From Citricoccus sp. K5 (GTDB taxonomy: Bacteria > Actinomycetota > Actinomycetes > Actinomycetales > Micrococcaceae), in the NCBI RefSeq assembly GCF_902506195.1, contig NZ_LR732817.1:699147-763146 (forward strand): DNA of 64,000 bases. Reading direction: 5' to 3'. A model generated the notes under the pieces. That model worked only from the letters and a program-made list of their open reading frames with translations. It was not told the origin of the DNA and ran no database searches. Position numbers and translations under genes: made by a program. Shown here one piece after another: positions 1 to 64,000 of this stretch (its first letter is position 1; each line of letters begins with the position of its first letter).

Positions 1-589
1 TGGCCTGCTCCCGCAGCTCCGCATTCTCGATCCCGATCGCGGCCAGGGTGTTGTTCATGGACCACTGCAGGTCCTTGGGGGCGTCCTTCATCCGGACCTC
101 GATGGTGTTCAGCAGCGCGGACAGGTCCAGGACCTCCGGCTTCTTGTACACCTGGTGGCTGATGAGGTCCCAGCCCGCGGCGGCCACCAGCTGGTCCGGG
201 TCCTCGGCCCACAGCTCCCGGAGCTCCTCCAGGTGGGGGCTCTTCTTGGCCACGTAGTTGACCAGCCAGTCATGGACCTTGGGAGCGCGTCCCTCGCGGA
301 TCATCGCGTCCAGCTCTCCGACGCCGAACCTCTTCGGCGAGCAGATCAGCAGGGCGACCAGCCGCGTGGCGGTGTCGCCGGTGGCCCAGAGCTCCAGGGC
401 GAAGTCGTGCCGGGGTGCGGGCGGGAGCTTCACGGCCTTGGCCACCCCACGCAGCTTGGAGAGATTCACCCCGTGATCGTCGCCGCGTTTCTCGTTCGCG
501 GCGCGCATCTTCGCGTCCTCGAGAGAGGCCAGTTCAGCCTGCACTGCCTCGACGGTGGGGTGGATCTCAGTCTGAGGGGTGGCGGCCAT
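1..589 (-). CDS. DNA alkylation repair protein (AlkD-like HEAT-repeat family), 3' end outside window
   Basis: The reading frame runs off the left edge, giving about 196 residues from ATG at 589. The visible protein is charged and helical. It contains stretches such as LELWATGDTATRLVALLI, VHDWLVNYVAKKSPHLEELR and DAPKDLQWSMNNTLAAIG, which match the repeating helices of the AlkD/DNA alkylation repair family. That family excises or tolerates N-alkylated bases without base flipping. ATG 589 is preferred because a TACGAT box followed by GG ends 7 nt upstream, the leaderless pattern used throughout this window. Another in-frame ATG lies at 598. The same frame stays open upstream to 790 through a sirtuin-like remnant, so an automatic caller may extend it wrongly. 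The C-terminus and any catalytic-face residues cannot be seen. Confidence 0.75.
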   Translation of the reverse strand, partial: MAATPQTEIHPTVEAVQAELASLEDAKMRAANEKRGDDHGVNLSKLRGVAKAVKLPPAPRHDFALELWATGDTATRLVALLICSPKRFGVGELDAMIREGRAPKVHDWLVNYVAKKSPHLEELRELWAEDPDQLVAAAGWDLISHQVYKKPEVLDLSALLNTIEVRMKDAPKDLQWSMNNTLAAIGIENAELREQA

Positions 590-596
590 GGTGACC

Positions 597-602
597 ATCG
601 TA
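597..602 (-). promoter_or_regulatory. -10 box of alkD-like gene, leaderless
   Basis: TACGAT on the minus strand followed by GGTCACC and then ATG 589, a 7-nt gap. No Shine-Dalgarno sequence precedes the ATG. No convincing -35 box is visible. Confidence 0.45.
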
Positions 603-640
603 GGCCCGGACCAGCGCCGGAGGCACCTGCCCGGCACCAC

Positions 641-790
641 GGCGCCGGTGCGTTCGTGCGGGCCGTCCACGTTCTGGGTCGCGATGGTGAGCGAGTCGCC
701 GGAGGCGGCCGACCGCCGCTGCCACGCGGCCACCGCGAGGTGTCCGGAGTTCGGTCCTCCTCGCGGAGGGTGGGCACGCCGGACCCCGCA
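641..790 (-). pseudogene. Sir2/CobB-type NAD-dependent deacylase remnant
   Basis: The minus-strand frame open from 790 contains PNSGHLAVAAWQRR, a short linker, then SLTIATQNVDGPHERTGA (754 to 641). This matches the sirtuin core in which PNxGHxA is followed by TQNVDxLHxxAG. Only about 38 residues are recognisable. The Rossmann-fold start (GAGIS, GIPDFR), the catalytic HG segment and the zinc cysteines are all absent on either side. The usual Leu of TQNVDGLH is Pro here. It is therefore read as a decayed, doubly truncated gene. It runs in frame into the alkD-like gene downstream, without a stop. It could instead be a translated N-terminal extension, but sirtuin and AlkD fusions are not a family known to me. 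Confidence 0.55.
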
Positions 791-1017
791 TCATGAGCTG
801 GCCAGTTGTCGAGACTCGCCGAGTGGATCGACAGCTGGCGCGGCCGTGATCCCAGATTTCGTGGCCGGCGTCTCGGGGGCCTGTGACCCCCGCGACAAAC
901 GTACGTATACGTAAGGTAGAGTGTTCAACGATCGTGTGAGCGCCGTCATGGACCACCATGGCGCAGGACTCAGTCCGGCCGCCCGCGAAACCCCGCCCGT
1001 CTCATCCCGGAGGTCAC
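791..1017. other. Intergenic region upstream of aromatic acid transporter
   Basis: No credible coding sequence was found on either strand. It holds a 12-bp palindrome at 902-913, listed separately, and a degenerate CRP-like half site TGTGA at 882-886. The rest looks like remnant DNA behind the sirtuin fragment. Confidence 0.5.
902..913. promoter_or_regulatory. 12-bp perfect palindrome, candidate operator
   Basis: TACGTATACGTA is a perfect dyad and an AT-rich spot in very GC-rich DNA. It lies about 105 bp upstream of the MFS start at 1018. Its length and position fit a TetR- or MarR-type operator, but no such regulator gene is adjacent. Confidence 0.35.
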
Positions 1018-2406
1018 ATGGCCACGTCCACCCGCGCCCGTACCGGGTCCGGCTCACTCGTGTTGCGCGGACGCAACTGGGTCGCACCCCTCTGTTGGTT
1101 CGCCGTCCTGCTCGACGGCTTCGACGCCGTGGTCCTCGGCGCCATCATGCCCATGCTCACCTCGGATGCCTCCATGGGCATCGACAACGGCACCGGCACC
1201 GTGATCGCCACCGCCGGCCTGGTCGGCATGATGATCGGCGCCCTCGGCATGGGCTGGCTGACGGACAAGTTCGGGCGCCGCAAGCTGCTGATCGGCGCCG
1301 TGATCGCCTTCTCCATCCTGACCTTCGTCACCGGCTTCGCCCAGGACGCCACCACCATCGGCATCCTGCGCTTCCTGGCCGGACTCGGCCTGGGCGGCTG
1401 CCTGCCCACCGGCATCTCCATGGTCACGGAGTTCGCCGGCCACAAGAAGGGCTCCAACGCCACCACCCTGATGATGACCGGTTACCACGTGGGTGCCGTG
1501 ATCACCGCACTGCTGGCCATCTGGGCCGCCAGCGAGACCGTCTCCGGCTGGCGTGAGATGTTCTTCATCGGCGGCCTGCCGGCCCTGATTCTGGTGCCAC
1601 TGATGTGGCGCTACCTGCCGGAGTCCCCCGACTTCCTGATCTCCCAGGGCCGCATTGAGGAGGCTCGCCGGGTGGCCGACCACTACGGCGTGGAGATCGA
1701 GGAGCAGCCCGAGCGCGCCTTCGCGGGCGCCAGCCCGGAGGCGGCCGACCACGAGAAGCAGGGTGCCGCTCTGCTGCTGTCCGCCACGTACCGCCGCAAC
1801 ACCATCTTCATGTGGATCGCCTCCTTCATGGGCCTGCTGCTCGTCTACGGCTTGAACACCTGGTTGCCGCAGATCATGCGCGAGGCCGACTACGACCTGG
1901 GCAATTCCCTCGGCTTCCTCGTGGTTCTCAACGCCGGCGCCGTGATCGGCCTGATCGTCGCCGGCAAGGTCGGCGATGCCATCACCCCGCGCAATGCCGC
2001 CATCCTCTGGTTCATCGGCTCGGCAATCCTGTTGGCCGCCCTGGCCATCAAGCTCCCGTTGCTGGGTATCTACGTGATGATCTTCATCACCGGTTGTTTC
2101 GTGTTCTCCGCCCAGAACCTCGTCTACGCCTTCGCCGCGACCAACTACCCGCCGAAGGTCCGTGGCACCGCCTTGGGCATGGCCGCCGGGGTGGGGCGTC
2201 TCGGGGCCATCTCCGGCCCGATCATGGGCGGCACCCTCGTGGCCGCCGGCATCGCCTACCCCTGGGGGTTCTTCGGCTTCGCCGTGGCCGGGGCACTGGG
2301 CGGGGTGGCCGTGAGCGGCATGCGCACCATGCGCCGTGGCCAGGGCAGGGACCAAGTCGAGTCCGCACCTGTGGACAGCGAAGACCGGGAGCAGGTCTCG
2401 GCCTAG
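1018..2406 (+). CDS. MFS transporter, aromatic acid:H+ symporter (AAHS) type
   Basis: A 462-residue, 12-helix major facilitator protein of the inner membrane. The first helix carries LLDGFDAVVLGAIMP, the DGFD signature of the aromatic acid:H+ symporters (PcaK/BenK/MhpT-like), and the loop between helices 2 and 3 has GWLTDKFGRRK (MFS motif A). A second loop motif appears around GKVGDAITPRN. AAHS members import benzoate, hydroxybenzoates or related aromatics, but the substrate cannot be read from sequence. ATG 1018 is chosen because GGAGG lies 4-9 nt upstream; an ATG at 958 would add a low-quality 20-residue extension. No aromatic-degradation genes are nearby. The gene is followed after 9 nt by dnaG, which has its own promoter. 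Confidence 0.85.
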   Translation: MATSTRARTGSGSLVLRGRNWVAPLCWFAVLLDGFDAVVLGAIMPMLTSDASMGIDNGTGTVIATAGLVGMMIGALGMGWLTDKFGRRKLLIGAVIAFSILTFVTGFAQDATTIGILRFLAGLGLGGCLPTGISMVTEFAGHKKGSNATTLMMTGYHVGAVITALLAIWAASETVSGWREMFFIGGLPALILVPLMWRYLPESPDFLISQGRIEEARRVADHYGVEIEEQPERAFAGASPEAADHEKQGAALLLSATYRRNTIFMWIASFMGLLLVYGLNTWLPQIMREADYDLGNSLGFLVVLNAGAVIGLIVAGKVGDAITPRNAAILWFIGSAILLAALAIKLPLLGIYVMIFITGCFVFSAQNLVYAFAATNYPPKVRGTALGMAAGVGRLGAISGPIMGGTLVAAGIAYPWGFFGFAVAGALGGVAVSGMRTMRRGQGRDQVESAPVDSEDREQVSA

Positions 2407-2409
2407 ACT
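2404..2409 (+). promoter_or_regulatory. -10 box of dnaG, leaderless
   Basis: TAGACT overlaps the TAG stop of the MFS gene and is followed by six bases and ATG 2416. No Shine-Dalgarno sequence is present, so dnaG is probably translated from a leaderless mRNA. Confidence 0.55.
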
Positions 2410-2415
2410 GTCTGC

Positions 2416-4326
2416 ATGGCAGGCCTGATCAAACGCGAGGACATCGATCTTGTCCGCGAGCGATCGGACCTCAAGGAGATCGTGGACGCGTTCGTGACGC
2501 TGCGCAGCGCCGGCGTCGGATCCTACAAGGGACTGTGCCCCTTCCACGATGAGCGCAGCCCCTCCTTCCACGTCCGCCCCTCGGTCGGCACCTATCACTG
2601 CTTCGGCTGTGGGGAGTCCGGGGACGCCATCGCGTTCCTGATGAAGATGGAGCACACCACCTTCGCCGAGACCGTCGAGCGGCTGGCCGCGCGGGCCAGC
2701 ATCGAACTGCACTACGAGGACGGCGGCTCCGGTCCGGACAAGGAGCAGGTCGGCCGCCGCCAGCGGTTGCTCGAGGCCAACAAGATCGCGGACGAGTACT
2801 TCCGGGACCAGCTCGGCACCCCCGGCGCGGCCACCGGACAACAGTTCCTCGCCGGCCGCGGCTTCACCTCCGAGCACGCCCAGCACTTCGGTGTCGGCTA
2901 CGCCCCCCAGGGCTGGGACAACCTGCTCAAGCACCTGCAGCGCAAGGGCTTCCGTGAGGACGAGCTGAAGCTCACCGGGTTGTTCTCGGAAGGCCAGCGC
3001 GGCATCTATGACCGCTTCCGGGGCCGGCTGGTCTGGCCTATCCGGGACATGACCGGCGCGACCATCGGATTCGGTGCCCGCAAGCTCTTCGAGGACGATC
3101 CCGGCCCCAAGTACCTCAACACCCCGGAGACCGGTCTCTACAAGAAGTCCCAGGTGCTCTACGGGATCGACCTGGCCAAGCGGAACATCGCCAAGAAACG
3201 CCAGCTCGTGGTCGTCGAGGGCTACACGGATGTGATGGCCGCGCACCTGTCCGGGGTGGACACCGCCGTCGCCACCTGTGGCACCGCCTTCGGCTCAGAC
3301 CACGTCAAGATCGCCCGCCGGCTGATCTCGGACGACGGCACGGGTGGGGAGATCATCTTCACCTTCGATGGGGACGCCGCGGGGCAGAAGGCCGCGCTGC
3401 GGGCCTTCGAGGAGGACAACAAGTTCCTCGCCAAGACCTTCGTGGCCGTGGAACCGTCCGGGATGGACCCCTGCGACCTGCGCCAGGACAAGGGCCCCGA
3501 GGCGGTCGTGGCGCTGATCGACTCGCGCCGCCCGCTGTTCGAGTTCGCCATCAAGGCGGGGATGAAGAATTTCAACCTGGACACCGTGGAGGGCCGCACC
3601 GGTGCCCTACGGCACGCTGCCCCCATCGTCGCCGGCATCCGTGACTCCGTCGTCCGCCCCGGCTATGAGCGTGAGCTGGCCGGCTGGCTCGGCATGGAGC
3701 CGGCCACCGTGCACCGCGCAGTGCAGAGCGCGCAGCGTGCGGCTGCCTCGCCGGCGTCGGGACATCGCCGGGGACATTCCGGCGACGGCCGGTCGGCGGG
3801 CCACGGCACCGCGGGCGACGCCGGCCGGCCCGGGGGAGCGGGGCCGGGCTTCCAGCGCCCGGACGTACGCGATCCGGCGGCCCGGATGGAGAAGGAAGCC
3901 CTCGAGGTGGTGCTCCAGCAGCCCACCCTGCTCTCGGCGGAGCAGTGGCAGGCGTTCTATGCCGCCGACTTCAAGGTGCCCGCCTATGCCGTCATCCATT
4001 CCGGGATCCGTGCCGCCGGCATGGCCGGTGCCACCCCGTCACAGTGGGTGGAGCAGGTCCGTCAGGAGGTGCCGGTCGAACTGGGATCACTCGTCAGCGA
4101 ACTGGCCGTCACGCCGTTGCCGGCGCGGACCTCCGAGGACCTGGTGCGGTACTGCCGGGACATCATGAACCGGCTCTTCGAACTGCAGATCACCCATCAG
4201 AAGGGCGATCTCATGGGCCGGCTGCAGCGCTTGGGCCCCCAGGGTGATCCGGCGGAGTTCGCAGCCTTGAACCGCCAGCTGGTGGACCTGGAGATGAAGC
4301 GCCGGTCCCTGCGCGCCCGGGACTGA
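2416..4326 (+). CDS. dnaG: DNA primase DnaG
   Basis: Primase that lays down RNA primers at the replication fork with DnaB helicase. The 636-residue protein has the N-terminal CHC2 zinc finger (CPFHDERSPSF from about residue 41, then CFGCGES near 62). The Toprim catalytic core has VVVEGYTDVMA near residue 265 and FDGDAAGQKA near 317, giving the acidic metal-binding residues. The C-terminal helicase-interaction domain follows a Gly/Arg/Ala-rich linker around residues 440-490. Length is normal for actinobacterial primases. The start follows a TAGACT -10 box by six bases. The next gene is convergent. Confidence 0.96.
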   Translation: MAGLIKREDIDLVRERSDLKEIVDAFVTLRSAGVGSYKGLCPFHDERSPSFHVRPSVGTYHCFGCGESGDAIAFLMKMEHTTFAETVERLAARASIELHYEDGGSGPDKEQVGRRQRLLEANKIADEYFRDQLGTPGAATGQQFLAGRGFTSEHAQHFGVGYAPQGWDNLLKHLQRKGFREDELKLTGLFSEGQRGIYDRFRGRLVWPIRDMTGATIGFGARKLFEDDPGPKYLNTPETGLYKKSQVLYGIDLAKRNIAKKRQLVVVEGYTDVMAAHLSGVDTAVATCGTAFGSDHVKIARRLISDDGTGGEIIFTFDGDAAGQKAALRAFEEDNKFLAKTFVAVEPSGMDPCDLRQDKGPEAVVALIDSRRPLFEFAIKAGMKNFNLDTVEGRTGALRHAAPIVAGIRDSVVRPGYERELAGWLGMEPATVHRAVQSAQRAAASPASGHRRGHSGDGRSAGHGTAGDAGRPGGAGPGFQRPDVRDPAARMEKEALEVVLQQPTLLSAEQWQAFYAADFKVPAYAVIHSGIRAAGMAGATPSQWVEQVRQEVPVELGSLVSELAVTPLPARTSEDLVRYCRDIMNRLFELQITHQKGDLMGRLQRLGPQGDPAEFAALNRQLVDLEMKRRSLRARD

Positions 4327-4328
4327 TG

Positions 4329-4362
4329 ACCGGTGCCGGCACAGCGCCGGCACAGCGCCGGT
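4329..4362. terminator. Hairpin between dnaG and PepSY gene
   Basis: ACCGG at 4329 pairs with CCGGT at 4358-4362, and GCCGGC units inside can also pair. The 11-nt unit GCCGGCACAGC is directly repeated here. There is no T-run, and it may act bidirectionally between the convergent genes. Confidence 0.35.
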
Positions 4363-4392
4363 CTTCGAGCCGGGCACGCAGGGACTGACCGG

Positions 4393-5082
4393 TCAGTTGT
4401 CGGTGGTGACCGCGCCGGTCATGGCGTCGACGTGCAGGTCGTCGTCCCCGCCCTGGGCGTTGTCGAGCTCGACCTCCCAATGCAGGGCGTTGTCATCGTC
4501 ATCCAGGCTCAGGCTGTCGATGGTGCTGCCGTCGCGGCCGTCCAGGGCGGCACGGGCGGCCTCCTCGGCGGTGATGTCCGCCTCTTGGGCGCGGCGGATG
4601 TCGTCCTGGTCATCGTCGTCGTCATCATCGGTGTCCTCGCGGACCTCGCCGTCCAGGGTGACGTCGAAGTCGAGGATCTGGTCGCCGACGACGGCCTCGA
4701 TGTCATAGCGAGTGTCGTTGTCGTCCAGGTCGATCTCCACGATGAGGGCGTCATCGTGCTCGGCGAGGAACGCATCGATGGCCGCGAACACTGGGTCGTC
4801 CCCGGCCACCGCGGCGGTGGTCTCAGCTGACGTGGACGTGCTCGCATCGGTGGCCGAGGCCGACGCAGAGGCCGACTGGTCGCCGCTCGCCCCGTCGGTG
4901 CTGTCACCGGTGGCCTCCGATGTCTCCGCCGCGGCGCCAGAGGTGGCGGTGGTGGCGGTGTCATCCGAGTTGTCCGGCTCGGCCACCGAACATCCGGTCA
5001 GCAAGGCGAGGGCCAGGGCGCCGGTCCCGGTCCACGCGAGGGTCTGGGTGAACGTGCTCTGGGCTACCTTCTTCTGCATCAT
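4393..5082 (-). CDS. PepSY domain lipoprotein
   Basis: A 229-residue exported lipoprotein. After MMQKKVAQ there is a hydrophobic stretch ending in the lipobox LTGC, so Cys is acylated and the protein is membrane-anchored outside the cell. A long Ser/Thr/Ala/Asp linker follows, then two PepSY-type modules: one around DPVFAAIDAFLAEHDDALIV and one around EEAARAALDGRDGSTID with a WEVEL strand. An Asp-rich patch (DTDDDDDDDQDD) joins them. PepSY domains are associated with inhibition of peptidases or binding of metals and ligands at the envelope; the exact role is unknown. The start at 5082 is set by the signal peptide; no clear ribosome binding site is seen. Confidence 0.8.
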   Translation of the reverse strand: MMQKKVAQSTFTQTLAWTGTGALALALLTGCSVAEPDNSDDTATTATSGAAAETSEATGDSTDGASGDQSASASASATDASTSTSAETTAAVAGDDPVFAAIDAFLAEHDDALIVEIDLDDNDTRYDIEAVVGDQILDFDVTLDGEVREDTDDDDDDDQDDIRRAQEADITAEEAARAALDGRDGSTIDSLSLDDDDNALHWEVELDNAQGGDDDLHVDAMTGAVTTDN

Positions 5083-5172
5083 GGCACCAGTGTGCCAAAT
5101 GAGCATGAGCTCGTCATGAGAGTCCGATGAAGCGCCGATGAGAAGGGCTTGCCGAATGCTGGGCGGCGGAAA

Positions 5173-5212
5173 CACGAAGTCCCCATCCTGGGATCAGGAT
5201 GGGGACTTCGTG
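5173..5212 (-). terminator. Strong hairpin after tRNA-Asn
   Basis: A perfect 18-bp stem with a GGAT loop (CACGAAGTCCCCATCCTG and its complement), only 4 nt past the tRNA CCA end. It probably terminates the tRNA transcript; it also separates it from the PepSY gene downstream on the same strand. Confidence 0.7.
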
Positions 5213-5216
5213 AGTG

Positions 5217-5292
5217 TGGCTCCCCCGACTGGACTCGAACCAGTAACCCTTCGATTAACAGTCGAATGCTCTGCCAATTGAGCTACGGGGGA
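5217..5292 (-). tRNA. tRNA-Asn (anticodon GTT), CCA encoded
   Basis: Cloverleaf on the minus strand: acceptor TCCCCCG pairs with CGGGGGA, the D arm is GCTC...GAGC, the anticodon loop is CTGTTAA, and the T arm carries GGTTCGAGTCC. The discriminator base is G (5220) and CCA is encoded at 5219-5217. Confidence 0.96.
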
Positions 5293-5332
5293 CCGCTGGT
5301 GCTGTTCGTGGAACTGCATGACAGCGGGTTCC

Positions 5333-5361
5333 ACTGTACCGAAGTTCCGCTGAACTGTGAA
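5333..5361 (-). promoter_or_regulatory. tRNA-Asn promoter
   Basis: On the minus strand, -35 TTCACA, a 17-bp spacer and -10 TACAGT, followed by GG. The start would lie about 35 nt upstream of the tRNA. Confidence 0.5.
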
Positions 5362-5397
5362 ATCGGCGGAGGCGGTCCGGCCAGCTCCCGGCACGGC

Positions 5398-5403
5398 TAG
5401 AGT
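5398..5403 (+). promoter_or_regulatory. -10 box of DHA2 exporter, leaderless
   Basis: TAGAGT, then six bases (TTTTCG-like spacer), then GTG 5410. There is no Shine-Dalgarno sequence. Confidence 0.5.
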
Positions 5404-5409
5404 TTTTCG

Positions 5410-6930
5410 GTGACCACGTCCTCCATGCCCACCGAGATGACACCGCTGCGCCGGTGGTTGCTGCTGGTCGCCGTCAGCGCGGGGGTGCTGCTGATCACCC
5501 TCGACAACACGATCCTCTACACCGCGCTGCCGACCCTGACGGCGGAGCTCGGGGCGACGGCCTCGGAGTCGCTGTGGATCATCAACGCCTATCCGCTCGT
5601 GATGTGCGGCCTGCTGCTGGGGGCGGGAACGCTGGGGGACCGGTATGGCCATCGGCGGCTCTTCCTCATCGGCCTGGTGCTGTTCGGGGCCGCGTCCCTC
5701 GTGGCGGCCTTCGCGCCAGGCGTCACCATCCTGATCGCCTCACGGGCCCTGTTGGCCGTGGGCGCCGCGTGCATGATGCCGGCCACCCTGGCCCTGATCC
5801 GCATCGGGTTCAACGATGTCCGCCAGCGCAATGTCGCCATCGGCGTCTGGGGGAGCATCTCCGTGCTCGGGGCGGCACTGGGTCCGATCGTCGGCGGCCT
5901 GCTGCTGGAGCACTTCTGGTGGGGCTCCGTGTTCCTGATCAACGTCCCCGTCGTCCTGGGTGCCCTGGTCCTGACTCCCTGGGTGGCGCCGCGGGCACGC
6001 CCGGACCGGTCCAAGTCCTGGGACGCGCTGTCCTCCCTGTACGCCATGGTCGCCCTCACGGGAGCCGTCTTCGCGATCAAGGAGGCCACCGGCCCGGATC
6101 TCTCGGGGCCAGTGCTGGCGGTCACCGCCGCCTGCGCCGTGGCCGGGGCCTGGCTGTTCGTCCGGCGCCAACGCAAGCTGGAGGATCCGGTCCTCGACTT
6201 CGCCGTCTTCCGCAACCGGGCCTTCTCCGCCGGGTTCCTGGCGGCGGCCTGCTCGATGTTCGTGATCGGGGGTGTGCAGCTGGTCACCACGCAGCGCTTC
6301 CAGCTGGTCGAGGGCTACACGCCGCTCCAATCCGGGCTCCTGGTCGCCGCACTCGCCGCAGGGTCTCTTCTCACCTCCCTCGCCGGAGGAGCCACGCTGC
6401 ACGTGCTCGGACTGCGCACGCTCATCACCGGTGGCTTCATCCTCGGCACGCTCGGCATGACCCTGGCGGCGCTCGGCGCTACCACGCACGTGGGTCTGCT
6501 GGTCACCGGCCTGGTGCTGACCGGTGCCGGCATGGGCGCGGCCATGTCCGTGGCGTCCACGGCCATCATCGGCAACGTCCCGGCACGGCAGGCCGGCATG
6601 GCCTCCTCCGTGGAGGAGGTGTCCTACGAGTTCGGCAACCTGCTGGCCGTCGCGATCCTCGGCAGCCTCGCCACCCTCGTCTACACCCTGACCGTCCAGC
6701 TGCCGTCAGGCGCTCCGGCGGGAGCGGCGGACAGCATGTCCCAGGCCGTGACGGTGGCCCACGGTGACCCGGCCGTGCTGGCCGCCGCAGGCGCCGCGTA
6801 TGACACGGCGTTCGTGACCGTGCTCGCCATCATCACCGCCGTCGTCGCGGTGTGTGCCGTAGCCACCGGGTGGCTCCTGCGCCACTACGGCCCCGGAACC
6901 CGGGCCAGCGCCTACGAGAGCAATCACTAG
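5410..6930 (+). CDS. MFS multidrug transporter, DHA2 (14-TM, QacA/EmrB/SmvA) type
   Basis: A 506-residue integral membrane exporter. Helix 1 carries LDNTILYTALPTLTAEL, the DHA2 motif D1. The helix 2-3 loop has GDRYGHRR (motif A), and helix 5 has the antiporter-type LGAALGPIVGGLLL (motif C). About 14 hydrophobic segments can be counted, which fits proton-driven efflux of cationic drugs, antiseptics or dyes. GTG 5410 directly follows a TAGAGT box by six bases, so the message is probably leaderless. The gene converges on an ABC-F resistance gene with only 38 nt between them. The substrate is not deducible. Confidence 0.88.
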   Translation: MTTSSMPTEMTPLRRWLLLVAVSAGVLLITLDNTILYTALPTLTAELGATASESLWIINAYPLVMCGLLLGAGTLGDRYGHRRLFLIGLVLFGAASLVAAFAPGVTILIASRALLAVGAACMMPATLALIRIGFNDVRQRNVAIGVWGSISVLGAALGPIVGGLLLEHFWWGSVFLINVPVVLGALVLTPWVAPRARPDRSKSWDALSSLYAMVALTGAVFAIKEATGPDLSGPVLAVTAACAVAGAWLFVRRQRKLEDPVLDFAVFRNRAFSAGFLAAACSMFVIGGVQLVTTQRFQLVEGYTPLQSGLLVAALAAGSLLTSLAGGATLHVLGLRTLITGGFILGTLGMTLAALGATTHVGLLVTGLVLTGAGMGAAMSVASTAIIGNVPARQAGMASSVEEVSYEFGNLLAVAILGSLATLVYTLTVQLPSGAPAGAADSMSQAVTVAHGDPAVLAAAGAAYDTAFVTVLAIITAVVAVCAVATGWLLRHYGPGTRASAYESNH

Positions 6931-6968
6931 CCCGGCGGGCGCAGGCCGGCACGCCCTGTCAGGGGACA

Positions 6969-8654
6969 TCACCCGCCGTCGGGTCCCTCCAACTCCAGTC
7001 GGGGCCAGGCGGCCAGGTCGCCCAGCAGCTGCCGGTCGTGCGTCGCGACGACGACGGCCGCCCGGGTCACCAGCAGCGCCTCGGTGAGGGCGTCCACCAC
7101 CGGTGCGGACAGATGGTTGCTGGGCTCGTCCAGCAACAGCAGATCCGGCCGCTCCGCCAGCCGCAGGGCCAGGTGCAGCCGGCTCCGCTGCCCGGCTGAC
7201 AGGGCACCGACCGGGGCGCGCCGTGCCTCCGCGTCCAGCAGCCCGGTGGCACCCAGCGGCACCAGGTCCTCCTCAGAGTGGGTGCCGGCCGCGAGCAGCC
7301 GGTGCGCGTGGTCCCGGTACAGCTCGTGGGCGAGCATCCGCGCCGGCCAGACAGGGGGCTCCTGGCCGACCAGCGCGACCCGGGCCTCAGAGGATTGCCG
7401 CACCTCGCCGGCATCCGGTGCGAGCCCGCCGGCCAGCACCTCGAGCAGAGTGGATTTGCCCGCCCCGTTCGGCCCGGTCACGAGCAGGCGCTCGCCTCCG
7501 GCCAGCCGCAGGTCCACCGGCCGCCGCAGCCGGCCGGCCACGGTCACCCCGTTACAGTGCACCAACGGCTGTCCGGCCCGCACCGCCAGGTCCGGGAAGG
7601 CCAGCTGCGCCGGTGGTTCCGGCACGGAGATGCGGTGTGCCTCCAGGTCTGCCTGGCGCCGCTTCACGGCCTGCACGACGCCGGGCGCCCGGCTCTGGCG
7701 TTGGTGCTTGCCATGGCCCTTGTCCGGCCGCCACGCGGATTCCAGCCGGTCCCGCGCCGCGTCGGCGGCCTCGGCCAGGCGGTGATGCTCGGCCCGTTGG
7801 GCCTCATGGGCCTGCACCCAGCGTTCACGGGCGGCCGTCCGGCCCGACATCCAGCCGTCATAGCCGCCGGCATAGAGGGTGGGCCGTCCGTCCACGCTGG
7901 GGTCCAGATCGAGGAACTCCTCCGCCACATCCCGCAACAAAGTCCGGTCGTGGGAGACCAGAGCCAGTCCGCCGGGATGCTCGCGGAGGCTCGCGGTCAG
8001 GAAGTCCAGGCTGCCCGCGTCGAGGTGATTGGTCGGCTCGTCCAGCAGCAGCATGTCGTACCGCGCACCGAGCACGCAGGCCAACCGGACCCGGTACCGC
8101 TGGCCCACGGACAACTCTGCGAGCAGGCGGGACCTGTCCGTCACGGCGTCCAGCGCCGCCAATGCCACGTCCACCCGGCGTTCGGCGTCCCAGGCGTCGA
8201 GGACGGTGGCTGTCTCCAGGGCGGCCGCATAGTCATCGTCCGCTCCGGTCGAGCCCCGTGCCAGGGCCTCCGCCGCAGCGTCCAGGGCCGTCAGAGCCCG
8301 CTGTGAGGCCCCGATCGCCTCGCCCACGAGCGAGCCCACGGTCTGGCCGGGGCCGGCGTCGAGGGTCTGCTCGGCCACGCCGAGCGTGCCCACCCGGGTG
8401 ACCGAGCCGGCGTCGGGCCTGAGGGTTCCGGCGAGGGCGTGTAGCAGGGTGCTCTTGCCGCGGCCGTTCTCGCCGACGATGGCGAGGCGGGAACGGACGG
8501 AGACGGTGACGCTGGCGTCACGGAGGATCTCCCGGCCGCCGCGCACCACGCAGAGGCCGTCCGCACGCAGATGAGCGGCCGCGCCCGCGGGAAGCGCCGT
8601 GTCCGTGCGGTGGTCGGCGGGGGAGGAGGGAGGTTCAGGGAAACGTGGGTTCAC
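6969..8654 (-). CDS. ABC-F family ATP-binding protein (probable antibiotic resistance ribosome-protection factor)
   Basis: A 561-residue soluble protein with two ATP-binding cassettes and no membrane segment. Walker A motifs are GENGRGKST and GPNGAGKST, signatures are LSVGQ and LSAGQ, and Walker B motifs are [11 protein letters not shown] and [11 protein letters not shown]. Between the cassettes is a charged helical linker, the interdomain arm that reaches the peptidyl-transferase region in resistance-type ABC-F proteins. The start is GTG 8654, with no good ribosome binding site. The 160-nt leader holds a small upstream ORF and an intrinsic terminator, listed separately. This layout is typical of drug-inducible ABC-F genes (macrolide, lincosamide, streptogramin or pleuromutilin types), so a resistance role is favoured over a housekeeping one. 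The drug class cannot be stated. Confidence 0.88.
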
Positions 8655-8691
8655 GGTAGTGCTTTCGACTCGTCAGGGAGCCGGGCACGCC

Positions 8692-8725
8692 AAAAGACCG
8701 CCCGGCGGGAACCGGGACGGCGGTC
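8692..8725 (-). terminator. Attenuator terminator in ABC-F leader
   Basis: On the minus strand, GACCG and an inner CCGGG/CCCGG stem form a GC-rich hairpin (8725-8696) followed directly by TTTT (8695-8692). It lies between the upstream ORF and the ABC-F start, 37 nt before GTG 8654, so it would cut off the gene unless read through. Confidence 0.65.
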
Positions 8726-8759
8726 AGGGTGGATCAGTCGATCGTGGGGTGTCTCACCG

Positions 8760-8776
8760 GGCCGCCGTCAGCGGCC
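8760..8776 (-). promoter_or_regulatory. Hairpin over the leader-peptide stop codon
   Basis: GGCCGC and GCGGCC form a perfect 6-bp stem with a 5-nt loop containing the TGA of the leader ORF. A ribosome stalled on the last codons would melt it, which could change pairing of the downstream terminator. Confidence 0.45.
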
Positions 8777-8815
8777 GGGACGTATCCTGATCATCGCGAT
8801 GCTGGTGTGAACCAT
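8768..8815 (-). CDS. 15-codon leader peptide of ABC-F gene
   Basis: ATG 8815 to TGA 8768 encodes MVHTSIAMIRIRPGR. A TAGAAT -10 box ends 7 nt upstream of the ATG, so the peptide would start at or next to the 5' end of the transcript. It is followed by a stop-codon hairpin and then an intrinsic terminator before the ABC-F gene. Known ABC-F and erm genes use such peptides to sense stalled ribosomes. No homologue is claimed; the call rests on position and architecture. Confidence 0.55.
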   Translation of the reverse strand: MVHTSIAMIRIRPGR

Positions 8816-8822
8816 GCAGACC

Positions 8823-8828
8823 ATTCTA
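8823..8828 (-). promoter_or_regulatory. -10 box of ABC-F leader transcript
   Basis: TAGAAT followed by GG and, after 7 nt, the leader-peptide ATG 8815. No good -35 box is seen at 17 bp, which would suit an activator-dependent promoter. Confidence 0.5.
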
Positions 8829-8903
8829 ATCAGGTCTCCGCCGTTCTGGTCCGTCTCGTCTGTGCCCGTCCGTGGTGGACCGATGCCCTCCGTTGGTCTG
8901 GAC

Positions 8904-8909
8904 TAGTCT
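8904..8909 (+). promoter_or_regulatory. -10 box of CynX-type transporter, leaderless
   Basis: TAGTCT, six bases, then ATG 8916, with no Shine-Dalgarno sequence. Confidence 0.5.
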
Positions 8910-8915
8910 CAAGCC

Positions 8916-10139
8916 ATGACGAGCACGCCCGGAGGGCCACCCGACCCCTCCGGACCGGCCGGCCGGCGGACCCGCACCGCACTGGTGTCCGTGCTCGCCG
9001 TCGTGCTGATCGGTCTGAACCTGCGGGCCGGGATCGCCTCGGCCGGGCCGTTGTTCGAGGACCTGCAGAACCTGCTCGGCTATGGGCCGCTCACCGCCTC
9101 CCTGTTGCCGACCATCCCGGTGCTGTGCTTCGCGGTGGCTGGCGCGGGCACCTCCTGGCTGGTGCGCCGGTGCGGGCTGGAACCGGCGATCGCGCTGGCC
9201 CTGGCGCTGCTCACTGGCGGGCTGGCACTGCGTGTCTTCGAGTCCACCGCCCTGCTGCTGGTCGGCACTGTCATAGGCATGTGCGGCCTGGCCGTCTGCA
9301 ACGTGGCGATGCCCACCTACATCCGCCAGCACCACGGGGCGAGGGCCGCCACGATGACGGGGATGTACACGGTCTCCATGACGATCGGAGCCACCACGGC
9401 AGCAGCCCTCGCCGTCCCCGTGGCCCGCGGGCTGGGTTCGCCCACCGCAGGTCTGGCCGCCTGGGCGGTCCCGGCCGCCGTCGCGCTCGCGGTGTTCGTC
9501 CCACTTGCGGTGCGCAGCCGGCTGTCCGGGGACTGGGCCGCACGCCGGGGCGTGCCCTACGTCTCGCCGTGGGCGCTGCTGAGGACACGCAAGGGCCAGC
9601 TGTTCACAGCGCTGTTCGCCGCCCAGGCGTTCCTGGCTTACGGAGTCCTCGGTTGGTACCCGCACATCCTCATCTCCCGGGGACTCGATGCCACCACGGC
9701 CGGGCTGATGCTGGGGCTGATGCAGTTGGTCGGCATCCCCACGATGATGGTGCTGCTGACGCTCGCCGGCCGTCCCTGGCTGCTGCGCACGGCGTTCATG
9801 ATCACCTGCGGCGCCTCCTTGGCCGGTTACGTGGTCCTGCTGCTGGCCCCGGTGGACTGGGTCATCGGCACTTCCATCCTCATGGGGCTCGGCTTCTGCG
9901 TGTTCCCGCTGTTGATGCTCCTGATCAGCCGCAGCGGGGACACCGCGTCCGAGACCACGGCACTGTCCACGCTCGCCCAGTCACTGGGGTACCTGGGCGC
10001 CGCCCTCGGCCCCTTCGGACTGGGGCTGATGAACGGGCTGCTGGGGAACTGGACCGCCGCCATCGTGGTGGTGATGGCCGTCTCCGCCCTCCAGCTCGTC
10101 CTGAGCCATCGGGTCAGTTCCCCCGCGGCCCGGTTCTGA
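8916..10139 (+). CDS. MFS transporter, CynX/NimT family
   Basis: A 407-residue membrane protein with about 12 hydrophobic helices. The opening segment IGLNLRAGIASAGPLFEDLQ, followed by LGYGPLTASLLPTIPVLCFA, is characteristic of the CynX/NimT branch of the major facilitators. Members have been linked to cyanate and 2-nitroimidazole transport, and most are of unknown substrate. No cyanase or related gene is near, so no substrate is proposed. ATG 8916 follows TAGTCT by six bases. The gene is divergent from the ABC-F leader, and the two transcripts start about 100 bp apart. Confidence 0.85.
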   Translation: MTSTPGGPPDPSGPAGRRTRTALVSVLAVVLIGLNLRAGIASAGPLFEDLQNLLGYGPLTASLLPTIPVLCFAVAGAGTSWLVRRCGLEPAIALALALLTGGLALRVFESTALLLVGTVIGMCGLAVCNVAMPTYIRQHHGARAATMTGMYTVSMTIGATTAAALAVPVARGLGSPTAGLAAWAVPAAVALAVFVPLAVRSRLSGDWAARRGVPYVSPWALLRTRKGQLFTALFAAQAFLAYGVLGWYPHILISRGLDATTAGLMLGLMQLVGIPTMMVLLTLAGRPWLLRTAFMITCGASLAGYVVLLLAPVDWVIGTSILMGLGFCVFPLLMLLISRSGDTASETTALSTLAQSLGYLGAALGPFGLGLMNGLLGNWTAAIVVVMAVSALQLVLSHRVSSPAARF

Positions 10140-10222
10140 GCCGCGTCCGCTCGTCCGCGCGTCGGCGCATTGGAAGTGCGGATGAGCCCAGCCTTGCCTT
10201 CTTTAGCAGAGCCTTTCCTTCG

Positions 10223-10251
10223 GTGACAAGGCGCTCGGGCGGTTCTACTGT
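10223..10251 (+). promoter_or_regulatory. Ferritin promoter, leaderless
   Basis: -35 GTGACA, a 17-bp spacer, -10 TACTGT, then six bases and ATG 10258. The AT-richer stretch just upstream (10190-10220) could hold an iron-regulator site, but no clear DtxR/IdeR box was recognised. Confidence 0.6.
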
Positions 10252-10257
10252 GGTCCC

Positions 10258-10770
10258 ATGAAGATCTCAGAAGACCTCTTGAAGAAGTTCAACGAACAGA
10301 TCACCCTCGAGTTCGAGTCCTCCCTGGCCTACCGCCAGCTGGCCATCGAAGCGGACGAGCAGGACCTGACCGGATTCGGCTCGTGGCTGCGCCACCAGGC
10401 GGACGAGGAGATCGTCCACGCCAACAAGTTCATCGACCACGTGGTGGACCGCGGCAACCATGCCGAGATCGGTGCGATCAACGCCCCCGTGGTGCGGGCC
10501 GGCCTGAGCCCGCTGGAGATCTTTGAGGAGTCCCTGGCCAACGAGATCAAGGTCTCCAACGCCATCCGCGACCTGTACCGCGAGACCGAGGCCGCCGGTG
10601 ACCTGGACTCCCGCCCGCTGCTGAACTGGTTCGTGGACGAGCAGATCGAGGAAGAGGCCACGGTCAGCGAGATCATCGGCCGCATCAAGCTCATCGGCAA
10701 TGACGGCGCCGGACTGTTGCGCCTGGACGCCGAGCTGGGCTCGCGTTCCGTGGGGACCACCGAGGCCTGA
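10258..10770 (+). CDS. Ferritin
   Basis: A 170-residue four-helix ferritin without haem-binding features, forming the iron-storage shell. Ferroxidase-site residues are visible: Glu in ITLEFESSLAYRQ, Glu-Glu and His in DEEIVHANKF, Glu in FEESLANEIKV, and Gln/Glu in FVDEQIEEEATV. Length fits bacterial FtnA/BfrB-type ferritins. It would oxidise Fe(II) and store Fe(III), limiting Fenton damage. It has its own well-formed promoter with a leaderless start, and it stands alone between an MFS gene and a Holin-X gene. Confidence 0.93.
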   Translation: MKISEDLLKKFNEQITLEFESSLAYRQLAIEADEQDLTGFGSWLRHQADEEIVHANKFIDHVVDRGNHAEIGAINAPVVRAGLSPLEIFEESLANEIKVSNAIRDLYRETEAAGDLDSRPLLNWFVDEQIEEEATVSEIIGRIKLIGNDGAGLLRLDAELGSRSVGTTEA

Positions 10771-10998
10771 TGACCGCCCTCGGGGAGACCCGACCGGAGA
10801 TCGAGGAAGCCGGCGCCGCTCATCAGGGGGAGAGAGGGCGCCAGCTTCAGCTCGACCCTACTCGCGTAGCTTGAACTGTCAAGCGACGATCCTGGGGTGA
10901 TCTCTGGGAAAGGACGGTCGGTGGTAGGTTTGACCTGCCCGGACCGGACCGGGACAGCACCGAATTCCAGTCGTAGACCACAGGGAAGGCACACTCAC

Positions 10999-11889
10999 AT
11001 GGCCAACCAGAGTTCTCCCCGCGTGACGGACCAAACCCGCTCCAGTTCGTTGCCAGACCTGGTGACCACGGCGGGCCGCCTGCTTCCCCTGCAGCTCAAG
11101 GACGAGCTGGCCATGGTCAAGAGCCAGATGGGCAAGAAGGCGATCACCGCCGGGATCGGTGTCGGTCTCGCCGTCGTCGGCCTGGTGTTCCTGTTCATCA
11201 TGGTGGTGGCACTGATCGTCGCGATGATCGGCGGCTTCGCCCAGGACCGTCCCATCTGGTTCTCTGCCCTCATGGTGGCGGCCGGTGCCCTGCTGGTCGC
11301 CCTGATCTTCCTCCTGATCGGGGTGTTCCGCGTGAAGGCGGCCATGCCGCTGGTCCCCGCGGAGACCATCCAGGGCGTGAAGTATGACGTGGGGTATCTC
11401 AAGGAGGGCAACGCCTTCGACCCGGCGGAGTTCGACCGCCTCGAGGCCCAGAAGGCCGAGGAGAAGAAGGTCGCCGCCGCCCGCGACGCCGAACGCCGCA
11501 AGGCCGCGGCCGCGGAGGACAAGGCCGCCAAGAAGCGCGGCGAGGCCCCGCAGCACGCCACGGTCCAGAGCCCGTCCTACGCCGAGTTGCGCCGCCGCAC
11601 CCAGTTGCGGCGCCAGCACCTGGGTGACATCCGCTCGGGCCTGGAGGAGAAGACGGACCTCAAGTCCCAGTTCTCCGCCTTCACCTCCCAGTTCAAGGGC
11701 GATTCGTCCGGCGCCGGCTCCGCCGAGCCGGATCCGACCTCGCCGACTGCTCCGCACCACACCGGCGCCCGCGCCGGGCAGAAGGCCAACGATGCCGGTG
11801 ATTTCGTGAAAGACCGGTGGCAGCCGCTGGCGATGCTCGGTGCCGCGACCACCGCTGTCGCCGTGTTCGCCCGCCAGCTCAAGAAGTAA
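10999..11889 (+). CDS. Holin-X (phage holin family 3-like) membrane protein
   Basis: A 296-residue protein of the actinobacterial Holin-X family, which is chromosomal and not part of a phage here. The N-terminus has SLPDLVTTAGRLLPLQLKDE, then two strong transmembrane helices (about residues 53-83 and 90-115). A long charged coiled-coil tail rich in Lys, Glu and Ala follows from about residue 150, and a short hydrophobic segment lies near the C-terminus. ATG 10999 has AGGGAAGG about 7 nt upstream. The role is unknown; such genes usually sit with envelope genes, as here with a CDP-alcohol phosphatidyltransferase. Confidence 0.8.
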   Translation: MANQSSPRVTDQTRSSSLPDLVTTAGRLLPLQLKDELAMVKSQMGKKAITAGIGVGLAVVGLVFLFIMVVALIVAMIGGFAQDRPIWFSALMVAAGALLVALIFLLIGVFRVKAAMPLVPAETIQGVKYDVGYLKEGNAFDPAEFDRLEAQKAEEKKVAAARDAERRKAAAAEDKAAKKRGEAPQHATVQSPSYAELRRRTQLRRQHLGDIRSGLEEKTDLKSQFSAFTSQFKGDSSGAGSAEPDPTSPTAPHHTGARAGQKANDAGDFVKDRWQPLAMLGAATTAVAVFARQLKK

Positions 11890-11918
11890 CCGCGCCTACG
11901 GCGGGCGCGAGTCACTCC

Positions 11919-12563
11919 ATGCGTTTGATCGGTGCGGGCACCCGGGACGATATCGACTACGTGGTCACGGACCGGTTCTGGACCGTCCCGAACGTCATCA
12001 CCCTCGCGCGGTTCTGCCTGGTCCCGTTCTTCGTCTGGCTGGTCTTCACGCAGCAGTACCTGGCCGCCTTCATCGTGCTGGCGGTGCTCTCCTGCACTGA
12101 CTGGGTGGACGGCTACATCGCCCGCCGCTTCAACCAGATCTCCACGGTGGGCCAGTGGCTCGACCCGATGGCGGACCGGTTGTCCCTCATGGTCATCGTG
12201 GTCACCATGGTGCTCGCCGGCATCGCCCCGCTGTGGTTGGTGGTCAGCGTCCTGGCCCCGGACCTGGTCCTGGGGATCACCGCCCTCATCCTGTTCCGGG
12301 GCAGCCCTGAACTCGAGGTGACCGCACTCGGCAAGATCCGCACGGCACTGTTGCTCGTGGGCACGCCGTTGCTGCTCCTGGGGCAGGTGCCCGGGCTGGC
12401 CGAGGACGCCCTCACGGTGGCTGCCACCATCCTGCTGGGGCTCGGCTGTGCCGGACACATCTGGGCTGCCGGGGACTACCTGGCCGGCTGTGTGCGCAAG
12501 CACCGCGAACTCCGGAAACGGGGCATTGACCCCCGGGACCGGGCCAGCTGGTCCCGCGCATGA
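11919..12563 (+). CDS. CDP-alcohol phosphatidyltransferase family protein
   Basis: A 214-residue membrane enzyme of phospholipid synthesis that transfers a phosphatidyl group from CDP-diacylglycerol to an alcohol. The catalytic motif is complete: DWVDGYIARR followed by GQWLDPMADR, i.e. DxxDGxxAR...GxxxDxxxD. Five to six hydrophobic helices are present. The acceptor alcohol (glycerol phosphate, inositol phosphate or other) is not readable, so it is not named pgsA. ATG 11919 is 29 nt after the Holin-X stop, and the 3' end overlaps the next gene by ATGA, so the pair is translationally coupled. Confidence 0.88.
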   Translation: MRLIGAGTRDDIDYVVTDRFWTVPNVITLARFCLVPFFVWLVFTQQYLAAFIVLAVLSCTDWVDGYIARRFNQISTVGQWLDPMADRLSLMVIVVTMVLAGIAPLWLVVSVLAPDLVLGITALILFRGSPELEVTALGKIRTALLLVGTPLLLLGQVPGLAEDALTVAATILLGLGCAGHIWAAGDYLAGCVRKHRELRKRGIDPRDRASWSRA

Positions 12564-13474
12564 AATGGCTTTCCATCCTGGCGGCCCTGGTGGCCGCCTG
12601 CTGTCTGGCCCTGGGCAGTGAACGCCAGTCCGTCGGCATCCGCCGTCACGAGGCCCATCTCCGCATCCACCCCCGGTCCGGGTTCCTGACGCTCTTTGCG
12701 TCCCCCGTGTGGCTGGCGGGGGGCGCCCTGATGGTCCTGGGGATCATCCTCAACGTCTACGCCCTGGCCACCGCCCCGCTGACGGTGGTGCAGCCGATCG
12801 GTGCCATCGCCGTGGTCATCACCACGGTGCTCAACGCCCGGATCCAAAACCTGAAGCTCAACCGCATCACGATCTGGGCCATCGTCGCGTGTGTGGCGGG
12901 CTCAGCGGGTTTCGTGCTGATCGCCATCGTCGCCACGGAGGAGAACCCGGCGCCCACGCTGGGGCAGGAGCACCTCACGGCGATCGTCGCGCTCACCGCC
13001 ACGTCCGTCTTCGCCCTCGTGGCGGTGATATCCCGACGCCGGCCCAGCGCCTTCCTGTACATCCTCGGCGCCGGCGTGCTGTTCGGCTTCGTGGCGGTCT
13101 TCGTCCGCCTGGCCTCGATCCACCTGCTCCGCGGTGATGCCGGCGGGCTGCTCGGCATTCCGTGGTATCAGTTGGGCATCATGGCCCTGGCCGGGCTCCT
13201 GGGCGTCTATTTCGTCCAGATGGCGCATCGGTACGGCCCGCCGGACCTCGTGGTCGCCGGCCTGACGGTGGTCGACCCGATGGTGGGTGTTCTCACCGGC
13301 ATCATCGTGTTGGGTGAACTCCAACCGAATCTGCCCTGGTGGGTGGGTTTATGCATGGTCGTGGCGGCCGCCATTGCTACGCTCGGAGTCGTTGCCTTGT
13401 CACGTCATCACCCGGACGTGATCAAGCGCCGCGAACAACGTCGCCGTGCGGCCAGTGCGCCGGCCGAGGACTAG
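12560..13474 (+). CDS. DMT-superfamily (EamA/NIPA-like) transporter
   Basis: A 304-residue membrane protein with nine to ten hydrophobic helices. The pattern ALATAPLTVVQPIGAIAVVIT in the first half and DLVVAGLTVVDPMVGVLTGI in the second reflects the internal duplication of drug/metabolite transporters, with resemblance to NIPA-type magnesium transporters. It begins in the ATGA overlap with the phosphatidyltransferase. The substrate is unknown. The C-terminus ends in a basic Arg-rich tail (RREQRRRAAS). Confidence 0.75.
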   Translation: MKWLSILAALVAACCLALGSERQSVGIRRHEAHLRIHPRSGFLTLFASPVWLAGGALMVLGIILNVYALATAPLTVVQPIGAIAVVITTVLNARIQNLKLNRITIWAIVACVAGSAGFVLIAIVATEENPAPTLGQEHLTAIVALTATSVFALVAVISRRRPSAFLYILGAGVLFGFVAVFVRLASIHLLRGDAGGLLGIPWYQLGIMALAGLLGVYFVQMAHRYGPPDLVVAGLTVVDPMVGVLTGIIVLGELQPNLPWWVGLCMVVAAAIATLGVVALSRHHPDVIKRREQRRRAASAPAED

Positions 13475-13522
13475 TAGGGTCCGGTTCCGAGCGGCACCGG
13501 CCCCCCATCAGACAGGAGCCCC

Positions 13523-14728
13523 TTGCCCGTGACGGCAGCAACCGACCGCAAACTGAAGGTCCTCATCGCGGCGGACACCTACCCGCCGGACGTCAACGGG
13601 GCCTCCGTCTTCTGCTACCGACTGGCCCGGGCCCTGCATGCGCGCGGCCACGAGGTCCACGTGGTCGCCGCCCGCAACGAGTCCGGACCTGACTCCGTGC
13701 AGTACAACGACGAGGCCACCGTCCACCGGCTGCAGTCCGTGGCCGCGCCCACCCACGAGTACTACCGCCTCGTGTTCCGCCGGCATGCCAGCCAGTCCAT
13801 CGGGGCCCTGCTTGAGGAGATCCGACCGGACGTGGTGCACGTGCAGTGCCACTACATGATCGGCGAGGCCGCCATCAAGGAGGCGGAGAAGCGGCGCATC
13901 CGCACCATCGCCACCAACCACTTCATGCCGGAGAACCTGGAGCCCTTCCTGCCGTTCCCGCAGTGGTTCCTGGACATCGTGTCCAAGAATTCCTGGCGGG
14001 ACATGGGCCGCCTGATGAGCAAGACCGCCGCCGTCACCACGCCCACGGCGCTGGCGGCCAAGACCATGGCCGAGAACGCCGGCCTGGACCACGTGCTGCC
14101 GATCTCCAACGGCATCGACTCCTCCGCGTACGAGTTGGCCCCGGGGGAGACGGTCGAGCGCCGGGAGCACCCGACGGTCCTGTTCGTGGGCCGCCTCGCG
14201 GTGGAGAAGAACGTGGACGTGCTCATCCGCGCCATCGGCGCACTGGCCTCCACGGTGGGCGCCCACCTGGAGATCGTGGGTGACGGCGAACAGCGCACCT
14301 CCCTGCGCGCCCTCGTGGACGAGCTGGGGCTCCAGGACCGGGTGCATTTCCTCGGCCACGTCAGCGACGCCGAACTCCACCGGGTCTACCTGCGGGCCGA
14401 TGTCTTCTGCCAGCCTGGCACGGCCGAACTGCAGTCGTTGGTCTCCCTGGAGGCCATGAGCGCCTCCCGCCCCGTGGTCCTGGCCGATGCCCTGGCGCTG
14501 CCGCACCTGGTCTCGGATGGTGACAACGGGTACCTGTTCACGCCGGGTGACCCGCAGGACCTGGCGGAGAAGCTGGCCGCCGTGCTGACGGCGAGCGAGC
14601 AGGAGCGGGCACGGATGGGGACCGCCTCCCATGACCGGGCGGTCCTGCACTCCCAGGAGAAGACGATCGACCTGTTCGAGATGCTCTACCGCGGAGCAAC
14701 CGCTGAAGAGGTCCGCGCACTGCTCTAG
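13523..14728 (+). CDS. GT4-family glycosyltransferase (mannosyltransferase-like)
   Basis: A 401-residue GT-B fold enzyme. The N-terminal domain has LIAADTYPPDVNGASVFCYR, with the glycine-rich acceptor loop. The C-terminal domain has PTVLFVGRLAVEKNVDVLI and the EX7E-like sugar-nucleotide region in SLVSLEAMSASRPVVLADA. Relatives include PimA/MgtA-type GDP-mannose-dependent mannosyltransferases of actinobacterial glycolipid and lipomannan synthesis, but donor and acceptor are not proven. AGGAG at 13514-13518 serves TTG 13523 (4-nt gap) or GTG 13529 (10-nt gap); both are plausible. It lies in an envelope-gene cluster. Confidence 0.85.
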   Translation: MPVTAATDRKLKVLIAADTYPPDVNGASVFCYRLARALHARGHEVHVVAARNESGPDSVQYNDEATVHRLQSVAAPTHEYYRLVFRRHASQSIGALLEEIRPDVVHVQCHYMIGEAAIKEAEKRRIRTIATNHFMPENLEPFLPFPQWFLDIVSKNSWRDMGRLMSKTAAVTTPTALAAKTMAENAGLDHVLPISNGIDSSAYELAPGETVERREHPTVLFVGRLAVEKNVDVLIRAIGALASTVGAHLEIVGDGEQRTSLRALVDELGLQDRVHFLGHVSDAELHRVYLRADVFCQPGTAELQSLVSLEAMSASRPVVLADALALPHLVSDGDNGYLFTPGDPQDLAEKLAAVLTASEQERARMGTASHDRAVLHSQEKTIDLFEMLYRGATAEEVRALL

Positions 14729-14731
14729 GAT
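14726..14731 (+). promoter_or_regulatory. -10 box of lipase maturation factor gene, leaderless
   Basis: TAGGAT includes the TAG stop of the glycosyltransferase gene and lies 7 nt before GTG 14739. No Shine-Dalgarno sequence is present. Confidence 0.5.
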
Positions 14732-14738
14732 CGGCCGC

Positions 14739-16241
14739 GTGGAGTGGTTCACCGAGATCCTGCCGGGCTGGCTCGCGGCCCCGGACGGAGAATGGGCGCG
14801 GGAGATCCTGCAACGCGGGGTCGCGGCCCTGTATCTCGTCGCGTTCCTGTCCACGCTGAACCAGTTCCGTCCCCTGCTGGGCGAGCGAGGCCTGCTGCCG
14901 GCCCCGGGGTTGCTGGCCGCCGGACGTCAGCGCGGGCCCACCCTCTTTCGCCGCTGGGGCTACAGCGACCGCCGGCTGGTGGTGCTGGCCGTCGTCGGGA
15001 TGGTGGTCTCCGCACTCCTGGTGGCGGGGATCCCGCAGGCCGGGCCGCCGTGGCTGCCTCTCGCGCTGTTCCTGGGGCTGTACGGGATGTACCTGTCCGT
15101 GGTGAACATCGGGCAGGTGTTCTACGGCTTCGGCTGGGAGATGCTGCTGCTCGAGGCCGGATTTACGGTGGGCCTGCTCGGCTCCCAGCAGGTGCCGCCG
15201 CCGGCACCGGTGCTGATCCTCATTGTCTGGCTGGTGTTCCGCGTCGAATTCGGGGCCGGGATGATCAAGATGCGCGGCGGCCCCGAATGGCGGGACCTCA
15301 CCGCTCTGGACTATCACCACCAGACGCAGCCGATGCCGAATCCGCTCAGCCGGCAGGCACACCTCAAGCCCCGGTGGTGGCACCGCTGCGAGGTGGTCGG
15401 CAACCACGTGGCCCAGCTCGGGGTGCCGTTCTTGCTCTTCCTGCCCCAGCCGGTGGCCTCGATCGGCGCCGGAGCCATCATCCTGACACAGCTCTGGCTC
15501 GTGGCGACCGGCAACTTCGCCTGGCTGAACTGGGCCACCATCGTCCTCGCCGCCGCTGCCCTGGGAGACTCGGTGCTGCATCGCCTCATCCCGGCGCTGC
15601 CGGCGGACCTGGGCGCAGCCGCCGCGCTGGAGTCCGGGGCCGCGAGCGAGGGGTCCGCCGCCGGTATCCCCGTGTACTGGACCGTGATCGTCCTCGCCGG
15701 ATCGGCGGCCCTGATCGTGGCGTCCGTGCCGGCCCTGCGGAACCTGTTCTCCCGCCGCCAGCTGATGAACGCCTCCTTCAACCGGTGGCAGCTGGGCAAC
15801 GCCTACGGAGCCTTCGGTTCGGTGACCCGGCAGCGGGTCGAGATCATCATCGAGGGCACCGAGGCAGGCTCCGGGGATCATCCGCCGGAGGAAGAGGCCG
15901 ATTGGCGGCCCTACGAGTTCAAGGGCAAGCCCGGTGACGTGCGGCGCCGGCCGCGGCAATGGGCGCCCTACCACCTGCGGTTGGACTGGATGATGTGGTT
16001 CCTGCCGCTCAGTGGTCTCCACCAGCGCTGGTTCCACACCCTGCTGGCCCGACTCCTGGTGGCGGACCCGGCCGTGCTGCGGCTGTTGCGCCAGGATCCC
16101 TGCGCCGGCCGGCCGCCGCGATTCATCCGCGTGAGGACCTTCCGGTACCGCTTCGCCACGCGTGCCGAGCGCCGCGAGACCGGTCAGCACTGGATGCGCG
16201 ACGACGGCCGGACCGTCATCGGGCCCCTCGCCGCCCGCTAG
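14739..16241 (+). CDS. Lipase maturation factor (LMF) family membrane protein
   Basis: A 500-residue multi-pass membrane protein. Diagnostic LMF stretches are visible: FLSTLNQFRPLLGERGLLPA near the N-terminus, FYGFGWEMLLLEAGF, VFRVEFGAGMIKMRGGPEWR and DLTALDYHHQTQPMPNPLS. Near the end are NAYGAFGSVTRQRVEIIIEG and YHLRLDWMMWF. The family is named after vertebrate LMF1, needed for folding of secreted lipases; in bacteria its role is unknown. The GTG start is set by homology-like onset and the leaderless promoter; the frame upstream overlaps the glycosyltransferase. No secreted lipase gene is adjacent. Confidence 0.85.
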   Translation: MEWFTEILPGWLAAPDGEWAREILQRGVAALYLVAFLSTLNQFRPLLGERGLLPAPGLLAAGRQRGPTLFRRWGYSDRRLVVLAVVGMVVSALLVAGIPQAGPPWLPLALFLGLYGMYLSVVNIGQVFYGFGWEMLLLEAGFTVGLLGSQQVPPPAPVLILIVWLVFRVEFGAGMIKMRGGPEWRDLTALDYHHQTQPMPNPLSRQAHLKPRWWHRCEVVGNHVAQLGVPFLLFLPQPVASIGAGAIILTQLWLVATGNFAWLNWATIVLAAAALGDSVLHRLIPALPADLGAAAALESGAASEGSAAGIPVYWTVIVLAGSAALIVASVPALRNLFSRRQLMNASFNRWQLGNAYGAFGSVTRQRVEIIIEGTEAGSGDHPPEEEADWRPYEFKGKPGDVRRRPRQWAPYHLRLDWMMWFLPLSGLHQRWFHTLLARLLVADPAVLRLLRQDPCAGRPPRFIRVRTFRYRFATRAERRETGQHWMRDDGRTVIGPLAAR

Positions 16242-16244
16242 GAT
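16239..16244 (+). promoter_or_regulatory. -10 box for CAT-anticodon tRNA
   Basis: TAGGAT followed by GG, overlapping the stop of the LMF gene, 34 nt upstream of the tRNA. Confidence 0.45.
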
Positions 16245-16278
16245 GGACACTTGCGCGCCCGGCTCGGCCGTGCGCCGA

Positions 16279-16352
16279 GGGGCGTTAGCTCAGTTGGTCA
16301 GAGCAGGGGACTCATAATCCCTGGGTCGCGGGTTCAAGTCCCGCACGCCCTA
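16279..16352 (+). tRNA. tRNA with CAT anticodon (Ile2 or elongator Met)
   Basis: 74-nt cloverleaf: acceptor GGGGCGT with ACGCCCT (a G-U first pair), D arm GCTC...GAGC, anticodon stem GGGGA/TCCCT with loop CTCATAA, and T arm GCGGG TTCAAGT CCCGC, discriminator A. It is followed by CCT, so a complete CCA is not encoded. It lacks the three G-C pairs of an initiator anticodon stem. Whether C34 is modified to lysidine (Ile) cannot be decided by eye. Confidence 0.9.
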
Positions 16353-16501
16353 CCTCTAGGACGGTCTTCCATGTCTACCACCCGTCCTGTTCCGAGCGGC
16401 TGCACCACGTCAGAGGTGGATGGTGGGACATCACGTGGTCCTCTCCGCAGGTACGGTGGAGTGAGTCGGACAGACCGGCATCCACCAGATCGGAGAAACA
16501 C

Positions 16502-16672
16502 ATGTCTGCTTACACAGAAGCACGCGAGGAAGCGGCTACGGCACTCCTGAAGAAGATCACCGAACAGGTCGCAGAGAGTGACAGCCCCAAGTCCATCCGA
16601 GCACTGGCGGAAGCCTTTGCCCTCGTGCGGGGGACGCTGACCGGTGGTCCCAAGGTCGATGTGAAGTCCTGA
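16502..16672 (+). CDS. Small acidic helical protein, 56 aa, unknown
   Basis: ATG 16502 to TGA 16672 encodes a 56-residue protein beginning MSAYTEAREEAATALLKKIT. It is probably helical over residues 4-45, with no membrane segment or cysteine. CGGAGA lies about 6 nt before the ATG, and a TACGGT box followed by GG lies further upstream (near 16452), so expression is plausible. It is not recognised as any family. It is monocistronic: the tRNA is upstream and a convergent secreted-protein gene ends 17 nt downstream. Confidence 0.6.
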   Translation: MSAYTEAREEAATALLKKITEQVAESDSPKSIRALAEAFALVRGTLTGGPKVDVKS

Positions 16673-16688
16673 CCCGACCCGCGCTGGC

Positions 16689-17858
16689 TCAGTAGTAGCG
16701 GCCGGCCTGCCCCAGCATGTTGTACGGGCTGTAGTTGATGCTGGTGATGGACAGGCCCTCCTTCTCGTTGCGGGCGTGGGCGATCTTGCCGCCCCCGATC
16801 ACCACGGCGATGTGATAGACCCCGGATCCGGAGCCGTTGTTGGACCAATAGACGAGATCGCCGGGTTTCGCCTGGGAGACGGGCACATAGGACGTGGCGG
16901 CGCCGTGCTGGGCCCTCGCAGTGCGGGGGAGTGACCGTCCGGCGGCCTTGAAGGCGTCTACGGTGAAACCTGAGCAGTCGTACTCCCAGGGGCCGTTTCC
17001 GCCCCACTGGTACTGCGCACGGGGGTCCTTCGCCTTGGCGGTGGCCCAGGAGACGACCTTCGAGGTCCAGGACGGAGCTGTGGTGGAGGGCTTGTCCGCC
17101 TGGTTCGGCAACGGGCTGATGGCGGGGGTGCTGACGTCACCCCGGTGGGCGATGAAGCGGTGGGCGTTCTGGAGCATGATGGCGGTCTCACCGCGCGTGA
17201 TGTTCTGCTGCGGTCGGAAGGTGCCGTCGGCGTAGCCGCGGGCGATGCCGTTCGCCTGCAACCAGCTGGCGTCATGGTAGAAGGACGTGGACCAACCCAT
17301 GTCCGTGAAGGGGGAGTAGTTCGGGCCCTTCTTGGTGGCCCCCGCCAATCGGTAGATGAACGCCGCCATCTCGCCGCGGGTGATGTCTCGGCCCACGCCG
17401 AAGGATCGATCGGCATACCCTGTGGACAATGCAGCCTGCGCCATCCAGGTGATTGGGCCGGAATAATACTGTCCCGTTGCGGGCACGTCGATGAAGTACC
17501 GTTGCCCATTTTGGACGTACTTCGGGGTGACCTGTCGGAAGAGGAGGGTGGCGACCTCGGCTCGGGTGATGTTCTGATGCACGCCATAGGTACCATCGCT
17601 GTAGCCCATGGTGATCCCGTTGCAGTACGCCCAGGTCACGGCCGAGTAGTAAGCCTTATTGGTCTTCTTGACGTCGGAGAAGTTGGATGAGGAGCATTGG
17701 GCGGCCGTGGCCGGTGACGCCGTCATCACGTCTGCCGCCACGCCAGCGGTGGCGGCGGTGACCATCAGTGCCGTCGCACCGATGAACGCTGCAATGCGGT
17801 GCCGGAACGGTCGTTGCGTGGGGGGTAGCGGGACGGTGGGGCGAGCGGATGAAGACAC
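16689..17858 (-). CDS. Secreted SLH-like repeat protein with NlpC/P60 endopeptidase domain
   Basis: A 389-residue exported protein. A long basic signal sequence ends around ASPATAAQ. Three SLH-like modules follow; each has an FxD/FTD start and a GYxDGTF/Y...ITRAE/ITRGE core (for example YSDGTYGVHQNITRAE and YADGTFRPQQNITRGE), which anchor proteins to the cell wall. The C-terminal NlpC/P60 domain carries the catalytic Cys in YDCSGFTVDAF and His in VYHIAVVIGGGKIAHARN, and would cleave peptidoglycan stem peptides. GTG 17858 is chosen because AAGGGGA precedes it by 6 nt; an ATG at 17912 would add 18 residues before the signal peptide. A pairing of wall anchor and hydrolase suggests a role in wall remodelling or cell separation. 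Confidence 0.85.
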   Translation of the reverse strand: MSSSARPTVPLPPTQRPFRHRIAAFIGATALMVTAATAGVAADVMTASPATAAQCSSSNFSDVKKTNKAYYSAVTWAYCNGITMGYSDGTYGVHQNITRAEVATLLFRQVTPKYVQNGQRYFIDVPATGQYYSGPITWMAQAALSTGYADRSFGVGRDITRGEMAAFIYRLAGATKKGPNYSPFTDMGWSTSFYHDASWLQANGIARGYADGTFRPQQNITRGETAIMLQNAHRFIAHRGDVSTPAISPLPNQADKPSTTAPSWTSKVVSWATAKAKDPRAQYQWGGNGPWEYDCSGFTVDAFKAAGRSLPRTARAQHGAATSYVPVSQAKPGDLVYWSNNGSGSGVYHIAVVIGGGKIAHARNEKEGLSITSINYSPYNMLGQAGRYY

Positions 17859-18117
17859 GGTGGTCCCCTTCAGGGTGCGAATCACGAGCATGACAGGTCC
17901 CACGCCGGACAAGCCGTGTCCAAGGAAAGGCCAGGGAAAGCCCAGGGAAAGAGGCGTGGATGTGGCGGCCCACCGGCGGGTCAGGAGCTACCCGCCCGGA
18001 TGACATCGGGCCAGGAGTCAGGATATCGCACTGTTACGGAACTGACACCTCAAGGTCCCACGATTCACGGGAGACATATGCCTCAGGCGCCTCACCAGCC
18101 TGGATCCTGCTGCCCGG

Positions 18118-18123
18118 TACCGT
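18118..18123 (+). promoter_or_regulatory. -10 box of glycosyltransferase gene, leaderless
   Basis: TACCGT, six bases, then GTG 18130, with no Shine-Dalgarno sequence. Confidence 0.5.
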
Positions 18124-18129
18124 GGAACC

Positions 18130-19368
18130 GTGCCAGCCCCCGAGACTTCCGAGACCCCCCAGGTCCCTTCAGCAGCCCGAGCCACGAGTGTTTCGCAACA
18201 ACGCCCCATACGCCTGTTCATGGACGCCCGCTATACGCGGATCGGATTCCATGACGGCATCTCGCGCTACGGTGCCAGCCTCATTGCCGCAGCCGCGCGC
18301 CTAGCGCCGGCGGTGGAGGTCACCATGATCATCTCGAACGAGGCCCAGCTGGACATGTTGCCGGCAGGCTTGCCGTGGGTGAAGGTCACGGACCCGACCT
18401 CCCCGGCCGAGCCGTTCCTGGCCCGGCAGCTCAATCCGCACCGGGCGGACATCGTCTTCTCTCCCATGCAGACCATGGGCTCCGCCGGCCGGGAGTACGG
18501 ACTGATCCTGACCCTGCATGACCTGATCTACTACCAGCACCGCACCCCGCCGGCGGACATGCCGGGGCCGGTCAAGTTGCTCTGGCGGGCCTTCCACCTG
18601 GCGTACTGGCCCCAACGGCTGGTCCTGGACCGGGCCGACGCCGTGGCCACCGTCTCCGAGACCACCCGCACGCTGATGCGGCGTCACCGGCTCACCCGGC
18701 GTGAGATCCGCATCATCGGCAACGCGCCGCAACCGGTGGACCGGCCCCGTGATCCCGAGCAGGCCCCGGAGCGGTCGCTGGTCTACATGGGCTCCTTCAT
18801 GGACTACAAGAACGTCCAGACCCTCATCCGGGCCATGGCCCACCTGCCCGGCTATCGACTGCATCTGCTATCCCGGATCTCTGCTGACCGGGAGCACGAG
18901 CTCATGGAGGTGGCCCGCGTGGCAGGTGTGGAGGAGGAGGCGGTGGTCTTCCACCACGGCACCACGGACGAGGACTACGTTGAGCTGTTGCGCTCAGCCA
19001 CCGCGCTCGTGACCCTCTCCCGGGCGGAGGGCTATGGCCTGCCGCTCGCCGAGGCCATGGCGCAGGGTACCCCGGTGGTGGTCTCGGATGCGGAGATCTT
19101 CCGGGAGATCGGGGGGCCCGACGGCGGCGCCGCACGTTTCGTGCCCCTCGGGCCTTCCGCCTTCGGGGCCGGAGCGGCCGCGCACCCGGCGGACACCTCG
19201 CCGGTCGAGATGGCCGCCCGGGTCCGTGAGCTGGAGGATCCCGAGGTCTTCGCCGCGGCCTCCCGGGCGGCGGCCGAGCGTGCCGACCTGTTCAGCTGGG
19301 ACGCCTCCGCGCGAGCGCTCGTGGACCTGGCCCGGGACATCGCCGAACGGCGGTCACGTTCCACATAG
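18130..19368 (+). CDS. GT4/GT1-type glycosyltransferase
   Basis: A 412-residue GT-B enzyme. It opens with RLFMDARYTRIGFHDGISRY, as in glycosyltransferases of polysaccharide clusters. DLIYYQHRTPP and DAVATVSETTRTLMRR lie in the N-domain. The donor-binding domain has LVYMGSFMDYKNVQTLIRA and the acidic EGYGLPLAEAMAQGTPVVVSD motif. Acceptor and donor are unknown; cell-surface glycan or glycolipid synthesis is the likely setting. GTG 18130 sits six bases after a -10 box. The gene converges on an M23 peptidase with only 6 nt between the stop codons. Confidence 0.86.
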   Translation: MPAPETSETPQVPSAARATSVSQQRPIRLFMDARYTRIGFHDGISRYGASLIAAAARLAPAVEVTMIISNEAQLDMLPAGLPWVKVTDPTSPAEPFLARQLNPHRADIVFSPMQTMGSAGREYGLILTLHDLIYYQHRTPPADMPGPVKLLWRAFHLAYWPQRLVLDRADAVATVSETTRTLMRRHRLTRREIRIIGNAPQPVDRPRDPEQAPERSLVYMGSFMDYKNVQTLIRAMAHLPGYRLHLLSRISADREHELMEVARVAGVEEEAVVFHHGTTDEDYVELLRSATALVTLSRAEGYGLPLAEAMAQGTPVVVSDAEIFREIGGPDGGAARFVPLGPSAFGAGAAAHPADTSPVEMAARVRELEDPEVFAAASRAAAERADLFSWDASARALVDLARDIAERRSRST

Positions 19369-19374
19369 CAGCCC

Positions 19375-20070
19375 CTACCTGGGTGGCTCGCCCTCGAGTG
19401 GCCAGAGGACGGACGGTCCGGACCAGCCCAGCAGCACCAGCGGATCGATGTAGCGGTCCCAGGCTGCGCCGTCGACCACCCAGCCATCCGGGATGCGCAC
19501 ACCCCAGTGCACGCAACGCTGGGGGCAGTGCCCCGCCTCCGAGGCCGCGGTGGCGCCGTCTTCTCCACCGTCCTCTCCGCCGGCGTCGTCCCCTTCACTC
19601 AGGCCCGGACCCACGGTGCCGAGCAGTTCTCCGGCTTCCACGCGGTCCCCGACGGACCAGTGCTCCGCGACCGTGACCGGTTCCAGGCTCGAGAGCATGC
19701 CGTTGGCGTGGGCGAGAGTGATGACGGATCTCCCTGCCACCGGTCCGGCGAAGCGCACCGTCCCGGCCCCGGGGGCCACGACCTCGTCCTCCGCCGACTC
19801 CCAGTCCACGCCACGGTGGCCGGCCGCCCACGGTTCAGGGGGAGGATCGAAGGCCCGCAGGACCGCACCCGAGGTGGGTGGTACCCAGGCGCTCGCCACC
19901 TCCCCGTGAACCGGTTTCTCCACCTCACGGGCAGGCGCGGCTACCTCCGCGAAGGCCGGGACGGGGGCCGGGACGGTCAGCGCCAGGGTGGCCAGGCCGA
20001 GCAGGCGCAGCACCAGCGGGAAGCGGCGTCCGCCGTCGGTGGGAAGGGTGGGCCAGGACCAAGGTGACAT
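19375..20070 (-). CDS. M23 (LytM-type) metallopeptidase-domain protein, exported
   Basis: A 231-residue protein with an N-terminal signal sequence (hydrophobic LVLRLLGLATLALTVPAPVP, then AFAEVA). It carries an M23 domain: AAGHRGVDWE supplies the zinc ligands His and Asp, APGAGTVRFAGPVAG is the typical strand, and CVHWGVRIPDGWVVD is the final motif. In classical M23 enzymes the last motif is HxH; here the first His is Cys. This CxHWG form is common in actinobacterial relatives, and activity is uncertain. An acidic Gly/Glu/Asp insertion precedes it. An M23 gene beside rpsB is also seen in mycobacteria (Rv2891). ATG 20070 follows CAGTCT by six bases. Confidence 0.82.
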   Translation of the reverse strand: MSPWSWPTLPTDGGRRFPLVLRLLGLATLALTVPAPVPAFAEVAAPAREVEKPVHGEVASAWVPPTSGAVLRAFDPPPEPWAAGHRGVDWESAEDEVVAPGAGTVRFAGPVAGRSVITLAHANGMLSSLEPVTVAEHWSVGDRVEAGELLGTVGPGLSEGDDAGGEDGGEDGATAASEAGHCPQRCVHWGVRIPDGWVVDGAAWDRYIDPLVLLGWSGPSVLWPLEGEPPR

Positions 20071-20245
20071 GACTCCAGACTGGAGTGCCGGCGTCGTGCG
20101 TGGGGGAGGGGGCGGGCTGTTGGTGGACGACCAGGCTGGACCGGTTCCCTGTGGAGGAGCGGAGAGGGACCGCCGGAGGCCCGGAACGGAGAGGAGCCAC
20201 GGGTCGGAAAGGCCGAAGCAGCAGGGCGGGCCGGAAGCCGGACGG

Positions 20246-20275
20246 TTCGGAGCATGGATCCGGCTGGGGTAAGAT
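20246..20275 (+). promoter_or_regulatory. rpsB promoter
   Basis: -35 TTCGGA, an 18-bp spacer and -10 TAAGAT followed by TGG. The transcript would start near 20282 and carry a leader of about 230 nt. Confidence 0.5.
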
Positions 20276-20391
20276 TGGTCCAGCAGTTGTGTGCCCTTGC
20301 CGTCAGCGATGACGTGCGGAGTGCACCACTGACTACGCGTATGACTGATGCCGGCCCTCACGGGTGCGGCAGGTTCCCACCATCGGTCCCG

Positions 20392-20412
20392 GACACCCGC
20401 TGAGCGGGTGTC
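20392..20412 (+). promoter_or_regulatory. Hairpin in rpsB leader
   Basis: GACACCCGC, TGA loop, GCGGGTGTC: a perfect 9-bp stem in the long 5' leader of rpsB-tsf. It is a candidate element for autoregulation by S2; there is no T-run, so it is not an intrinsic terminator. Confidence 0.4.
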
Positions 20413-20509
20413 ACGGGTCAGCGTCGGGAATGCCGGGTTCGCCTGCAGGACATGCCAGGGACCGGACCACCACGGAACGGTCGTCAACCGACAACATACA
20501 AGGAGCGAC

Positions 20510-21511
20510 ATGCCTGTCGTCACCATGCGCCAGCTGCTGGACTCCGGCGTCCACTTCGGACACCAGACCCGCCGCTGGAACCCCAAGATGAAGCGCTTCA
20601 TCTTCACCGAGCGCAACGGCATCTACATCATCGACCTGCAGCAGTCCCTGTCCTACATCGACCGGGCCTTCGAATTCGTCAAGGAGACGGTGGCCCACGG
20701 TGGCACCATCCTCTTCGTCGGCACCAAGAAGCAGGGTCAGGAAGCCATCGCCGAGCAGGCCACCCGCGTGGGCATGCCCTACGTCAACCACCGTTGGCTC
20801 GGCGGCATGCTCACCAACTTCGCCACGGTCTCCAAGCGCGTGCAGCGCATGAAGGAGCTCGAGGAGATCGACTTCGAGGACGTTGCCGGTTCCGGCCACA
20901 CCAAGAAGGAACTCCTCCTGCTGCAGCGCGAGCTGACCAAGCTGGAGTCCAACCTCGGTGGTATCCGCAACATGACCCGGACCCCCTCCGCGGTCTGGAT
21001 CGTGGACACCAAGAAGGAGCACCTCGCCGTGGACGAGGCCCAGAAGCTGGGCATCCCGGTGGTTGCCATCCTGGACACCAACTGCGATCCCGATGAGGTC
21101 ACCTACCCGATCCCGGGCAACGATGACGCGATCCGCTCCGTCAACCTGCTGACCCGCGTGGTTGCCGACGCCGTGGCCGAGGGCCTCATCGCCCGCAACC
21201 AGGGCAAGTCCGGCGGCCAGGCCGCTGAAGAGCCGATGGCCGAGTGGGAGCGCGAGCTCCTCGAGCAGCACCAGGCCGAGCAGGCCGCAGCTCCGGAGGC
21301 TGGCCCCGCCACGGGCGGCATGTCCTCTCCGCAGGGCGAGCAGGCCGCCCAGGCGGATGTCGAGGCGGCACAGGACGTTCCGGCTTCGGCGGACGCCTCC
21401 GAGGTGGCCGAGGCCGCCGAGGGCACCGAGGCACCGGCGGCAGAGGCCCCCGAGGCACCGGCGGCAGAGGCCCCCGAGGCACCGGCAGCAGAAGCCCCCG
21501 AGGCCAAGTGA
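20510..21511 (+). CDS. rpsB: 30S ribosomal protein S2
   Basis: A 333-residue S2 protein. [37 protein letters not shown] and [20 protein letters not shown] are textbook S2 signatures. The globular domain ends near residue 250. The remainder is an Ala/Glu/Pro tail whose last part repeats EAPAAEAP three times, encoded by a tandem DNA repeat; such tails are usual in actinobacterial S2. AGGAG lies 5 nt before ATG 20510. It is followed by a hairpin and then tsf. Confidence 0.97.
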
Positions 21512-21516
21512 TCCAC

Positions 21517-21548
21517 CACCGGCCGGCCCCGCACGGGGCCGGCCGGTG
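21517..21548 (+). terminator. GC-rich hairpin between rpsB and tsf
   Basis: A perfect 14-bp stem (CACCGGCCGGCCCC and its complement) with a GCAC loop and no T-run. It probably attenuates rather than stops transcription, setting the S2 to EF-Ts ratio. Confidence 0.55.
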
Positions 21549-21636
21549 TCTGCCCGGACCAGGTCCGGGAACCAGAACCAAGCACCACAACACCACTTCG
21601 GGACAATCCCGCTACAGGTAAGGATGGGTACCACGC

Positions 21637-22473
21637 ATGGCGAACTACACCGCAGCTGACATCAAGGCCCTGCGCGAGCGCACCGGCGCCGGAATGATGG
21701 ACGTCAAGAAGGCGCTCGACGAGGCCAACGGCGACAGCGACAAGGCGATCGAGATCATCCGCGTGAAGGGCCTCAAGGGCGCCACCAAGCGCGAGGGCCG
21801 TGCGGCCGTCGAGGGCCTGGTCGCCGCCGTCGTCAAGGACGGCACCGGCGTCATGATCGAGGTCAACTGCGAGACCGACTTCGTTGCCAAGAACGAGAAG
21901 TTCATCGAACTGGGCAATGTCGTCCTGGAGCAGGCCGTGTCCACCGGTGCAGCCGATCTCGAGGCCCTGCTGGCCTCCGAGTTCAACGGCCGCACCCTGG
22001 GCGAGCACGTCGTCGACGAGGGCGCTGTCCTCGGCGAGAAGGTCGTCGTCCGCCGCATCGCCCGCGTGGAAGGTGCCTTCGTGGACGCCTACCTGCACAA
22101 GACCTCCAAGGACCTTCCCGCCCAGGTGGGCGTGCTGCTGGCCGTGGATGCCGACTCCGAGGCTGCGCAGACCGCCGCTCACGACGTCGCCGTGCACACC
22201 GCCGCCTTCGCCCCGACCTATCTGTCCCGCGAGGACGTGCCGGCCGAGACCGTCGAGAACGAGCGTCGCATCGCCGACGAGACGGCCCGCGCCGAGGGCA
22301 AGCCGGAGCAGGCCATGGCCAAGATCGTGGAGGGCCGCCTGACCGGCTTCTTCAAGGAGATCGTGCTCGTGGACCAGCCGTTCGCCAAGGATCCGAAGCA
22401 GTCTGTCGGCAAGGTGCTGACAGACGCCGGCACCGCCGTCGCGGGTTTCGCCCGCTTCCGCGTCGGCAACTGA
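21637..22473 (+). CDS. tsf: Elongation factor Ts
   Basis: A 278-residue nucleotide exchange factor for EF-Tu. The N-terminal UBA-like module has DIKALRERTGAGMMDVKKAL, then the core EVNCETDFVAKNEKF (with the TDF contact to EF-Tu) and KVLTDAGTAVAGFARFRVG at the end. Length fits actinobacterial EF-Ts. AAGGATGG precedes ATG 21637. It is co-transcribed with rpsB through the 125-nt spacer. Confidence 0.97.
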   Translation: MANYTAADIKALRERTGAGMMDVKKALDEANGDSDKAIEIIRVKGLKGATKREGRAAVEGLVAAVVKDGTGVMIEVNCETDFVAKNEKFIELGNVVLEQAVSTGAADLEALLASEFNGRTLGEHVVDEGAVLGEKVVVRRIARVEGAFVDAYLHKTSKDLPAQVGVLLAVDADSEAAQTAAHDVAVHTAAFAPTYLSREDVPAETVENERRIADETARAEGKPEQAMAKIVEGRLTGFFKEIVLVDQPFAKDPKQSVGKVLTDAGTAVAGFARFRVGN

Positions 22474-22505
22474 CCGACCCGCACGGCGGGACCCCGCCCA
22501 CGCGG

Positions 22506-22511
22506 TAGGAT
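22506..22511 (+). promoter_or_regulatory. Candidate pyrH promoter -10 box
   Basis: TAGGAT followed by CGG, 32 nt after the tsf stop and upstream of the hairpin at 22541. If active, the pyrH transcript would begin just before a terminator-like structure. Confidence 0.35.
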
Positions 22512-22540
22512 CGGACCGACCGCGCAGCGGACGAGTCTGA

Positions 22541-22579
22541 AAAGGGGGTGGTCATCCAAGATGGATGGCCACCCCCTTT
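22541..22579 (+). terminator. Intrinsic terminator downstream of tsf / in pyrH leader
   Basis: AAAGGGGGTGG pairs with CCACCCCCTTT (11 bp), with an inner ATCC/GGAT stem, ending in TTT. It is the natural end of rpsB-tsf, but it also lies downstream of a candidate pyrH promoter. Confidence 0.65.
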
Positions 22580-22654
22580 GCTCTGCCCGACGAACCATCC
22601 TCACGTGGTGCACCGCCACCACCGCCAGCCCCGATGAGCCCAGGAGGCCAGCCC

Positions 22655-23473
22655 ATGGAGAGCACTGACCAGCGAACCACTCCGGACATCCGCGACGCCA
22701 CGTCCTTCAACGAATCCCGGGACCTGCAGCAGGCCCAAGCCGGTGACACCCGCGGCAATCCCGGCCGGACCGGGAAGCGCCGGGTCCTGCTCAAGCTCTC
22801 CGGTGAGGTCTTCGGTGGCGGCAAGGTCGGCGTGGATCCGGACACGGTGCGCGGCATGGCCGAGCAGATCGCCGATGCCCGGGGAGAGGTCGAGATCGCC
22901 ATCGTCGTCGGCGGCGGTAACTTCTTCCGCGGAGCCGAGCTCTCCGAGAACGGCATGGACCGCCGGCGTGCCGACTACATGGGCATGCTCGGCACCGTCA
23001 TGAACTGCCTGGCCCTACAGGACTTCCTGGAGCAGGCCGGTGTGTCCACCCGAGTCCAGTCCGCCATACACATGGAACAGGTTGCCGAGCCCTACATCCC
23101 GCTGCGCGCCATCCGTCACATGCAGAAGGGTCGCGTGGTGATCTTCGGGGCCGGCACCGGCCTGCCATACTTCTCCACGGACACCGTGGCCGCACAGCGT
23201 GCCCTGGAGATCGGTGCCGACGAGGTGCTCATGGCCAAGTCCGGCGTGGACGGTGTCTACACCGCAGACCCGAAGAAGGACCCCTCTGCACGGAAGTACG
23301 AGCACCTCACCTATGACGAGGCGCTGCTGAACGACATCCGGGTGATGGACCAGACCGCGATGACCATGTGCAAGGACAATGGGCTGTCCATGATGGTGTT
23401 CGGCATGGAGGGCCAGGGCAACGTCACCCAGGCCCTGTTGGGTGAGAGGATCGGCACCACGGTCACCCTCTGA
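22655..23473 (+). CDS. pyrH: UMP kinase
   Basis: A 272-residue bacterial UMP kinase of the amino-acid kinase fold, converting UMP to UDP with [17 protein letters not shown] is the phosphate-binding start, [20 protein letters not shown] and [15 protein letters not shown] bind UMP, and [20 protein letters not shown] is the family signature. The N-terminal 45 residues before the core are polar and longer than usual. ATG 22655 is chosen because AGGAGG lies 7 nt upstream; an in-frame ATG at 22565 lies within the terminator hairpin. Confidence 0.96.
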
Positions 23474-23532
23474 CCTGCACCGCCCGGTCCGTCCGGAACG
23501 CCTGCCTGGGACCGCCGCGCCAGCGGGTGTCC

Positions 23533-23538
23533 TAGGAT
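23533..23538 (+). promoter_or_regulatory. frr promoter -10 box
   Basis: TAGGAT followed by TGA, about 35 nt before GTG 23573. Confidence 0.4.
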
Positions 23539-23572
23539 TGACCACAACCGCACCAGAACCCCAGGAGACAAC

Positions 23573-24130
23573 GTGACGCAGGAAACCCTTCAGGCTGCCA
23601 CTGAGCAGATGGAGAAGACGATCGAGGCCACCCGAGAGGACTTCGGCTCGGTCCGCACCGGCCGGGCCAACCCCGGGCTCTTCTCCAAGGTCATGGTGGA
23701 CTACTACGGCTCCTACACGCCGCTGCAGCAGCTCGCCTCCTTCACCACCACTGACGCCCGCACCCTGTTGATCACGCCGTTCGACGTGTCCGCACTGCGC
23801 AATATCGAGAAGGCCCTCTCGGACTCCGAGGTCGGCGCGAACCCGTCCAACGACGGCAAGGTCATCCGTGTGGTCATGCCCGATCTGACCGAGGAGCGCC
23901 GCAAGGAGTACGTCAAACTCATCAAGACCAAGGCTGAGGACCACAAGGTCTCCCTGCGCAACACCCGCCGCAAGGCCAAGGAGACCCTGGACAAGATGGT
24001 CAAGGACGGTGATATCGGCGAGGACGAGGGGACTCGCGCCGAGAAGGAACTCGACGCCATGACCCGTCGGTTCACGGACGAGATCGACGAGATGGCCAAG
24101 CGCAAGGAAACGGAACTCCTCGAGGTCTGA
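23573..24130 (+). CDS. frr: Ribosome recycling factor
   Basis: The 185-residue RRF splits post-termination ribosomes with EF-G. EDFGSVRTGRANPGLFSKVMVDYYG, read in parts around RTGRA and NPGLF, is the family start. TEERRKEYVKLIKTKAEDHK and ALSDSEVGANPSNDGKVIRV are conserved. Length is exact for the family. GTG 23573 has AGGAGA 4-5 nt upstream. It sits in the conserved pyrH-frr-cdsA order. Confidence 0.97.
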   Translation: MTQETLQAATEQMEKTIEATREDFGSVRTGRANPGLFSKVMVDYYGSYTPLQQLASFTTTDARTLLITPFDVSALRNIEKALSDSEVGANPSNDGKVIRVVMPDLTEERRKEYVKLIKTKAEDHKVSLRNTRRKAKETLDKMVKDGDIGEDEGTRAEKELDAMTRRFTDEIDEMAKRKETELLEV

Positions 24131-24145
24131 GCACCCCACCACACC

Positions 24146-25066
24146 ATGACTGATCCCTCCGCACCCGCTGCCTCGCAGCCGGTCCTGCCGCCGGTTCCGC
24201 AACCGGAACCACCGGTGACCCGGCGGCAGCGGCGGGAGCAGGAGGCCGCCCGGGAACGCCGGGCCAAGGCCGGTCGTAACCTCCCGGCGGCCATCACCGT
24301 CGGCCTGCTGCTGCTCGGTGGCGCCCTTGTCGGGTTGATCTGGTTTCCGGTGGTGCTGGCGATCCTCGTCATCGCGCTGTTGCTGCTTGGAGTCACGGAG
24401 ACCGCGCAGGCCATCTCGCGGCGCGGCCTCGACATCCCCCGAGTGCCGCTCTGGGCCGGCGCTGTGGCCATGCCCCTGGGTGCCTTCGCCGGTGGGGTCG
24501 AGGCCCTGGTGCTGGCCCTGCTGGGTACGCTTCTGCTGGTCCTGGTCTGGTCGGTGGTCGAGGACCTGCCCGCCCGGGGGGAGTCCGTGATGGCCTCCGC
24601 CTTCATCGTCCTCTGGGTGCCGTTCCTGCTGTCCTTCGCGATTGCCCTGCTGGGCCAGGCGCAGGGCAATCTCATGGTGGCATGCATGCTGCTCATGGTG
24701 GTCTCCAATGACACCTTCGGCTACATCGTCGGTGCCAGTTTCGGCAAACACCCCATGGCGCCCAAGATCAGTCCCAAAAAGTCCTGGGAGGGCTTCGCCG
24801 GATCGGTGGCCGGCTCCGTGATGGTGGGCACAGCCGCGGTCCATCTGTTCCTGGACCACCCGTGGTGGGTCGGCAGCCTGCTCGGACTCCTGACGGTGGC
24901 CTCGGCGACCGCGGGCGACTTCGCCGAGTCCATGATCAAGCGCGAGTTGAACATCAAGGACATGGGGTCGATGCTCCCCGGCCACGGCGGTGCCATGGAC
25001 CGGCTGGACTCGCTCGTGTTCTCCGCACCGGTCGCCTACATGGTCTTCGCGCTGCCCTTCGTGTGA
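24146..25066 (+). CDS. cdsA: Phosphatidate cytidylyltransferase
   Basis: A 306-residue membrane enzyme making CDP-diacylglycerol from phosphatidate and CTP. The family signature is intact: SMIKRELNIKDMGSMLPGHG followed by GAMDRLDSL. Upstream, SNDTFGYIVGASFGKHPMAP and SPKKSWEGFAGSVAG carry the metal/CTP residues. About eight helices follow a Pro/Arg-rich cytoplasmic head of about 45 residues. It follows frr by 15 nt in one transcription unit. Confidence 0.96.
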   Translation: MTDPSAPAASQPVLPPVPQPEPPVTRRQRREQEAARERRAKAGRNLPAAITVGLLLLGGALVGLIWFPVVLAILVIALLLLGVTETAQAISRRGLDIPRVPLWAGAVAMPLGAFAGGVEALVLALLGTLLLVLVWSVVEDLPARGESVMASAFIVLWVPFLLSFAIALLGQAQGNLMVACMLLMVVSNDTFGYIVGASFGKHPMAPKISPKKSWEGFAGSVAGSVMVGTAAVHLFLDHPWWVGSLLGLLTVASATAGDFAESMIKRELNIKDMGSMLPGHGGAMDRLDSLVFSAPVAYMVFALPFV

Positions 25067-25137
25067 TGGCGGAGTGCTGGGGTGTGAGCGAGGCCTGACA
25101 CCCCGGCGGCCTCACGGGATCTGCCTGTCCCGCTGGC

Positions 25138-25143
25138 TACGAT
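25138..25143 (+). promoter_or_regulatory. -10 box of DivIVA-domain gene
   Basis: TACGAT followed by GG, about 45 nt before ATG 25189, in the cdsA downstream spacer. Confidence 0.4.
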
Positions 25144-25188
25144 GGATACGTTGGCGGACCCCACACTCTTCTCGAAGGAGCCCTCTTG

Positions 25189-25806
25189 ATGGACCACGGC
25201 ACGCGGCAGGATTCCGAAGGACTCCAGCAGCAGGTGATGCGGTCGGCCGACCGCCAACCCTTCGATCTCGCGGACCGGCGCACCTTCGGATACCACCGCA
25301 AGCAGGTGGACCGGTTCCTGGCCCGGGCCCGAGTCGCCTATGAGGGCGGTGGAGACCTGCGCTCAGCTGACATCCGCCACATCACCTTCGACGCGGTCAA
25401 GGGCGGCTACCAGGCTGAGCAGGTGGACGACGTCTTGGACCGGCTCGAGGACGCCCTTGCCCGGACTGAGCGCGAACGGCGCATCGAACTCGAGGGCGAG
25501 GACGCCTGGATGGGCCGGGTCGACGCCTCCATCGACGTCCTCCGGGGCCGTCTCGACCGCCCCGACGGCGAGCGGTTCCGCCGCCCGGCCCGGGACCGGG
25601 ACGGCAGTTACGACCGGGCTGAGGTGGACGCCCTGTGCCACTGCCTCTCGGCTCGCTTCGACGATCGCCCGGGGGGTGCGGAACTGAGTGCCGATGACGT
25701 GCGCAGGGCAGTGTTCGCGGCCGCTCCCGGCACCGACGGTTATGACGAGGCGCAGGTGGACGCATTCCTCGATGCCGCCATCGACGTGCTATCCGTCCTC
25801 GACTGA
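25189..25806 (+). CDS. DivIVA-domain protein
   Basis: A 205-residue soluble protein with repeated DivIVA-type modules: FDLADRRTFGYHRKQVDRFL, then DIRHITFDAVKGGYQAEQVD, then DVRRAVFAAAPGTDGYDEAQVDAFLD. Each has the F...xGYxxxQVDxFL pattern that binds curved membrane. A full-length coiled coil like that of Wag31 is lacking, so it is not the main polar-growth organiser. GAAGGAG lies 8 nt before ATG 25189. A gene of this kind often lies between cdsA and dxr in Micrococcaceae. Its role is unknown. Confidence 0.8.
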   Translation: MDHGTRQDSEGLQQQVMRSADRQPFDLADRRTFGYHRKQVDRFLARARVAYEGGGDLRSADIRHITFDAVKGGYQAEQVDDVLDRLEDALARTERERRIELEGEDAWMGRVDASIDVLRGRLDRPDGERFRRPARDRDGSYDRAEVDALCHCLSARFDDRPGGAELSADDVRRAVFAAAPGTDGYDEAQVDAFLDAAIDVLSVLD

Positions 25807-25846
25807 CTTACCCGGCCGGCTCGAGACTGTCCCGCTCGAAACGTCT

Positions 25847-26317
25847 TTAGCCGCTCAGGAGAGACTCGACGAGCGGCACCGTCCGCCAGGCGACCAGCTC
25901 GGTCATGGCCAGGGACGTGTCCGCGCGGTCTACCCCGTCGATCTGCAGGATCCGCGAGTGGATCCTGAACAGGTCCTCCGCGTTCCGTGCCGCCACCCGG
26001 GCCAGGACATCCGCCGAGCCGGTCAGGCCGTGGGCCTGGACCACTTCGGGAATCCCGCGCAGTGCCGCGGTGATCTCGGTGAGTTGCTGCTGATGGACGT
26101 GGATCTGCACGAACGCCGTCAGCGGGTGCCCGAGGGCGTCCATGCTGATCCGACGTTCGAAGGGCAGGAACACCCCCTCGTCTGTGAGCCGGACCAGGCG
26201 TGCCTGGACCGTGTTGCGGGACAGGGAAAGGGCCTGGGCGAGGGCCACGGTGGTGGCATCCGGTGTCTTCGAGAGCTCCACGAGGAGCCTCAGGTCGGTG
26301 GTGTCCAACGTGCGCAT
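25847..26317 (-). CDS. Lrp/AsnC-family transcriptional regulator
   Basis: A 156-residue feast/famine regulator. The N-terminal HTH is DTTDLRLLVELSKTPDATTVA then LAQALSLSRNTVQARLVRL; the C-terminal RAM ligand domain starts at HPLTAFVQIHVHQQQ. It lies divergent from bkdABC with 183 bp between the starts, so it is the likely local regulator responding to branched-chain amino acids (compare BkdR). ATG 26317 has GGGAAA 9 nt upstream. A TACGCT box on the minus strand (26382-26377) is a likely promoter, and its upstream part overlaps the CRP-type dyad. Confidence 0.88.
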   Translation of the reverse strand: MRTLDTTDLRLLVELSKTPDATTVALAQALSLSRNTVQARLVRLTDEGVFLPFERRISMDALGHPLTAFVQIHVHQQQLTEITAALRGIPEVVQAHGLTGSADVLARVAARNAEDLFRIHSRILQIDGVDRADTSLAMTELVAWRTVPLVESLLSG

Positions 26318-26384
26318 GATGCTCACTTTCCCTGGAGGGTCTCGGGCGGTCTCTGAGCAGGGTGCCCAGTGCGAATAGCGTACC

Positions 26385-26413
26385 TTGTGCAACCTCCTCC
26401 CTGTGACTAGCAT
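26385..26413 (+). promoter_or_regulatory. bkd operon promoter
   Basis: -35 TTGTGC, a 17-bp spacer and -10 TAGCAT. The -10 box lies inside the CRP-type dyad (26399-26420). The leader to ATG 26501 would be about 80 nt. Confidence 0.5.
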
Positions 26414-26420
26414 CACAGGG
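26399..26420. promoter_or_regulatory. CRP/GlxR-type operator over the bkd -10 box
   Basis: The core TGTGACTAGCATCACA has both perfect half sites TGTGA and TCACA at 6-bp spacing; the flanks extend the arms to 8 bp each (CCCTGTGA and TCACAGGG). The position on the -10 box of bkdA and the -35 region of the divergent lrp gene suggests repression of bkd. Confidence 0.7.
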
Positions 26421-26500
26421 AATAGCGGTCGACACCCTGACCGCGTCCACGGCTATGGCACGGCACCTCACCAGGTGCGGGCCTGAACGAGGAGGTCACC

Positions 26501-27643
26501 ATGGGATCCACCAGCCTGATTCCCCCATCAACCGGCATGCCCCACGTCCCCGAACCGGACCTGCTCCAGGTGCTGACCCCGGAGGGCCATCGCCGTCCGG
26601 ACCATGATCTGGATCCCTGGCTGGATGACGTCACCCCCGCGATGCTGAGGTCCCTGCACCGGGACATGACCCTCATCCGCCGGATCGACACGGAGTGCAC
26701 GCACCTCCAGCGTCAGGGAGAACTCGCCCTGTGGCCGCCGCTGCTGGGGCAGGAGGCCGCTCAGGCCGGTTCGGCCGTGGCCCTGCAGCAGGACGACTAC
26801 GTCTTCCCCTCCTACCGCGAGAACGGCGTGGCCTACCTGCGGGGCGTCGATCCGCTGGGCCTGGTCCGTCTGTGGCGTGGTGCAACGTTCGCCGGCTGGA
26901 AGCCTCAGGACCACAACTTCGCGGCCCAGCAGATCATCATCGGCGCCCAGGCGCTGCATGCCGTCGGCTACGCCATGGGCATCACCCGGGACGGCGCGGA
27001 CGCGGCGGCCATCGGCTACTTCGGCGACGGCGCCACCAGCCAGGGCGACGTCAACGAGGCCATGGTGTTCGCCGCCAGCTTCCACGCCCCCGTGGTGTTC
27101 TTCTGCCAGAACAACCACTGGGCGATCTCCGAGCCGGTCGGCCTGCAGGCCAAGCGCCACATCGCCGACCGTCCCTGGGGCTTCGGCATCCCCGCGATGC
27201 GTGTGGACGGCAACGATGTCCTCGCGGTCATGGCCGCCACCCGACGAGCGCTCGAACGGGCCCGCAACGGCGGCGGACCGACCTTCATCGAGGCGGTGAC
27301 CTACCGTATGGGACCCCACACCACAGCGGACGATCCGACCCGCTATCGGGACGCGGCCGAGGTGGAGGCCTGGCGCGCCAAGGACCCCATCGACCGACTT
27401 GAGAAGCACCTGGCCGAACTGGGGGAGGACGTCGAGGCCCTCACGGCGGACTCCACCGCTGCGGCGGATGCCATGGCCGGGACATTGCGGGCCGGAGTCG
27501 CCGACCTGACCGATCCGGAGCCTGCCGAACTCTTCGACCACGTGTACGCGGAGCCGCACCACGAGCTGGAGCGTCAGCGAGAGCACTACCGTCTCTACCT
27601 GGAGCAATTCGACGGACCACGGCTGGAAGCGGGTGCGCGATGA
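26501..27643 (+). CDS. bkdA: 2-oxoacid dehydrogenase E1 alpha subunit (branched-chain type)
   Basis: A 380-residue thiamine-diphosphate enzyme subunit that decarboxylates a 2-oxoacid. The TPP-binding motif is GYFGDGATSQGDVNEAMVFA ending with CQNNHWAIS. The phosphorylation-loop-like YRMGPHTTADDPTRYR is typical of E1 alpha of the branched-chain/pyruvate type. GAGGAGG precedes ATG 26501. It is first in bkdABC, and the Lrp gene next door supports branched-chain 2-oxoacids as substrates over pyruvate. An E1 alpha for pyruvate cannot be excluded. Confidence 0.85.
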   Translation: MGSTSLIPPSTGMPHVPEPDLLQVLTPEGHRRPDHDLDPWLDDVTPAMLRSLHRDMTLIRRIDTECTHLQRQGELALWPPLLGQEAAQAGSAVALQQDDYVFPSYRENGVAYLRGVDPLGLVRLWRGATFAGWKPQDHNFAAQQIIIGAQALHAVGYAMGITRDGADAAAIGYFGDGATSQGDVNEAMVFAASFHAPVVFFCQNNHWAISEPVGLQAKRHIADRPWGFGIPAMRVDGNDVLAVMAATRRALERARNGGGPTFIEAVTYRMGPHTTADDPTRYRDAAEVEAWRAKDPIDRLEKHLAELGEDVEALTADSTAAADAMAGTLRAGVADLTDPEPAELFDHVYAEPHHELERQREHYRLYLEQFDGPRLEAGAR

Positions 27644-28707
27644 CGGGCGCCGCCGCCGAGAACCTCACCTTCGGCAAGGCCATCAACGCCGGCCTGCGTG
27701 CCGCCCTGGCCGATGACCCCGCCGTCCTGCTCATGGGCGAGGACATCGGCAAGCTCGGGGGAGTCTTCCGCATCACCGACGGCCTGCAGGACGAGTTCGG
27801 CGAGGACCGCGTGGTGGACACGCCCCTGGCCGAGTCCGGCATCATGGGCACTGCCGTCGGCCTGGCCTACCGGGGCTACCGTCCCGTCGTGGAGATCCAG
27901 TTCGACGGGTTCGTCTATCCCTCCTTCGATCAGATCGTCTCGCAGGTCGCCAAGCTCTACCACCGCACCCACGGGGCCGTGACCATGCCGATCACCATCC
28001 GCATCCCCTTTGGCGGCGGCATTGGCTCGCCGGAGCACCACTCGGAGTCGCCGGAGGCCTACTTCGTCCACACGGCCGGGCTGCGGGTCGTCTCCCCCTC
28101 CACGCCGCAGGAGGGGTTCGACCTCATCCGCGCGGCCGTCGCCAGCAACGACCCGGTCGTCTACCTGGAGCCGAAGCGCCGCTACCATGACAAGGCTCCC
28201 GTGGACCTCTCGGCTCCGCTGCGCCCTCTGGGCCCGGCCGCCCTGGCCGTCGAGGGATCCGACGTCACCCTGGTGACCTATGGTCCGCTGGTGAAGACCT
28301 GCCTGCAGGCCGCAGAGGCCGCCGCCGCGGAGGGTGCCTCGCTCGAGGTGATCGACCTGAGGTCGCTGTCCCCGATCGACTTCGGACTCATCGAGTCCTC
28401 CGTGCGCAAGACCGGCCGGCTCGTGATCGCCCATGAGGCCTCCCGCACCGGGGGGCTGGGCGCCGAGATCGCGGCCACGGTGACCGAGCGCTGCTTCCAC
28501 TGGCTGGAGCACCCGCCGGTGCGTGTCACCGGATTCGACATCCCGTACCCGCCGGCCAAACTCGAGCACCATCACGTGCCGGATCTGGACCGCATCCTCG
28601 ACGGGGTGGACCGGGCCCTGGGCCGCCCCAACTCGCTCGACTCCCTGGACCCCTTCGCGGCACCCGTACCCCTGGGTTCCGCGTCCGACCACACGTCAGG
28701 AGCCTGA
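27640..28707 (+). CDS. bkdB: 2-oxoacid dehydrogenase E1 beta subunit (branched-chain type)
   Basis: A 355-residue partner of E1 alpha in the alpha2beta2 decarboxylase. LLMGEDIGKLGGVFRITDGL and DTPLAESGIMGTAVGLAYRG are the transketolase-like pyrimidine domain. PVVYLEPKRRYHDKAPVD carries the EPKRRY segment typical of branched-chain E1 beta. The C-terminal transketolase fold has LVIAHEASRTGGLGAEIAA. It begins in an ATGA overlap with bkdA, so the subunits are translationally coupled. Confidence 0.88.
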   Translation: MTGAAAENLTFGKAINAGLRAALADDPAVLLMGEDIGKLGGVFRITDGLQDEFGEDRVVDTPLAESGIMGTAVGLAYRGYRPVVEIQFDGFVYPSFDQIVSQVAKLYHRTHGAVTMPITIRIPFGGGIGSPEHHSESPEAYFVHTAGLRVVSPSTPQEGFDLIRAAVASNDPVVYLEPKRRYHDKAPVDLSAPLRPLGPAALAVEGSDVTLVTYGPLVKTCLQAAEAAAAEGASLEVIDLRSLSPIDFGLIESSVRKTGRLVIAHEASRTGGLGAEIAATVTERCFHWLEHPPVRVTGFDIPYPPAKLEHHHVPDLDRILDGVDRALGRPNSLDSLDPFAAPVPLGSASDHTSGA

Positions 28708-28708
28708 C

Positions 28709-30100
28709 ATGCTCAAGGTCTTCAACCTGCCCGATCTCGGCGAGGGGCTGACCGAGTCCGAGCTTCTGTCCTGGAAGGTCGCGGTCGGTGACACCGTGAA
28801 GGTGAACGACGTGCTCGCGGACGTGGAGACGGCCAAAGCGGTCGTGGAGCTGTCCAGTCCCTTCGACGGCACCATCGCCGAACTGCACGGGGAGTCCGGC
28901 ACCGTCGTCCAGGTCGGAGCACCCATCGTGTCCTTCGACCTGCCCGGAGCGGAACCCGGCAAGACCGACAACACCGCGGTGCCCGACGCCGGCTCCTCCT
29001 CCCTGCCGGATGGCCGGGTTCCGACGCTGGTCGGTTACGGCGCGGCGGTGGAGGGGGCCGGGCGCCCCGCCCGCCGCGCCCGGGCAGGGCGGCCCGCGGC
29101 GCCCGATCCGGTGCCGGCAGCCCAGCCGTCTGGCTCGCCGTCCTCGATACCGGCGCCGGCGGGGGCCACCGCGACGCTCACGGCCGAGCGCCCGCGCTCC
29201 ACCCCGCCGGTCCGCAAGCTCGCCCGCGACCTCGGGGTGGACATCGCCCTGCTCACGGGCAGCGGAGCGGGTGGAGTGGTGACCCGCGAGGATGTCACGG
29301 CGGCCGCGGACGATGCGCGGCCGGCGTCGGGCAGTCCGTCCGGGACGGATACCCTGACCGAGGCCGCGGCCGGTGGAGTCCGCACCCTCGGGGGCCGGCC
29401 CCGCACGGAGGAGGAGCCGATCCGCTCCGTCCGCAAGGCCACCGCTGCCGCCATGACGTCCAGCGCGTTCACCGCTCCGCATGTGACGGAGTTCCTGACC
29501 GTGGACGTCACCGAATCCATGGAGTTGTTGCAGGAGGTGAGGCAGCGGCGGGACTTCCGCGAGTTGAAGCTCACCCCGCTCACCCTGGTGGCCCGGGCCG
29601 CCTGCCTGGCGCTGGAGCGCACGCCCGAACTCAACGCCCGGTGGGACGGGGACGGTGGGCGGATCATCCGGCAGAACTACGTCAACCTGGGCATCGCCGC
29701 GGCCACCCCGCGCGGACTCATGGTGCCGAACCTCAAGGACGCCCAGGCCGCAGACCTGCGCTCGCTGGCGATCAGGCTGGCCGAACTGACGGCGGTGGCG
29801 CGGGAGGGGAAGCTGACGCCCGAGCAGCTCTCCGGGGGTACCTTCACCCTGACCAACGTGGGGGTCTTCGGGGTCGATGCCGGCACCCCCATCATCAATC
29901 CGGGGGAGGCGGGCATCCTGGCCATCGGCCAGGTCCGGCGGATGCCGTGGGAGTACCGGGACGAGATCGCGCTGCGCCAGGTGATGACGCTGTCCCTGTC
30001 CTTCGACCACCGGCTGGTGGACGGCGAGCAGGGCTCGCGGTTCCTGGCGGACGTCGGCGCGGTTCTGGCCCGCCCGGGCATGGCCCTGGCGCTGTTCTAA
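28709..30100 (+). CDS. bkdC: 2-oxoacid dehydrogenase E2, dihydrolipoamide acyltransferase
   Basis: A 463-residue E2 core. The lipoyl domain has DVETAKAVVELSSPFDG with the lipoylated Lys near residue 44. The peripheral-subunit-binding domain is PPVRKLARDLGVDIALLTGS, near residue 164. The catalytic domain has TNVGVFGVDAGTPIINPGEA and LSFDHRLVDGEQGSRFL (His near 433). It has one lipoyl domain, then a Pro/Ala linker. AGGAG precedes ATG 28709, 1 nt after the bkdB stop. No E3 (lipoamide dehydrogenase) gene follows; E3 must come from elsewhere. Confidence 0.9.
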   Translation: MLKVFNLPDLGEGLTESELLSWKVAVGDTVKVNDVLADVETAKAVVELSSPFDGTIAELHGESGTVVQVGAPIVSFDLPGAEPGKTDNTAVPDAGSSSLPDGRVPTLVGYGAAVEGAGRPARRARAGRPAAPDPVPAAQPSGSPSSIPAPAGATATLTAERPRSTPPVRKLARDLGVDIALLTGSGAGGVVTREDVTAAADDARPASGSPSGTDTLTEAAAGGVRTLGGRPRTEEEPIRSVRKATAAAMTSSAFTAPHVTEFLTVDVTESMELLQEVRQRRDFRELKLTPLTLVARAACLALERTPELNARWDGDGGRIIRQNYVNLGIAAATPRGLMVPNLKDAQAADLRSLAIRLAELTAVAREGKLTPEQLSGGTFTLTNVGVFGVDAGTPIINPGEAGILAIGQVRRMPWEYRDEIALRQVMTLSLSFDHRLVDGEQGSRFLADVGAVLARPGMALALF

Positions 30101-30119
30101 GGCCGATCAGCCGAGGTGG

Positions 30120-30584
30120 TCAGCCGAGCTGCATGATGAGCTCGGTGACCACCTCGGACCGTGCGTTGGAGAAGTTCTTGTCCTCGCCCACCACGGAGAA
30201 GCCGCGGCGGGTGAGAATCTTCTGCGAACCGATGTTGTCCGCCGGCACGTGCGCGCGCAGGGGACGGTCCGTGAAGGCCTCCAGCAGGGCATCCACCGCG
30301 GAGGTGGTGATGCCCTGGCCCCAATACTCACGGGCGGTCCAGAAGGAGAGTTCCGGCTCCTCGCCGATGCCGGAGACGACGACGGCCCCGGCGACCTGGC
30401 CGTCCTGCTCGATCGTCCGGACTTTCGTGGTGGGGTCCTCGAGCAACCGGGACCAGTGGTAGTCGAACACGCCGCGGTCCTGGGGACTGCGCGGGGCGAA
30501 GGCGGCCATCAGGTTGGCCTCGGGATCCTGCTGGTGCTCAAAGAAGTAGTCCAGGTCCTCGGACCGGACTTCACGAAGTTGCAC
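30120..30584 (-). CDS. GNAT-family N-acetyltransferase (RimJ-like)
   Basis: A GNAT of about 155 residues. QLREVRSEDLDYFFEHQQDP opens the fold. The acetyl-CoA-binding motif region is FWTAREYWGQGITTSAVDAL, and the typical GNxxSQKIL segment appears as ADNIGSQKILTRRGF. Substrate unknown. GTG 30584 is listed, but GGAGG sits 11 nt before it and only 5 nt before an in-frame ATT at 30590, which may be the true start (giving MSVQLREV, the usual beginning in relatives). It converges with the bkd operon. Confidence 0.8.
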   Translation of the reverse strand: MQLREVRSEDLDYFFEHQQDPEANLMAAFAPRSPQDRGVFDYHWSRLLEDPTTKVRTIEQDGQVAGAVVVSGIGEEPELSFWTAREYWGQGITTSAVDALLEAFTDRPLRAHVPADNIGSQKILTRRGFSVVGEDKNFSNARSEVVTELIMQLG

Positions 30585-30659
30585 GGAAATGGTGACCTCC
30601 TCGTCACGGGGTGGGGCCTGAACCACGGTGGCCCTCGCTCTCACACTGTACGCGGAATA

Positions 30660-31265
30660 CTAGCGGGCCTCGGATCCCGCCAGCAGCGCGGACAGGGCCA
30701 TCCCCTCCAACAGGGTGCGCCGTCCTCGCTGCTCGGAGGGTGAGCGGCGGACCGAATGCGGGGTGGAGTTCACGAGCCCGAGGGCCGCCTGGGTGCGGAA
30801 GACCGCGGTGCCATGGTCCTCGTCCGGGTGCAGCAACCGCAGTTGGCCCGCCCAGACCTCGATGTAGTCCCGCTGGAGCCGGACCACCTCGGCGCGCACG
30901 TCCGGCTCGAGATGGCGCATCTCCCTTCCCTGAACGGCGATCACGTCGCGGTGGGAGAGGGCGAAGTCCGTCTGGAAGCGCACGAGGCCGGTCAGGGCAT
31001 CTCGTGCTCCGTCCTCGGCGCCGGCCACTCGGTGGGCGCCGTCCAGCAGGTCCTGGCTGACCTGGAGCAGCAGCTCGCCGAGGACGGCGGTCTTGCCGGG
31101 GAAGTGCCGGTACACCGCCGGGCCGCTGACACCGCAGGCCGCGCCCAGGTCCTCCAATCGGACCGACGTGAAGCCCCGGTCGGCGAACAGCCGGGCGGCG
31201 GCCTCCAGCAGGGATTGCCGGCGATCGGCCTTGGCGGTGGCACGAGCGGTCTGTTCGGAGGTCAT
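30660..31265 (-). CDS. TetR-family transcriptional regulator
   Basis: A 201-residue TetR repressor. The HTH is SLLEAAARLFADRGFTSVRL followed by DLGAACGVSGPAVYRHFPGK, and the ligand domain follows from about residue 75. Being divergent from an acyl-CoA dehydrogenase with a palindrome between them, it probably senses an acyl-CoA or fatty acid and represses that gene and itself. ATG 31265 has no strong ribosome binding site. Relatives control fatty-acid or short-chain acyl-CoA degradation; the ligand is inferred. Confidence 0.87.
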   Translation of the reverse strand: MTSEQTARATAKADRRQSLLEAAARLFADRGFTSVRLEDLGAACGVSGPAVYRHFPGKTAVLGELLLQVSQDLLDGAHRVAGAEDGARDALTGLVRFQTDFALSHRDVIAVQGREMRHLEPDVRAEVVRLQRDYIEVWAGQLRLLHPDEDHGTAVFRTQAALGLVNSTPHSVRRSPSEQRGRRTLLEGMALSALLAGSEAR

Positions 31266-31409
31266 GGCGTCCTGGCGATGTCGGTGGGCTGAGCCGGAGG
31301 CGGTTGCGAGGCGGGCTCGGGGGCTGATTCGGGGCGGTGCTGGTGGGGGCCGGGCGGTCCGGTGGTGGACAGCGAGCGCCCAGGGTGTCTACGATCACAC
31401 CATTGTTTC

Positions 31410-31427
31410 AGTTAATCACGATTTACT
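31410..31427. promoter_or_regulatory. Candidate TetR operator
   Basis: AGTTAATCACGATTTACT is an imperfect dyad in which 7 of 9 base pairs match. It is AT-rich and lies 15 bp before the acyl-CoA dehydrogenase start at 31443, in the divergent gap with the tetR gene. Confidence 0.5.
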
Positions 31428-31442
31428 CAGATGGGACACGCC

Positions 31443-32642
31443 ATGAGCACCACCCAGCATTCTGCCGGTCTGGCCGGACCTGAACTCGACGAGGACTACC
31501 GGGACCTGGTCGGCACCGTCCGGGAATTCGCCGACGAGGTGGTGGCACCGGTCTCCGCCGGCCTGGATGCCCGCCATGAGTTCCCCTACGAGATCGTGCG
31601 CCAGATGGGGGAGATGGGTCTGTTCGGCCTGCCGTTCCCGGAGGAGTACGGCGGCATGGGTGGCGATTACTTCGCGCTGGCGCTGGCCCTCGAGGAGCTG
31701 GGACGGGTGAATCAGTCCGTCGCCATCACCCTGGAAGCCGGGGTGTCCCTGGGGGCCATGCCGGTCTACCGCTTCGGCACGGAGGAGCAGAAGAACACGT
31801 GGCTTCCGGATCTCGTCACGGCCCGTGCCCTGGCCGGCTTCGGGCTGACCGAGCCCAACGGCGGGTCGGACGCCGGGGGGACCCAGACCACGGCGACCCT
31901 GGCCGACGGCACCTGGACCGTGAACGGGGCCAAGGAGTTCATCACCAACTCCGGCACGGACATCACCCGCCTCGTCACCGTCACGGCCGTGACCGGCATC
32001 AACGAGGGGAAGAAGGGGCCGGGCGGCAGTCCGGGCAAGGAGATCTCCACCCTCCTGGTGCCCTCCGGCACGCCCGGGTTCACCGTGGGCGGGGCCTACG
32101 ACAAGATGGGCTGGAACTCCTCGGACACCCACCCGCTGTTCTTCGACGGCGCCCAGGTGCCGGAGGCGAACCTCCTGGGCGAGCGGGGCCGTGGCTACGC
32201 CAACTTCCTCTCGATCCTGGACGAGGGGCGCATCGCCATCGCCGCCCTGTCCACGGGGGCGGCCCAGGGATGCGTGGATGAATCGATCGCCTATGCGAAG
32301 ACCCGGACCGCCTTCGGCCAGGCCATCGGCAAGAACCAGGCCGTGTCCTTCAAGATCGCCCGGATGCAGGCGCGCGCCCACTCGGCTCGGTTGGCGTACT
32401 ACGAGGCGGCGGCCAAGATGCTGGCGGGCAAGCCGTTCAAGACGGAGGCGGCCATCGCCAAGCTGGTCGCCGGAGAGGCGGCCATGGATAATGCGCGGGA
32501 TGCCACGCAGGTGTTCGGTGGTTACGGGTTCATGAACGAGTCCCTGGTGGCGCGCCACTACCGTGACTCGAAGATCCTGGAGATCGGTGAGGGCACCACC
32601 GAGGTCCAGCTCATGCTGATCGCGCGCTCACTCGGGCTCTGA
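31443..32642 (+). CDS. Acyl-CoA dehydrogenase
   Basis: A 399-residue FAD enzyme that desaturates acyl-CoA at the alpha-beta bond. Signatures: GFGLTEPNGGSDAGGTQTTA (FAD/substrate loop), NGAKEFITNSGTDI, AYAKTRTAFGQAIGKNQAV and QVFGGYGFMNESLVARHYRD. The C-terminal EIGEGTTEVQLMLIAR carries the catalytic-position Glu region. It is closest in feel to short/branched-chain dehydrogenases, which would connect with the bkd products isobutyryl-, isovaleryl- or 2-methylbutyryl-CoA; this is inference. ATG 31443 has GGGA 6 nt upstream; an ATG at 31431 is an alternative. Confidence 0.92.
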   Translation: MSTTQHSAGLAGPELDEDYRDLVGTVREFADEVVAPVSAGLDARHEFPYEIVRQMGEMGLFGLPFPEEYGGMGGDYFALALALEELGRVNQSVAITLEAGVSLGAMPVYRFGTEEQKNTWLPDLVTARALAGFGLTEPNGGSDAGGTQTTATLADGTWTVNGAKEFITNSGTDITRLVTVTAVTGINEGKKGPGGSPGKEISTLLVPSGTPGFTVGGAYDKMGWNSSDTHPLFFDGAQVPEANLLGERGRGYANFLSILDEGRIAIAALSTGAAQGCVDESIAYAKTRTAFGQAIGKNQAVSFKIARMQARAHSARLAYYEAAAKMLAGKPFKTEAAIAKLVAGEAAMDNARDATQVFGGYGFMNESLVARHYRDSKILEIGEGTTEVQLMLIARSLGL

Positions 32643-32680
32643 CCTCGCGCGACACCGAGGCTGGGATTTACTCGAATGGC

Positions 32681-32696
32681 TGTGATCTGGATCACC
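32681..32696. promoter_or_regulatory. CRP/GlxR-type operator at acetate-uptake promoter
   Basis: TGTGATCTGGATCACC holds TGTGA and TCACc at 6-bp spacing (9 of 10 consensus positions) and a perfect GTGATC/GATCAC dyad. It covers the -35 region of the promoter whose -10 box is at 32704. Confidence 0.6.
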
Positions 32697-32703
32697 GAAC
32701 GCT

Positions 32704-32709
32704 TAGGAT
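32704..32709 (+). promoter_or_regulatory. -10 box of DUF485-symporter operon
   Basis: TAGGAT followed by GG; the 17-bp-distant -35 position is TGTGAT, inside the CRP-type site. The leader to GTG 32763 is about 47 nt. Confidence 0.5.
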
Positions 32710-32762
32710 GGCCGAGTCATACTCGCCGGTAGCCTGCGGGCACCACACTGACTGGGGGATAC

Positions 32763-33203
32763 GTGTCTTCAACACCACACCCGGACCTGGCCGACAACGG
32801 CCATGTCGATTTTCGCGCCGTTCAAGCCACGCCACAGTTCCAGGAGTTGCGGAAGACCCACCGCAGCTTCGTCTTCCCGTGGACCGTGGTCTTCATCGTC
32901 TGGTACTTCCTGTACGTCATCCTCGCGGCCTACGCCCCAGAGTTCATGTCCATCAAGGTCCTCGGCAACATCAACCTGGGACTGGTGATCGGACTCCTGC
33001 AATTCGTCTCGACCTTCGTCATCACCGGGCTCTATGTGGCCTTCTCCAACAAGAAGCTGGATCCCAAGTCCACGGCCATCCGCGAGGAGCTCGAGGCCCT
33101 GGACCCGAGCATCGCCAACCAGAGCCTCTCCGGTTCCGGTGTACTGACCGATGAGCCGACCGATGAGCCGACCGATGAGCCGACCGATGGAGGTCAGAAG
33201 TGA
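32763..33203 (+). CDS. DUF485 small membrane protein (YjcH-like)
   Basis: A 146-residue protein with two transmembrane helices (FVFPWTVVFIVWYFLYVILA and LGLVIGLLQFVSTFVITGLY), the DUF485 layout found with acetate symporters. The N-terminal part ATPQFQELRKTHRSFVFP is conserved. The C-terminus is an unusual TDEP repeat (four units) encoded by a 12-bp tandem repeat. GTG 32763 has a GGGGG run 3-8 nt upstream. Its stop overlaps the start of the symporter gene, so the two are coupled. Confidence 0.88.
   Translation: MSSTPHPDLADNGHVDFRAVQATPQFQELRKTHRSFVFPWTVVFIVWYFLYVILAAYAPEFMSIKVLGNINLGLVIGLLQFVSTFVITGLYVAFSNKKLDPKSTAIREELEALDPSIANQSLSGSGVLTDEPTDEPTDEPTDGGQK
33147..33190 (+). repeat. 12-bp tandem repeat in DUF485 gene
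   Basis: ACCGATGAGCCG occurs three times plus a partial fourth copy. It encodes TDEP units and keeps the frame whatever the copy number, so strains may vary in length. Confidence 0.8.
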
Positions 33204-34837
33204 ACACCCTCTCCCTGCCGACCCCCGTCCTGACGGCCAGCGCCGAGGGCACCAACGTCGGCGAGCCGTGGCTGAACATCCTGATCTTCGGCCTCTTCGT
33301 CGCGATCACCCTCATCATCGTCCTGCGGGCCTCCAAGAACACCAAGACCGCGGCCGACTACTACGCCGGCGGCCGGTCCTTCACCGGCACCCAGAACGGC
33401 ACCGCGATCGCCGGCGACTACCTCTCGGCCGCGTCCTTCCTCGGCATCGTGGGAGCCATCGCCATCAACGGCTATGACGGCTTCCTCTACTCGATCGGTT
33501 TCCTCGTGGCGTGGCTCGTGGCCTTGCTTCTGGTGGCCGAACTGCTGCGCAACACCGGCAAGTTCACCATGGCGGACGTGCTGTCCTTCCGCCTCCAGCA
33601 ACGGCCGGTCCGCATCGCGGCGGCGCTCGCCACCCTGATGGTCTGCCTCTTCTACCTGCTGGCCCAGATGGCCGGAGCCGGAGCGCTCGTCTCCCTGCTG
33701 CTGGGCATCGACGAGCGGCTGGGCCAGTCCGTGGTCATCGCTATCGTGGGCGCGCTGATGATCGTCTACGTGCTGGTGGGCGGCATGAAGGGCACCACGT
33801 GGGTCCAGATCATCAAGGCCTGCCTGCTGATCGCCGGTGCCTTCATCATGACCATCTGGGTCCTGGCCCTGTTCGGCTTCAACTTCTCCGCCCTGCTCGG
33901 TGCGGCCGTGGAGCTCAGCCCGGAGGGTGAGGCCATCCTCGACCCGGGCCTGCAGTACGGCATCAGCGAGGTCACCAAGCTCGACTTCCTGTCCCTGGGC
34001 CTGGCCCTCGTGCTCGGCACCGCCGGCCTGCCCCATGTGCTGATGCGCTTCTACACGGTGCCGACCGCCAAGGAGGCCCGCAAGTCCGTGGTCTGGGCCA
34101 TCGTGCTGATCGGCGCCTTCTACCTGTTCACCCTGGTGCTGGGCTACGGCGCCGGCGCCCTCATCGGCCCGGAGCGGATCGAGAACGCGCCGGGCGGCGT
34201 CAACTCGGCGGCACCGCTGCTGGCGTTCGAACTCGGCGGACCGCTGTTGCTGGGTCTGATCTCGGCCGTTGCCTTCGCGACCATCCTGGCGGTGGTGGCC
34301 GGCCTGACGATCACTGCCGCCGCGTCGTTCGCGCACGACATCTACGCGAACGTCCTGGCCAAGGGCAGGACCAGTCCGGAGAAGGAGGTCAAGATCGCCC
34401 GCCGCACCGTGGTGGTCATCGGCATCCTGGCGATCATCGGCGGCATCGGCGCCCAGGGCCAGAACGTGGCCTTCCTGGTGGCACTCGCCTTCGCCGTCGC
34501 CGCGTCCGCCAACCTGCCCACCATCCTGTACTCGCTGTTCTGGAAGGGCTTCACCACCCAGGGCGCCCTGTGGTCGATGTACGGCGGCCTGGGTGCCGCG
34601 ATCCTGCTGATCGTCTTCTCCCCGGTGATGTCCGGCACCGAGACGTCCATGATCGTCGGCGCGGACTTCGCCTGGTTCCCGCTGAAGAACCCCGGCATCG
34701 TCTCCATCCCACTCGCCTTCCTCCTCGGATTCATCGGCTCCAAGCTGGACAAGCGCACCGAGAACCCGGAGAAGCAGGCCGAGATGGAGGTGCGTTCCCT
34801 GACCGGCATCGGCGCCGAGAAGGCGGTGGACCACTGA
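33200..34837 (+). CDS. Sodium:solute symporter, acetate/monocarboxylate type (ActP/MctC-like)
   Basis: A 545-residue symporter of the SSS family with about 13 helices. KTAADYYAGGRSFTGTQNGT and AIAGDYLSAASFLGIVGAIA are the signature of cation/acetate symporters. GLPHVLMRFYTVPTAKEARK and ANLPTILYSLFWKGFTTQGA are also typical. It would import acetate, propionate or pyruvate with sodium or protons. GTG 33200 overlaps the DUF485 stop by GTGA. It is followed by a 44-bp palindromic terminator. The CRP/GlxR-type site upstream suggests carbon-source control. Confidence 0.92.
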   Translation: MNTLSLPTPVLTASAEGTNVGEPWLNILIFGLFVAITLIIVLRASKNTKTAADYYAGGRSFTGTQNGTAIAGDYLSAASFLGIVGAIAINGYDGFLYSIGFLVAWLVALLLVAELLRNTGKFTMADVLSFRLQQRPVRIAAALATLMVCLFYLLAQMAGAGALVSLLLGIDERLGQSVVIAIVGALMIVYVLVGGMKGTTWVQIIKACLLIAGAFIMTIWVLALFGFNFSALLGAAVELSPEGEAILDPGLQYGISEVTKLDFLSLGLALVLGTAGLPHVLMRFYTVPTAKEARKSVVWAIVLIGAFYLFTLVLGYGAGALIGPERIENAPGGVNSAAPLLAFELGGPLLLGLISAVAFATILAVVAGLTITAAASFAHDIYANVLAKGRTSPEKEVKIARRTVVVIGILAIIGGIGAQGQNVAFLVALAFAVAASANLPTILYSLFWKGFTTQGALWSMYGGLGAAILLIVFSPVMSGTETSMIVGADFAWFPLKNPGIVSIPLAFLLGFIGSKLDKRTENPEKQAEMEVRSLTGIGAEKAVDH

Positions 34838-34854
34838 CCCCACGACCGATCAGA

Positions 34855-34898
34855 CACCGTGCGGGCCAGGAGAACGCGTTCTCCTGGCCCGCACGGTG
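34855..34898. terminator. 44-bp perfect palindrome, terminator of symporter operon
   Basis: Arms of 21 nt (34855-34875 and 34878-34898) pair without mismatch around a central GC. It starts 17 nt after the symporter stop and has no T-run. It is probably a stem terminator or RNA stabiliser; as DNA it could extrude a cruciform. Confidence 0.65.
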
Positions 34899-34948
34899 CT
34901 GTCCGGCTCCGGGGGAACGGATGGCAGGGACCTCCCAGTTCGTCCGGC

Positions 34949-34954
34949 CATAAT
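34949..34954 (+). promoter_or_regulatory. -10 box of dxr, leaderless
   Basis: CATAAT, six bases, then GTG 34961; no Shine-Dalgarno sequence. Confidence 0.5.
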
Positions 34955-34960
34955 GGACCG

Positions 34961-36184
34961 GTGACTTCCGAACCGCTGTACCTGCCCGACGCCGGCCCCA
35001 CGCGCATTCGCCGGGTCACCCTGATCGGTTCCACCGGCTCGATCGGCACCCAGGGACTCGAGGTCATCGCCTCGGCTCCGGAGCGCTTCACGGTCGCCGG
35101 GCTGTCCGGCGGATCCAACACCGCCCTCCTGGCCCGCCAGGCCGTGGCCACCGGCGCCGGCGCGGTCGGCAGTGCCACCGCCACCACGGGCGAACTCGCC
35201 GAGGCCATCGCCGCCGCGGCCCAGCAGGCCGGGGTGCCCACGCCCTCCCCGGAGTTGTTCTCCGGGCCCACCGCGGCGGCCGAGGTCGCCGCCTGGGAGG
35301 GCGCCGACGTCGTGCTCAATGGGATCACCGGGTCCATCGGCCTGGCCCCCACGCTCGCGGCGCTGCAGGCCGGCCACCTGCTCGCGCTGGCCAACAAGGA
35401 ATCACTCATCGTCGGCGGGGCCCTCGTCAAGCAGGCCGCCGCTCCGGGTCAGCTCATCCCGGTCGACTCCGAGCACTCCGCCCTGGCCCAGGCCCTGCGT
35501 TCCGGGACCGCCGAGGAGGTCCGGCGCCTGGTGGTCACCGCCTCCGGCGGACCGTTCCGTGGCCGGACCCGGGACCAGCTCGCCGGGGTCACCCCGGCCG
35601 AGGCCCTGGCGCACCCCACCTGGGACATGGGCAAGGTGGTCACCACCAACTCGGCCTCCATGGTGAACAAGGCCCTCGAGGTGATCGAGGCCCACCTGCT
35701 CTTCGATCTTCCGCTGGACCGGATCGACGTGGTCGTCCACCCGCAGTCGATCGTCCACTCGATGGTCGAGTTCACCGACGGCTCCACGATCGCCCAGGCC
35801 TCCCCGCCGGACATGCGCCTGCCCATCGCCCTCGGCATCGGATGGCCCCACCGTGTGCCCGGCTCCGCCCCCGGCCTGGACTGGTCGCGGGCCGCGAAGT
35901 GGACCTTCGAACCGTTGGACGAGGACGCCTTCCCCGCGGTGCGGCTCGCCAAGCAGGCGGCCGGCGCCTCCACCACGCACATGGCCGTCTACAACGCCGC
36001 GAACGAGGAGGCCGTGGAGGCCTTCCACACCGGCCGGATCGGGTTCACCGAGATCGTGGACACCGTTCACGCCGTCGTGGAGGACTATGACCCGGACGTC
36101 GTACTGGCCGGCCGGGACCTGAGCGTCGAGGCGCTCGCGGCCGCCGAACACTGGGCCCGCACTGCAGCACAGGCGCGGTGGTGA
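34961..36184 (+). CDS. dxr: 1-deoxy-D-xylulose 5-phosphate reductoisomerase
   Basis: A 407-residue enzyme making 2-C-methyl-D-erythritol 4-phosphate in the MEP pathway. The NADPH-binding motif is VTLIGSTGSIGTQGLEVI. LANKESLIVGGALVK, VDSEHSALAQAL (metal ligands) and VTASGGPFRG are the catalytic signatures. The C-terminal VYNAANEEAVEAFH is intact. GTG 34961 is six bases after a -10 box. It overlaps the next gene (M50 protease) and shares the pathway with ispG 2.8 kb downstream. Confidence 0.96.
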   Translation: MTSEPLYLPDAGPTRIRRVTLIGSTGSIGTQGLEVIASAPERFTVAGLSGGSNTALLARQAVATGAGAVGSATATTGELAEAIAAAAQQAGVPTPSPELFSGPTAAAEVAAWEGADVVLNGITGSIGLAPTLAALQAGHLLALANKESLIVGGALVKQAAAPGQLIPVDSEHSALAQALRSGTAEEVRRLVVTASGGPFRGRTRDQLAGVTPAEALAHPTWDMGKVVTTNSASMVNKALEVIEAHLLFDLPLDRIDVVVHPQSIVHSMVEFTDGSTIAQASPPDMRLPIALGIGWPHRVPGSAPGLDWSRAAKWTFEPLDEDAFPAVRLAKQAAGASTTHMAVYNAANEEAVEAFHTGRIGFTEIVDTVHAVVEDYDPDVVLAGRDLSVEALAAAEHWARTAAQARW

Positions 36185-37560
36185 CGGTGGAGATCGTCTG
36201 GTTCATCGTCGGCGTCCTCGCCGTGGCCGTCGGCATCGCCCTGTCGATCGCCCTGCATGAGGTCGGTCACCTGGTGCCCGCCAAGCTCTTCGGCGTCCGC
36301 GTCACGCAGTACATGGTCGGCTTCGGCCCCACCGTGTTCTCCCGCAAGAGGGGGGAGACCGAGTACGGGGTGAAGGCCATCCCGCTGGGCGGCTACGTCT
36401 CCATGGTCGGGATGTACCCGCCGGAGCACCCCGAACAGGGCGAACGGCCGCGCAGTGCCAGCACCGGCCTGTTCCAGCAGATGGCCTCCGACGCCCGTCA
36501 GATGTCTGCCGAGGAACTGCAGCCGGGGGACGAGAAGCGCACGTTCATCTCGCTGCCGGTGTGGAAGCGCATCGTCATCATGCTCGGCGGGCCGTTCATG
36601 AACCTCGTCATCGCGTTCGCCCTGACCGCCATCCTCGTGACCACCACGGGCGTGGCCACCGCCACGACCACCGTCTCCGAGGTGTTCAAGTGCGTGCTCC
36701 CGGCCGCCGTCCAGCAGGAGCGGGCCGCCGCCGGCGAAGCAGCCGGGCAGGACGGCACGGAGGCCTGCCGGCCCGGGGATCCGGCGGCGCCGGCCTTCGA
36801 GGCAGGGCTGGAGCCAGGGGACACCATCACCGCCTTCAACGGACGCCCGGTGGACGACTGGGACGAGCTGTCCTCAGCCATCCGCGAGCGGGCCGGTGAG
36901 CCCACGGCCATCACCTGGCAGCGCGACGGTGCCGAACAGTCCGGGACCATCACCCCGAAGCTCACCGAGCGGCCGGTCGCCGATTCCAGCGGCCGCGCAC
37001 AGACCAACCCGGACGGCAGCACCCAGACGGAGGACGTCGGCTTCGTCGGCATGGGCTCCGAGGTCCAGAACGTGCCGCAGTCGATCACCGAGACCTTCCC
37101 GGTGATGGGGCAGCAGCTGAAGGCGACCGCCGACGTGGTGGTGGTGCTGCCCGTGAAGCTCTGGGAGACGGCCGTCGCCGTCTTCGGCCCGGAGGAGCGC
37201 GATCCCAACGGGCCGATGTCCGTGGTGGGTGTGGGTCGCATCGCCGGTGAGGCCGCCGCCCTGGAAGACGTGCCGCTGGCGGACAAGGCCTCCCTGCTGC
37301 TCTCCCTGGTGGGCGGTGTCAACGTGGCTCTGATGGTGTTCAACCTCATCCCCCTGCTGCCCCTGGATGGCGGTCACGTGGCCGGGGCGCTGTGGGAGGC
37401 CCTCCGCCGCGGGTGGGCCAAGCTGACCCGGCGCCGGGATCCCGGGGTCTTCGACATCGCCAAGCTCCTGCCGTTGACCTACGTGGTCGGGATCGCGCTC
37501 CTCGGCATGGGCCTGCTGCTGATCGTGGCGGACATCGTGGATCCCATCCGCATCTTCTAG
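36178..37560 (+). CDS. M50 family site-2 metalloprotease (RseP/Rip1-like)
   Basis: A 460-residue membrane protease that cuts transmembrane anti-sigma factors or other helices. The zinc motif HExxH is in SIALHEVGHLVPAK in the first helix, and the second catalytic segment is FNLIPLLPLDGGHVAGALWE near the C-terminus. One PDZ domain lies between (around AFEAGLEPGDTITAFNGRPV). GTG 36178 or 36181 starts within the dxr end, giving a short overlap. The dxr-rseP-ispG order is conserved in actinobacteria. Confidence 0.93.
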   Translation: MVTVEIVWFIVGVLAVAVGIALSIALHEVGHLVPAKLFGVRVTQYMVGFGPTVFSRKRGETEYGVKAIPLGGYVSMVGMYPPEHPEQGERPRSASTGLFQQMASDARQMSAEELQPGDEKRTFISLPVWKRIVIMLGGPFMNLVIAFALTAILVTTTGVATATTTVSEVFKCVLPAAVQQERAAAGEAAGQDGTEACRPGDPAAPAFEAGLEPGDTITAFNGRPVDDWDELSSAIRERAGEPTAITWQRDGAEQSGTITPKLTERPVADSSGRAQTNPDGSTQTEDVGFVGMGSEVQNVPQSITETFPVMGQQLKATADVVVVLPVKLWETAVAVFGPEERDPNGPMSVVGVGRIAGEAAALEDVPLADKASLLLSLVGGVNVALMVFNLIPLLPLDGGHVAGALWEALRRGWAKLTRRRDPGVFDIAKLLPLTYVVGIALLGMGLLLIVADIVDPIRIF

Positions 37561-37612
37561 TCGGAGCGGACGGACCGAGGTGTCGCGCAACCCCTGGGCC
37601 AGAGAGGTGTCC

Positions 37613-37618
37613 TACGCT
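37613..37618 (+). promoter_or_regulatory. -10 box of YciI gene, leaderless
   Basis: TACGCT, GGCCCC, then ATG 37625. Confidence 0.5.
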
Positions 37619-37624
37619 GGCCCC

Positions 37625-37939
37625 ATGGCCGAACCACAGAAGATCTTCGCCGTCCAGTACAACTACGTCCCCGGGCTGGGTGACCAGCGCGACGTGCACC
37701 GCGCCGCCCACCGTGAGTTCCTGGGCTCCCTGGGCACCGCCATGGTGGCCGCGGGCGCCTACGTGGACGATCCGACGGCGGCCCTGCTGCTCGTCAAGTC
37801 CGATGCGGCTGAAAGCGTCCGGGACCTGCTCGCCGGGGATCCCTTCCAGCAGCACGGTCTGATCTCCTCCACCGATGTCCACGAATGGTCGTGCGCGGTC
37901 GGTGACCAGGCGGCCGCCATCCGCGGGAACGGGGCCTGA
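37625..37939 (+). CDS. YciI-family protein
   Basis: A 104-residue ferredoxin-like fold protein of the YciI family. FAVQYNYVPGLGDQRDVHRA contains the His/Asp pair seen in the family, with HREFLGSLGTAMVAAGAYVD and SVRDLLAGDPFQQHGLI following. Biochemical role is unknown. It has its own leaderless start. Its TGA overlaps the probable CTG start of the next gene. Confidence 0.82.
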   Translation: MAEPQKIFAVQYNYVPGLGDQRDVHRAAHREFLGSLGTAMVAAGAYVDDPTAALLLVKSDAAESVRDLLAGDPFQQHGLISSTDVHEWSCAVGDQAAAIRGNGA

Positions 37940-38913
37940 GTATCGAACGCCGCCGCGTCCTGACGTCCCTGGCCGGACTCACTGCCGCCGGTGCTGTCAC
38001 GGCCCTGACCGCCTGCACCCCCAGCCCGCAACCGGGCGCCGGTGGGCCGACAGGCTCGGGTTCGGCGCCGCCGTCGGGCACTCCGACCCCGAGCCCTACG
38101 CCCACGCCCACCCCCACCCCGGAGCTTCCCGGCGGGGGGACCACCCTGTTCCCGGGCCGCCGCATGGTGGCGCTGTACGGCACGCCCGGCACCGGCTCCC
38201 TGGGCATGCTGGGTGAACAGGATGTGGACGAGGCCCTGGAGCGGGCCGCCGCCCTGGCCGCGGACTATCAGCCCTTCAGCGAGGAACCGGTGATCCCGGC
38301 CTTCGAGATCATCTCCACCGTGGCGACCTCGTCCCCGGGGCCCACGGGGGACTACACCTCCTACGTGGACCGGGACCAGCTGGCCGAGTGGGTCGAGGCC
38401 GCCGGAAAGGCGGACACCTACGTGGTCCTGGACCTGCAACCGGGAACCCAGGACTTCACCACCCAGGCGCAGGCCTTCGAGGAACTGCTGCTGCACCCGC
38501 ACGTGGGACTGGCGCTGGACCCGGAATGGCGGCTGCAGCCCGGACAGCGGCACATGGAGCAGATCGGGCAGGTCTCCGCCGCGGAGGTCAATGAGACCAC
38601 CGCCTGGCTGGCGGAGCTCGTGGCCGAGCACGATCTGCCCGAGAAGCTCGTGATCCTGCACCAGTTCCAGGCACGGATGATCCCGGACCGTCAGGACGTG
38701 GAGGCCCGGGACGGGCTGGTGCTCATGGTGCACGCGGACGGCAACGGGTCCGCGGAACAAAAACAGGAGACGTGGCGTTCGCTGAAGAAGGACCTGCCGT
38801 CCGGGATGCGCCTGGGGTGGAAGAACTTCATCGACGAGGACTCGCCGACCTTCACCCCGGAACGCACCATGACGGAGGTCTCACCCCAGCCCTGGTTCGT
38901 CTCGTACCAGTAG
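37936..38913 (+). CDS. Tat-type lipoprotein of unknown function, probable CTG start
   Basis: A 325-residue protein if started at CTG 37936 (overlapping the YciI TGA as CTGA). This N-terminus is a complete signal: IERRRVLTSLAGLTAAG with an Arg-Arg pair, then the lipobox LTAC, then a Thr/Pro-rich linker with (TP)n repeats. The first ATG, at 38164, would remove the whole signal sequence and linker. The mature domain (VALYGTPGTGSLGMLGEQDV, then YVVLDLQPGTQDF and HVGLALDPEWRL) looks like a TIM-barrel-type fold of a conserved actinobacterial hypothetical family. Function unknown. No ATG, GTG or TTG lies between CTG 37936 and the signal helix. Confidence 0.7.
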   Translation: MSIERRRVLTSLAGLTAAGAVTALTACTPSPQPGAGGPTGSGSAPPSGTPTPSPTPTPTPTPELPGGGTTLFPGRRMVALYGTPGTGSLGMLGEQDVDEALERAAALAADYQPFSEEPVIPAFEIISTVATSSPGPTGDYTSYVDRDQLAEWVEAAGKADTYVVLDLQPGTQDFTTQAQAFEELLLHPHVGLALDPEWRLQPGQRHMEQIGQVSAAEVNETTAWLAELVAEHDLPEKLVILHQFQARMIPDRQDVEARDGLVLMVHADGNGSAEQKQETWRSLKKDLPSGMRLGWKNFIDEDSPTFTPERTMTEVSPQPWFVSYQ

Positions 38914-38916
38914 ACT
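38911..38916 (+). promoter_or_regulatory. ispG promoter -10 box
   Basis: TAGACT followed by GGGG, including the stop codon of the lipoprotein gene; leader of about 42 nt to GTG 38965. Confidence 0.45.
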
Positions 38917-38964
38917 GGGGCGAACGGAACCCCCGTACCCCGATCAGCCCCACAGGAGTTGTCA

Positions 38965-40146
38965 GTGCCCGTCAGTCTTGGCATGCCCGCCGCACCACCG
39001 CCCGTCCTGGCACCTCGCCGCAAGACGAGGCAGTTGCAGGTGGGACGAGTGGGTGTGGGCTCCGATCACCAGGTCTCGGTCCAGACGATGACCACCACGA
39101 AGACGCATGACATCGGCGCCACGCTTCAGCAGATCGCCGAGCTCACTGCGGCCGGCTGTGACATCGTCCGGGTGGCCTGCCCCACGGACAAGGACGCCGA
39201 GGCGCTCAAGGTGATCGCGCAGCAGTCCACCATCCCGGTGATCGCGGACATCCACTTCCAGCCGAAGTACGTGTTCGCCGCGATCGAGGCCGGTTGTGGT
39301 GCGGTGCGCGTGAACCCGGGCAACATCCGGAAGTTCGACGACCAGGTCAAGGAGATCGCCCAGGCCGCCTCGGACCACGGCACCTCCATCCGGATCGGCG
39401 TCAACGCTGGTTCGCTGCATCCCGACCTGCTCAAGAAGTACGGCAAGGCCACCCCGGAGGCGCTCGTCGAGTCCGCGGTGTGGGAGGCCTCCCTGTTCGA
39501 GGAGCACGGCTTCCGCGACTTCAAGATCTCCGTCAAGCACAACGACCCGGTGATCATGGCCCGCGCCTACGAACTGCTGGCCGAGCAGGGCGACTGGCCG
39601 CTGCACCTCGGCGTCACCGAGGCCGGGCCCGCCTTCCAGGGCACCATCAAGTCCGCCAGCGCCTTCGGTTATCTCCTCGGCAAGGGCATCGGTGACACGA
39701 TTCGCGTCTCCCTGTCCGCCCCTCCGGTCGAGGAGGTCAAGGTCGGGCTGCAGATCCTGCAGTCCCTGAACCTGCGCGAGCGCCGCTTGGACATCGTCTC
39801 CTGCCCCTCCTGCGGCCGTGCCCAGGTGGACGTGTACTCCCTGGCCGAAGAGGTCACCGAGGGCCTGAAGGACCTCACGGTCCCGCTGCGCGTGGCCGTC
39901 ATGGGCTGCGTGGTCAATGGGCCCGGGGAGGCCCGCGAGGCCGATCTCGGCGTGGCCTCCGGCAACGGCAAGGGCCAGATCTTCATCAAGGGCGAGGTCG
40001 TCAAGACGGTGCCGGAGGACGAGATCGTCGAGACGCTGCTGTTCGAGGCCCGTCGGATCGCGGCCGAGTCCGGCCTGGATGAAAGCAGCGAGGGTACTGA
40101 TGGTCAGAATCCTGTCCAGGGCCCGCCCGTGGTCTCCGTCTCCTGA
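38965..40146 (+). CDS. ispG: 4-hydroxy-3-methylbut-2-en-1-yl diphosphate synthase
   Basis: A 393-residue iron-sulfur enzyme of the MEP pathway. It opens with [23 protein letters not shown]-barrel strands include [17 protein letters not shown] and [19 protein letters not shown]. The [4Fe-4S] ligands are in [11 protein letters not shown] and [18 protein letters not shown] 38965 has AGGAG 6 nt upstream; TTG 38959 is an alternative. It acts two blocks after dxr. Its last 47 nt overlap the next gene in another frame. Confidence 0.96.
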
Positions 40147-41032
40147 CGACGCCGTCCGCCGGGCCACCGGCGGGGCCGTCCGGGTCCTGAACCACTCCGA
40201 CACCACGGCCCTCACGGCCCTGGCCGCCGCCGACCCGGTGGCGAATTGCTTCGTGGAGTCCATCCTCGAGAAGGGTCGCGACGCCACGCCGGCCCACTCC
40301 GGGGGGCCCCTCTTCCTCGGCATCTTCACCCAGGCGACTCCCATGACCGCCGGATGCCCGGCCGAGTTGGAGGCCGCCTGCTGGGTGGGTGCCAATGTGG
40401 TTCCCATCGGCGCGACCGCCGAGGCCGGTGCCCTGTTCGGGGTGGCGCTGACCGCCCTGCACCGCCGCTTCGCCTCCGTGTATGGCCCCCGCGAGGCGGT
40501 GCTGCCGCTCTGGGACGAGCTGTCCCGGGGACCGCAACGGGCCCGCCAGATCCGGGACGACCAGCCGCTCATGGTCCTGCGCGGCCGCCCGGCGGTGGAG
40601 CCCTCGCCCCACGTCCGTCCGGCCCGCACCGAGGAGTTCCCCGTGGTGCTGCCCGCCTGCGTGGCGATGTTCGAGGAGGAACTCGGGTTCTCGCCCCTGC
40701 AGAACGGCGCGGTGCAGTACCGGTTGCGGGTGGAGGACCTGATCCGCAACGGATGGTCGCTGGTGGATCTCGACGACGCCGGCCGGGTCCGCTTCAAAGC
40801 CGATCTCGGCGTGGTCTCCGCCAGCTGCACGCAGATCCAGGGTGTGTGGGTGGAGCCGGGCCAGCGCGGACAGGGTCTGGCCGCACCGTCCGTGGCCGCC
40901 GTGACGGAGTACGCCCGGCAGACGGCACCCCTGGTGAGTCTCTACGTCAACAGCTTCAACACCGCCGCCCTGCGCACCTACCGCACCGTGGGGTTCGAAC
41001 AGGTCGGCACCTTCGCCACCGTCCTGTTGTAG
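40100..41032 (+). CDS. GNAT-family N-acetyltransferase with DUF4081-like N-domain
   Basis: A 310-residue protein. The N-terminal half ([20 protein letters not shown], then [18 protein letters not shown]) resembles DUF4081. The C-terminal GNAT half has [20 protein letters not shown] with the acetyl-CoA pyrophosphate loop and [20 protein letters not shown]. Substrate unknown. ATG 40100 lies inside ispG (47-nt overlap) with GAGGG upstream, so the pair is tightly coupled. This gene after ispG is common in actinobacteria. Confidence 0.85.
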
Positions 41033-41172
41033 GCCCCTTGTTGTGGGTCCCGCGATCCTGTGCCCCGGACCTGAGCGCTTGACCTATGCTTTTCCTAGCT
41101 CCTGTCCGTCCGACCAGCCCGTACGGCCCGGCGTTGACGGAGCCACCAGCACCAGCTATGAGGGGACAGGAC

Positions 41173-42030
41173 ATGAACCGCCAGCACACCCGATTCCGTG
41201 CCATGACTCTGCCGGCGACCGTGGGCATCGGACTGCTCACCCTCTCCCTGGCCGCCTGTGGCGGCTCCGGGAACGAGGGAGAGTCCAGCGCTCCGGCCAG
41301 CAGCGACGCCGCGAGCGAGGCCAGCGTGTCCGCCTCGCCGTCGGCCACCGAGGACGCCACAGCCGGTGCCTCCACCACCGCGTCCCCGGACGCGTCGTCC
41401 AGTGACGACGCGGCGGCCGCCGGCGACGTCGAGGCAGCCCTGAAGGCCGTGCTCGGTGAGGGCACCCAGATCGTGACCGGCTCCCAGCTCGAGGAACTGC
41501 AGCAGTCCAGCCAGGGCTTGACCGAGGGCATCACCATCACTCCGGCCGAATGCGGTCCGGAGGGACAAGACGCGGCCACCGGTGAGCTGCCGGAGGGTAC
41601 GGAACTGACCGGCGGCGTGGTGGTGGAGACCACCGAGGCCGGCGGGGCCAACTCGGACATGCTCAGCGTGTCCGTGTACCCGGATGCCGCCGCGGCCACT
41701 GAGGGCATGGCCGCCTTCGAGGAGTTCGCCGCGGCCTGCCCGAGCTACTCCCTGGAGATGGGCGAGGGCCTCAACGCCGAGGCGACCATGACGGTGGAGG
41801 ACGTCGAGGCCGAGGGGGACGCCGCCCTGGCCATCACCATCGGCACCACCGTAGACATCGAAGGAGCCTCGCTGCCCGCCGGGGCCGGCAACAGCACCTC
41901 CACCACCGTGTACGTCCAGGACGGCGAGCGGCTGATCAGCTACGCCGGGACAGCGGCCGGCGGGGAGCCGAAGACCGCCGCCGAGGGCGTGGAGCTCATC
42001 GACGCCCTGCGCGCCGAGCTCGGCGGCTGA
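41173..42030 (+). CDS. Lipoprotein of unknown function
   Basis: A 285-residue exported lipoprotein. The signal peptide ([15 protein letters not shown]) ends in the lipobox LAAC, followed by a Ser/Ala/Glu-rich spacer of about 60 residues. The folded part ([20 protein letters not shown] ... [10 protein letters not shown], later [15 protein letters not shown]) contains two Cys that could form a disulfide. It is not recognised as a named family; the alpha/beta pattern resembles sensor or PknH-like extracellular domains, only weakly. GAGGGGA lies 5 nt before ATG 41173. Confidence 0.75.
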
Positions 42031-42130
42031 TCCCACCCCAGCTTCATCCAGACGGCCTGTCCGTCCAGCAGTCCGTCCGCACCACCCCGGCAGCACCACA
42101 GCCATCCAGACACCACCGATTGGAGCCACC

Positions 42131-43909
42131 GTGCCCCTGCGCATGTCCACCCTGTTCCTCCGCACCCTGCGTGACGACCCGGCCGACGCCGAGGTGGCCA
42201 GCCACAGGCTGCTCGTCCGCGCCGGGTACATCCGGCGTTCCGGCCCGGGGGCCTACACGTGGCTGCCGCTGGGACTGCGGGTGAAGAACCGGGTCGAGCA
42301 GATCGTGCGCGAGGAGATGGACGCGATCGGCGGTCAGGAGGTCCAGTTCCCGGCGCTGCTGCCCAAGGAGCCCTACGAGGCCACCGGCCGCTGGGAGGAG
42401 TACGGGGACGCGCTGTTCCGCGTCCAGGACCGCAAGGGGGCGGACTTCCTGCTGGCCCCCACCCACGAGGAGATGTTCACCCTCCTGGTCAAGGACCACT
42501 ACTCGTCCTACAAGGACCTGCCGGCGTACCTGTACCAGATCCAGACCAAGTTCCGGGATGAGGCACGGCCCCGGGCCGGCCTGCTGCGCGTGCGCGAGTT
42601 CATCATGAAGGACTCCTACTCCTTCACCGTGGACGAGGCAGGCCTGGACCAGGCCTACGCCGACCACCGCGGTGCCTACCTGAGAATCTTCGACCGCCTG
42701 GGCCTGGACGTCGTCCCCGTCCAGGCCCAGGCCGGGGCCATGGGCGGCTCGCGCTCCGAGGAGTTCCTGCACCCCTCGCCGATCGGTGAGGACACCTTCG
42801 TGGAGTCCGACGCCGGCTTCCGCGCCAACGTCGAGGCCGTCACCACCGTGCCCCCCGCGCCGTTAGACGAGGCGGCCCTCGCCGGCCTGCCGCCGGCCCA
42901 GGTGCGGGACACCCCCGACTCCACGACGATCGCCACCTTGGTGGACGTCTCCAACCAGTTGATGCCCCGTGAGGGGCGCGCCTGGGAAGCCGCGGACACC
43001 CTCAAATGCGTCGTGCTCACGGCCGTGCTGGACGGGAACGAGCGCCGACAGTTCATCGTGGCCGTTCCCGGCGACAGGGATGTGGATCTCAAACGCCTGG
43101 AGGCCGGCATCGGCGAGCTGCTCGAGGTGGCCGGGGAGCCCGGTGTCGAGCAGGCCACCGAGGCGGACCTCGCCCGGCATCCGTCCCTGGTCAAGGGCTA
43201 CATCGGCCCCAACAACGAATCCGGCCTGCCGTTCTTCGTGGACCCGCGCATCGTCACCGGCACCGCCTGGATCACCGGCGCCAACGCCCTGCAGCAGCAT
43301 GTCTTCGGGCTGGTGGCCGGGCGTGACTTCCAGTGGGACGGCGTCATCGAGGCCACCGAGGTCCGGGACGGCGATCCGGCCCCGGACGGCTCCGGCCCCC
43401 TGCACACCCGCCGCGGCATCGAGATGGGACATATCTTCCAGCTCGGCCGCAAGTATGCCGAGGCCCTCGACCTCAAGGTCCTGGACCAGAACGGCAAGCA
43501 GGTCGTGGTGACCATGGGTTCGTACGGCATCGGCGTCACCCGCGCCGTCGCCGCCCTGGCCGAGTCCCACCACGATGAGAAGGGGCTGGCGTGGCCGCGC
43601 GCCATCGCTCCCGCGGACGTGCACGTGGTGGCCACCGGCAAGGGTGAGGAGATCTTCGCCGTCGCCGAGCAGCTCGTCGTCGACCTCGAAGCCCAGGGTC
43701 TGACTGTGCTCTATGACGACCGCAAGAAGGTCTCGGCCGGCGTGAAGTTCTCGGACGTCGAGCTCATCGGCATCCCCACCTCCGTGGTCGTCGGCCGCGG
43801 CCTCGCCGACGGCGTGGTCGAGGTCAAGGACCGGGCCACGGGCGAGGCGCAGTCTGTGGAGGTCTCCGGCGCCGCCGCCGTGATCGCCGGCCTCGTCCGC
43901 TCCGCCTAG
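42131..43909 (+). CDS. proS: Prolyl-tRNA synthetase (bacterial type with editing domain)
   Basis: A 592-residue class II synthetase. Motif 1 lies around [20 protein letters not shown], motif 2 is [19 protein letters not shown], and motif 3 is [17 protein letters not shown]. The INS editing domain sits between motifs 2 and 3 (about residues 225-395), with the usual [19 protein letters not shown]-like segment. The anticodon-binding domain is C-terminal. GTG 42131 begins the typical [20 protein letters not shown] start. Its substrate load is Pro for tRNA-Pro. Confidence 0.96.
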
Positions 43910-43935
43910 GCCTTCGGCAGCGTGGAGGCACGGCC

Positions 43936-44727
43936 GTGCTGACCGGTCTGGAGGACATCACCGCGGCGACCCTCGTGATGGTGCTCCTGGCCGGTCTCGC
44001 CGCCGGGTGGATCGACGCGGTGGTGGGCGGGGGAGGACTGCTCCAATTGCCCGTCCTGCTCATGGTCCCGGGCATCACCCCCGTCCAGGCGCTGGCCACG
44101 AACAAGCTGGGCTCCGTCTTCGGGACCACCACCAGCGCCATCACCTACTACCGGCGCATCCACCCGGACCTGAGCACCGCCCTGCCCATGGCGGTAGTCG
44201 CCCTGGGAGGCAGCTTCGGCGGGGCGATCGTCGCCACGCTGCTGCCGGCCGAGGTCATCAAGCCCGTGATCCTGCTGGCCCTCGTCGGCGTGGCCGTCTT
44301 CACGGCGGCCAGGCCCCAGCTGGGCCGTGACACGGGACTGCGTTACGAGGGCCGGCGCCACCTGGCCGTGGCGCTGCTCATCGGGGCGGTCATCGGCTTC
44401 TATGACGGGGTCCTGGGTCCAGGCACCGGGACCTTCCTGGTGATCTCCCTGGTGGCGATCCTCGGCTACACGTTCCTGCAGGGCTCGGCCCAGGCCAAGA
44501 TCGTGAACCTGTTCACCAACCTCGGCGCCATCGCCTTCTTCCTGCCCTCCGGCCACATCCTCCTCGGCCTGGGCCTCGTCCTGGGGGCGGCGAACATGAT
44601 CGGCGGCTACCTCGGGGCCCGGATGGCCATCCGGCGCGGCTCGGGCTTCATCCGGATCGTGTTCCTCGTGGTGGTGTTCGTCCTGATCGTCAAACTCGGT
44701 TACGACTTTGTTGCCGACTGGGCTTGA
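43936..44727 (+). CDS. TSUP-family permease (TauE/SafE type)
   Basis: A 263-residue permease with eight helices in two repeats. AGLAAGWIDAVVGGGGLLQL and GVLGPGTGTFLVISLVAIL are the paired glycine-rich TauE/SafE motifs. These carry sulfite, sulfoacetate, sulfur compounds or other anions outward or inward; the substrate is unknown. GGAGG lies 7 nt before GTG 43936. It is 26 nt after proS and 8 nt before rimP, so part of that transcription unit, though rimP has its own -10-like box. Confidence 0.88.
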   Translation: MLTGLEDITAATLVMVLLAGLAAGWIDAVVGGGGLLQLPVLLMVPGITPVQALATNKLGSVFGTTTSAITYYRRIHPDLSTALPMAVVALGGSFGGAIVATLLPAEVIKPVILLALVGVAVFTAARPQLGRDTGLRYEGRRHLAVALLIGAVIGFYDGVLGPGTGTFLVISLVAILGYTFLQGSAQAKIVNLFTNLGAIAFFLPSGHILLGLGLVLGAANMIGGYLGARMAIRRGSGFIRIVFLVVVFVLIVKLGYDFVADWA

Positions 44728-44729
44728 AT
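44724..44729 (+). promoter_or_regulatory. -10-like box of rimP, leaderless
   Basis: TTGAAT overlaps the TGA of the TSUP gene and is followed by GGACCC and ATG 44736. It departs from TANNNT at the second base, so it is less certain than the others. Confidence 0.35.
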
Positions 44730-44735
44730 GGACCC

Positions 44736-45395
44736 ATGCACGACGCCACCGAAAACGCCACCGAACACCCTGAACGCACACCCCTGGCCGCGCTGGTCGC
44801 GCCCGCCGTCGAGTCCACCGGCCTGTACTTCGAGGCGGCCATGGTCGAGGGCGAGCCCGGTCAACTGATCCTGAAGGTCATCGTGGACCATGCCGACGGC
44901 ACCGCCGGGTTGGATCTGGACGAGGTCGCCGAGGTGGCCCAGGCTATCTCCACTGCGCTCGATGCGGCGGGGTCCGACCTGCCGGAACTCGGCACCGAGC
45001 CGTACCAGCTCGAGGTGTCCACCCCGGGCGTCGAGCGACCGTTGACCGAGCCGCGGCACTGGCGCCGCAATGTCGGTCGTCTGGTCTCGGTCGAGGTCCT
45101 GCCCGACGACGGCCCGTCGCCCTCGCCGGCCACCTCACCCATGACCTCACCCACGGCCTTGCCCGAGGCGTCCGCCCCGGCGCCGGCCGGTCGGTTGACC
45201 GGGCGCATCCAGTCCGCCGACGAGGCCGGCGTCGTGCTGGTGCCGGTCAAGCCGGGGGCGAAGAAGGGGATGCCCGCGAAGATCGGTGATCCGGTCCGGC
45301 ACGCATACGACCGCCTGGGACCGGCAACGGTGCAGGTAGAGTTGACCCGCGGTGGCGGAAGTGCTGCCGATGAAGAACTGAATTCGGAGGCCTGA
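44736..45395 (+). CDS. rimP: Ribosome maturation factor RimP
   Basis: A 219-residue factor needed for 30S assembly. The N-domain has GLYFEAAMVEGEPGQLILKV and DLDEVAEVAQAISTALD. YQLEVSTPGVERPLTEPRHW is the family signature. The C-terminal SH3-like domain is interrupted by a Pro/Ala-rich insertion (about residues 125-150) that makes it longer than E. coli RimP, as often seen in actinobacteria. It precedes nusA by zero nucleotides: nusA GTG begins directly after the stop. Confidence 0.93.
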   Translation: MHDATENATEHPERTPLAALVAPAVESTGLYFEAAMVEGEPGQLILKVIVDHADGTAGLDLDEVAEVAQAISTALDAAGSDLPELGTEPYQLEVSTPGVERPLTEPRHWRRNVGRLVSVEVLPDDGPSPSPATSPMTSPTALPEASAPAPAGRLTGRIQSADEAGVVLVPVKPGAKKGMPAKIGDPVRHAYDRLGPATVQVELTRGGGSAADEELNSEA

Positions 45396-46361
45396 GTGGA
45401 CATCGACATGAGCGCCCTGCGGATGCTGGAGACCGAGCGTGAGATCCCACTGGACCGCCTCGTGCCCACCATCGAACAGGCTTTGGTGGTTGCGTACCAC
45501 AAGTCACCCGGCGCCCTGTCCCGGGCCCGTGCGGAGATCGACCGCAAATCCGGCCACGTGACCATCTGGGCCACCGAGATCGACGAGGACGGCCAGGCAG
45601 TCGGCGAGTTCGACGACACCCCGCAGGGCTTCGGCCGGATCGCGGCGTCGACGGCCCGGCAGATCATCCTCCAGCGACTCCGTGACGCCGAGGACGACAA
45701 TATCCTGGGCCAGTTCAAGGGCCGCGAGGGTGAGATCATCTCCGGGCTGATCCAGCAGGGCACCAACCCCCACATGATCCAGGTGAACCTGGGCTCGGTC
45801 GAGGCCGTCCTGCCGCCGCCGGAACAGGTCCCCGGCGAGGACTACTCCCACGGCCAGCGTCTGCGCGCCTACGTGGTGGACGTGCACCGCGGGCTGAAGG
45901 GCCCCTCGATCACGCTCTCGCGCTCCCACCCGGGGCTGGTCCGCAAGCTGTTCGAACTGGAGGTCCCCGAGATCGCCGACGGCTCCGTGGAGATCCTCGC
46001 CCTTGCCCGCGAGGCCGGCCACCGGACCAAGATGGCCGTGAAGGCCACCAAGGCCGGCATCAATGCCAAGGGTGCCTGCATCGGCGAGATGGGCTCCCGC
46101 GTCCGCGCCGTGATGAGCGAGCTGAACGACGAGAAGATCGACATCGTCGACTTCAGCGAGAACCCGGCCGCCTTCATCTCCTCCGCCCTGTCCCCGGCGC
46201 GGGTCAGTTCCGTGGAGATCGTGGACGAGGCCACCCGGTCGGCCCGCGTAGTCGTTCCGCGGGACGTCCTCTCGCTGGCCATCGGCAAGGAGGGGCAGAA
46301 CGCCCGTCTGGCCGCCAAACTGACCGGATGGCGGATCGACATCTCCGGCGAAGAGGCCTGA
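45396..46361 (+). CDS. nusA: Transcription termination/antitermination factor NusA
   Basis: A 321-residue NusA with the RNA polymerase-binding N-domain ([20 protein letters not shown]), the S1 domain (around [20 protein letters not shown]) and two KH domains ending in [20 protein letters not shown]. It lacks the C-terminal acidic repeats of E. coli, which is normal in actinobacteria. GGAGG precedes GTG 45396. It is second gene of the rimP-nusA-ylxR-infB operon. Confidence 0.96.
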
Positions 46362-46407
46362 ACCCGGCCGGTGGCCGCCACCTGCTGGCCCACCGGACCG
46401 ACTGAGG

Positions 46408-46413
46408 TAGACT
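46408..46413 (+). promoter_or_regulatory. Internal promoter -10 box before ylxR
   Basis: TAGACT followed by GG, 47 nt after the nusA stop and about 44 nt before ATG 46457. Confidence 0.4.
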
Positions 46414-46456
46414 GGCCAGGTCCATTTCCATTTCCTTGACGGAACAGGCTCCTGAA

Positions 46457-46768
46457 ATGCAGGTACACACCCCGGTGCGCACCTGCGTCGGGTGCCGGGG
46501 GAAAGAGGACCACACCAAGCTGGTGCGCCTGGCGCTGGAGGAGGTCACGAGTCCCGGACTCGTGGTTCCCGACTGGCGCCGGCGCAAGCCGGGCCGAGGG
46601 GCCTGGATCCACCCGGATCACGCTTGCCTGCAGGCCGCCCTGAAGAAGGGCGCATTCAACCGGGCCTTCCGAGGCCGTGTGGATGCGACCTCCCTGGCCG
46701 GACTGTTCGCCGGGCATCCGGATGCACCGGTGTTGAAGACCGAGAACGAAAGCGGGTCAGAGATCTGA
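46457..46768 (+). CDS. YlxR (DUF448) RNA-binding/nucleoid-associated protein
   Basis: A 103-residue YlxR. VRTCVGCRGKEDHTKLVRLA is the conserved start with the CxGC pair, and GRGAWIHPDHACLQAALKKG with AFNRAFRG is the C-terminal half. The family binds RNA and RNase P in some bacteria. ATG 46457 is listed; TTG 46436 would add seven residues. It lies in the classical place between nusA and infB. The downstream spacer of 131 nt to infB shows no gene. Confidence 0.9.
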   Translation: MQVHTPVRTCVGCRGKEDHTKLVRLALEEVTSPGLVVPDWRRRKPGRGAWIHPDHACLQAALKKGAFNRAFRGRVDATSLAGLFAGHPDAPVLKTENESGSEI

Positions 46769-46899
46769 TGGAAACCCGATGAGCACCACACGATGAGTGC
46801 CCAACGATGAACACCACCCGTCATTACGGTCCGCTTGACACGGCCCGGGGGAGCTGAGGCTCCCCTCGAGGCCACGACGCGGACCAGAACAGGAGAACC

Positions 46900-49767
46900 G
46901 TGGCTAAGGTCCGCGTCCACGAGCTCGCCAAAGAGCTCGGCATTTCATCCAAGGAGGCCCTGAACAAGCTTCAGGACATGGGCGAATTCGTTCGTTCCGC
47001 CTCCTCGACCATCGAACCCCCGGTGGTCAAGAAGCTGCGTTCCGCCTATGCGGACGCAGCACCGAAGACTCCCTCCAAGCCGGCGGCCGCCAAGCCTGCG
47101 GCAACCACTCCGGCACCGGCCGCCCCCGCGGCCGAGAAGCCGTCTGCTCCGGCCACCCCGGCCGCGGAGAAGCCGTCTGCTCCGGTCGCCGCGAAGCCGG
47201 GCGCACCGGCACCGGCACCGGCCGCCCCTGCGGCTGAGAAGCCGTCTGCTCCGGCACCGGCCGCGCCTGCGGCTGAGATGCCTGCTGCTCCCGCCGCGCC
47301 GGCCGCCCCGGCAGCCTCGGCGGAGGCTCCCGCACCGGCGGCACCAGCGTCCTCGTCCGCGCCGAAGCCGGCCACCCCAGCCCGTCCGGGTGCCCCGAAG
47401 CCGGGCGGCACCAAGCCGGCCGCCCCGCGGCCCGGCAACAATCCGTTCACCTCCAAGCAGTCCGCGCCCCGCGCAGACGAGCGTGGCGGCGAACGCTCGG
47501 GTGGCCCGCGTCCTGGCGGCCCCCGCCCCGGTGGCCCGCGTCCCGGCAACAACCCGTTCGCGCCCAAGCAGGGCATGCGTTCGGGCCGTCCGGACGCTGG
47601 TGAGCGTGCCGGCGGTCCCCGCCCCGGTGGTCCGCGTCCGGCAGCCGCCGGCGCGGGTGCCGGTGCCCCCCGTCCGGGTGGCGCACGCCCCAGCCCGAAC
47701 ATGATGCCAGGCCACATCAACAAGCCGCAGCCGGCCTCCGCCCGTCCGGGTGGCCGTGGACGTCCCGGTGGCGCTCCCGGCGGCGGGACCGGTGGCGGTC
47801 CGCGTGGTGGCCGTCCCACCGGCCGCGGCGGCACCCAGGGTGCCTTCGGCCGCGGTGGCCCCGGTGGCCGCAAGCAGCGCAAGTCGAAGCGCGCGAAGCG
47901 TCAGGAACTGGAACAGAAGTCGGCACCGTCGGTCGGCGGCGTCTCCGTCCCGCGCGGTGACGGCACCACGCAGCTCCGCCTGCGCCGCGGCTCGTCCCTG
48001 AGTGACTTCGCCGAGAAGATCAATGCGGATCCGGCCTCGCTGGTGACCGTGCTCTTCCACCTGGGCGAGATGGCGAACGCCAACCAGTCCCTGGACGAGG
48101 AGACGTTCCGCGTGCTCGGGGAGGAACTCGGCTACCAGATCGAGATCGTCTCCCCGGAGGACGAGGACAAGGAGCTCCTCGAGGCCTTCGACATCGACCT
48201 CGACGCCGAGGAAGAGGCGGAGACCGAGGACGACCTCGAGAAGCGCCCGGCTGTCGTGACCGTCATGGGCCACGTGGACCACGGCAAGACCCGACTGCTG
48301 GACGCCATCCGCTCCACCAAGGTCATCGAGGGTGAGGCCGGTGGCATCACCCAGCACATCGGTGCCTACCAGGTGGATTTCCAGCACGGCGAGACGGACC
48401 GCAGCCTGACCTTCATCGATACCCCGGGCCACGAGGCGTTCACCGCCATGCGTGCCCGTGGTGCCAAGGTCACGGACATCGCGGTGCTCGTGGTGGCCGC
48501 TGATGACGGCGTCATGCCGCAGACCGTCGAGGCGTTGAACCACGCCAAGGCGGCCGGCGTGCCGATCGTGGTCGCGGTCAACAAGATCGACAAGCCCGAG
48601 GCCTCCCCGGAAAAGATCCGCGGTCAGCTCGCCGAGTACGGCCTGGTCCCCGAGGAGTACGGCGGCGACACGATGTTCGTGGACGTCTCCGCCCGGAACA
48701 ACCTGAACATCGAGGAGCTGCTCTCGGCCATCCTGCTCACCGCGGACGCCGCGCTGGAGCTCACCGCCAACCCGAACAAGGGTGCCCGCGGTGTGGCCAT
48801 CGAGGCGAACCTGGACAAGGGCCGCGGTGCCGTCGTCACGGTGCTCGTGCAGTCCGGCACCCTCCGCGTCGGAGACACCATGGTGGTGGGCCACGGCCAT
48901 GGCCGCGTCCGCGCCATGTTCGACGATGACGGCACCACCGTGACCGAGGCGCCGCCGTCGCGTCCGGTCCAGGTGCTGGGCCTGTCCTCCGTGCCGCGCG
49001 CCGGCGACACCTTCCTGGTGACCGAGGACGACCGCACCGCCCGCCAGATCGCCGAGAAGCGCGAAGCCGCCGATCGCAACGCCATGCTGGCCAAGCGCCG
49101 CAAGCGGATCTCCCTGGAGAACTTCGACCAGGCCGTGGCCGAGGGCAAGATCGACACCCTCAACCTCATCATCAAGGGCGACGCCTCTGGCGCCGTGGAG
49201 GCCCTCGAGGACTCCCTGCTCGAGATCGAGGTCGGTGCCGAGGTGCAGCTGCGCGTCATCCACCGTGGCGTGGGTGCCATCACGCAGAACGACGTCAACC
49301 TGGCCACCGTGGACAACGCCATCATCATCGGCTTCAACGTCCGCCCGGCCGAGCGCGTCACCGATCTGGCCGACAAGGAGGGCGTGGACATGCGCTTCTA
49401 CTCGGTGATCTACGACGCGCTCGATGACATCGAGAGCGCGCTGAAGGGCATGCTCAAGCCGGAGTACGAAGAGGTCCAGCTGGGTACCGCGGAGGTCCGC
49501 GAGGTCTTCCGGTCCTCCAAGTGGGGCAACATCGCCGGCACGCTGGTCCGTTCCGGGCTCATCCGCCGCAACGCCTCCGCCCGCCTCGTGCGGGACGGCA
49601 ATGTGGTGGCGGACAAGCTCAAGATCGAGTCGCTGCGCCGGTTCAAGGACGACGCCACCGAGGTCCGCGAGGGCTACGAGTGTGGTATCGGCCTGGGTGG
49701 CTTCAACGACATCAAGGACGGGGACATCATCGAGACCTTCGAGATGCAGGAGAAGCCGCGCGTCTGA
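46900..49767 (+). CDS. infB: Translation initiation factor IF-2
   Basis: A 955-residue GTPase that delivers fMet-tRNA to the 30S subunit. The IF2-N module is [20 protein letters not shown]. Residues about 55-330 are a low-complexity region, first Ala/Pro/Lys, then Gly/Arg/Pro ([11 protein letters not shown] repeats), ending in a Lys/Arg block. G-domain motifs are [12 protein letters not shown] (about residue 455), [15 protein letters not shown] and NKIDKPEA. Domains II to IV follow with no truncation. AGGAGA lies 3-8 nt before GTG 46900. Confidence 0.97.
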
Positions 49768-49810
49768 GTTGACGCGCCGGCCGATCCCCCCAAGGAGAAA
49801 GGACGGTCCC

Positions 49811-50260
49811 ATGGTGGATCAGGCACGTGCGGCCCGGTTGGCCCAACGGATCAAGGTCCTGGTCGCCGAGGCCCTGCGCAAGCGGGTCAAGGATGATCGG
49901 GCTGAGGCCATCACCCTCACCGAGGTGCGGGTGACCAACGACCTCCAGCACGCCACCGTGTACTACACGGTGCTCGGTGATGCCACGGCGGCCGAGGGCG
50001 CCCGGGAGGTCCTCGAGGCCCACCAAGGCGTCATCCGGCACGAGGTCGGGCGCCAGCTGACCATCCGGCTGGTGCCGACCCTGGAGTTCGTGGCCGATGA
50101 GGTCCCGGAAACCGCGGCGCACCTCGAGGAGGTGCTCGCCCAGGCCAGGGAGCGCGACGCCGAGCTGGCCCGGTTGCGGGAGAACGCCTCCTTCGCCGGT
50201 GAGCCCGACCCGTACAAGAAGGACGGCGAGGACAGCGGGAACGAGGACGCGGCCCGTTGA
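49811..50260 (+). CDS. rbfA: Ribosome-binding factor A
   Basis: A 149-residue KH-like protein for 16S rRNA maturation. ARLAQRIKVLVAEALRKRVK opens the fold, ITLTEVRVTNDLQHATVYYT is the family core, and VGRQLTIRLVPTLEFVADE follows. A short charged tail extends beyond the fold. AGGAGAAAGGA lies upstream of ATG 49811; GTG 49814 is also possible. Its end overlaps truB by 4 nt. Confidence 0.95.
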   Translation: MVDQARAARLAQRIKVLVAEALRKRVKDDRAEAITLTEVRVTNDLQHATVYYTVLGDATAAEGAREVLEAHQGVIRHEVGRQLTIRLVPTLEFVADEVPETAAHLEEVLAQARERDAELARLRENASFAGEPDPYKKDGEDSGNEDAAR

Positions 50261-51255
50261 GCAGGTCTTCCAGGCAGTCCCGGGACCGGGAGCTGCCCGA
50301 GGGCGCTCCCGGCACCGAGGCCTCCGGCCTGGTGCTCGTGGACAAGCCGGCCGGTTGGACCTCCCATGATGTGGTCGGGAAGGTCCGCCGGCTGGCCGGC
50401 ACCCGCAAGGTCGGTCATGCCGGCACCTTGGATCCGATGGCCACCGGCCTGCTGGTGGTCGGCTTCAACAAGGCCACCCGTCTGCTGACGGCGATCACGG
50501 GGACGGACAAGACCTACCTGGCGACCATCCGGCTCGGTGTCTCCACCGTGACGGACGACGCCGAGGGGGACGTGCTGCAGACCCGGCTCGCGAACGCGGT
50601 CACGCCGGAACGGGTGGACGCTGCCGTGGCCGACCTCACGGGCGACCTCCAGCAGGTCCCCTCGGCGGTGTCCGCCATCAAGGTGGACGGGCAGCGCGCC
50701 TACCACCGGGTGCGGGCCGGCGAGGACGTGCGCCTCGATGCCCGGCCCGTCACGGTCCGCCGCTTCGAGGTCACCGGTTACCGGCGCGCCGAGGACGGTA
50801 CCACCGTGGACCTCGACGTCGAGGTGGACTGCACCTCCGGGACCTACATCCGTGCCCTGGCCCGGGACCTGGGGGAGGCCCTGGAGACCGGAGGCCACCT
50901 GACCGCCTTGCGGCGCACCGCCGTCGGGCCCTTCTCCGTGGCCGATGCCGTGACCCTCGAGGACCTGGCGGTGCGCTTCACCTCCACCGAACTCTCCGTG
51001 GCCGCGGCCGGGCTGTTCCCCGTGCGCCGGCTGACCGGTGAGGAGGCCTCTGAGCTGTCCTTCGGGCGGCGCATCGAGGTCACCGGCACCGAGGGGATGG
51101 TGGCCGCCCAGGCGCCGGACGGCACCGTCGTCGCCCTGATCTGCGACCAGGAGCGCCAGGGCCGCCCGGAGGTCCTCTCCGCCAAGCCCGAGATCGTCTT
51201 CGCGCCCGCCACAGCACCGGCAGCAGCCTCGACGCAGGACGGCGGGCGGACGTGA
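50257..51255 (+). CDS. truB: tRNA pseudouridine(55) synthase
   Basis: A 332-residue pseudouridine synthase that modifies U55 in the T arm of tRNA. LVLVDKPAGWTSHDVVGKVR and KVGHAGTLDPMATGLLVVGF carry the catalytic Asp (TLDPMATG). VSAIKVDGQRAYHRVRAGED and CTSGTYIRALARDLGEAL follow, with a small C-terminal PUA-like domain. The start TTG 50257 overlaps the rbfA stop (TTGA). Confidence 0.95.
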   Translation: MSRSSRQSRDRELPEGAPGTEASGLVLVDKPAGWTSHDVVGKVRRLAGTRKVGHAGTLDPMATGLLVVGFNKATRLLTAITGTDKTYLATIRLGVSTVTDDAEGDVLQTRLANAVTPERVDAAVADLTGDLQQVPSAVSAIKVDGQRAYHRVRAGEDVRLDARPVTVRRFEVTGYRRAEDGTTVDLDVEVDCTSGTYIRALARDLGEALETGGHLTALRRTAVGPFSVADAVTLEDLAVRFTSTELSVAAAGLFPVRRLTGEEASELSFGRRIEVTGTEGMVAAQAPDGTVVALICDQERQGRPEVLSAKPEIVFAPATAPAAASTQDGGRT

Positions 51256-51623
51256 CGGAGGTGGCGACCGACGGCTGGTTCTGGGCCGGCACCGCGTTGT
51301 GTGCCCTCTCTCTGGTGATCTGTGTGGTGATGACCTTCATCCGCACCTTCCCGGACGACTTCTCCATCCTCTCCGTGGCCGCGGTGGAGCTCTTCCTGAT
51401 CACCTACGGCGTGGGGGCGATCTTCCGCCAGACCGGAGGCGAGCCCCTCCAGGGGGAACTCTGGGAGTTCTGGGGCTACGTCCTCACGGCGCTGGTTGTC
51501 TCCCTGGTCGCGGTGGTGTGGGCCGTCACGGACAAGACCCGCTGGTCCAACCTGGTGATGGCCGCCGTGGGGCCGACGATCTTCGTGATGCTCTACAGAC
51601 TGCAGGTGATCTGGTTTGGCTGA
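51252..51623 (+). CDS. Small membrane protein of unknown function (truB-linked)
   Basis: A 123-residue protein with four predicted helices (for example ALCALSLVICVVMTF, AAVELFLITYGVGAIF, YVLTALVVSLVAVVWAV). GTG 51252 overlaps the truB stop by GTGA, so it is coupled to the RNA-modification operon. Not recognised. It forms a pair with the next gene, another small membrane protein; together they could form a heteromeric membrane complex, which is only inference. Confidence 0.75.
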   Translation: MTEVATDGWFWAGTALCALSLVICVVMTFIRTFPDDFSILSVAAVELFLITYGVGAIFRQTGGEPLQGELWEFWGYVLTALVVSLVAVVWAVTDKTRWSNLVMAAVGPTIFVMLYRLQVIWFG

Positions 51624-52083
51624 GGCCGAGAACAACAAGAACAACAAGGGCAATAAGACCAAGGAGAACAACAGGCCCCGGCGGAACCAGGGGCTCGGCC
51701 GCATCCTGGTGATGGTCTACGCCGTGTTCGCCCTGTCCTCCTTCGCGCGTTCGATCTTCCAGATCGCCACGCACTTCGAGCAGGCGCCCCTGGCCTATCT
51801 GCTCTCCGCCTTCGCCGCCGCCGTCTACATCGTGGCCACGCTGTCCCTGGCCCGTTCCGGCCGCACGGCCTGGTACGTCTCGGTCGTGGCGGTGGGCATC
51901 GAACTGGTGGGCGTGGTCGGGGTCGGGCTCTGGACGCTCCTGGACCCGCAGCTGTTCGCCGATGACACGGTGTGGAGCCGCTTCGGCGCCGGTTACGGGT
52001 ACATCCCGCTGATCCTGCCGATCCTGGGCCTGGCCTGGCTGCTGGGACACCGACCCCGCGTCGAAGTGGAAAGCCGCCCCTGA
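51616..52083 (+). CDS. Small membrane protein of unknown function (pair with preceding gene)
   Basis: A 155-residue protein. The N-terminal 30 residues are very polar and rich in Asn and Lys (NNKNNKGNKTKENN), then four helices follow (ILVMVYAVFALSSFARS, LAYLLSAFAAAVYIVATL, VSVVAVGIELVGVVGVGL, YIPLILPILGLAWLLGH). TTG 51616 overlaps the previous gene by 8 nt. Not recognised. Confidence 0.75.
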   Translation: MAEAENNKNNKGNKTKENNRPRRNQGLGRILVMVYAVFALSSFARSIFQIATHFEQAPLAYLLSAFAAAVYIVATLSLARSGRTAWYVSVVAVGIELVGVVGVGLWTLLDPQLFADDTVWSRFGAGYGYIPLILPILGLAWLLGHRPRVEVESRP

Positions 52084-52125
52084 GGGGGTGGATAATCGAG
52101 AGATGAGCCGGAGCGGAGGGACTGC

Positions 52126-53091
52126 ATGCACTATTGGGACGGCCTAGCCGCCGTACCGGAGAGTCCCGCACCCTCCGTGGTCACCATCGGGAACTTCGAC
52201 GGGGTGCACCGTGGTCACCTCCAGGTCCTCGACCAGGTCGTCTCCGCCGCGCGCGGTTCCGGGGCGACGTCCGTGGCCATCACCTTCGACCCGCACCCCC
52301 GGGTGGTGCACCGGCCCAATGACCTCCAGGAGGCCATCACCGGCTACGAGGAGAAGGCGCGGCTGATCGAGCAGGCCGGCATCGACGCGATGCTGGTCAT
52401 TCACTACACCCTCGAGTTCGCCCAGCAGAGCCCCGAGGAGTTCGTCAAGAACGTGATCGTGGACGCCGTCAACGCCACGGCGGTGGTGGTGGGCCGGGAC
52501 GTCCGCTTCGGCTACCGCAACTCCGGTGACTTCGGCACCATGGTGGAACTCGGCCGGACGTACGGCTTCGAGGTCATCGACGTCGCCGACTTCGGCGAGG
52601 ACCGCCGCTGCTCCTCCACCTGGATCCGCGAATCGCTGCGCGAGGGCGAGGTCCGCGAGGCCGCCGGCGTGCTGGGCCGCAACCACCGCGTGCATGGCGA
52701 GGTCGTCCACGGCTTCGCCCGGGGCCGCGAGCTGGGGTTCCCCACCGCCAACCTCTCCGACGAGGTCCAGGGCATGATCCCGGCCGACGGCGTCTACGCC
52801 GGCTGGCTCTTCGACGAGGCGCACCGGCGATGGCCCGTCGCCATCTCGATCGGCTCCAACCCGACCTTCGAGGGGGTGTCCCGGGTGGTCGAGGCCCATG
52901 TCATCGACCGGCCGCAGGAGCAGGTCGAGGACTTCGACCTGTACGGCCAGTTCGTCACGATCGAGTTCGTGGAGCGGCTGCGCGGCATGGTCGCGTTCGA
53001 GGGCATCCCCAAACTCGTCGAGCAGATGACCCAGGACGTCGACCGCACGCGTGAGGTCCTCGCCGCGGTGCCGGCGGACCCACGTCCGTGA
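52126..53091 (+). CDS. ribF: Bifunctional riboflavin kinase / FAD synthetase
   Basis: A 321-residue RibF making FMN and then FAD. The nucleotidyltransferase domain has SVVTIGNFDGVHRGHLQVLD (GNFDGVHxGH) and SSTWIRESLREGEV. The kinase domain has HGFARGRELGFPTANLSDEV (GxxxGxPTANL) and ISIGSNPTFEG. GGAGGG precedes ATG 52126. It follows truB, as in most bacteria, after two small membrane genes. Confidence 0.96.
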   Translation: MHYWDGLAAVPESPAPSVVTIGNFDGVHRGHLQVLDQVVSAARGSGATSVAITFDPHPRVVHRPNDLQEAITGYEEKARLIEQAGIDAMLVIHYTLEFAQQSPEEFVKNVIVDAVNATAVVVGRDVRFGYRNSGDFGTMVELGRTYGFEVIDVADFGEDRRCSSTWIRESLREGEVREAAGVLGRNHRVHGEVVHGFARGRELGFPTANLSDEVQGMIPADGVYAGWLFDEAHRRWPVAISIGSNPTFEGVSRVVEAHVIDRPQEQVEDFDLYGQFVTIEFVERLRGMVAFEGIPKLVEQMTQDVDRTREVLAAVPADPRP

Positions 53092-53909
53092 CCGTGCGGT
53101 GTGAGCACAGGGACAGTCCGGTGACAGGTCCCGTCCCGAACCGGCCTGGTGGGGACCCCCGCCTCGACAGCGCCTCCCGCCAGAGCCTCGGGGCCGCGTT
53201 CGTCACCGGGGGAGAGCACTACCACGCGGTGCGGCCCTCCTACCCGGAGCAGACCGTCGACTTCCTGGTCCCGGCCGGTGCCCGCACCGCCGTGGACCTC
53301 GGCGCCGGCACCGGCCTCTTCACCCGGCTGCTGGCGGACCGGGGGCTCGAGGTCACCGCCGTGGACCCCTCAGCCTCCATGCTGGAACCGCTGCGGCGCG
53401 CGGTGCCCTCCGCCGCCGTCGTGCAGGCGGCCGCGGAACACACCGGACTGGACTCCGGCGGATTCGACCTGGTCACAAGCGCGCAGGCGTGGCACTGGAT
53501 CGACCCGGACGCCGGCTCGGCGGAGGCCGCGCGGCTGCTGCGCCCCGGCGGGACGCTGGCCCTGGTGTGGAACCAACTGGACACCTCCGTGCCCTGGGTC
53601 CACCGGCTCACCCGGATCATGCACGCCGGGGATGTCCATGCGGCCGGCTCCGGCCGGCCATCGCGGCGCACGCGCGCTCCCTTCGGAGCTGAGGAGCACC
53701 ACGAGGTGCGCTGGACGGACCGCACGACGCCGGCCGGCCTCCATGCGCTGATGGCGTCCCGTTCGTATTGGCTCCGCTCGGGCGAGCACATCCACGCGCG
53801 GATGACCGCCAACCTCGAGTGGTACCTGCACGAACACCTGGGATTCGCTACGGATGAGACGATCGAGCTGCCGTACCTGACGCTCGCGCTGCGCACGCGA
53901 CGGGACTGA
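53088..53909 (+). CDS. Class I SAM-dependent methyltransferase
   Basis: A 273-residue methyltransferase. SAM-binding motif I is TAVDLGAGTGLFTRLLADRG with the following acidic VTAVDPSASML. AWHWIDPDAGSAEAARLLRPGG marks motifs around the YjgH-like/ubiquinone methyltransferase type. The acceptor is unknown. GTG 53088 overlaps the ribF stop by GTGA. It is the last gene of the operon; the rpsO promoter follows. Confidence 0.87.
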   Translation: MTVRCEHRDSPVTGPVPNRPGGDPRLDSASRQSLGAAFVTGGEHYHAVRPSYPEQTVDFLVPAGARTAVDLGAGTGLFTRLLADRGLEVTAVDPSASMLEPLRRAVPSAAVVQAAAEHTGLDSGGFDLVTSAQAWHWIDPDAGSAEAARLLRPGGTLALVWNQLDTSVPWVHRLTRIMHAGDVHAAGSGRPSRRTRAPFGAEEHHEVRWTDRTTPAGLHALMASRSYWLRSGEHIHARMTANLEWYLHEHLGFATDETIELPYLTLALRTRRD

Positions 53910-53924
53910 GGGCACCCGGACTGC

Positions 53925-53930
53925 TAGACT
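53925..53930 (+). promoter_or_regulatory. rpsO promoter -10 box
   Basis: TAGACT followed by GG; the leader to GTG 54009 is about 70 nt, a length that suits S15 autoregulation. Confidence 0.5.
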
Positions 53931-54008
53931 GGTGTGTTGGTGCCCGCTGCAGTCCGCGGTGGCGGGATCCACCATTTCTGATCGCGGCACAACTCATAAG
54001 GAGTTCGC

Positions 54009-54278
54009 GTGGCACTCGACCCCGCCGTCAAGCAGGACATCATGAAGGAATACGCCACCCACGAGGGCGACACCGGTTCCCCGGAAGTACAGGTTGCTGT
54101 GCTGTCCCGTCGCATCTTGGACCTGACGGAACACCTGAAGTCTCACAAGCACGACCACCACACCCGCCGCGGCCTGATGGCCCTGGTCGGTCGCCGTCGT
54201 CGTATGCTCGGATACCTCGAGCGCACCGACATCGAGCGCTACCGCTCGCTGATCGGGCGCCTCGGCCTGCGTAAGTGA
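54009..54278 (+). CDS. rpsO: 30S ribosomal protein S15
   Basis: An 89-residue S15. [20 protein letters not shown] and [20 protein letters not shown] plus [16 protein letters not shown] are exact family signatures. AAGGAG precedes GTG 54009. It is followed by an intrinsic terminator, then by the pnp promoter. Confidence 0.97.
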
Positions 54279-54290
54279 CATCCTGACTTC

Positions 54291-54335
54291 AGGCGGCGTC
54301 CCGCGTATGGGGTTTCCCCCTTCGGGCCGCCGCCT
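54291..54335 (+). terminator. Terminator after rpsO
   Basis: AGGCGGCG pairs with CGCCGCCT (8 bp), with a long inner arm, ending in TTT at 54335-54337. The -10 box of pnp begins within this T-run. Confidence 0.55.
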
Positions 54336-54336
54336 T

Positions 54337-54342
54337 TAGTCT
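54337..54342 (+). promoter_or_regulatory. pnp promoter -10 box
   Basis: TAGTCT followed by GG. The leader to ATG 54539 is about 190 nt and may take part in autoregulation by PNPase. Confidence 0.45.
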
Positions 54343-54538
54343 GGTCCGGGAGGGTCACCCGATGTGACCGTCCCTGCTGCATACCAGTCAGCACCCCCAT
54401 CAAGCCCGTCACGTCCATCCATTCGCGGTCCTCGACAGTGGCTTCCGGAACCTCACGACCATCGTGTCCGAGCGTCCGGAGGCTTCGATCGAAGACCGGG
54501 TGGTGACGCGGCGGGCCGTGAAGAAAGGACACCCACCC

Positions 54539-56815
54539 ATGGAGGGTCCCGAAATCAAGTTCGCCGAAGCCGTCATCGACAACGGCACCTACGGCCAGCG
54601 CGTCGTGCGCTTCGAAACCGGCCGTCTGGCCCAGCAGGCCGCCGGCGCGGCCATGGTCTACATCGACGAGGAGACCTCGATGCTGTCGGCCACGACCGTC
54701 GGCAAGTCCCCGCGTGAAGGCTTCGACTTCTTCCCGCTGACCGTGGACGTCGAGGAGCGCATGTACGCCGCCGGCCGCATCCCCGGTTCGTTCTTCCGCC
54801 GCGAGGGCCGCCCGTCCACGGACGCCGTCCTCACCTGCCGCCTGATCGACCGCCCGCTGCGTCCCGCGTTCACCAAGGGCATCCGCAACGAGGTCCAGGT
54901 CGTCGTGACCGTCACCTCGATCGCCCCGGACGAGGTCTACGACACGGTGGCCATCAACGCCGCCTCGATGTCCACCCAGCTCTCCGGCCTGCCGTTCTCC
55001 GGCCCGATCGGCGGCGTGCGCGTGGCCCTGATCGACGACGGCACCGGCAGCCGCCAGTGGGTCGCCTTCCCGAAGCACTCCCAGCTCAAGGACGCCGTGT
55101 TCAACATGGCCGTGGCCGGCCGTGTGGCCGGGGACGACATCGCCGTGATGATGGTCGAGGCCGAGGCCACCCCGGACTCCTGGAACCTGATCAAGGAACA
55201 GGGCGCCACTGCTCCGACCGAGGAGATCGTGGCCGAGGGCCTCGAGGCTGCCAAGCCGTTCATCAAGGCTCTCTGCGACGCCCAGGCCGATCTGGCCCAG
55301 CGCGCCGCGAAGGCCCCTGTCGAGATCCCGGTCTTCAAGGACTACGAGGACGATGCCTACGAGGCCGTGGAGCAGTTCGCCGCCGCCCGCCTGCAGGAGA
55401 TCTACTCGATTGCCGACAAGCTGGAGCGCCAGAACACGGATGACGCCTACCGCGCCGAGGTCGTCGAGGCCCTGGCGGGCGAGGGCACCCAGTTCGAGCA
55501 GCGCCGCGGCGAGATTGCCAAGGCCTACGGCGCGGTGACCAAGAAGGCCGTGCGCCAGCAGATCCTGACCAACCAGGTCCGCATCGACGGCCGTGGCCTC
55601 ACGGACATCCGCAAGCTGACCGCCGAGGTGGAGGTCCTGCCGCGCGTGCACGGTTCGGCCATCTTCGAGCGCGGCGAGACCCAGATCATGGGTGTCACCA
55701 CGCTGAACATGCTGAAGATGGAACAGCAGATCGACTCGCTGGCCCCGGAGACACGCAAGCGTTACCTGCACCACTACAACTTCCCGCCGTACTCCGTCGG
55801 CGAGACCGGCCGCGTGGGCTCGCCGAAGCGGCGCGAGATCGGCCACGGTGCCCTCGCCGAGCGCGCCATGGTCCCGGTGCTGCCGTCCCGCGAGGAGTTC
55901 CCCTACGCGATCCGCCAGGTCTCCGAGGCGCTGGGCTCCAACGGGTCCACCTCCATGGGCTCCGTCTGCGCCTCCACCCTGTCGATGCTGAACGCCGGTG
56001 TGCCCCTGAAGGCCGCCGTGGCCGGCATCGCGATGGGCCTGGTCTCGGACACCGTGGACGGTCAGACCCGCTACGCCGCCCTGACGGACATCCTCGGCGC
56101 CGAGGATGCCTTCGGCGACATGGACTTCAAGGTGGCCGGCACCTCCGAGTTCGTCACCGCGATCCAGCTGGACACCAAGCTCGACGGCATCCCGGCCTCC
56201 GTGCTGGCCGCCGCGCTGACCCAGGCCCGTGAGGCCCGCCTGCACATCCTGGGTGTCCTGAACGCCGCGATCGATGCCCCGGACGAGATGAGCCAGTACG
56301 CACCGCGCATCATCGCGGTCAAGATCCCGGTGGACAAGATCGGTGCGGTCATCGGCCCCAAGGGCGCCATGATCAACCAGATCCAGGACGACACGGGTGC
56401 GGACATCTCCATCGAGGACGACGGCACCGTGCTGATCGGAGCCACCGAGGGTTCGGCAGCCGAGGCCGCCCGTTCCGCGGTCAACGCCATCGCCAACCCG
56501 CAGGTCCCCGAGGTCGGCGAGCGCTACCTCGGCACCGTGGTGAAGCTGACCACCTTCGGTGCGTTCGTGTCCCTCACCCCGGGCAAGGACGGCCTGCTGC
56601 ACATCTCCGAGCTGCGCAAGATCAACGAGGGCAAGCGCGTCGAGGACGTGGAGGACGTCGTCGAGGTCGGCCAGAAGATCCAGGTCGAGATCACCAAGAT
56701 CGACGACCGCGGCAAGCTGTCCCTGGCCCCCGTGGTCGAGGGCGGCGAGTCCGAGAACAACGAGTCGGATGCCGTGTCGGACGCCGATGAGTCTGACAAG
56801 TCCGAGGAGAACTGA
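54539..56815 (+). CDS. pnp: Polyribonucleotide nucleotidyltransferase (PNPase)
   Basis: A 758-residue phosphorolytic exoribonuclease. First RNase PH domain: [20 protein letters not shown]. Second RNase PH domain: [20 protein letters not shown] and [20 protein letters not shown], then [22 protein letters not shown] domain: [21 protein letters not shown]1 domain: [23 protein letters not shown] 54539 has AAAGGA 9 nt upstream. A frame extension upstream to 54464 is not needed for the family. Acidic C-terminus. Confidence 0.96.
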
Positions 56816-56860
56816 TCTCCCGCTGATCGCCTGAAGGAGCTGACCCGTCAGCTCCACCGG

Positions 56861-56892
56861 CCCGTGGCCCGCACTTCGGTGCGGGCCGCGGG
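56861..56892 (+). terminator. Terminator after pnp
   Basis: GGCCCGCAC, TTCG tetraloop, GTGCGGGCC (9 bp), extended by CCCG/CGGG around a T-G pair; no T-run. Confidence 0.65.
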
Positions 56893-56931
56893 TGGTTAAC
56901 GTCCCGGTGAGGCCAGCCGCGGCGGCGCTGG

Positions 56932-56937
56932 TAGTTT
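56932..56937 (+). promoter_or_regulatory. -10 box of M16 peptidase gene
   Basis: TAGTTT, seven bases including GGAGG, then ATG 56945. Either a leaderless start or a very short leader is possible. Confidence 0.45.
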
Positions 56938-56944
56938 CGGAGGC

Positions 56945-58282
56945 ATGAGTCCTACGCTGCCGATTCCCGCTGATTTCACCGGAACCATCCAGGACGCCGG
57001 CCATGGCTCCGTGGTCCGGCGTTCCGTGTTGCCCGGAGGAGTCCGGGTGCTGACGGAGGCGATGCCGGACCAGCGCTCGGTCACCATCGGCTTCTGGATC
57101 GCCGTGGGATCACGGGACGAGGCGGAGGGCGGATTCGGCTCGACGCATTTCCTGGAGCACCTGCTCTTCAAGGGCACCCCCACCCGGTCGGCCATGGACA
57201 TCGCCACCGCGTTCGATCGCGTCGGCGGGGAGTCCAACGCCTCCACGGCCAAGGAGTCCACGTGCTATCACGCCAGGGTGCTGGACACCGACCTGCCGAT
57301 GGCCATCGACGTCATCACGGACATGGTCACCTCCGCCCTGATCGATGCGACCGAGCTCGAGACGGAGCGCGGGGTGATCCTCGAGGAACTGGCCATGGAT
57401 GCCGACGATCCCATCGACACCGCGCACGAGGCCCTGGCAGCGGCCCTGCTGGACGGTCATGAGCTGGGCCGTCCCATCGGCGGCACCGCCGAGACCATCA
57501 ACGCCGTGACACGTGAGCGCGTGCTGGAGCACTACCGCCAGTGGTACCGCCCGGACGAATTGGTGGTGACCGCTGCCGGCGGCCTGGACCATGACGAGGT
57601 GTGCCGGCTCGTGGTCGAGGCGTTGGAACGCTCGGGCTGGAACCTGCCGGACGGCGCTTCCCCCGCCCCGCGGCGCAGCCATGTGTACACGGGAGCGGGG
57701 ATCTCCGAGGGTTTGCACCGGATCTCCCGGCCGGTGGAGCAGTCCTCGATCCTGGTCGGCGGGCGCTCAGTCCACTCCCTGGATCCCGACCGGTTCGCGC
57801 TGGCCCTGATGAACTCCACCCTGGGAGGGGGCATGAGTTCGCGCCTGTTCCAGGAGATCCGGGAGAAGCGCGGCCTGGCCTACAACACCTACTCCTTCTC
57901 TGCCGCCTATTCGGACGTCGGCTACTTCGGTCTCTACGCCGGCTGCTCCCCGCAGAAGGCCGACTCCGTGGCCGAGCTCATGGTCTCGGAACTGGAGCGC
58001 CTGGCCGAGCACGGCATCACCGACGAGGAACTGGAACGCGCCCGCGGCCAGCTCTCCGGCGGCACCGTGCTCGGGCTGGAGGACACCGGGTCCCGGATGT
58101 CCCGCCTGGGCCGGGCCGAACTGGTCACGGGGGAGTTCGTTGACCTGGACGGGGCCCTGGACCGGCTGCGCGCCGTCACGGCCGCGCAGGTGCAGGCGGT
58201 GGCCCAGAGACTGGCGGCCTCCCCGCGGGCCACGATCATGGTCGGCCCGGACGTGTCGGCGGACGGGCTCTCCGGCAGCTGA
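56945..58282 (+). CDS. M16 family (pitrilysin-type) metallopeptidase
   Basis: A 445-residue peptidase, PepR-like. The inverted zinc motif HxxEH is in STHFLEHLLFKGT, with the downstream Glu in ETERGVILEELAMDADDP. LGGGMSSRLFQEIREKRGLA is the C-domain signature. It probably degrades peptides or processes proteins; in mycobacteria the homologue follows pnp too. ATG 56945 begins five residues before an open PIPADF sequence. Confidence 0.93.
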   Translation: MSPTLPIPADFTGTIQDAGHGSVVRRSVLPGGVRVLTEAMPDQRSVTIGFWIAVGSRDEAEGGFGSTHFLEHLLFKGTPTRSAMDIATAFDRVGGESNASTAKESTCYHARVLDTDLPMAIDVITDMVTSALIDATELETERGVILEELAMDADDPIDTAHEALAAALLDGHELGRPIGGTAETINAVTRERVLEHYRQWYRPDELVVTAAGGLDHDEVCRLVVEALERSGWNLPDGASPAPRRSHVYTGAGISEGLHRISRPVEQSSILVGGRSVHSLDPDRFALALMNSTLGGGMSSRLFQEIREKRGLAYNTYSFSAAYSDVGYFGLYAGCSPQKADSVAELMVSELERLAEHGITDEELERARGQLSGGTVLGLEDTGSRMSRLGRAELVTGEFVDLDGALDRLRAVTAAQVQAVAQRLAASPRATIMVGPDVSADGLSGS

Positions 58283-58438
58283 GCGTTTCCAGGACGTTTC
58301 CATCCGCGCCTTCCACGGGGAGTCGCTTGACTCGGCGTGGCGTGTGCAACATTCTGGACGGCATCGACCTCTCACAGGCCGATCCGTCGCCCGAGGGGTC
58401 GGGTACCGCACCACGGACAGAAAGACCGGTTCACCGTC

Positions 58439-59953
58439 ATGGATCAACTGCAAACAGTGCTGGACAACATCGGCTCGTTCGTCTGGGGTCCGTTCTTCCT
58501 CATCCCCCTGCTGTTGGGCACCGGCCTCTACCTGACCATCCGTCTGGGCTTCCTGCAGTTCCACAAGCTCTTTCCCGCCCTGAACCTGGGGATCATCCGT
58601 CGGCGGGATGCGGACACCGAGGGAGACATCTCCCAGTTCCAGGCCCTGACCACCGCCCTGGCCGCCACGGTCGGCACCGGGAACATCGTGGGTGTGGCCA
58701 CCGCGATCGGTATCGGCGGACCGGGTGCCCTGTTCTGGATGTGGGTCACGGGACTGCTGGGCATGGCCTCGAAGTACTCCGAGGCGTACCTGGCCGTCCG
58801 GTTCCGCACCACCGACGAGGCCGGTGACAAGTCCGGCGGCCCGCAGTACTACCTGCAGAAGGCCATCAAGGGTCCCGTCGGCAAGATCCTGGCACTCACC
58901 TTCGCGGTCTTCGCCTTCCTCGCCTCCTTCGGCATCGGCAACATGACCCAGAGCAACTCCATCGCGGCCAACGTCGAAGGCTCCTGGAACGTGGCCCCAT
59001 GGATCACCGGCATCATCCTGACCGTCATGACGCTGCTGGTGCTGGTGGGCGGAATCAAGTCCATCGGCAAGGTCACCGCCGGATTCGTTCCCGTCATGAT
59101 CGTCTTCTACGTGGCCGCCTCGCTCTACATCCTGATCGTCAACCTCGTGGACATCCCGGCCGCCTTCGCGCTCATCTTCACCGATGCCTTCACCGGCACG
59201 GCCGCGGTCGGGGGCTTCACCGGCTCGATCCTCATCATCGCCATCCAGTACGGCGTGGCCCGCGGTATGTTCTCCAATGAATCCGGGATGGGCTCGGCGG
59301 CGATCGCGGCGGCAGCGGCCCAGACGTCCCACCCGGTCCGTCAGGGCCTGGTGTCCATGACGCAGACGTTCATCGATACGCTGATCGTGGTGACCTGCAC
59401 CGGCCTGGTGATCATCACGACCGGGGCGTGGAACGTGATCGACGAGGCCACCGGTGAGCAGATCTCCGCGGCGCTGATGACCGGCGAGGCCTTCTCCCAC
59501 GGCCTGCCCGGCGAATGGGGTCACTGGATCGTCACCATCGGCCTGATCATGTTCGCCTTCTCCACCATCCTCGGATGGTCCTACTACGGTGAGCGCAACG
59601 TGGAACGCCTCTTCGGTCAGCGGCTCGTGATGCCCTACCGAGTCGTGTTCTCCCTCGTGGTGTTCGTGGGCTGCACCGTGCCGCTGTCCATTGTCTGGAG
59701 TTTCTCCGACATCATGAACGGCCTGATGGCCCTGCCGAACCTCATCGGACTGCTGGTCCTCTCCGGCTTGGTCGCCCGCGAGACCCGGCACTACCTCAAG
59801 CATGATCCGAAGCTGGTGGCCAGCACCGCCGAGATCGAGGCCTTCATGGTGGACCGGCCAGGCTGGGCGGACTGGAAGTCCGGCAACGTGGTCGGCTCAT
59901 CCCGCACGCACACCGGGCGGGCGCCGGTGGAGTCCGTCCGAGACCTGGACTAG
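58439..59953 (+). CDS. Alanine/glycine:cation symporter (AGCS)
   Basis: A 504-residue sodium/amino-acid symporter with about 10-11 helices. TALAATVGTGNIVGVATAIG and PGALFWMWVTGLLGMASKYS are the AGCS signatures. GVARGMFSNESGMGSAAIAA and WSYYGERNVERLFG follow. It would import alanine or glycine with sodium. ATG 58439 lacks a strong ribosome binding site. The 150 bp upstream carry no gene. A hairpin follows at 59963. Confidence 0.92.
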   Translation: MDQLQTVLDNIGSFVWGPFFLIPLLLGTGLYLTIRLGFLQFHKLFPALNLGIIRRRDADTEGDISQFQALTTALAATVGTGNIVGVATAIGIGGPGALFWMWVTGLLGMASKYSEAYLAVRFRTTDEAGDKSGGPQYYLQKAIKGPVGKILALTFAVFAFLASFGIGNMTQSNSIAANVEGSWNVAPWITGIILTVMTLLVLVGGIKSIGKVTAGFVPVMIVFYVAASLYILIVNLVDIPAAFALIFTDAFTGTAAVGGFTGSILIIAIQYGVARGMFSNESGMGSAAIAAAAAQTSHPVRQGLVSMTQTFIDTLIVVTCTGLVIITTGAWNVIDEATGEQISAALMTGEAFSHGLPGEWGHWIVTIGLIMFAFSTILGWSYYGERNVERLFGQRLVMPYRVVFSLVVFVGCTVPLSIVWSFSDIMNGLMALPNLIGLLVLSGLVARETRHYLKHDPKLVASTAEIEAFMVDRPGWADWKSGNVVGSSRTHTGRAPVESVRDLD

Positions 59954-59962
59954 CAGACACCT

Positions 59963-59989
59963 GCCGACGGCCCGCGCGGGGCCGTCGGC
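59963..59989 (+). terminator. Hairpin after symporter gene
   Basis: GCCGACGGCCC pairs with GGGCCGTCGGC (11 bp, 5-nt loop). No T-run. Confidence 0.55.
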
Positions 59990-60011
59990 GCCGAGGGCCT
60001 CCGGAGGCACC

Positions 60012-60017
60012 TAAACT
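60012..60017 (+). promoter_or_regulatory. -10 box of dapB
   Basis: TAAACT, then GGAGGTC and ATG 60025. The 7-nt gap holds a GGAGG that is too close to the ATG to work well, so a leaderless start is likely. Confidence 0.45.
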
Positions 60018-60024
60018 GGAGGTC

Positions 60025-60828
60025 ATGACTGCGCCCGAGACCGAATCCCGCACCGTATCCCGCCCCGAACTCAGCGCCGAGCCGATCCGGGTCGCCATCC
60101 TCGGAGCCACCGGCAAGATGGGCCGCTACGCCGTGGCGGCCGTGGGCGGAGCCCCGGATCTGGAGCTGGTGGCCGAACTCGGCTCCCGGGATCCCGTCTC
60201 GGCCGCCCTCGATGCCGGCGCGAGCCACGTGCTGGACCTCACCGTCCCGCAGGTCTCGCCGGACAACGTGGCCTTCGCCGTCGAGCACGGCCTGCACGCC
60301 GTCGTCGGGACCTCCGGCTGGTCCGCCGAGCGCCGGGAGACGCTCGCGGGGCAGCTGGCGGCGCATCCGGAGGTGGGCGTGCTGATCGCCCCGAACTTCT
60401 CGGTCGGCTCCGTCCTGGCCAGCGCCTTCGCCGCAAAGGCCGCCCGTCACTTCCCCTCGGTGGAGATCATCGAGATGCACCACCCGGACAAGGTCGATGC
60501 GCCTTCCGGCACGGCGGTGCGGACCGCGGGACTGATCGCGGACGCCCGCCAGGCGGCCGGCGTCGGAACCTCCCCGGACGCGACCGCCCATGATCCGCAC
60601 GGCGCCCGCGGGGCCCTGGTGGACGGGATCCGCGTGCACGCCGTGCGACTGCGCGGGCTGGAGGCCCACCAGGAGGTCCTGATGGGCGGGCCGGGGGAGC
60701 AGCTGGTCGTCCGTCACGACGCCTTCGACCGCGGGGCGTACATGCCCGGTGTCCTGCTGGGGCTGCGGACCGTGGCATCCCGGCCCGGCCTGGCCTACGG
60801 CCTGGACGCCTACCTGGACCTCGACTGA
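60025..60828 (+). CDS. dapB: 4-hydroxy-tetrahydrodipicolinate reductase
   Basis: A 267-residue enzyme of lysine/diaminopimelate synthesis, feeding peptidoglycan. The NAD(P)H motif is VAILGATGKMGRYAVAAV, and the catalytic HHPDKVDAPSGTAVRTAG is intact. NFSVGSVLASAFAAKAARHF lies between. The N-terminus carries a 20-residue polar extension. It follows the AGCS symporter and precedes a small membrane gene. Confidence 0.96.
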   Translation: MTAPETESRTVSRPELSAEPIRVAILGATGKMGRYAVAAVGGAPDLELVAELGSRDPVSAALDAGASHVLDLTVPQVSPDNVAFAVEHGLHAVVGTSGWSAERRETLAGQLAAHPEVGVLIAPNFSVGSVLASAFAAKAARHFPSVEIIEMHHPDKVDAPSGTAVRTAGLIADARQAAGVGTSPDATAHDPHGARGALVDGIRVHAVRLRGLEAHQEVLMGGPGEQLVVRHDAFDRGAYMPGVLLGLRTVASRPGLAYGLDAYLDLD

Positions 60829-60843
60829 GCTGGACCGGAGACG

Positions 60844-61293
60844 ATGAGAACCAAGATCGGAGTGGTGGCGATCGCCGCCCTCATGCTGCTGTTCGCCGTG
60901 GTGGCGGTCGTGTCCGCCGTGGGCTTCCTGCAGGCACCCCAGCCCATCGCCAAGATCCTCGGCGTGGCCGTGCTCTGCGTGGTCGCCGTGGGTGTGTGGA
61001 CGCTGTGGCGCGAGTTGCGCTTCGGACTCACGATGGAGAAGATGGGCCGCACCCTGGAGGCCGAGGGCGGACTGCCCGAGGACAACCTGCCCCGCTCGGC
61101 CGCGGGACGCATCGACCGCGCGGCCGCGGACGTCCAGTTCGAGACCTTCCGTGCGGAGGCCGAGGTCGCCCCGCGGGACTGGCGCTCCTGGTACCGGCTC
61201 TCCCTCGGCTACGACGCCTCCGGGGACCGTTCCCGGGCCCGGAAGGCCATGCGGGACGCGATGGCGTTGTACTCCGCCCGGTCAGGGAGCTGA
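60844..61293 (+). CDS. Membrane protein of unknown function, 149 aa
   Basis: A 149-residue protein with two N-terminal helices (IAALMLLFAVVAVVSAVGFL and ILGVAVLCVVAVGVWTLW), then a soluble part of about 95 residues with ending WYRLSLGYDASGDRSRARKA MRDA, which looks like one TPR-type helical pair. CGGAG precedes ATG 60844. It lies 15 nt behind dapB, so it is probably co-transcribed. Function unknown. Confidence 0.78.
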   Translation: MRTKIGVVAIAALMLLFAVVAVVSAVGFLQAPQPIAKILGVAVLCVVAVGVWTLWRELRFGLTMEKMGRTLEAEGGLPEDNLPRSAAGRIDRAAADVQFETFRAEAEVAPRDWRSWYRLSLGYDASGDRSRARKAMRDAMALYSARSGS

Positions 61294-61294
61294 G

Positions 61295-61314
61295 GGCCCG
61301 GCTCTGATCGGGCC
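61295..61314 (+). terminator. Weak hairpin after the dapB unit
   Basis: GGCCCG and CGGGCC with an 8-nt loop, followed by GTTCTC. Confidence 0.35.
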
Positions 61315-61359
61315 GTTCTCACCGGGCCGCGGGTGTGGCCAGGCGAGCCGCCGCCTCGG

Positions 61360-61365
61360 TACTGT
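61360..61365 (+). promoter_or_regulatory. -10 box of molybdenum hydroxylase operon
   Basis: TACTGT about 40 nt before TTG 61406; the spacer has GGGAGG directly in front of the start. Confidence 0.4.
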
Positions 61366-61405
61366 GTGCGCAGCAGGACCGCACACTGCCGGCCAGGGAG
61401 GGCCT

Positions 61406-61992
<587 letters not shown>

Positions 61993-61996
<4 letters not shown>

Positions 61997-63021
61997 GACC
62001 ACTGACCTATGCAGCCCCCGCCACCGCCGCAGAAGCGGTCAGCGCCGTCAGCGGGGATCCCCAGGCGCGGTTCCTGGGCGGCGGGACGAACCTGGTGGAC
62101 CACCTCAAACTCGGGGTCAGCACGCCCGGACGGCTGGTGGACATCAGCCGGCTTCCGCTGGACACCGTCGAGCAGACCGAGGCGGGGGTGCGGATCGGCA
62201 CCAACGTGCGCAACAGCGACCTGGCCGCCCACCCGCTCCTGCGCAGCGGCTGGCCCGGCATCAGCCGGGCCCTGCTGGCCGGGGCCAGCGGCCAGATCCG
62301 CAACCAGGCCACCACCGGCGGCAATCTGCTGCAGCGCACCCGGTGCGTGTACTTCCAGGACATCACCACCCCGTGCAACAAACGGGAGCCGGGCAGTGGC
62401 TGTTCGGCCCTCGAGGGGTACGGCCGGTACAACGCCGTGCTCGGTGCCAGTGAGGCCTGCGTGGCCACCCACCCCTCAGACCTCGCCGTCGCCCTGACCG
62501 CCCTGGACGCCGTCGTCGTGGTCCTGGGGCCCGATGGCGAGCGGCAGGTCCCCATGGCGGACCTGCACACTCTGCCCGGGCACCACCCCGAGATCGAGAC
62601 CACCTTGTCCCACGGTGAGCTGATCACCGCGGTCGAAGTCCCGGCCACGCCGTTGGCCCGGCGCTCGACCTACGTCAAGACCCGGGACCGGGCCTCCTTC
62701 GCCTTCGCCCTCGTCTCGGTCGCCGCCGCCGTGACCCTCGACGACGACGGCGTGGTCGCGGACATCGCGCTCGCCTGGGGCGGGGTCGCCCACAAACCGT
62801 GGCGCGCCACCCGGGCCGAGGCAGAGCTACGGGGACGCCGGCCGGACGAGTCCGCGATCGCCGCGGCCGTGGAGGAGGAACTGCGGGCGGCGGCCTTCGG
62901 CCCGGACACCGAGTACAAGCGCCCGCTGCTGCGGGGCGCCACCACGGAGGCACTCTCCCGTCTCCTCGGCGGTCTGGACGGGAAGCCCGACGGAACATCG
63001 GAGAAGGAGGGGGGACGATGA
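61993..63021 (+). CDS. Aldehyde/xanthine dehydrogenase family, FAD subunit with four-Cys insertion (PaoB-like)
   Basis: A 342-residue FAD-binding subunit. FLGGGTNLVDHLKLG and RNQATTGGNLLQRTRCVYFQ are the flavin motifs. The stretch from RCVYFQ to EACVATHPSD holds four Cys (RCVY, TPCNK, SGCSA, EACVA), as in PaoB, where they bind an extra [4Fe-4S] cluster. This separates the enzyme from plain CoxM/xanthine dehydrogenases. ATG 61993 overlaps the previous stop (ATGA). Confidence 0.9.
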
Positions 63022-64000
63022 CCGCGAACCCCGTACGGGCCGTGGCCATGGGCACCGCGATGGAGCGGGTCGACGCCCGGGAGAAGGTCACCGGCCGCGC
63101 TGCCTACGCCGTGGAATACGACGCCGAGGCAACAGCCGCGTCCGGCGGGTCTCCATTGCACTGCTGGCTGGTGACCTCGACCACCGCCAAGGGGCGGGTG
63201 CTGCGCGTGGACGCGAGCCAGGCCCTGGAGCATCCCGGCGTGGTGGCGGTGCTGGACCACACCACCGCACCGAGACTGGCCACCACGGACAACCGCGAAC
63301 TGGCCGTGCTGCAGGACGATCGGATCGGGTTCCGCGGCCAGATCGTGGCCCTGGTGCTGGCTGAGACCCCTGAGGCCGCCCGCGAGGCCGCCCGTCTGGT
63401 GCAAATCCACCAGGAGGACGAGCCGGCGTCGGTGGTCCTGGAGGGTGCGGAGACCTACCGGCCCGAGACGGTCAACGCGGGCTTTCCGTCTGACACCGAC
63501 GAGGGTGACGTCGAGGCGGCGCTGGCGGCAGCGCCGGTGCGGATCGAACAGACCTACACCACCCCGCACGAGCACAACAACGCGATGGAGCCCCATGCGG
63601 CCACGGCCCTGTGGCACGAGGACACGCTGACGATGTGGGACTCCACCCAGGGCGTCCACAGCGTTGCCTCGACCCTGGCCCCGATGCTCGGCATCGACGT
63701 GGACCGGGTGCGCGTACAGGCGCCCTACGTCGGCGGCGGGTTCGGCAGCAAGGGGCTGCCCCACAGTCCGGAGATGGCCGTCGTCCTCGCCGCACGCTGG
63801 GCTGAGGGACGGCCGGTCAAACTGGCTGTGACCCGCCAGCAGATGTTCGCCCTCACCGGGTACCGCACCCAGACGATCTCCCGCCTCCGCCTGGGCGCCG
63901 AGCCGGACGGTCGCATCGTCGCCCTCGACCACGCGGTCGAGGTCCAGAGCTCCGCCATCAAGGAATTCGTCGAGCAGGCCGCCGTCCCGGCACGGATGAT
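63018..64000 (+). CDS. Aldehyde/xanthine dehydrogenase family, molybdopterin subunit (PaoC-like), 3' end outside window
   Basis: About 327 residues are visible of what should be a 700+ residue molybdenum-binding subunit. It begins after an ATGA overlap with the FAD subunit, with GGAGGGGGGA upstream. RVDAREKVTGRAAYAVEYDA opens the a/b hammerhead domain. HEHNNAMEPHAATALWHED and TQGVHSVASTLAPMLGI and PYVGGGFGSKGLPHSPEMAV are typical for the family. The catalytic Glu near the C-terminus is outside the window. Substrate cannot be read; PaoABC oxidises aromatic aldehydes. Confidence 0.9.
   Translation, partial: MTANPVRAVAMGTAMERVDAREKVTGRAAYAVEYDAEATAASGGSPLHCWLVTSTTAKGRVLRVDASQALEHPGVVAVLDHTTAPRLATTDNRELAVLQDDRIGFRGQIVALVLAETPEAAREAARLVQIHQEDEPASVVLEGAETYRPETVNAGFPSDTDEGDVEAALAAAPVRIEQTYTTPHEHNNAMEPHAATALWHEDTLTMWDSTQGVHSVASTLAPMLGIDVDRVRVQAPYVGGGFGSKGLPHSPEMAVVLAARWAEGRPVKLAVTRQQMFALTGYRTQTISRLRLGAEPDGRIVALDHAVEVQSSAIKEFVEQAAVPARM

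Follow-up and report, generated by a model that had tools for sequence, protein, structure and literature searches.

A leaderless, probably macrolide-sensing attenuator ahead of an actinobacterial ABC-F gene looks like one of a conserved family

What switches on an ABC-F gene that stands behind its own short reading frame and terminator-like hairpin? The gene lies in a 64,000-nucleotide stretch of DNA from Citricoccus sp. K5 (the window, in all that follows), where an initial annotation had read, on the minus strand, a TAGAAT box, a 15-codon ORF starting 7 nt behind it, a hairpin around the stop codon of that ORF, a second hairpin running into TTTT, and the ABC-F start. Every one of these parts is borne out by the sequence (Table 1), including the 7-nt distance from TAGAAT to the ATG at 8815; a 38-base spacer separates the stop-codon hairpin from the terminator-like one. 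A terminator scan picks up the site (2 sites in 4 kb, with 0.6 expected), which consists of a GC hairpin and a U tract (CTTTTGGC). At gathering scores, Rfam offers no family for the leader element; what it recognizes in the window are two tRNAs and an Actino-pnp cis-regulatory RNA (54424–54500; 51.2 bits, gathering score 47.7). The best explanation of the locus, and one we consider likely, is a leaderless, ribosome-mediated attenuator that senses macrolides. It looks like one member of a conserved family of leaderless attenuators of Actinomycetota, whose signal is probably a macrolide.

Table 1. Parts of the leader and the gene behind it, in window coordinates
Feature	Position	Strand	Basis
-10 promoter element TAGAAT	8823–8828	minus	Sequence; TANNNT in 77/79 orthologs
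Leader ORF MVHTSIAMIRIRPGR, predicted leaderless, 15 codons plus TGA	8768–8815	minus	Sequence; family statistics
Codons R10-I11-R12 (AGG ATA CGT), where a macrolide is predicted to arrest the ribosome (P site, I11; A site, R12)	8780–8788	minus	Conserved place; known +X+ arrest
Segment 1:2 hairpin GGCCGC-TGACG-GCGGCC, 6 bp, stop codon in loop	8760–8776	minus	Sequence
Segment 2, GACGGCGG	8762–8769	minus	Perfect 8-bp complement of segment 3
Segment 3, CCGCCGTC, 5' arm of terminator and partner of segment 2	8716–8723	minus	RNAalifold consensus
Segment 3:4 terminator-like hairpin GCCG(U)CCCGG-uucccg-CCGGGCGGU	8697–8721	minus	97.5% of cells paired, 75 leaders
TTTT (within CTTTTGG), 3' of the 3:4 hairpin	8692–8695	minus	Present in window
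Segment 4, GCCGGGC, can pair with segment 5 instead	8700–8706	minus	7-bp complement; RNAalifold
Segment 5, GCCCGGC	8680–8686	minus	Kept in ABC-F leaders; present in several erm leaders
Small hairpin GGCTC/GAGTC just 5' of the gene start region	8667–8682	minus	95.7% of cells paired
ABC-F gene, 561 aa, GTG start at 8654	6969–8654	minus	Nearest NCBIfam model; predicted fold

The protein is 93% identical to the ABC-F protein of C. zhacaiensis. Its best NCBIfam model is that of TlrC/CarA/OleB/SrmB (ABCF_producer, NF000171), at 305.9 bits with a cut-off of 800, and against the general ribosomal-protection model (NF000355) it scores 286.2 bits, below the cut-off of 380. To judge by these scores it is a relative of both models and a certified member of neither. 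The predicted structure (mean pLDDT 88.2) has an ABC-F fold that comprises two ATPase domains and, at about residues 264–339, a helical linker whose tip scores lower; searched against the PDB, it matches EttA, PoxtA, VmlR2, and other ABC-F proteins and picks out no single drug class. On either side of the gene lie a divergent CynX/NimT-like MFS gene (8916–10139) and a convergent DHA2-type efflux MFS gene (5410–6930), neither of which reaches the curated cut-off of its best model.

Is the leaderless arrangement kept among related genes? From a genome search we retained the best 80 of 222 relatives, 79 of them with upstream DNA (L109 is the exception), and scanned for a unit consisting of TANNNT, 5–9 nt, and a 7–26-codon ORF ending in [KR]-X-[KRW] plus one to four residues. 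Within this set of the best 80 of 222, the unit is present in 77 of the 79 orthologs, and its carriers span 12 named families. Dinucleotide shuffles contain it in 19 of 3950 cases, reverse complements in 0/79, and stretches 1.85–2.3 kb upstream in 0/78; it is likewise absent from the distant ABC-F homologs L010–L030 (0/20 with upstream DNA). The scan missed two orthologs: L097, which has CACCAT-N7-ATG and a peptide ending in AKPWSPR, and L099, whose peptide ends in MRPWSRR and whose start codon is ambiguous. The RNA model built from the leaders matches both. Among the 77 relatives, the start codon follows the -10 element by 7 nt in 64, 6 nt in 12, and 8 nt in one, and C stands directly before it in 97% of those with the 7-nt spacing. 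The suggestion that the leader ORF is itself leaderless gains support from this 6- to 8-nt geometry and the conserved C. Lack of conservation in relatives had been named as a finding that would count against regulation; in fact the ORF is conserved, as are its leaderless geometry and the stems of the hairpins.

At the edge of the family the picture changes. Two orthologs, L008 and L009 (56 and 53% identity), have different leaderless ORFs (QTLLYL and MAMQLLLFL) and other terminator-like hairpins, one of them followed by TTTTTT; the sensor seems, from these sequences, to have been exchanged. At E ≤ 0.01 the RNA model matches 0/23 of the homologs L008–L030. In L007 and L086, the ORF is present, yet the model gives no match at E ≤ 1.

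We next consider the leader peptide. In the window it holds R-I-R, an Arg/Lys-X-Arg/Lys (+X+) motif near the end of the ORF. Among the 77 relatives, the distance from [K/R]-X-[R/W] to the stop is exactly three codons in 76 and two codons in L078. The leader ORFs range from 11 to 20 codons and differ in their N termini; the distance from motif to stop is fixed regardless of length. The first motif residue is Lys in 59 and Arg in 17; at the third, 52 of the 77 have Arg and 24 have Trp, so that the +X+ form proper holds only in part across the family. The peptides fall into MARGIWSQKVRSAR and its kin, SMRLRxxR types, KLW/KPW types, and the IRIRPGR of the window. On a protein tree that leaves out L002, L004, L006, and L109, MARGIWSQKVRSAR and its kin make up 36 of the 84 proteins and lie on one side of a branch. 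Twenty-six identical MARGIWSQKVRSAR ORFs occur in 10 DNA versions whose differences are purely synonymous (codons 4, 10, 11, and 12) and include serine TCC against AGC; there has therefore been selection on the peptide. The Arg/Trp state of the third residue requires a minimum of six changes on this quick tree, of which well-supported branches alone force just two or three. The predicted stall codons of the window, AGG ATA CGT, look unusual in so GC-rich a genome. Five peptide strings from relatives had no match in the open-access papers searched.

What might such a motif do? In the ErmDL leader (MTHSMRLR), according to the available text of PMC8298421, arrest occurs when Leu7 occupies the P site and Arg8 the A site. 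The same text reports that under erythromycin Ser4 and Met5 are important and the +X+ residues have little effect, and that with telithromycin a Trp at the A-site place relieved stalling. We had expected Trp to serve as well as Arg in the A site, an expectation that PMC8298421, as far as its text is available, contradicts in part. In the tlrB leader of Bacillus subtilis, tylosin is reported to stall ribosomes at RYR (PMC6851288, available text). By analogy with these systems, the conserved +X(R/W) near the ORF end points to macrolide arrest of the ErmDL or TlrB type. The initial annotation had likened the locus to vmlR; its general logic of ribosome-mediated attenuation is supported, and the likeness stops at the predicted place of arrest, since the motif here lies near the ORF end, unlike in vmlR and the Streptomyces ARE5 genes, where the drugs act at the start codon or just after it.

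Can the position of a ribosome on the leader choose between RNA structures? Pairing was computed for 75 leaders, those of the window and 74 relatives. Rows from the same organisms as other rows (L001, L002, L004, and L006), duplicate segments (L035 and L105), leaders with no segment 5 by pattern (L007 and L046) or of odd length (L071 and L086), those with no upstream ORF (uORF) by the scan (L097 and L099), and L109, with no upstream DNA, were left out; the RNA model later matched four of them (L046, L071, L097, and L099). Segments 2 and 3 can form a helix of at least 7 bp in 56/75 leaders (75%) versus 3.5% of shuffles, and segments 4 and 5 one of at least 6 bp in 70/75 versus 6% of shuffles. 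The RNAalifold consensus consists of 2:3 plus 4:5. In these computed structures, terminator and antiterminator are mutually exclusive, because 2:3 and 3:4 share segment 3. The CGGCG of segment 2 is invariant across the leader alignment, and the 1:2 helix is the least conserved, with 81.3% of cells paired in a counted register that differs from the window's own.

Counted from the P-site codon's first base, toeprints place the ribosome edge 15–16 nt away (PMC6851288, available text). A stall with I11 in the P site would by this geometry leave the RNA free from about 8769, the G of TGA, give or take one base, and the fixed motif-to-stop distance would thus bring its edge, to within one base, to where segment 2 begins. 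We simulated such edges by removing the RNA under the ribosome and computing the pairing of the nascent RNA to the end of segment 4. With the edge at the stall, the probability of 2:3 exceeds 0.5 in 69/75 leaders; with the ribosome at the stop codon, that of 3:4 exceeds 0.5 in 73/75. Both conditions, hence a switch from antiterminator to terminator, hold in 67/75. The values for the window are 0.99 for 2:3 at the stall edge and 0.96 for 3:4 at the stop edge, and on average the two curves cross 2–3 bases past the stall edge. Eight of the 75 leaders, including that of the sister species L031, show no switch in this simulation.

The ribosome-free RNA of the window favors the antiterminator 2:3 (probability 0.82 at edge -15, and also in the minimum-energy fold), which implies that the OFF state needs either translation of the leader or folding kinetics. 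The annotation had proposed folding the leader with and without a ribosome: the ribosome edges do switch the structure in 67/75 leaders, while the two hairpins it described are missing from the ribosome-free minimum-energy fold. With the ribosome at the stop of a full-length RNA, 4:5 outcompetes 3:4 in the mean of the 75 leaders (0.70 vs. 0.21); in the window the probability of 4:5 is low over all edges (0.001–0.35). Taken whole, the leader has an unremarkable folding energy (z -1.48; 19/200 shuffles fold at least as well). Compensatory changes affect one 3:4 pair (UA, three sequences), one 1:2 pair (one sequence), and one 4:5 pair (AU, two sequences). Covariation of the OFF structure is reached by 4/500 column shuffles, that of the ON structure by 500/500. 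The slight covariation follows from paired bases that hardly vary, and a weak ON signal is expected—though this is no proof—where one segment has to serve two pairing partners. The choice of drug is not accounted for by folding alone.

How would these parts work together? The parts themselves, their conservation, their complementarities, the fixed motif-to-stop distance, and the sharing with erm leaders described below are established here. We propose that the transcript begins on the leader start codon or no more than one base away, a placement that would let a ribosome load at the extreme 5' end as the RNA emerges. Without drug, the ribosome would translate to the stop and cover segment 2; segment 3 would then pair with segment 4 and the gene would stay off, in the window species most likely by termination of transcription at TTTT. 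If a macrolide occupied the exit tunnel, translation would arrest at R10-I11-R12 with the leading edge at the stop codon, and segment 2, left free, would pair with segment 3 and block the 3:4 hairpin.

Many relatives seem to carry a second control at the promoter. A GAAAWY box (at most one mismatch) occurs at the WblC/WhiB7 place in 36/77 relatives versus 1.4% of single-base shuffles, 31–34 bases before the -10 element (loci L031–L110). The WblC motif is reported to lie 3 nt upstream of the -35, with start sites 7–8 bp after TANNNT (PMC7157823, available text). To judge by the box, many relatives would be doubly gated, by WblC at the promoter and by the leader during elongation. The window promoter (row L001 of this comparison) has no good box (the best GAAAWY at the expected place agrees in three of six bases), and its gene seems, from the promoter sequence, to rely on the leader without a WblC gate; in L003, a relative of the window, five of six bases agree at one base off the common place. 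If true, lineages with a WblC/WhiB7-like promoter would need both a general stress and a macrolide-specific signal.

The step that the switch controls can be read in two ways. The strong intrinsic terminator of the initial annotation is there in the window as a hairpin with TTTT, and the description may be valid, as far as the leaders read, for the window species and a few others: TTTT follows 3:4 in just 4/75 leaders, window included, and two sister Citricoccus leaders read CTCGTGGC and CCTTTGAC at that place. Our judgement leans, with some reserve, toward transcription termination in the window species. A distinctly less probable alternative keeps the same sensor and gives it a translational output, with 3:4 freeing segment 5 to close the ribosome-binding region, 4:5 opening that region, and termination playing a minor part. 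The scarcity of TTTT would suit it, as would the course of segment 5 into GGCTCC, the GCGGAGC that stands just before the start in many relatives (several erm leaders included), and the conservation of both 4:5 and the small start-proximal hairpin. Against it, accessibility of the Shine-Dalgarno-like site is equal between the two states (means 0.28 and 0.32, by a crude site rule), being higher by more than 0.2 in the ON state in 5/75 leaders and lower in 6/75; there is a mild excess of T after segment 4 (3.05 of 8 bases, compared with 1.99 at the spacer's T content); and no GGAG precedes the ABC-F start of the window. Translational control is thus left open above all for the relatives with GCGGAGC before the start.

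The nature of the signal raises further alternatives. The leader could sense general translation stress or a shortage of Arg or Trp tRNA, like the wblC/whiB7 leaders, and not macrolides in particular. Its motif residues are Arg, Lys, and Trp, the promoters of 36/77 relatives carry the WblC-like box, and wblC is reported to answer many ribosome drugs as well as amino acid starvation (PMC12421871, available text); Trp at the A-site place in 24/77 leaders, unlike what ErmDL would lead one to expect, also tells against the macrolide reading. We nevertheless think a stress sensor unlikely: with Lys in 59 and Arg in 17 leaders at the first place, no single tRNA can explain the motif, the same type of leader stands ahead of erm genes, known for macrolide-lincosamide-streptogramin B resistance, and +X+ is a known macrolide arrest motif (PMC8298421, PMC6851288, available texts). 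Still less probable is a sensor of lincosamides, streptogramin A, or pleuromutilins of the tiaA, are5sc, and vmlR kind, on which the ribosome would stall at the start codon. Such control is known for actinobacterial ARE5 ABC-F genes (PMC12421871, PMC8546547, available texts), and in vmlR and the Streptomyces ARE5 genes the drugs reportedly act at or just after the start codon. Those uORFs, as far as they are described, are short (MLV, MIN, and MVGDDDISG) and stall at the start, whereas the constraint here lies near the stop codon at a fixed distance, and the protein is nearest to the macrolide-type TlrC/CarA/OleB/SrmB model, though far below its cut-off. That there is no regulation at all, and a leaderless promoter merely happens to precede a chance hairpin, we regard as scarcely credible; the ordinary folding energy of the entire leader would fit, and conservation in 12 named families, controls near zero, and a peptide class that varies only synonymously would not.

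How far does the element reach beyond this gene? We searched 396 genomes of the phylum with the RNA model of the ABC-F leaders (eight candidates scored per listed genome) and found matches in at least two genomes. Among the matches listed, the sole other one is an erm leader in another class (L112, minus strand, 1501–1629; E 1.1e-9), which encodes MCASIRKRPCL and has the same segments as the ABC-F leaders. The gene behind it is an Erm 23S rRNA methyltransferase (NF000499, 227.4 bits, above the cut-off of 212). Searching with this Erm protein gave matches at E ≤ 1e-30 in 27/296 class genomes. At close erm loci a leaderless +X+ ORF occurs in 14/17, as against 10/1700 single-base shuffles; at distant erm loci it occurs in 1/10. 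The endings are RIRRS, RMRRF, RLRTA, RPRRA, RDRRA, RPRTA, and similar, mostly with the motif two codons from the stop. The ABC-F-leader model itself matches 6/17 close erm loci at E ≤ 0.01, each at the leader, and 0/10 of the distant ones. At one erm locus, L121, the leader seems to be without the first segments; its leaderless start runs toward the erm start and there is no +X+.

A strict pattern finds the element in 1/396 phylum genomes and 4/394 class genomes, and reversed-pattern controls give none among the matches listed. The element is patchy, and the strict pattern misses diverged members. In three further class genomes found by the pattern, the element stands ahead of ABC-F genes with +X+ leaders. 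Nineteen plasmid records hold an ortholog; the two examined, neither of them in the model, have the leaders MYRGIASMKLRSAR (Micrococcus plasmid pLMV7, 107 bits) and MARGIWSQKVRSAR (a Streptomyces plasmid, 112 bits). pLMV7 of Micrococcus sp. V7 (L148) is a linear plasmid with an IS5-family transposase near the ABC-F gene, which overlaps the following MFS transporter gene by 4 bases. We see about as much for as against the broader proposal that a single leaderless module, with [K/R]-X-[R/W] fixed two to three codons before an antiterminator-opening stop, has spread in Actinomycetota on chromosomes and plasmids and been joined to at least two unrelated genes, ABC-F and erm.

How does the element compare with known systems? 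Ribosome-mediated attenuation of ABC-F genes is known from vgaA, vmlR, msrD, lmrC, and tiaA, as far as the available reports describe them, and +X+ leaders of macrolide resistance genes are likewise known already (PMC8298421, PMC6851288, available texts). Our search of open-access papers turned up no leaderless +X+ leader described for an ABC-F or erm gene of Actinomycetota. A survey of erm uORFs reports no universal conservation pattern across families (PMC11264731, available text); the fixed motif-to-stop spacing is a possible pattern to seek in Actinomycetota. If our reading is true, it gives a rule, readable from sequence, for which actinobacterial resistance genes macrolides switch on, and natural leaders with K-P-W or K-L-W would represent a kind of arrest not predicted by the ErmDL work. 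The natural variants RLR, RIR, RPR, RMR, KVR, KLR, KPW, and KLW are material for testing how macrolides choose among peptide bonds.

The closest likeness is to ErmDL, the ermD leader, which arrests at Arg6-Leu7-Arg8 under macrolides or ketolides much as Arg-X-Arg is predicted to do here, and whose S-M-R-L-R recurs letter for letter in the leaders of several relatives; its drug-dependent stalling controls a macrolide resistance gene, as we predict for this element (PMC8298421). In this comparison, made at the level of the peptide, ErmDL differs in controlling an erm gene and in not being described as leaderless in the available text of PMC8298421, and Trp is common at the A-site place in the leaders studied here. 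The yxjB/tlrB leader of B. subtilis also has a C-terminal +X+ and combines transcription with translation attenuation; there the motif is formed by the last three residues, pausing depends on NusG, and the available text of PMC6851288 does not describe the leader as leaderless. The Streptomyces ABC-F genes lmrC, tiaA, and are5sc are under ribosome-mediated attenuation (PMC8546547, PMC12421871, available texts), and in lmrC terminator formation requires leader translation (PMC8546547). These are ARE5 genes for lincosamide, streptogramin A, and pleuromutilin (PMC8546547, PMC12421871), and tiaA and are5sc combine start-codon stalling with ribosome-binding sites before the uORF (PMC12421871). The msrD leader (MYLIFM) is a further case of macrolide-induced transcription attenuation of an ABC-F gene, yet it is streptococcal, has another peptide, and stalls at the stop codon through hampered release (PMC10314930, available text). 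If true, our reading means that drug-sensing leaders also occur on leaderless messages, which initiate differently from Shine-Dalgarno-led ones. Leaderless polycysteine short ORFs of mycobacteria reportedly sense cysteine (work of Canestrari, 2020). They are likewise leaderless sensors in an actinobacterium, and differ from the element described here in that cysteine is what they sense.
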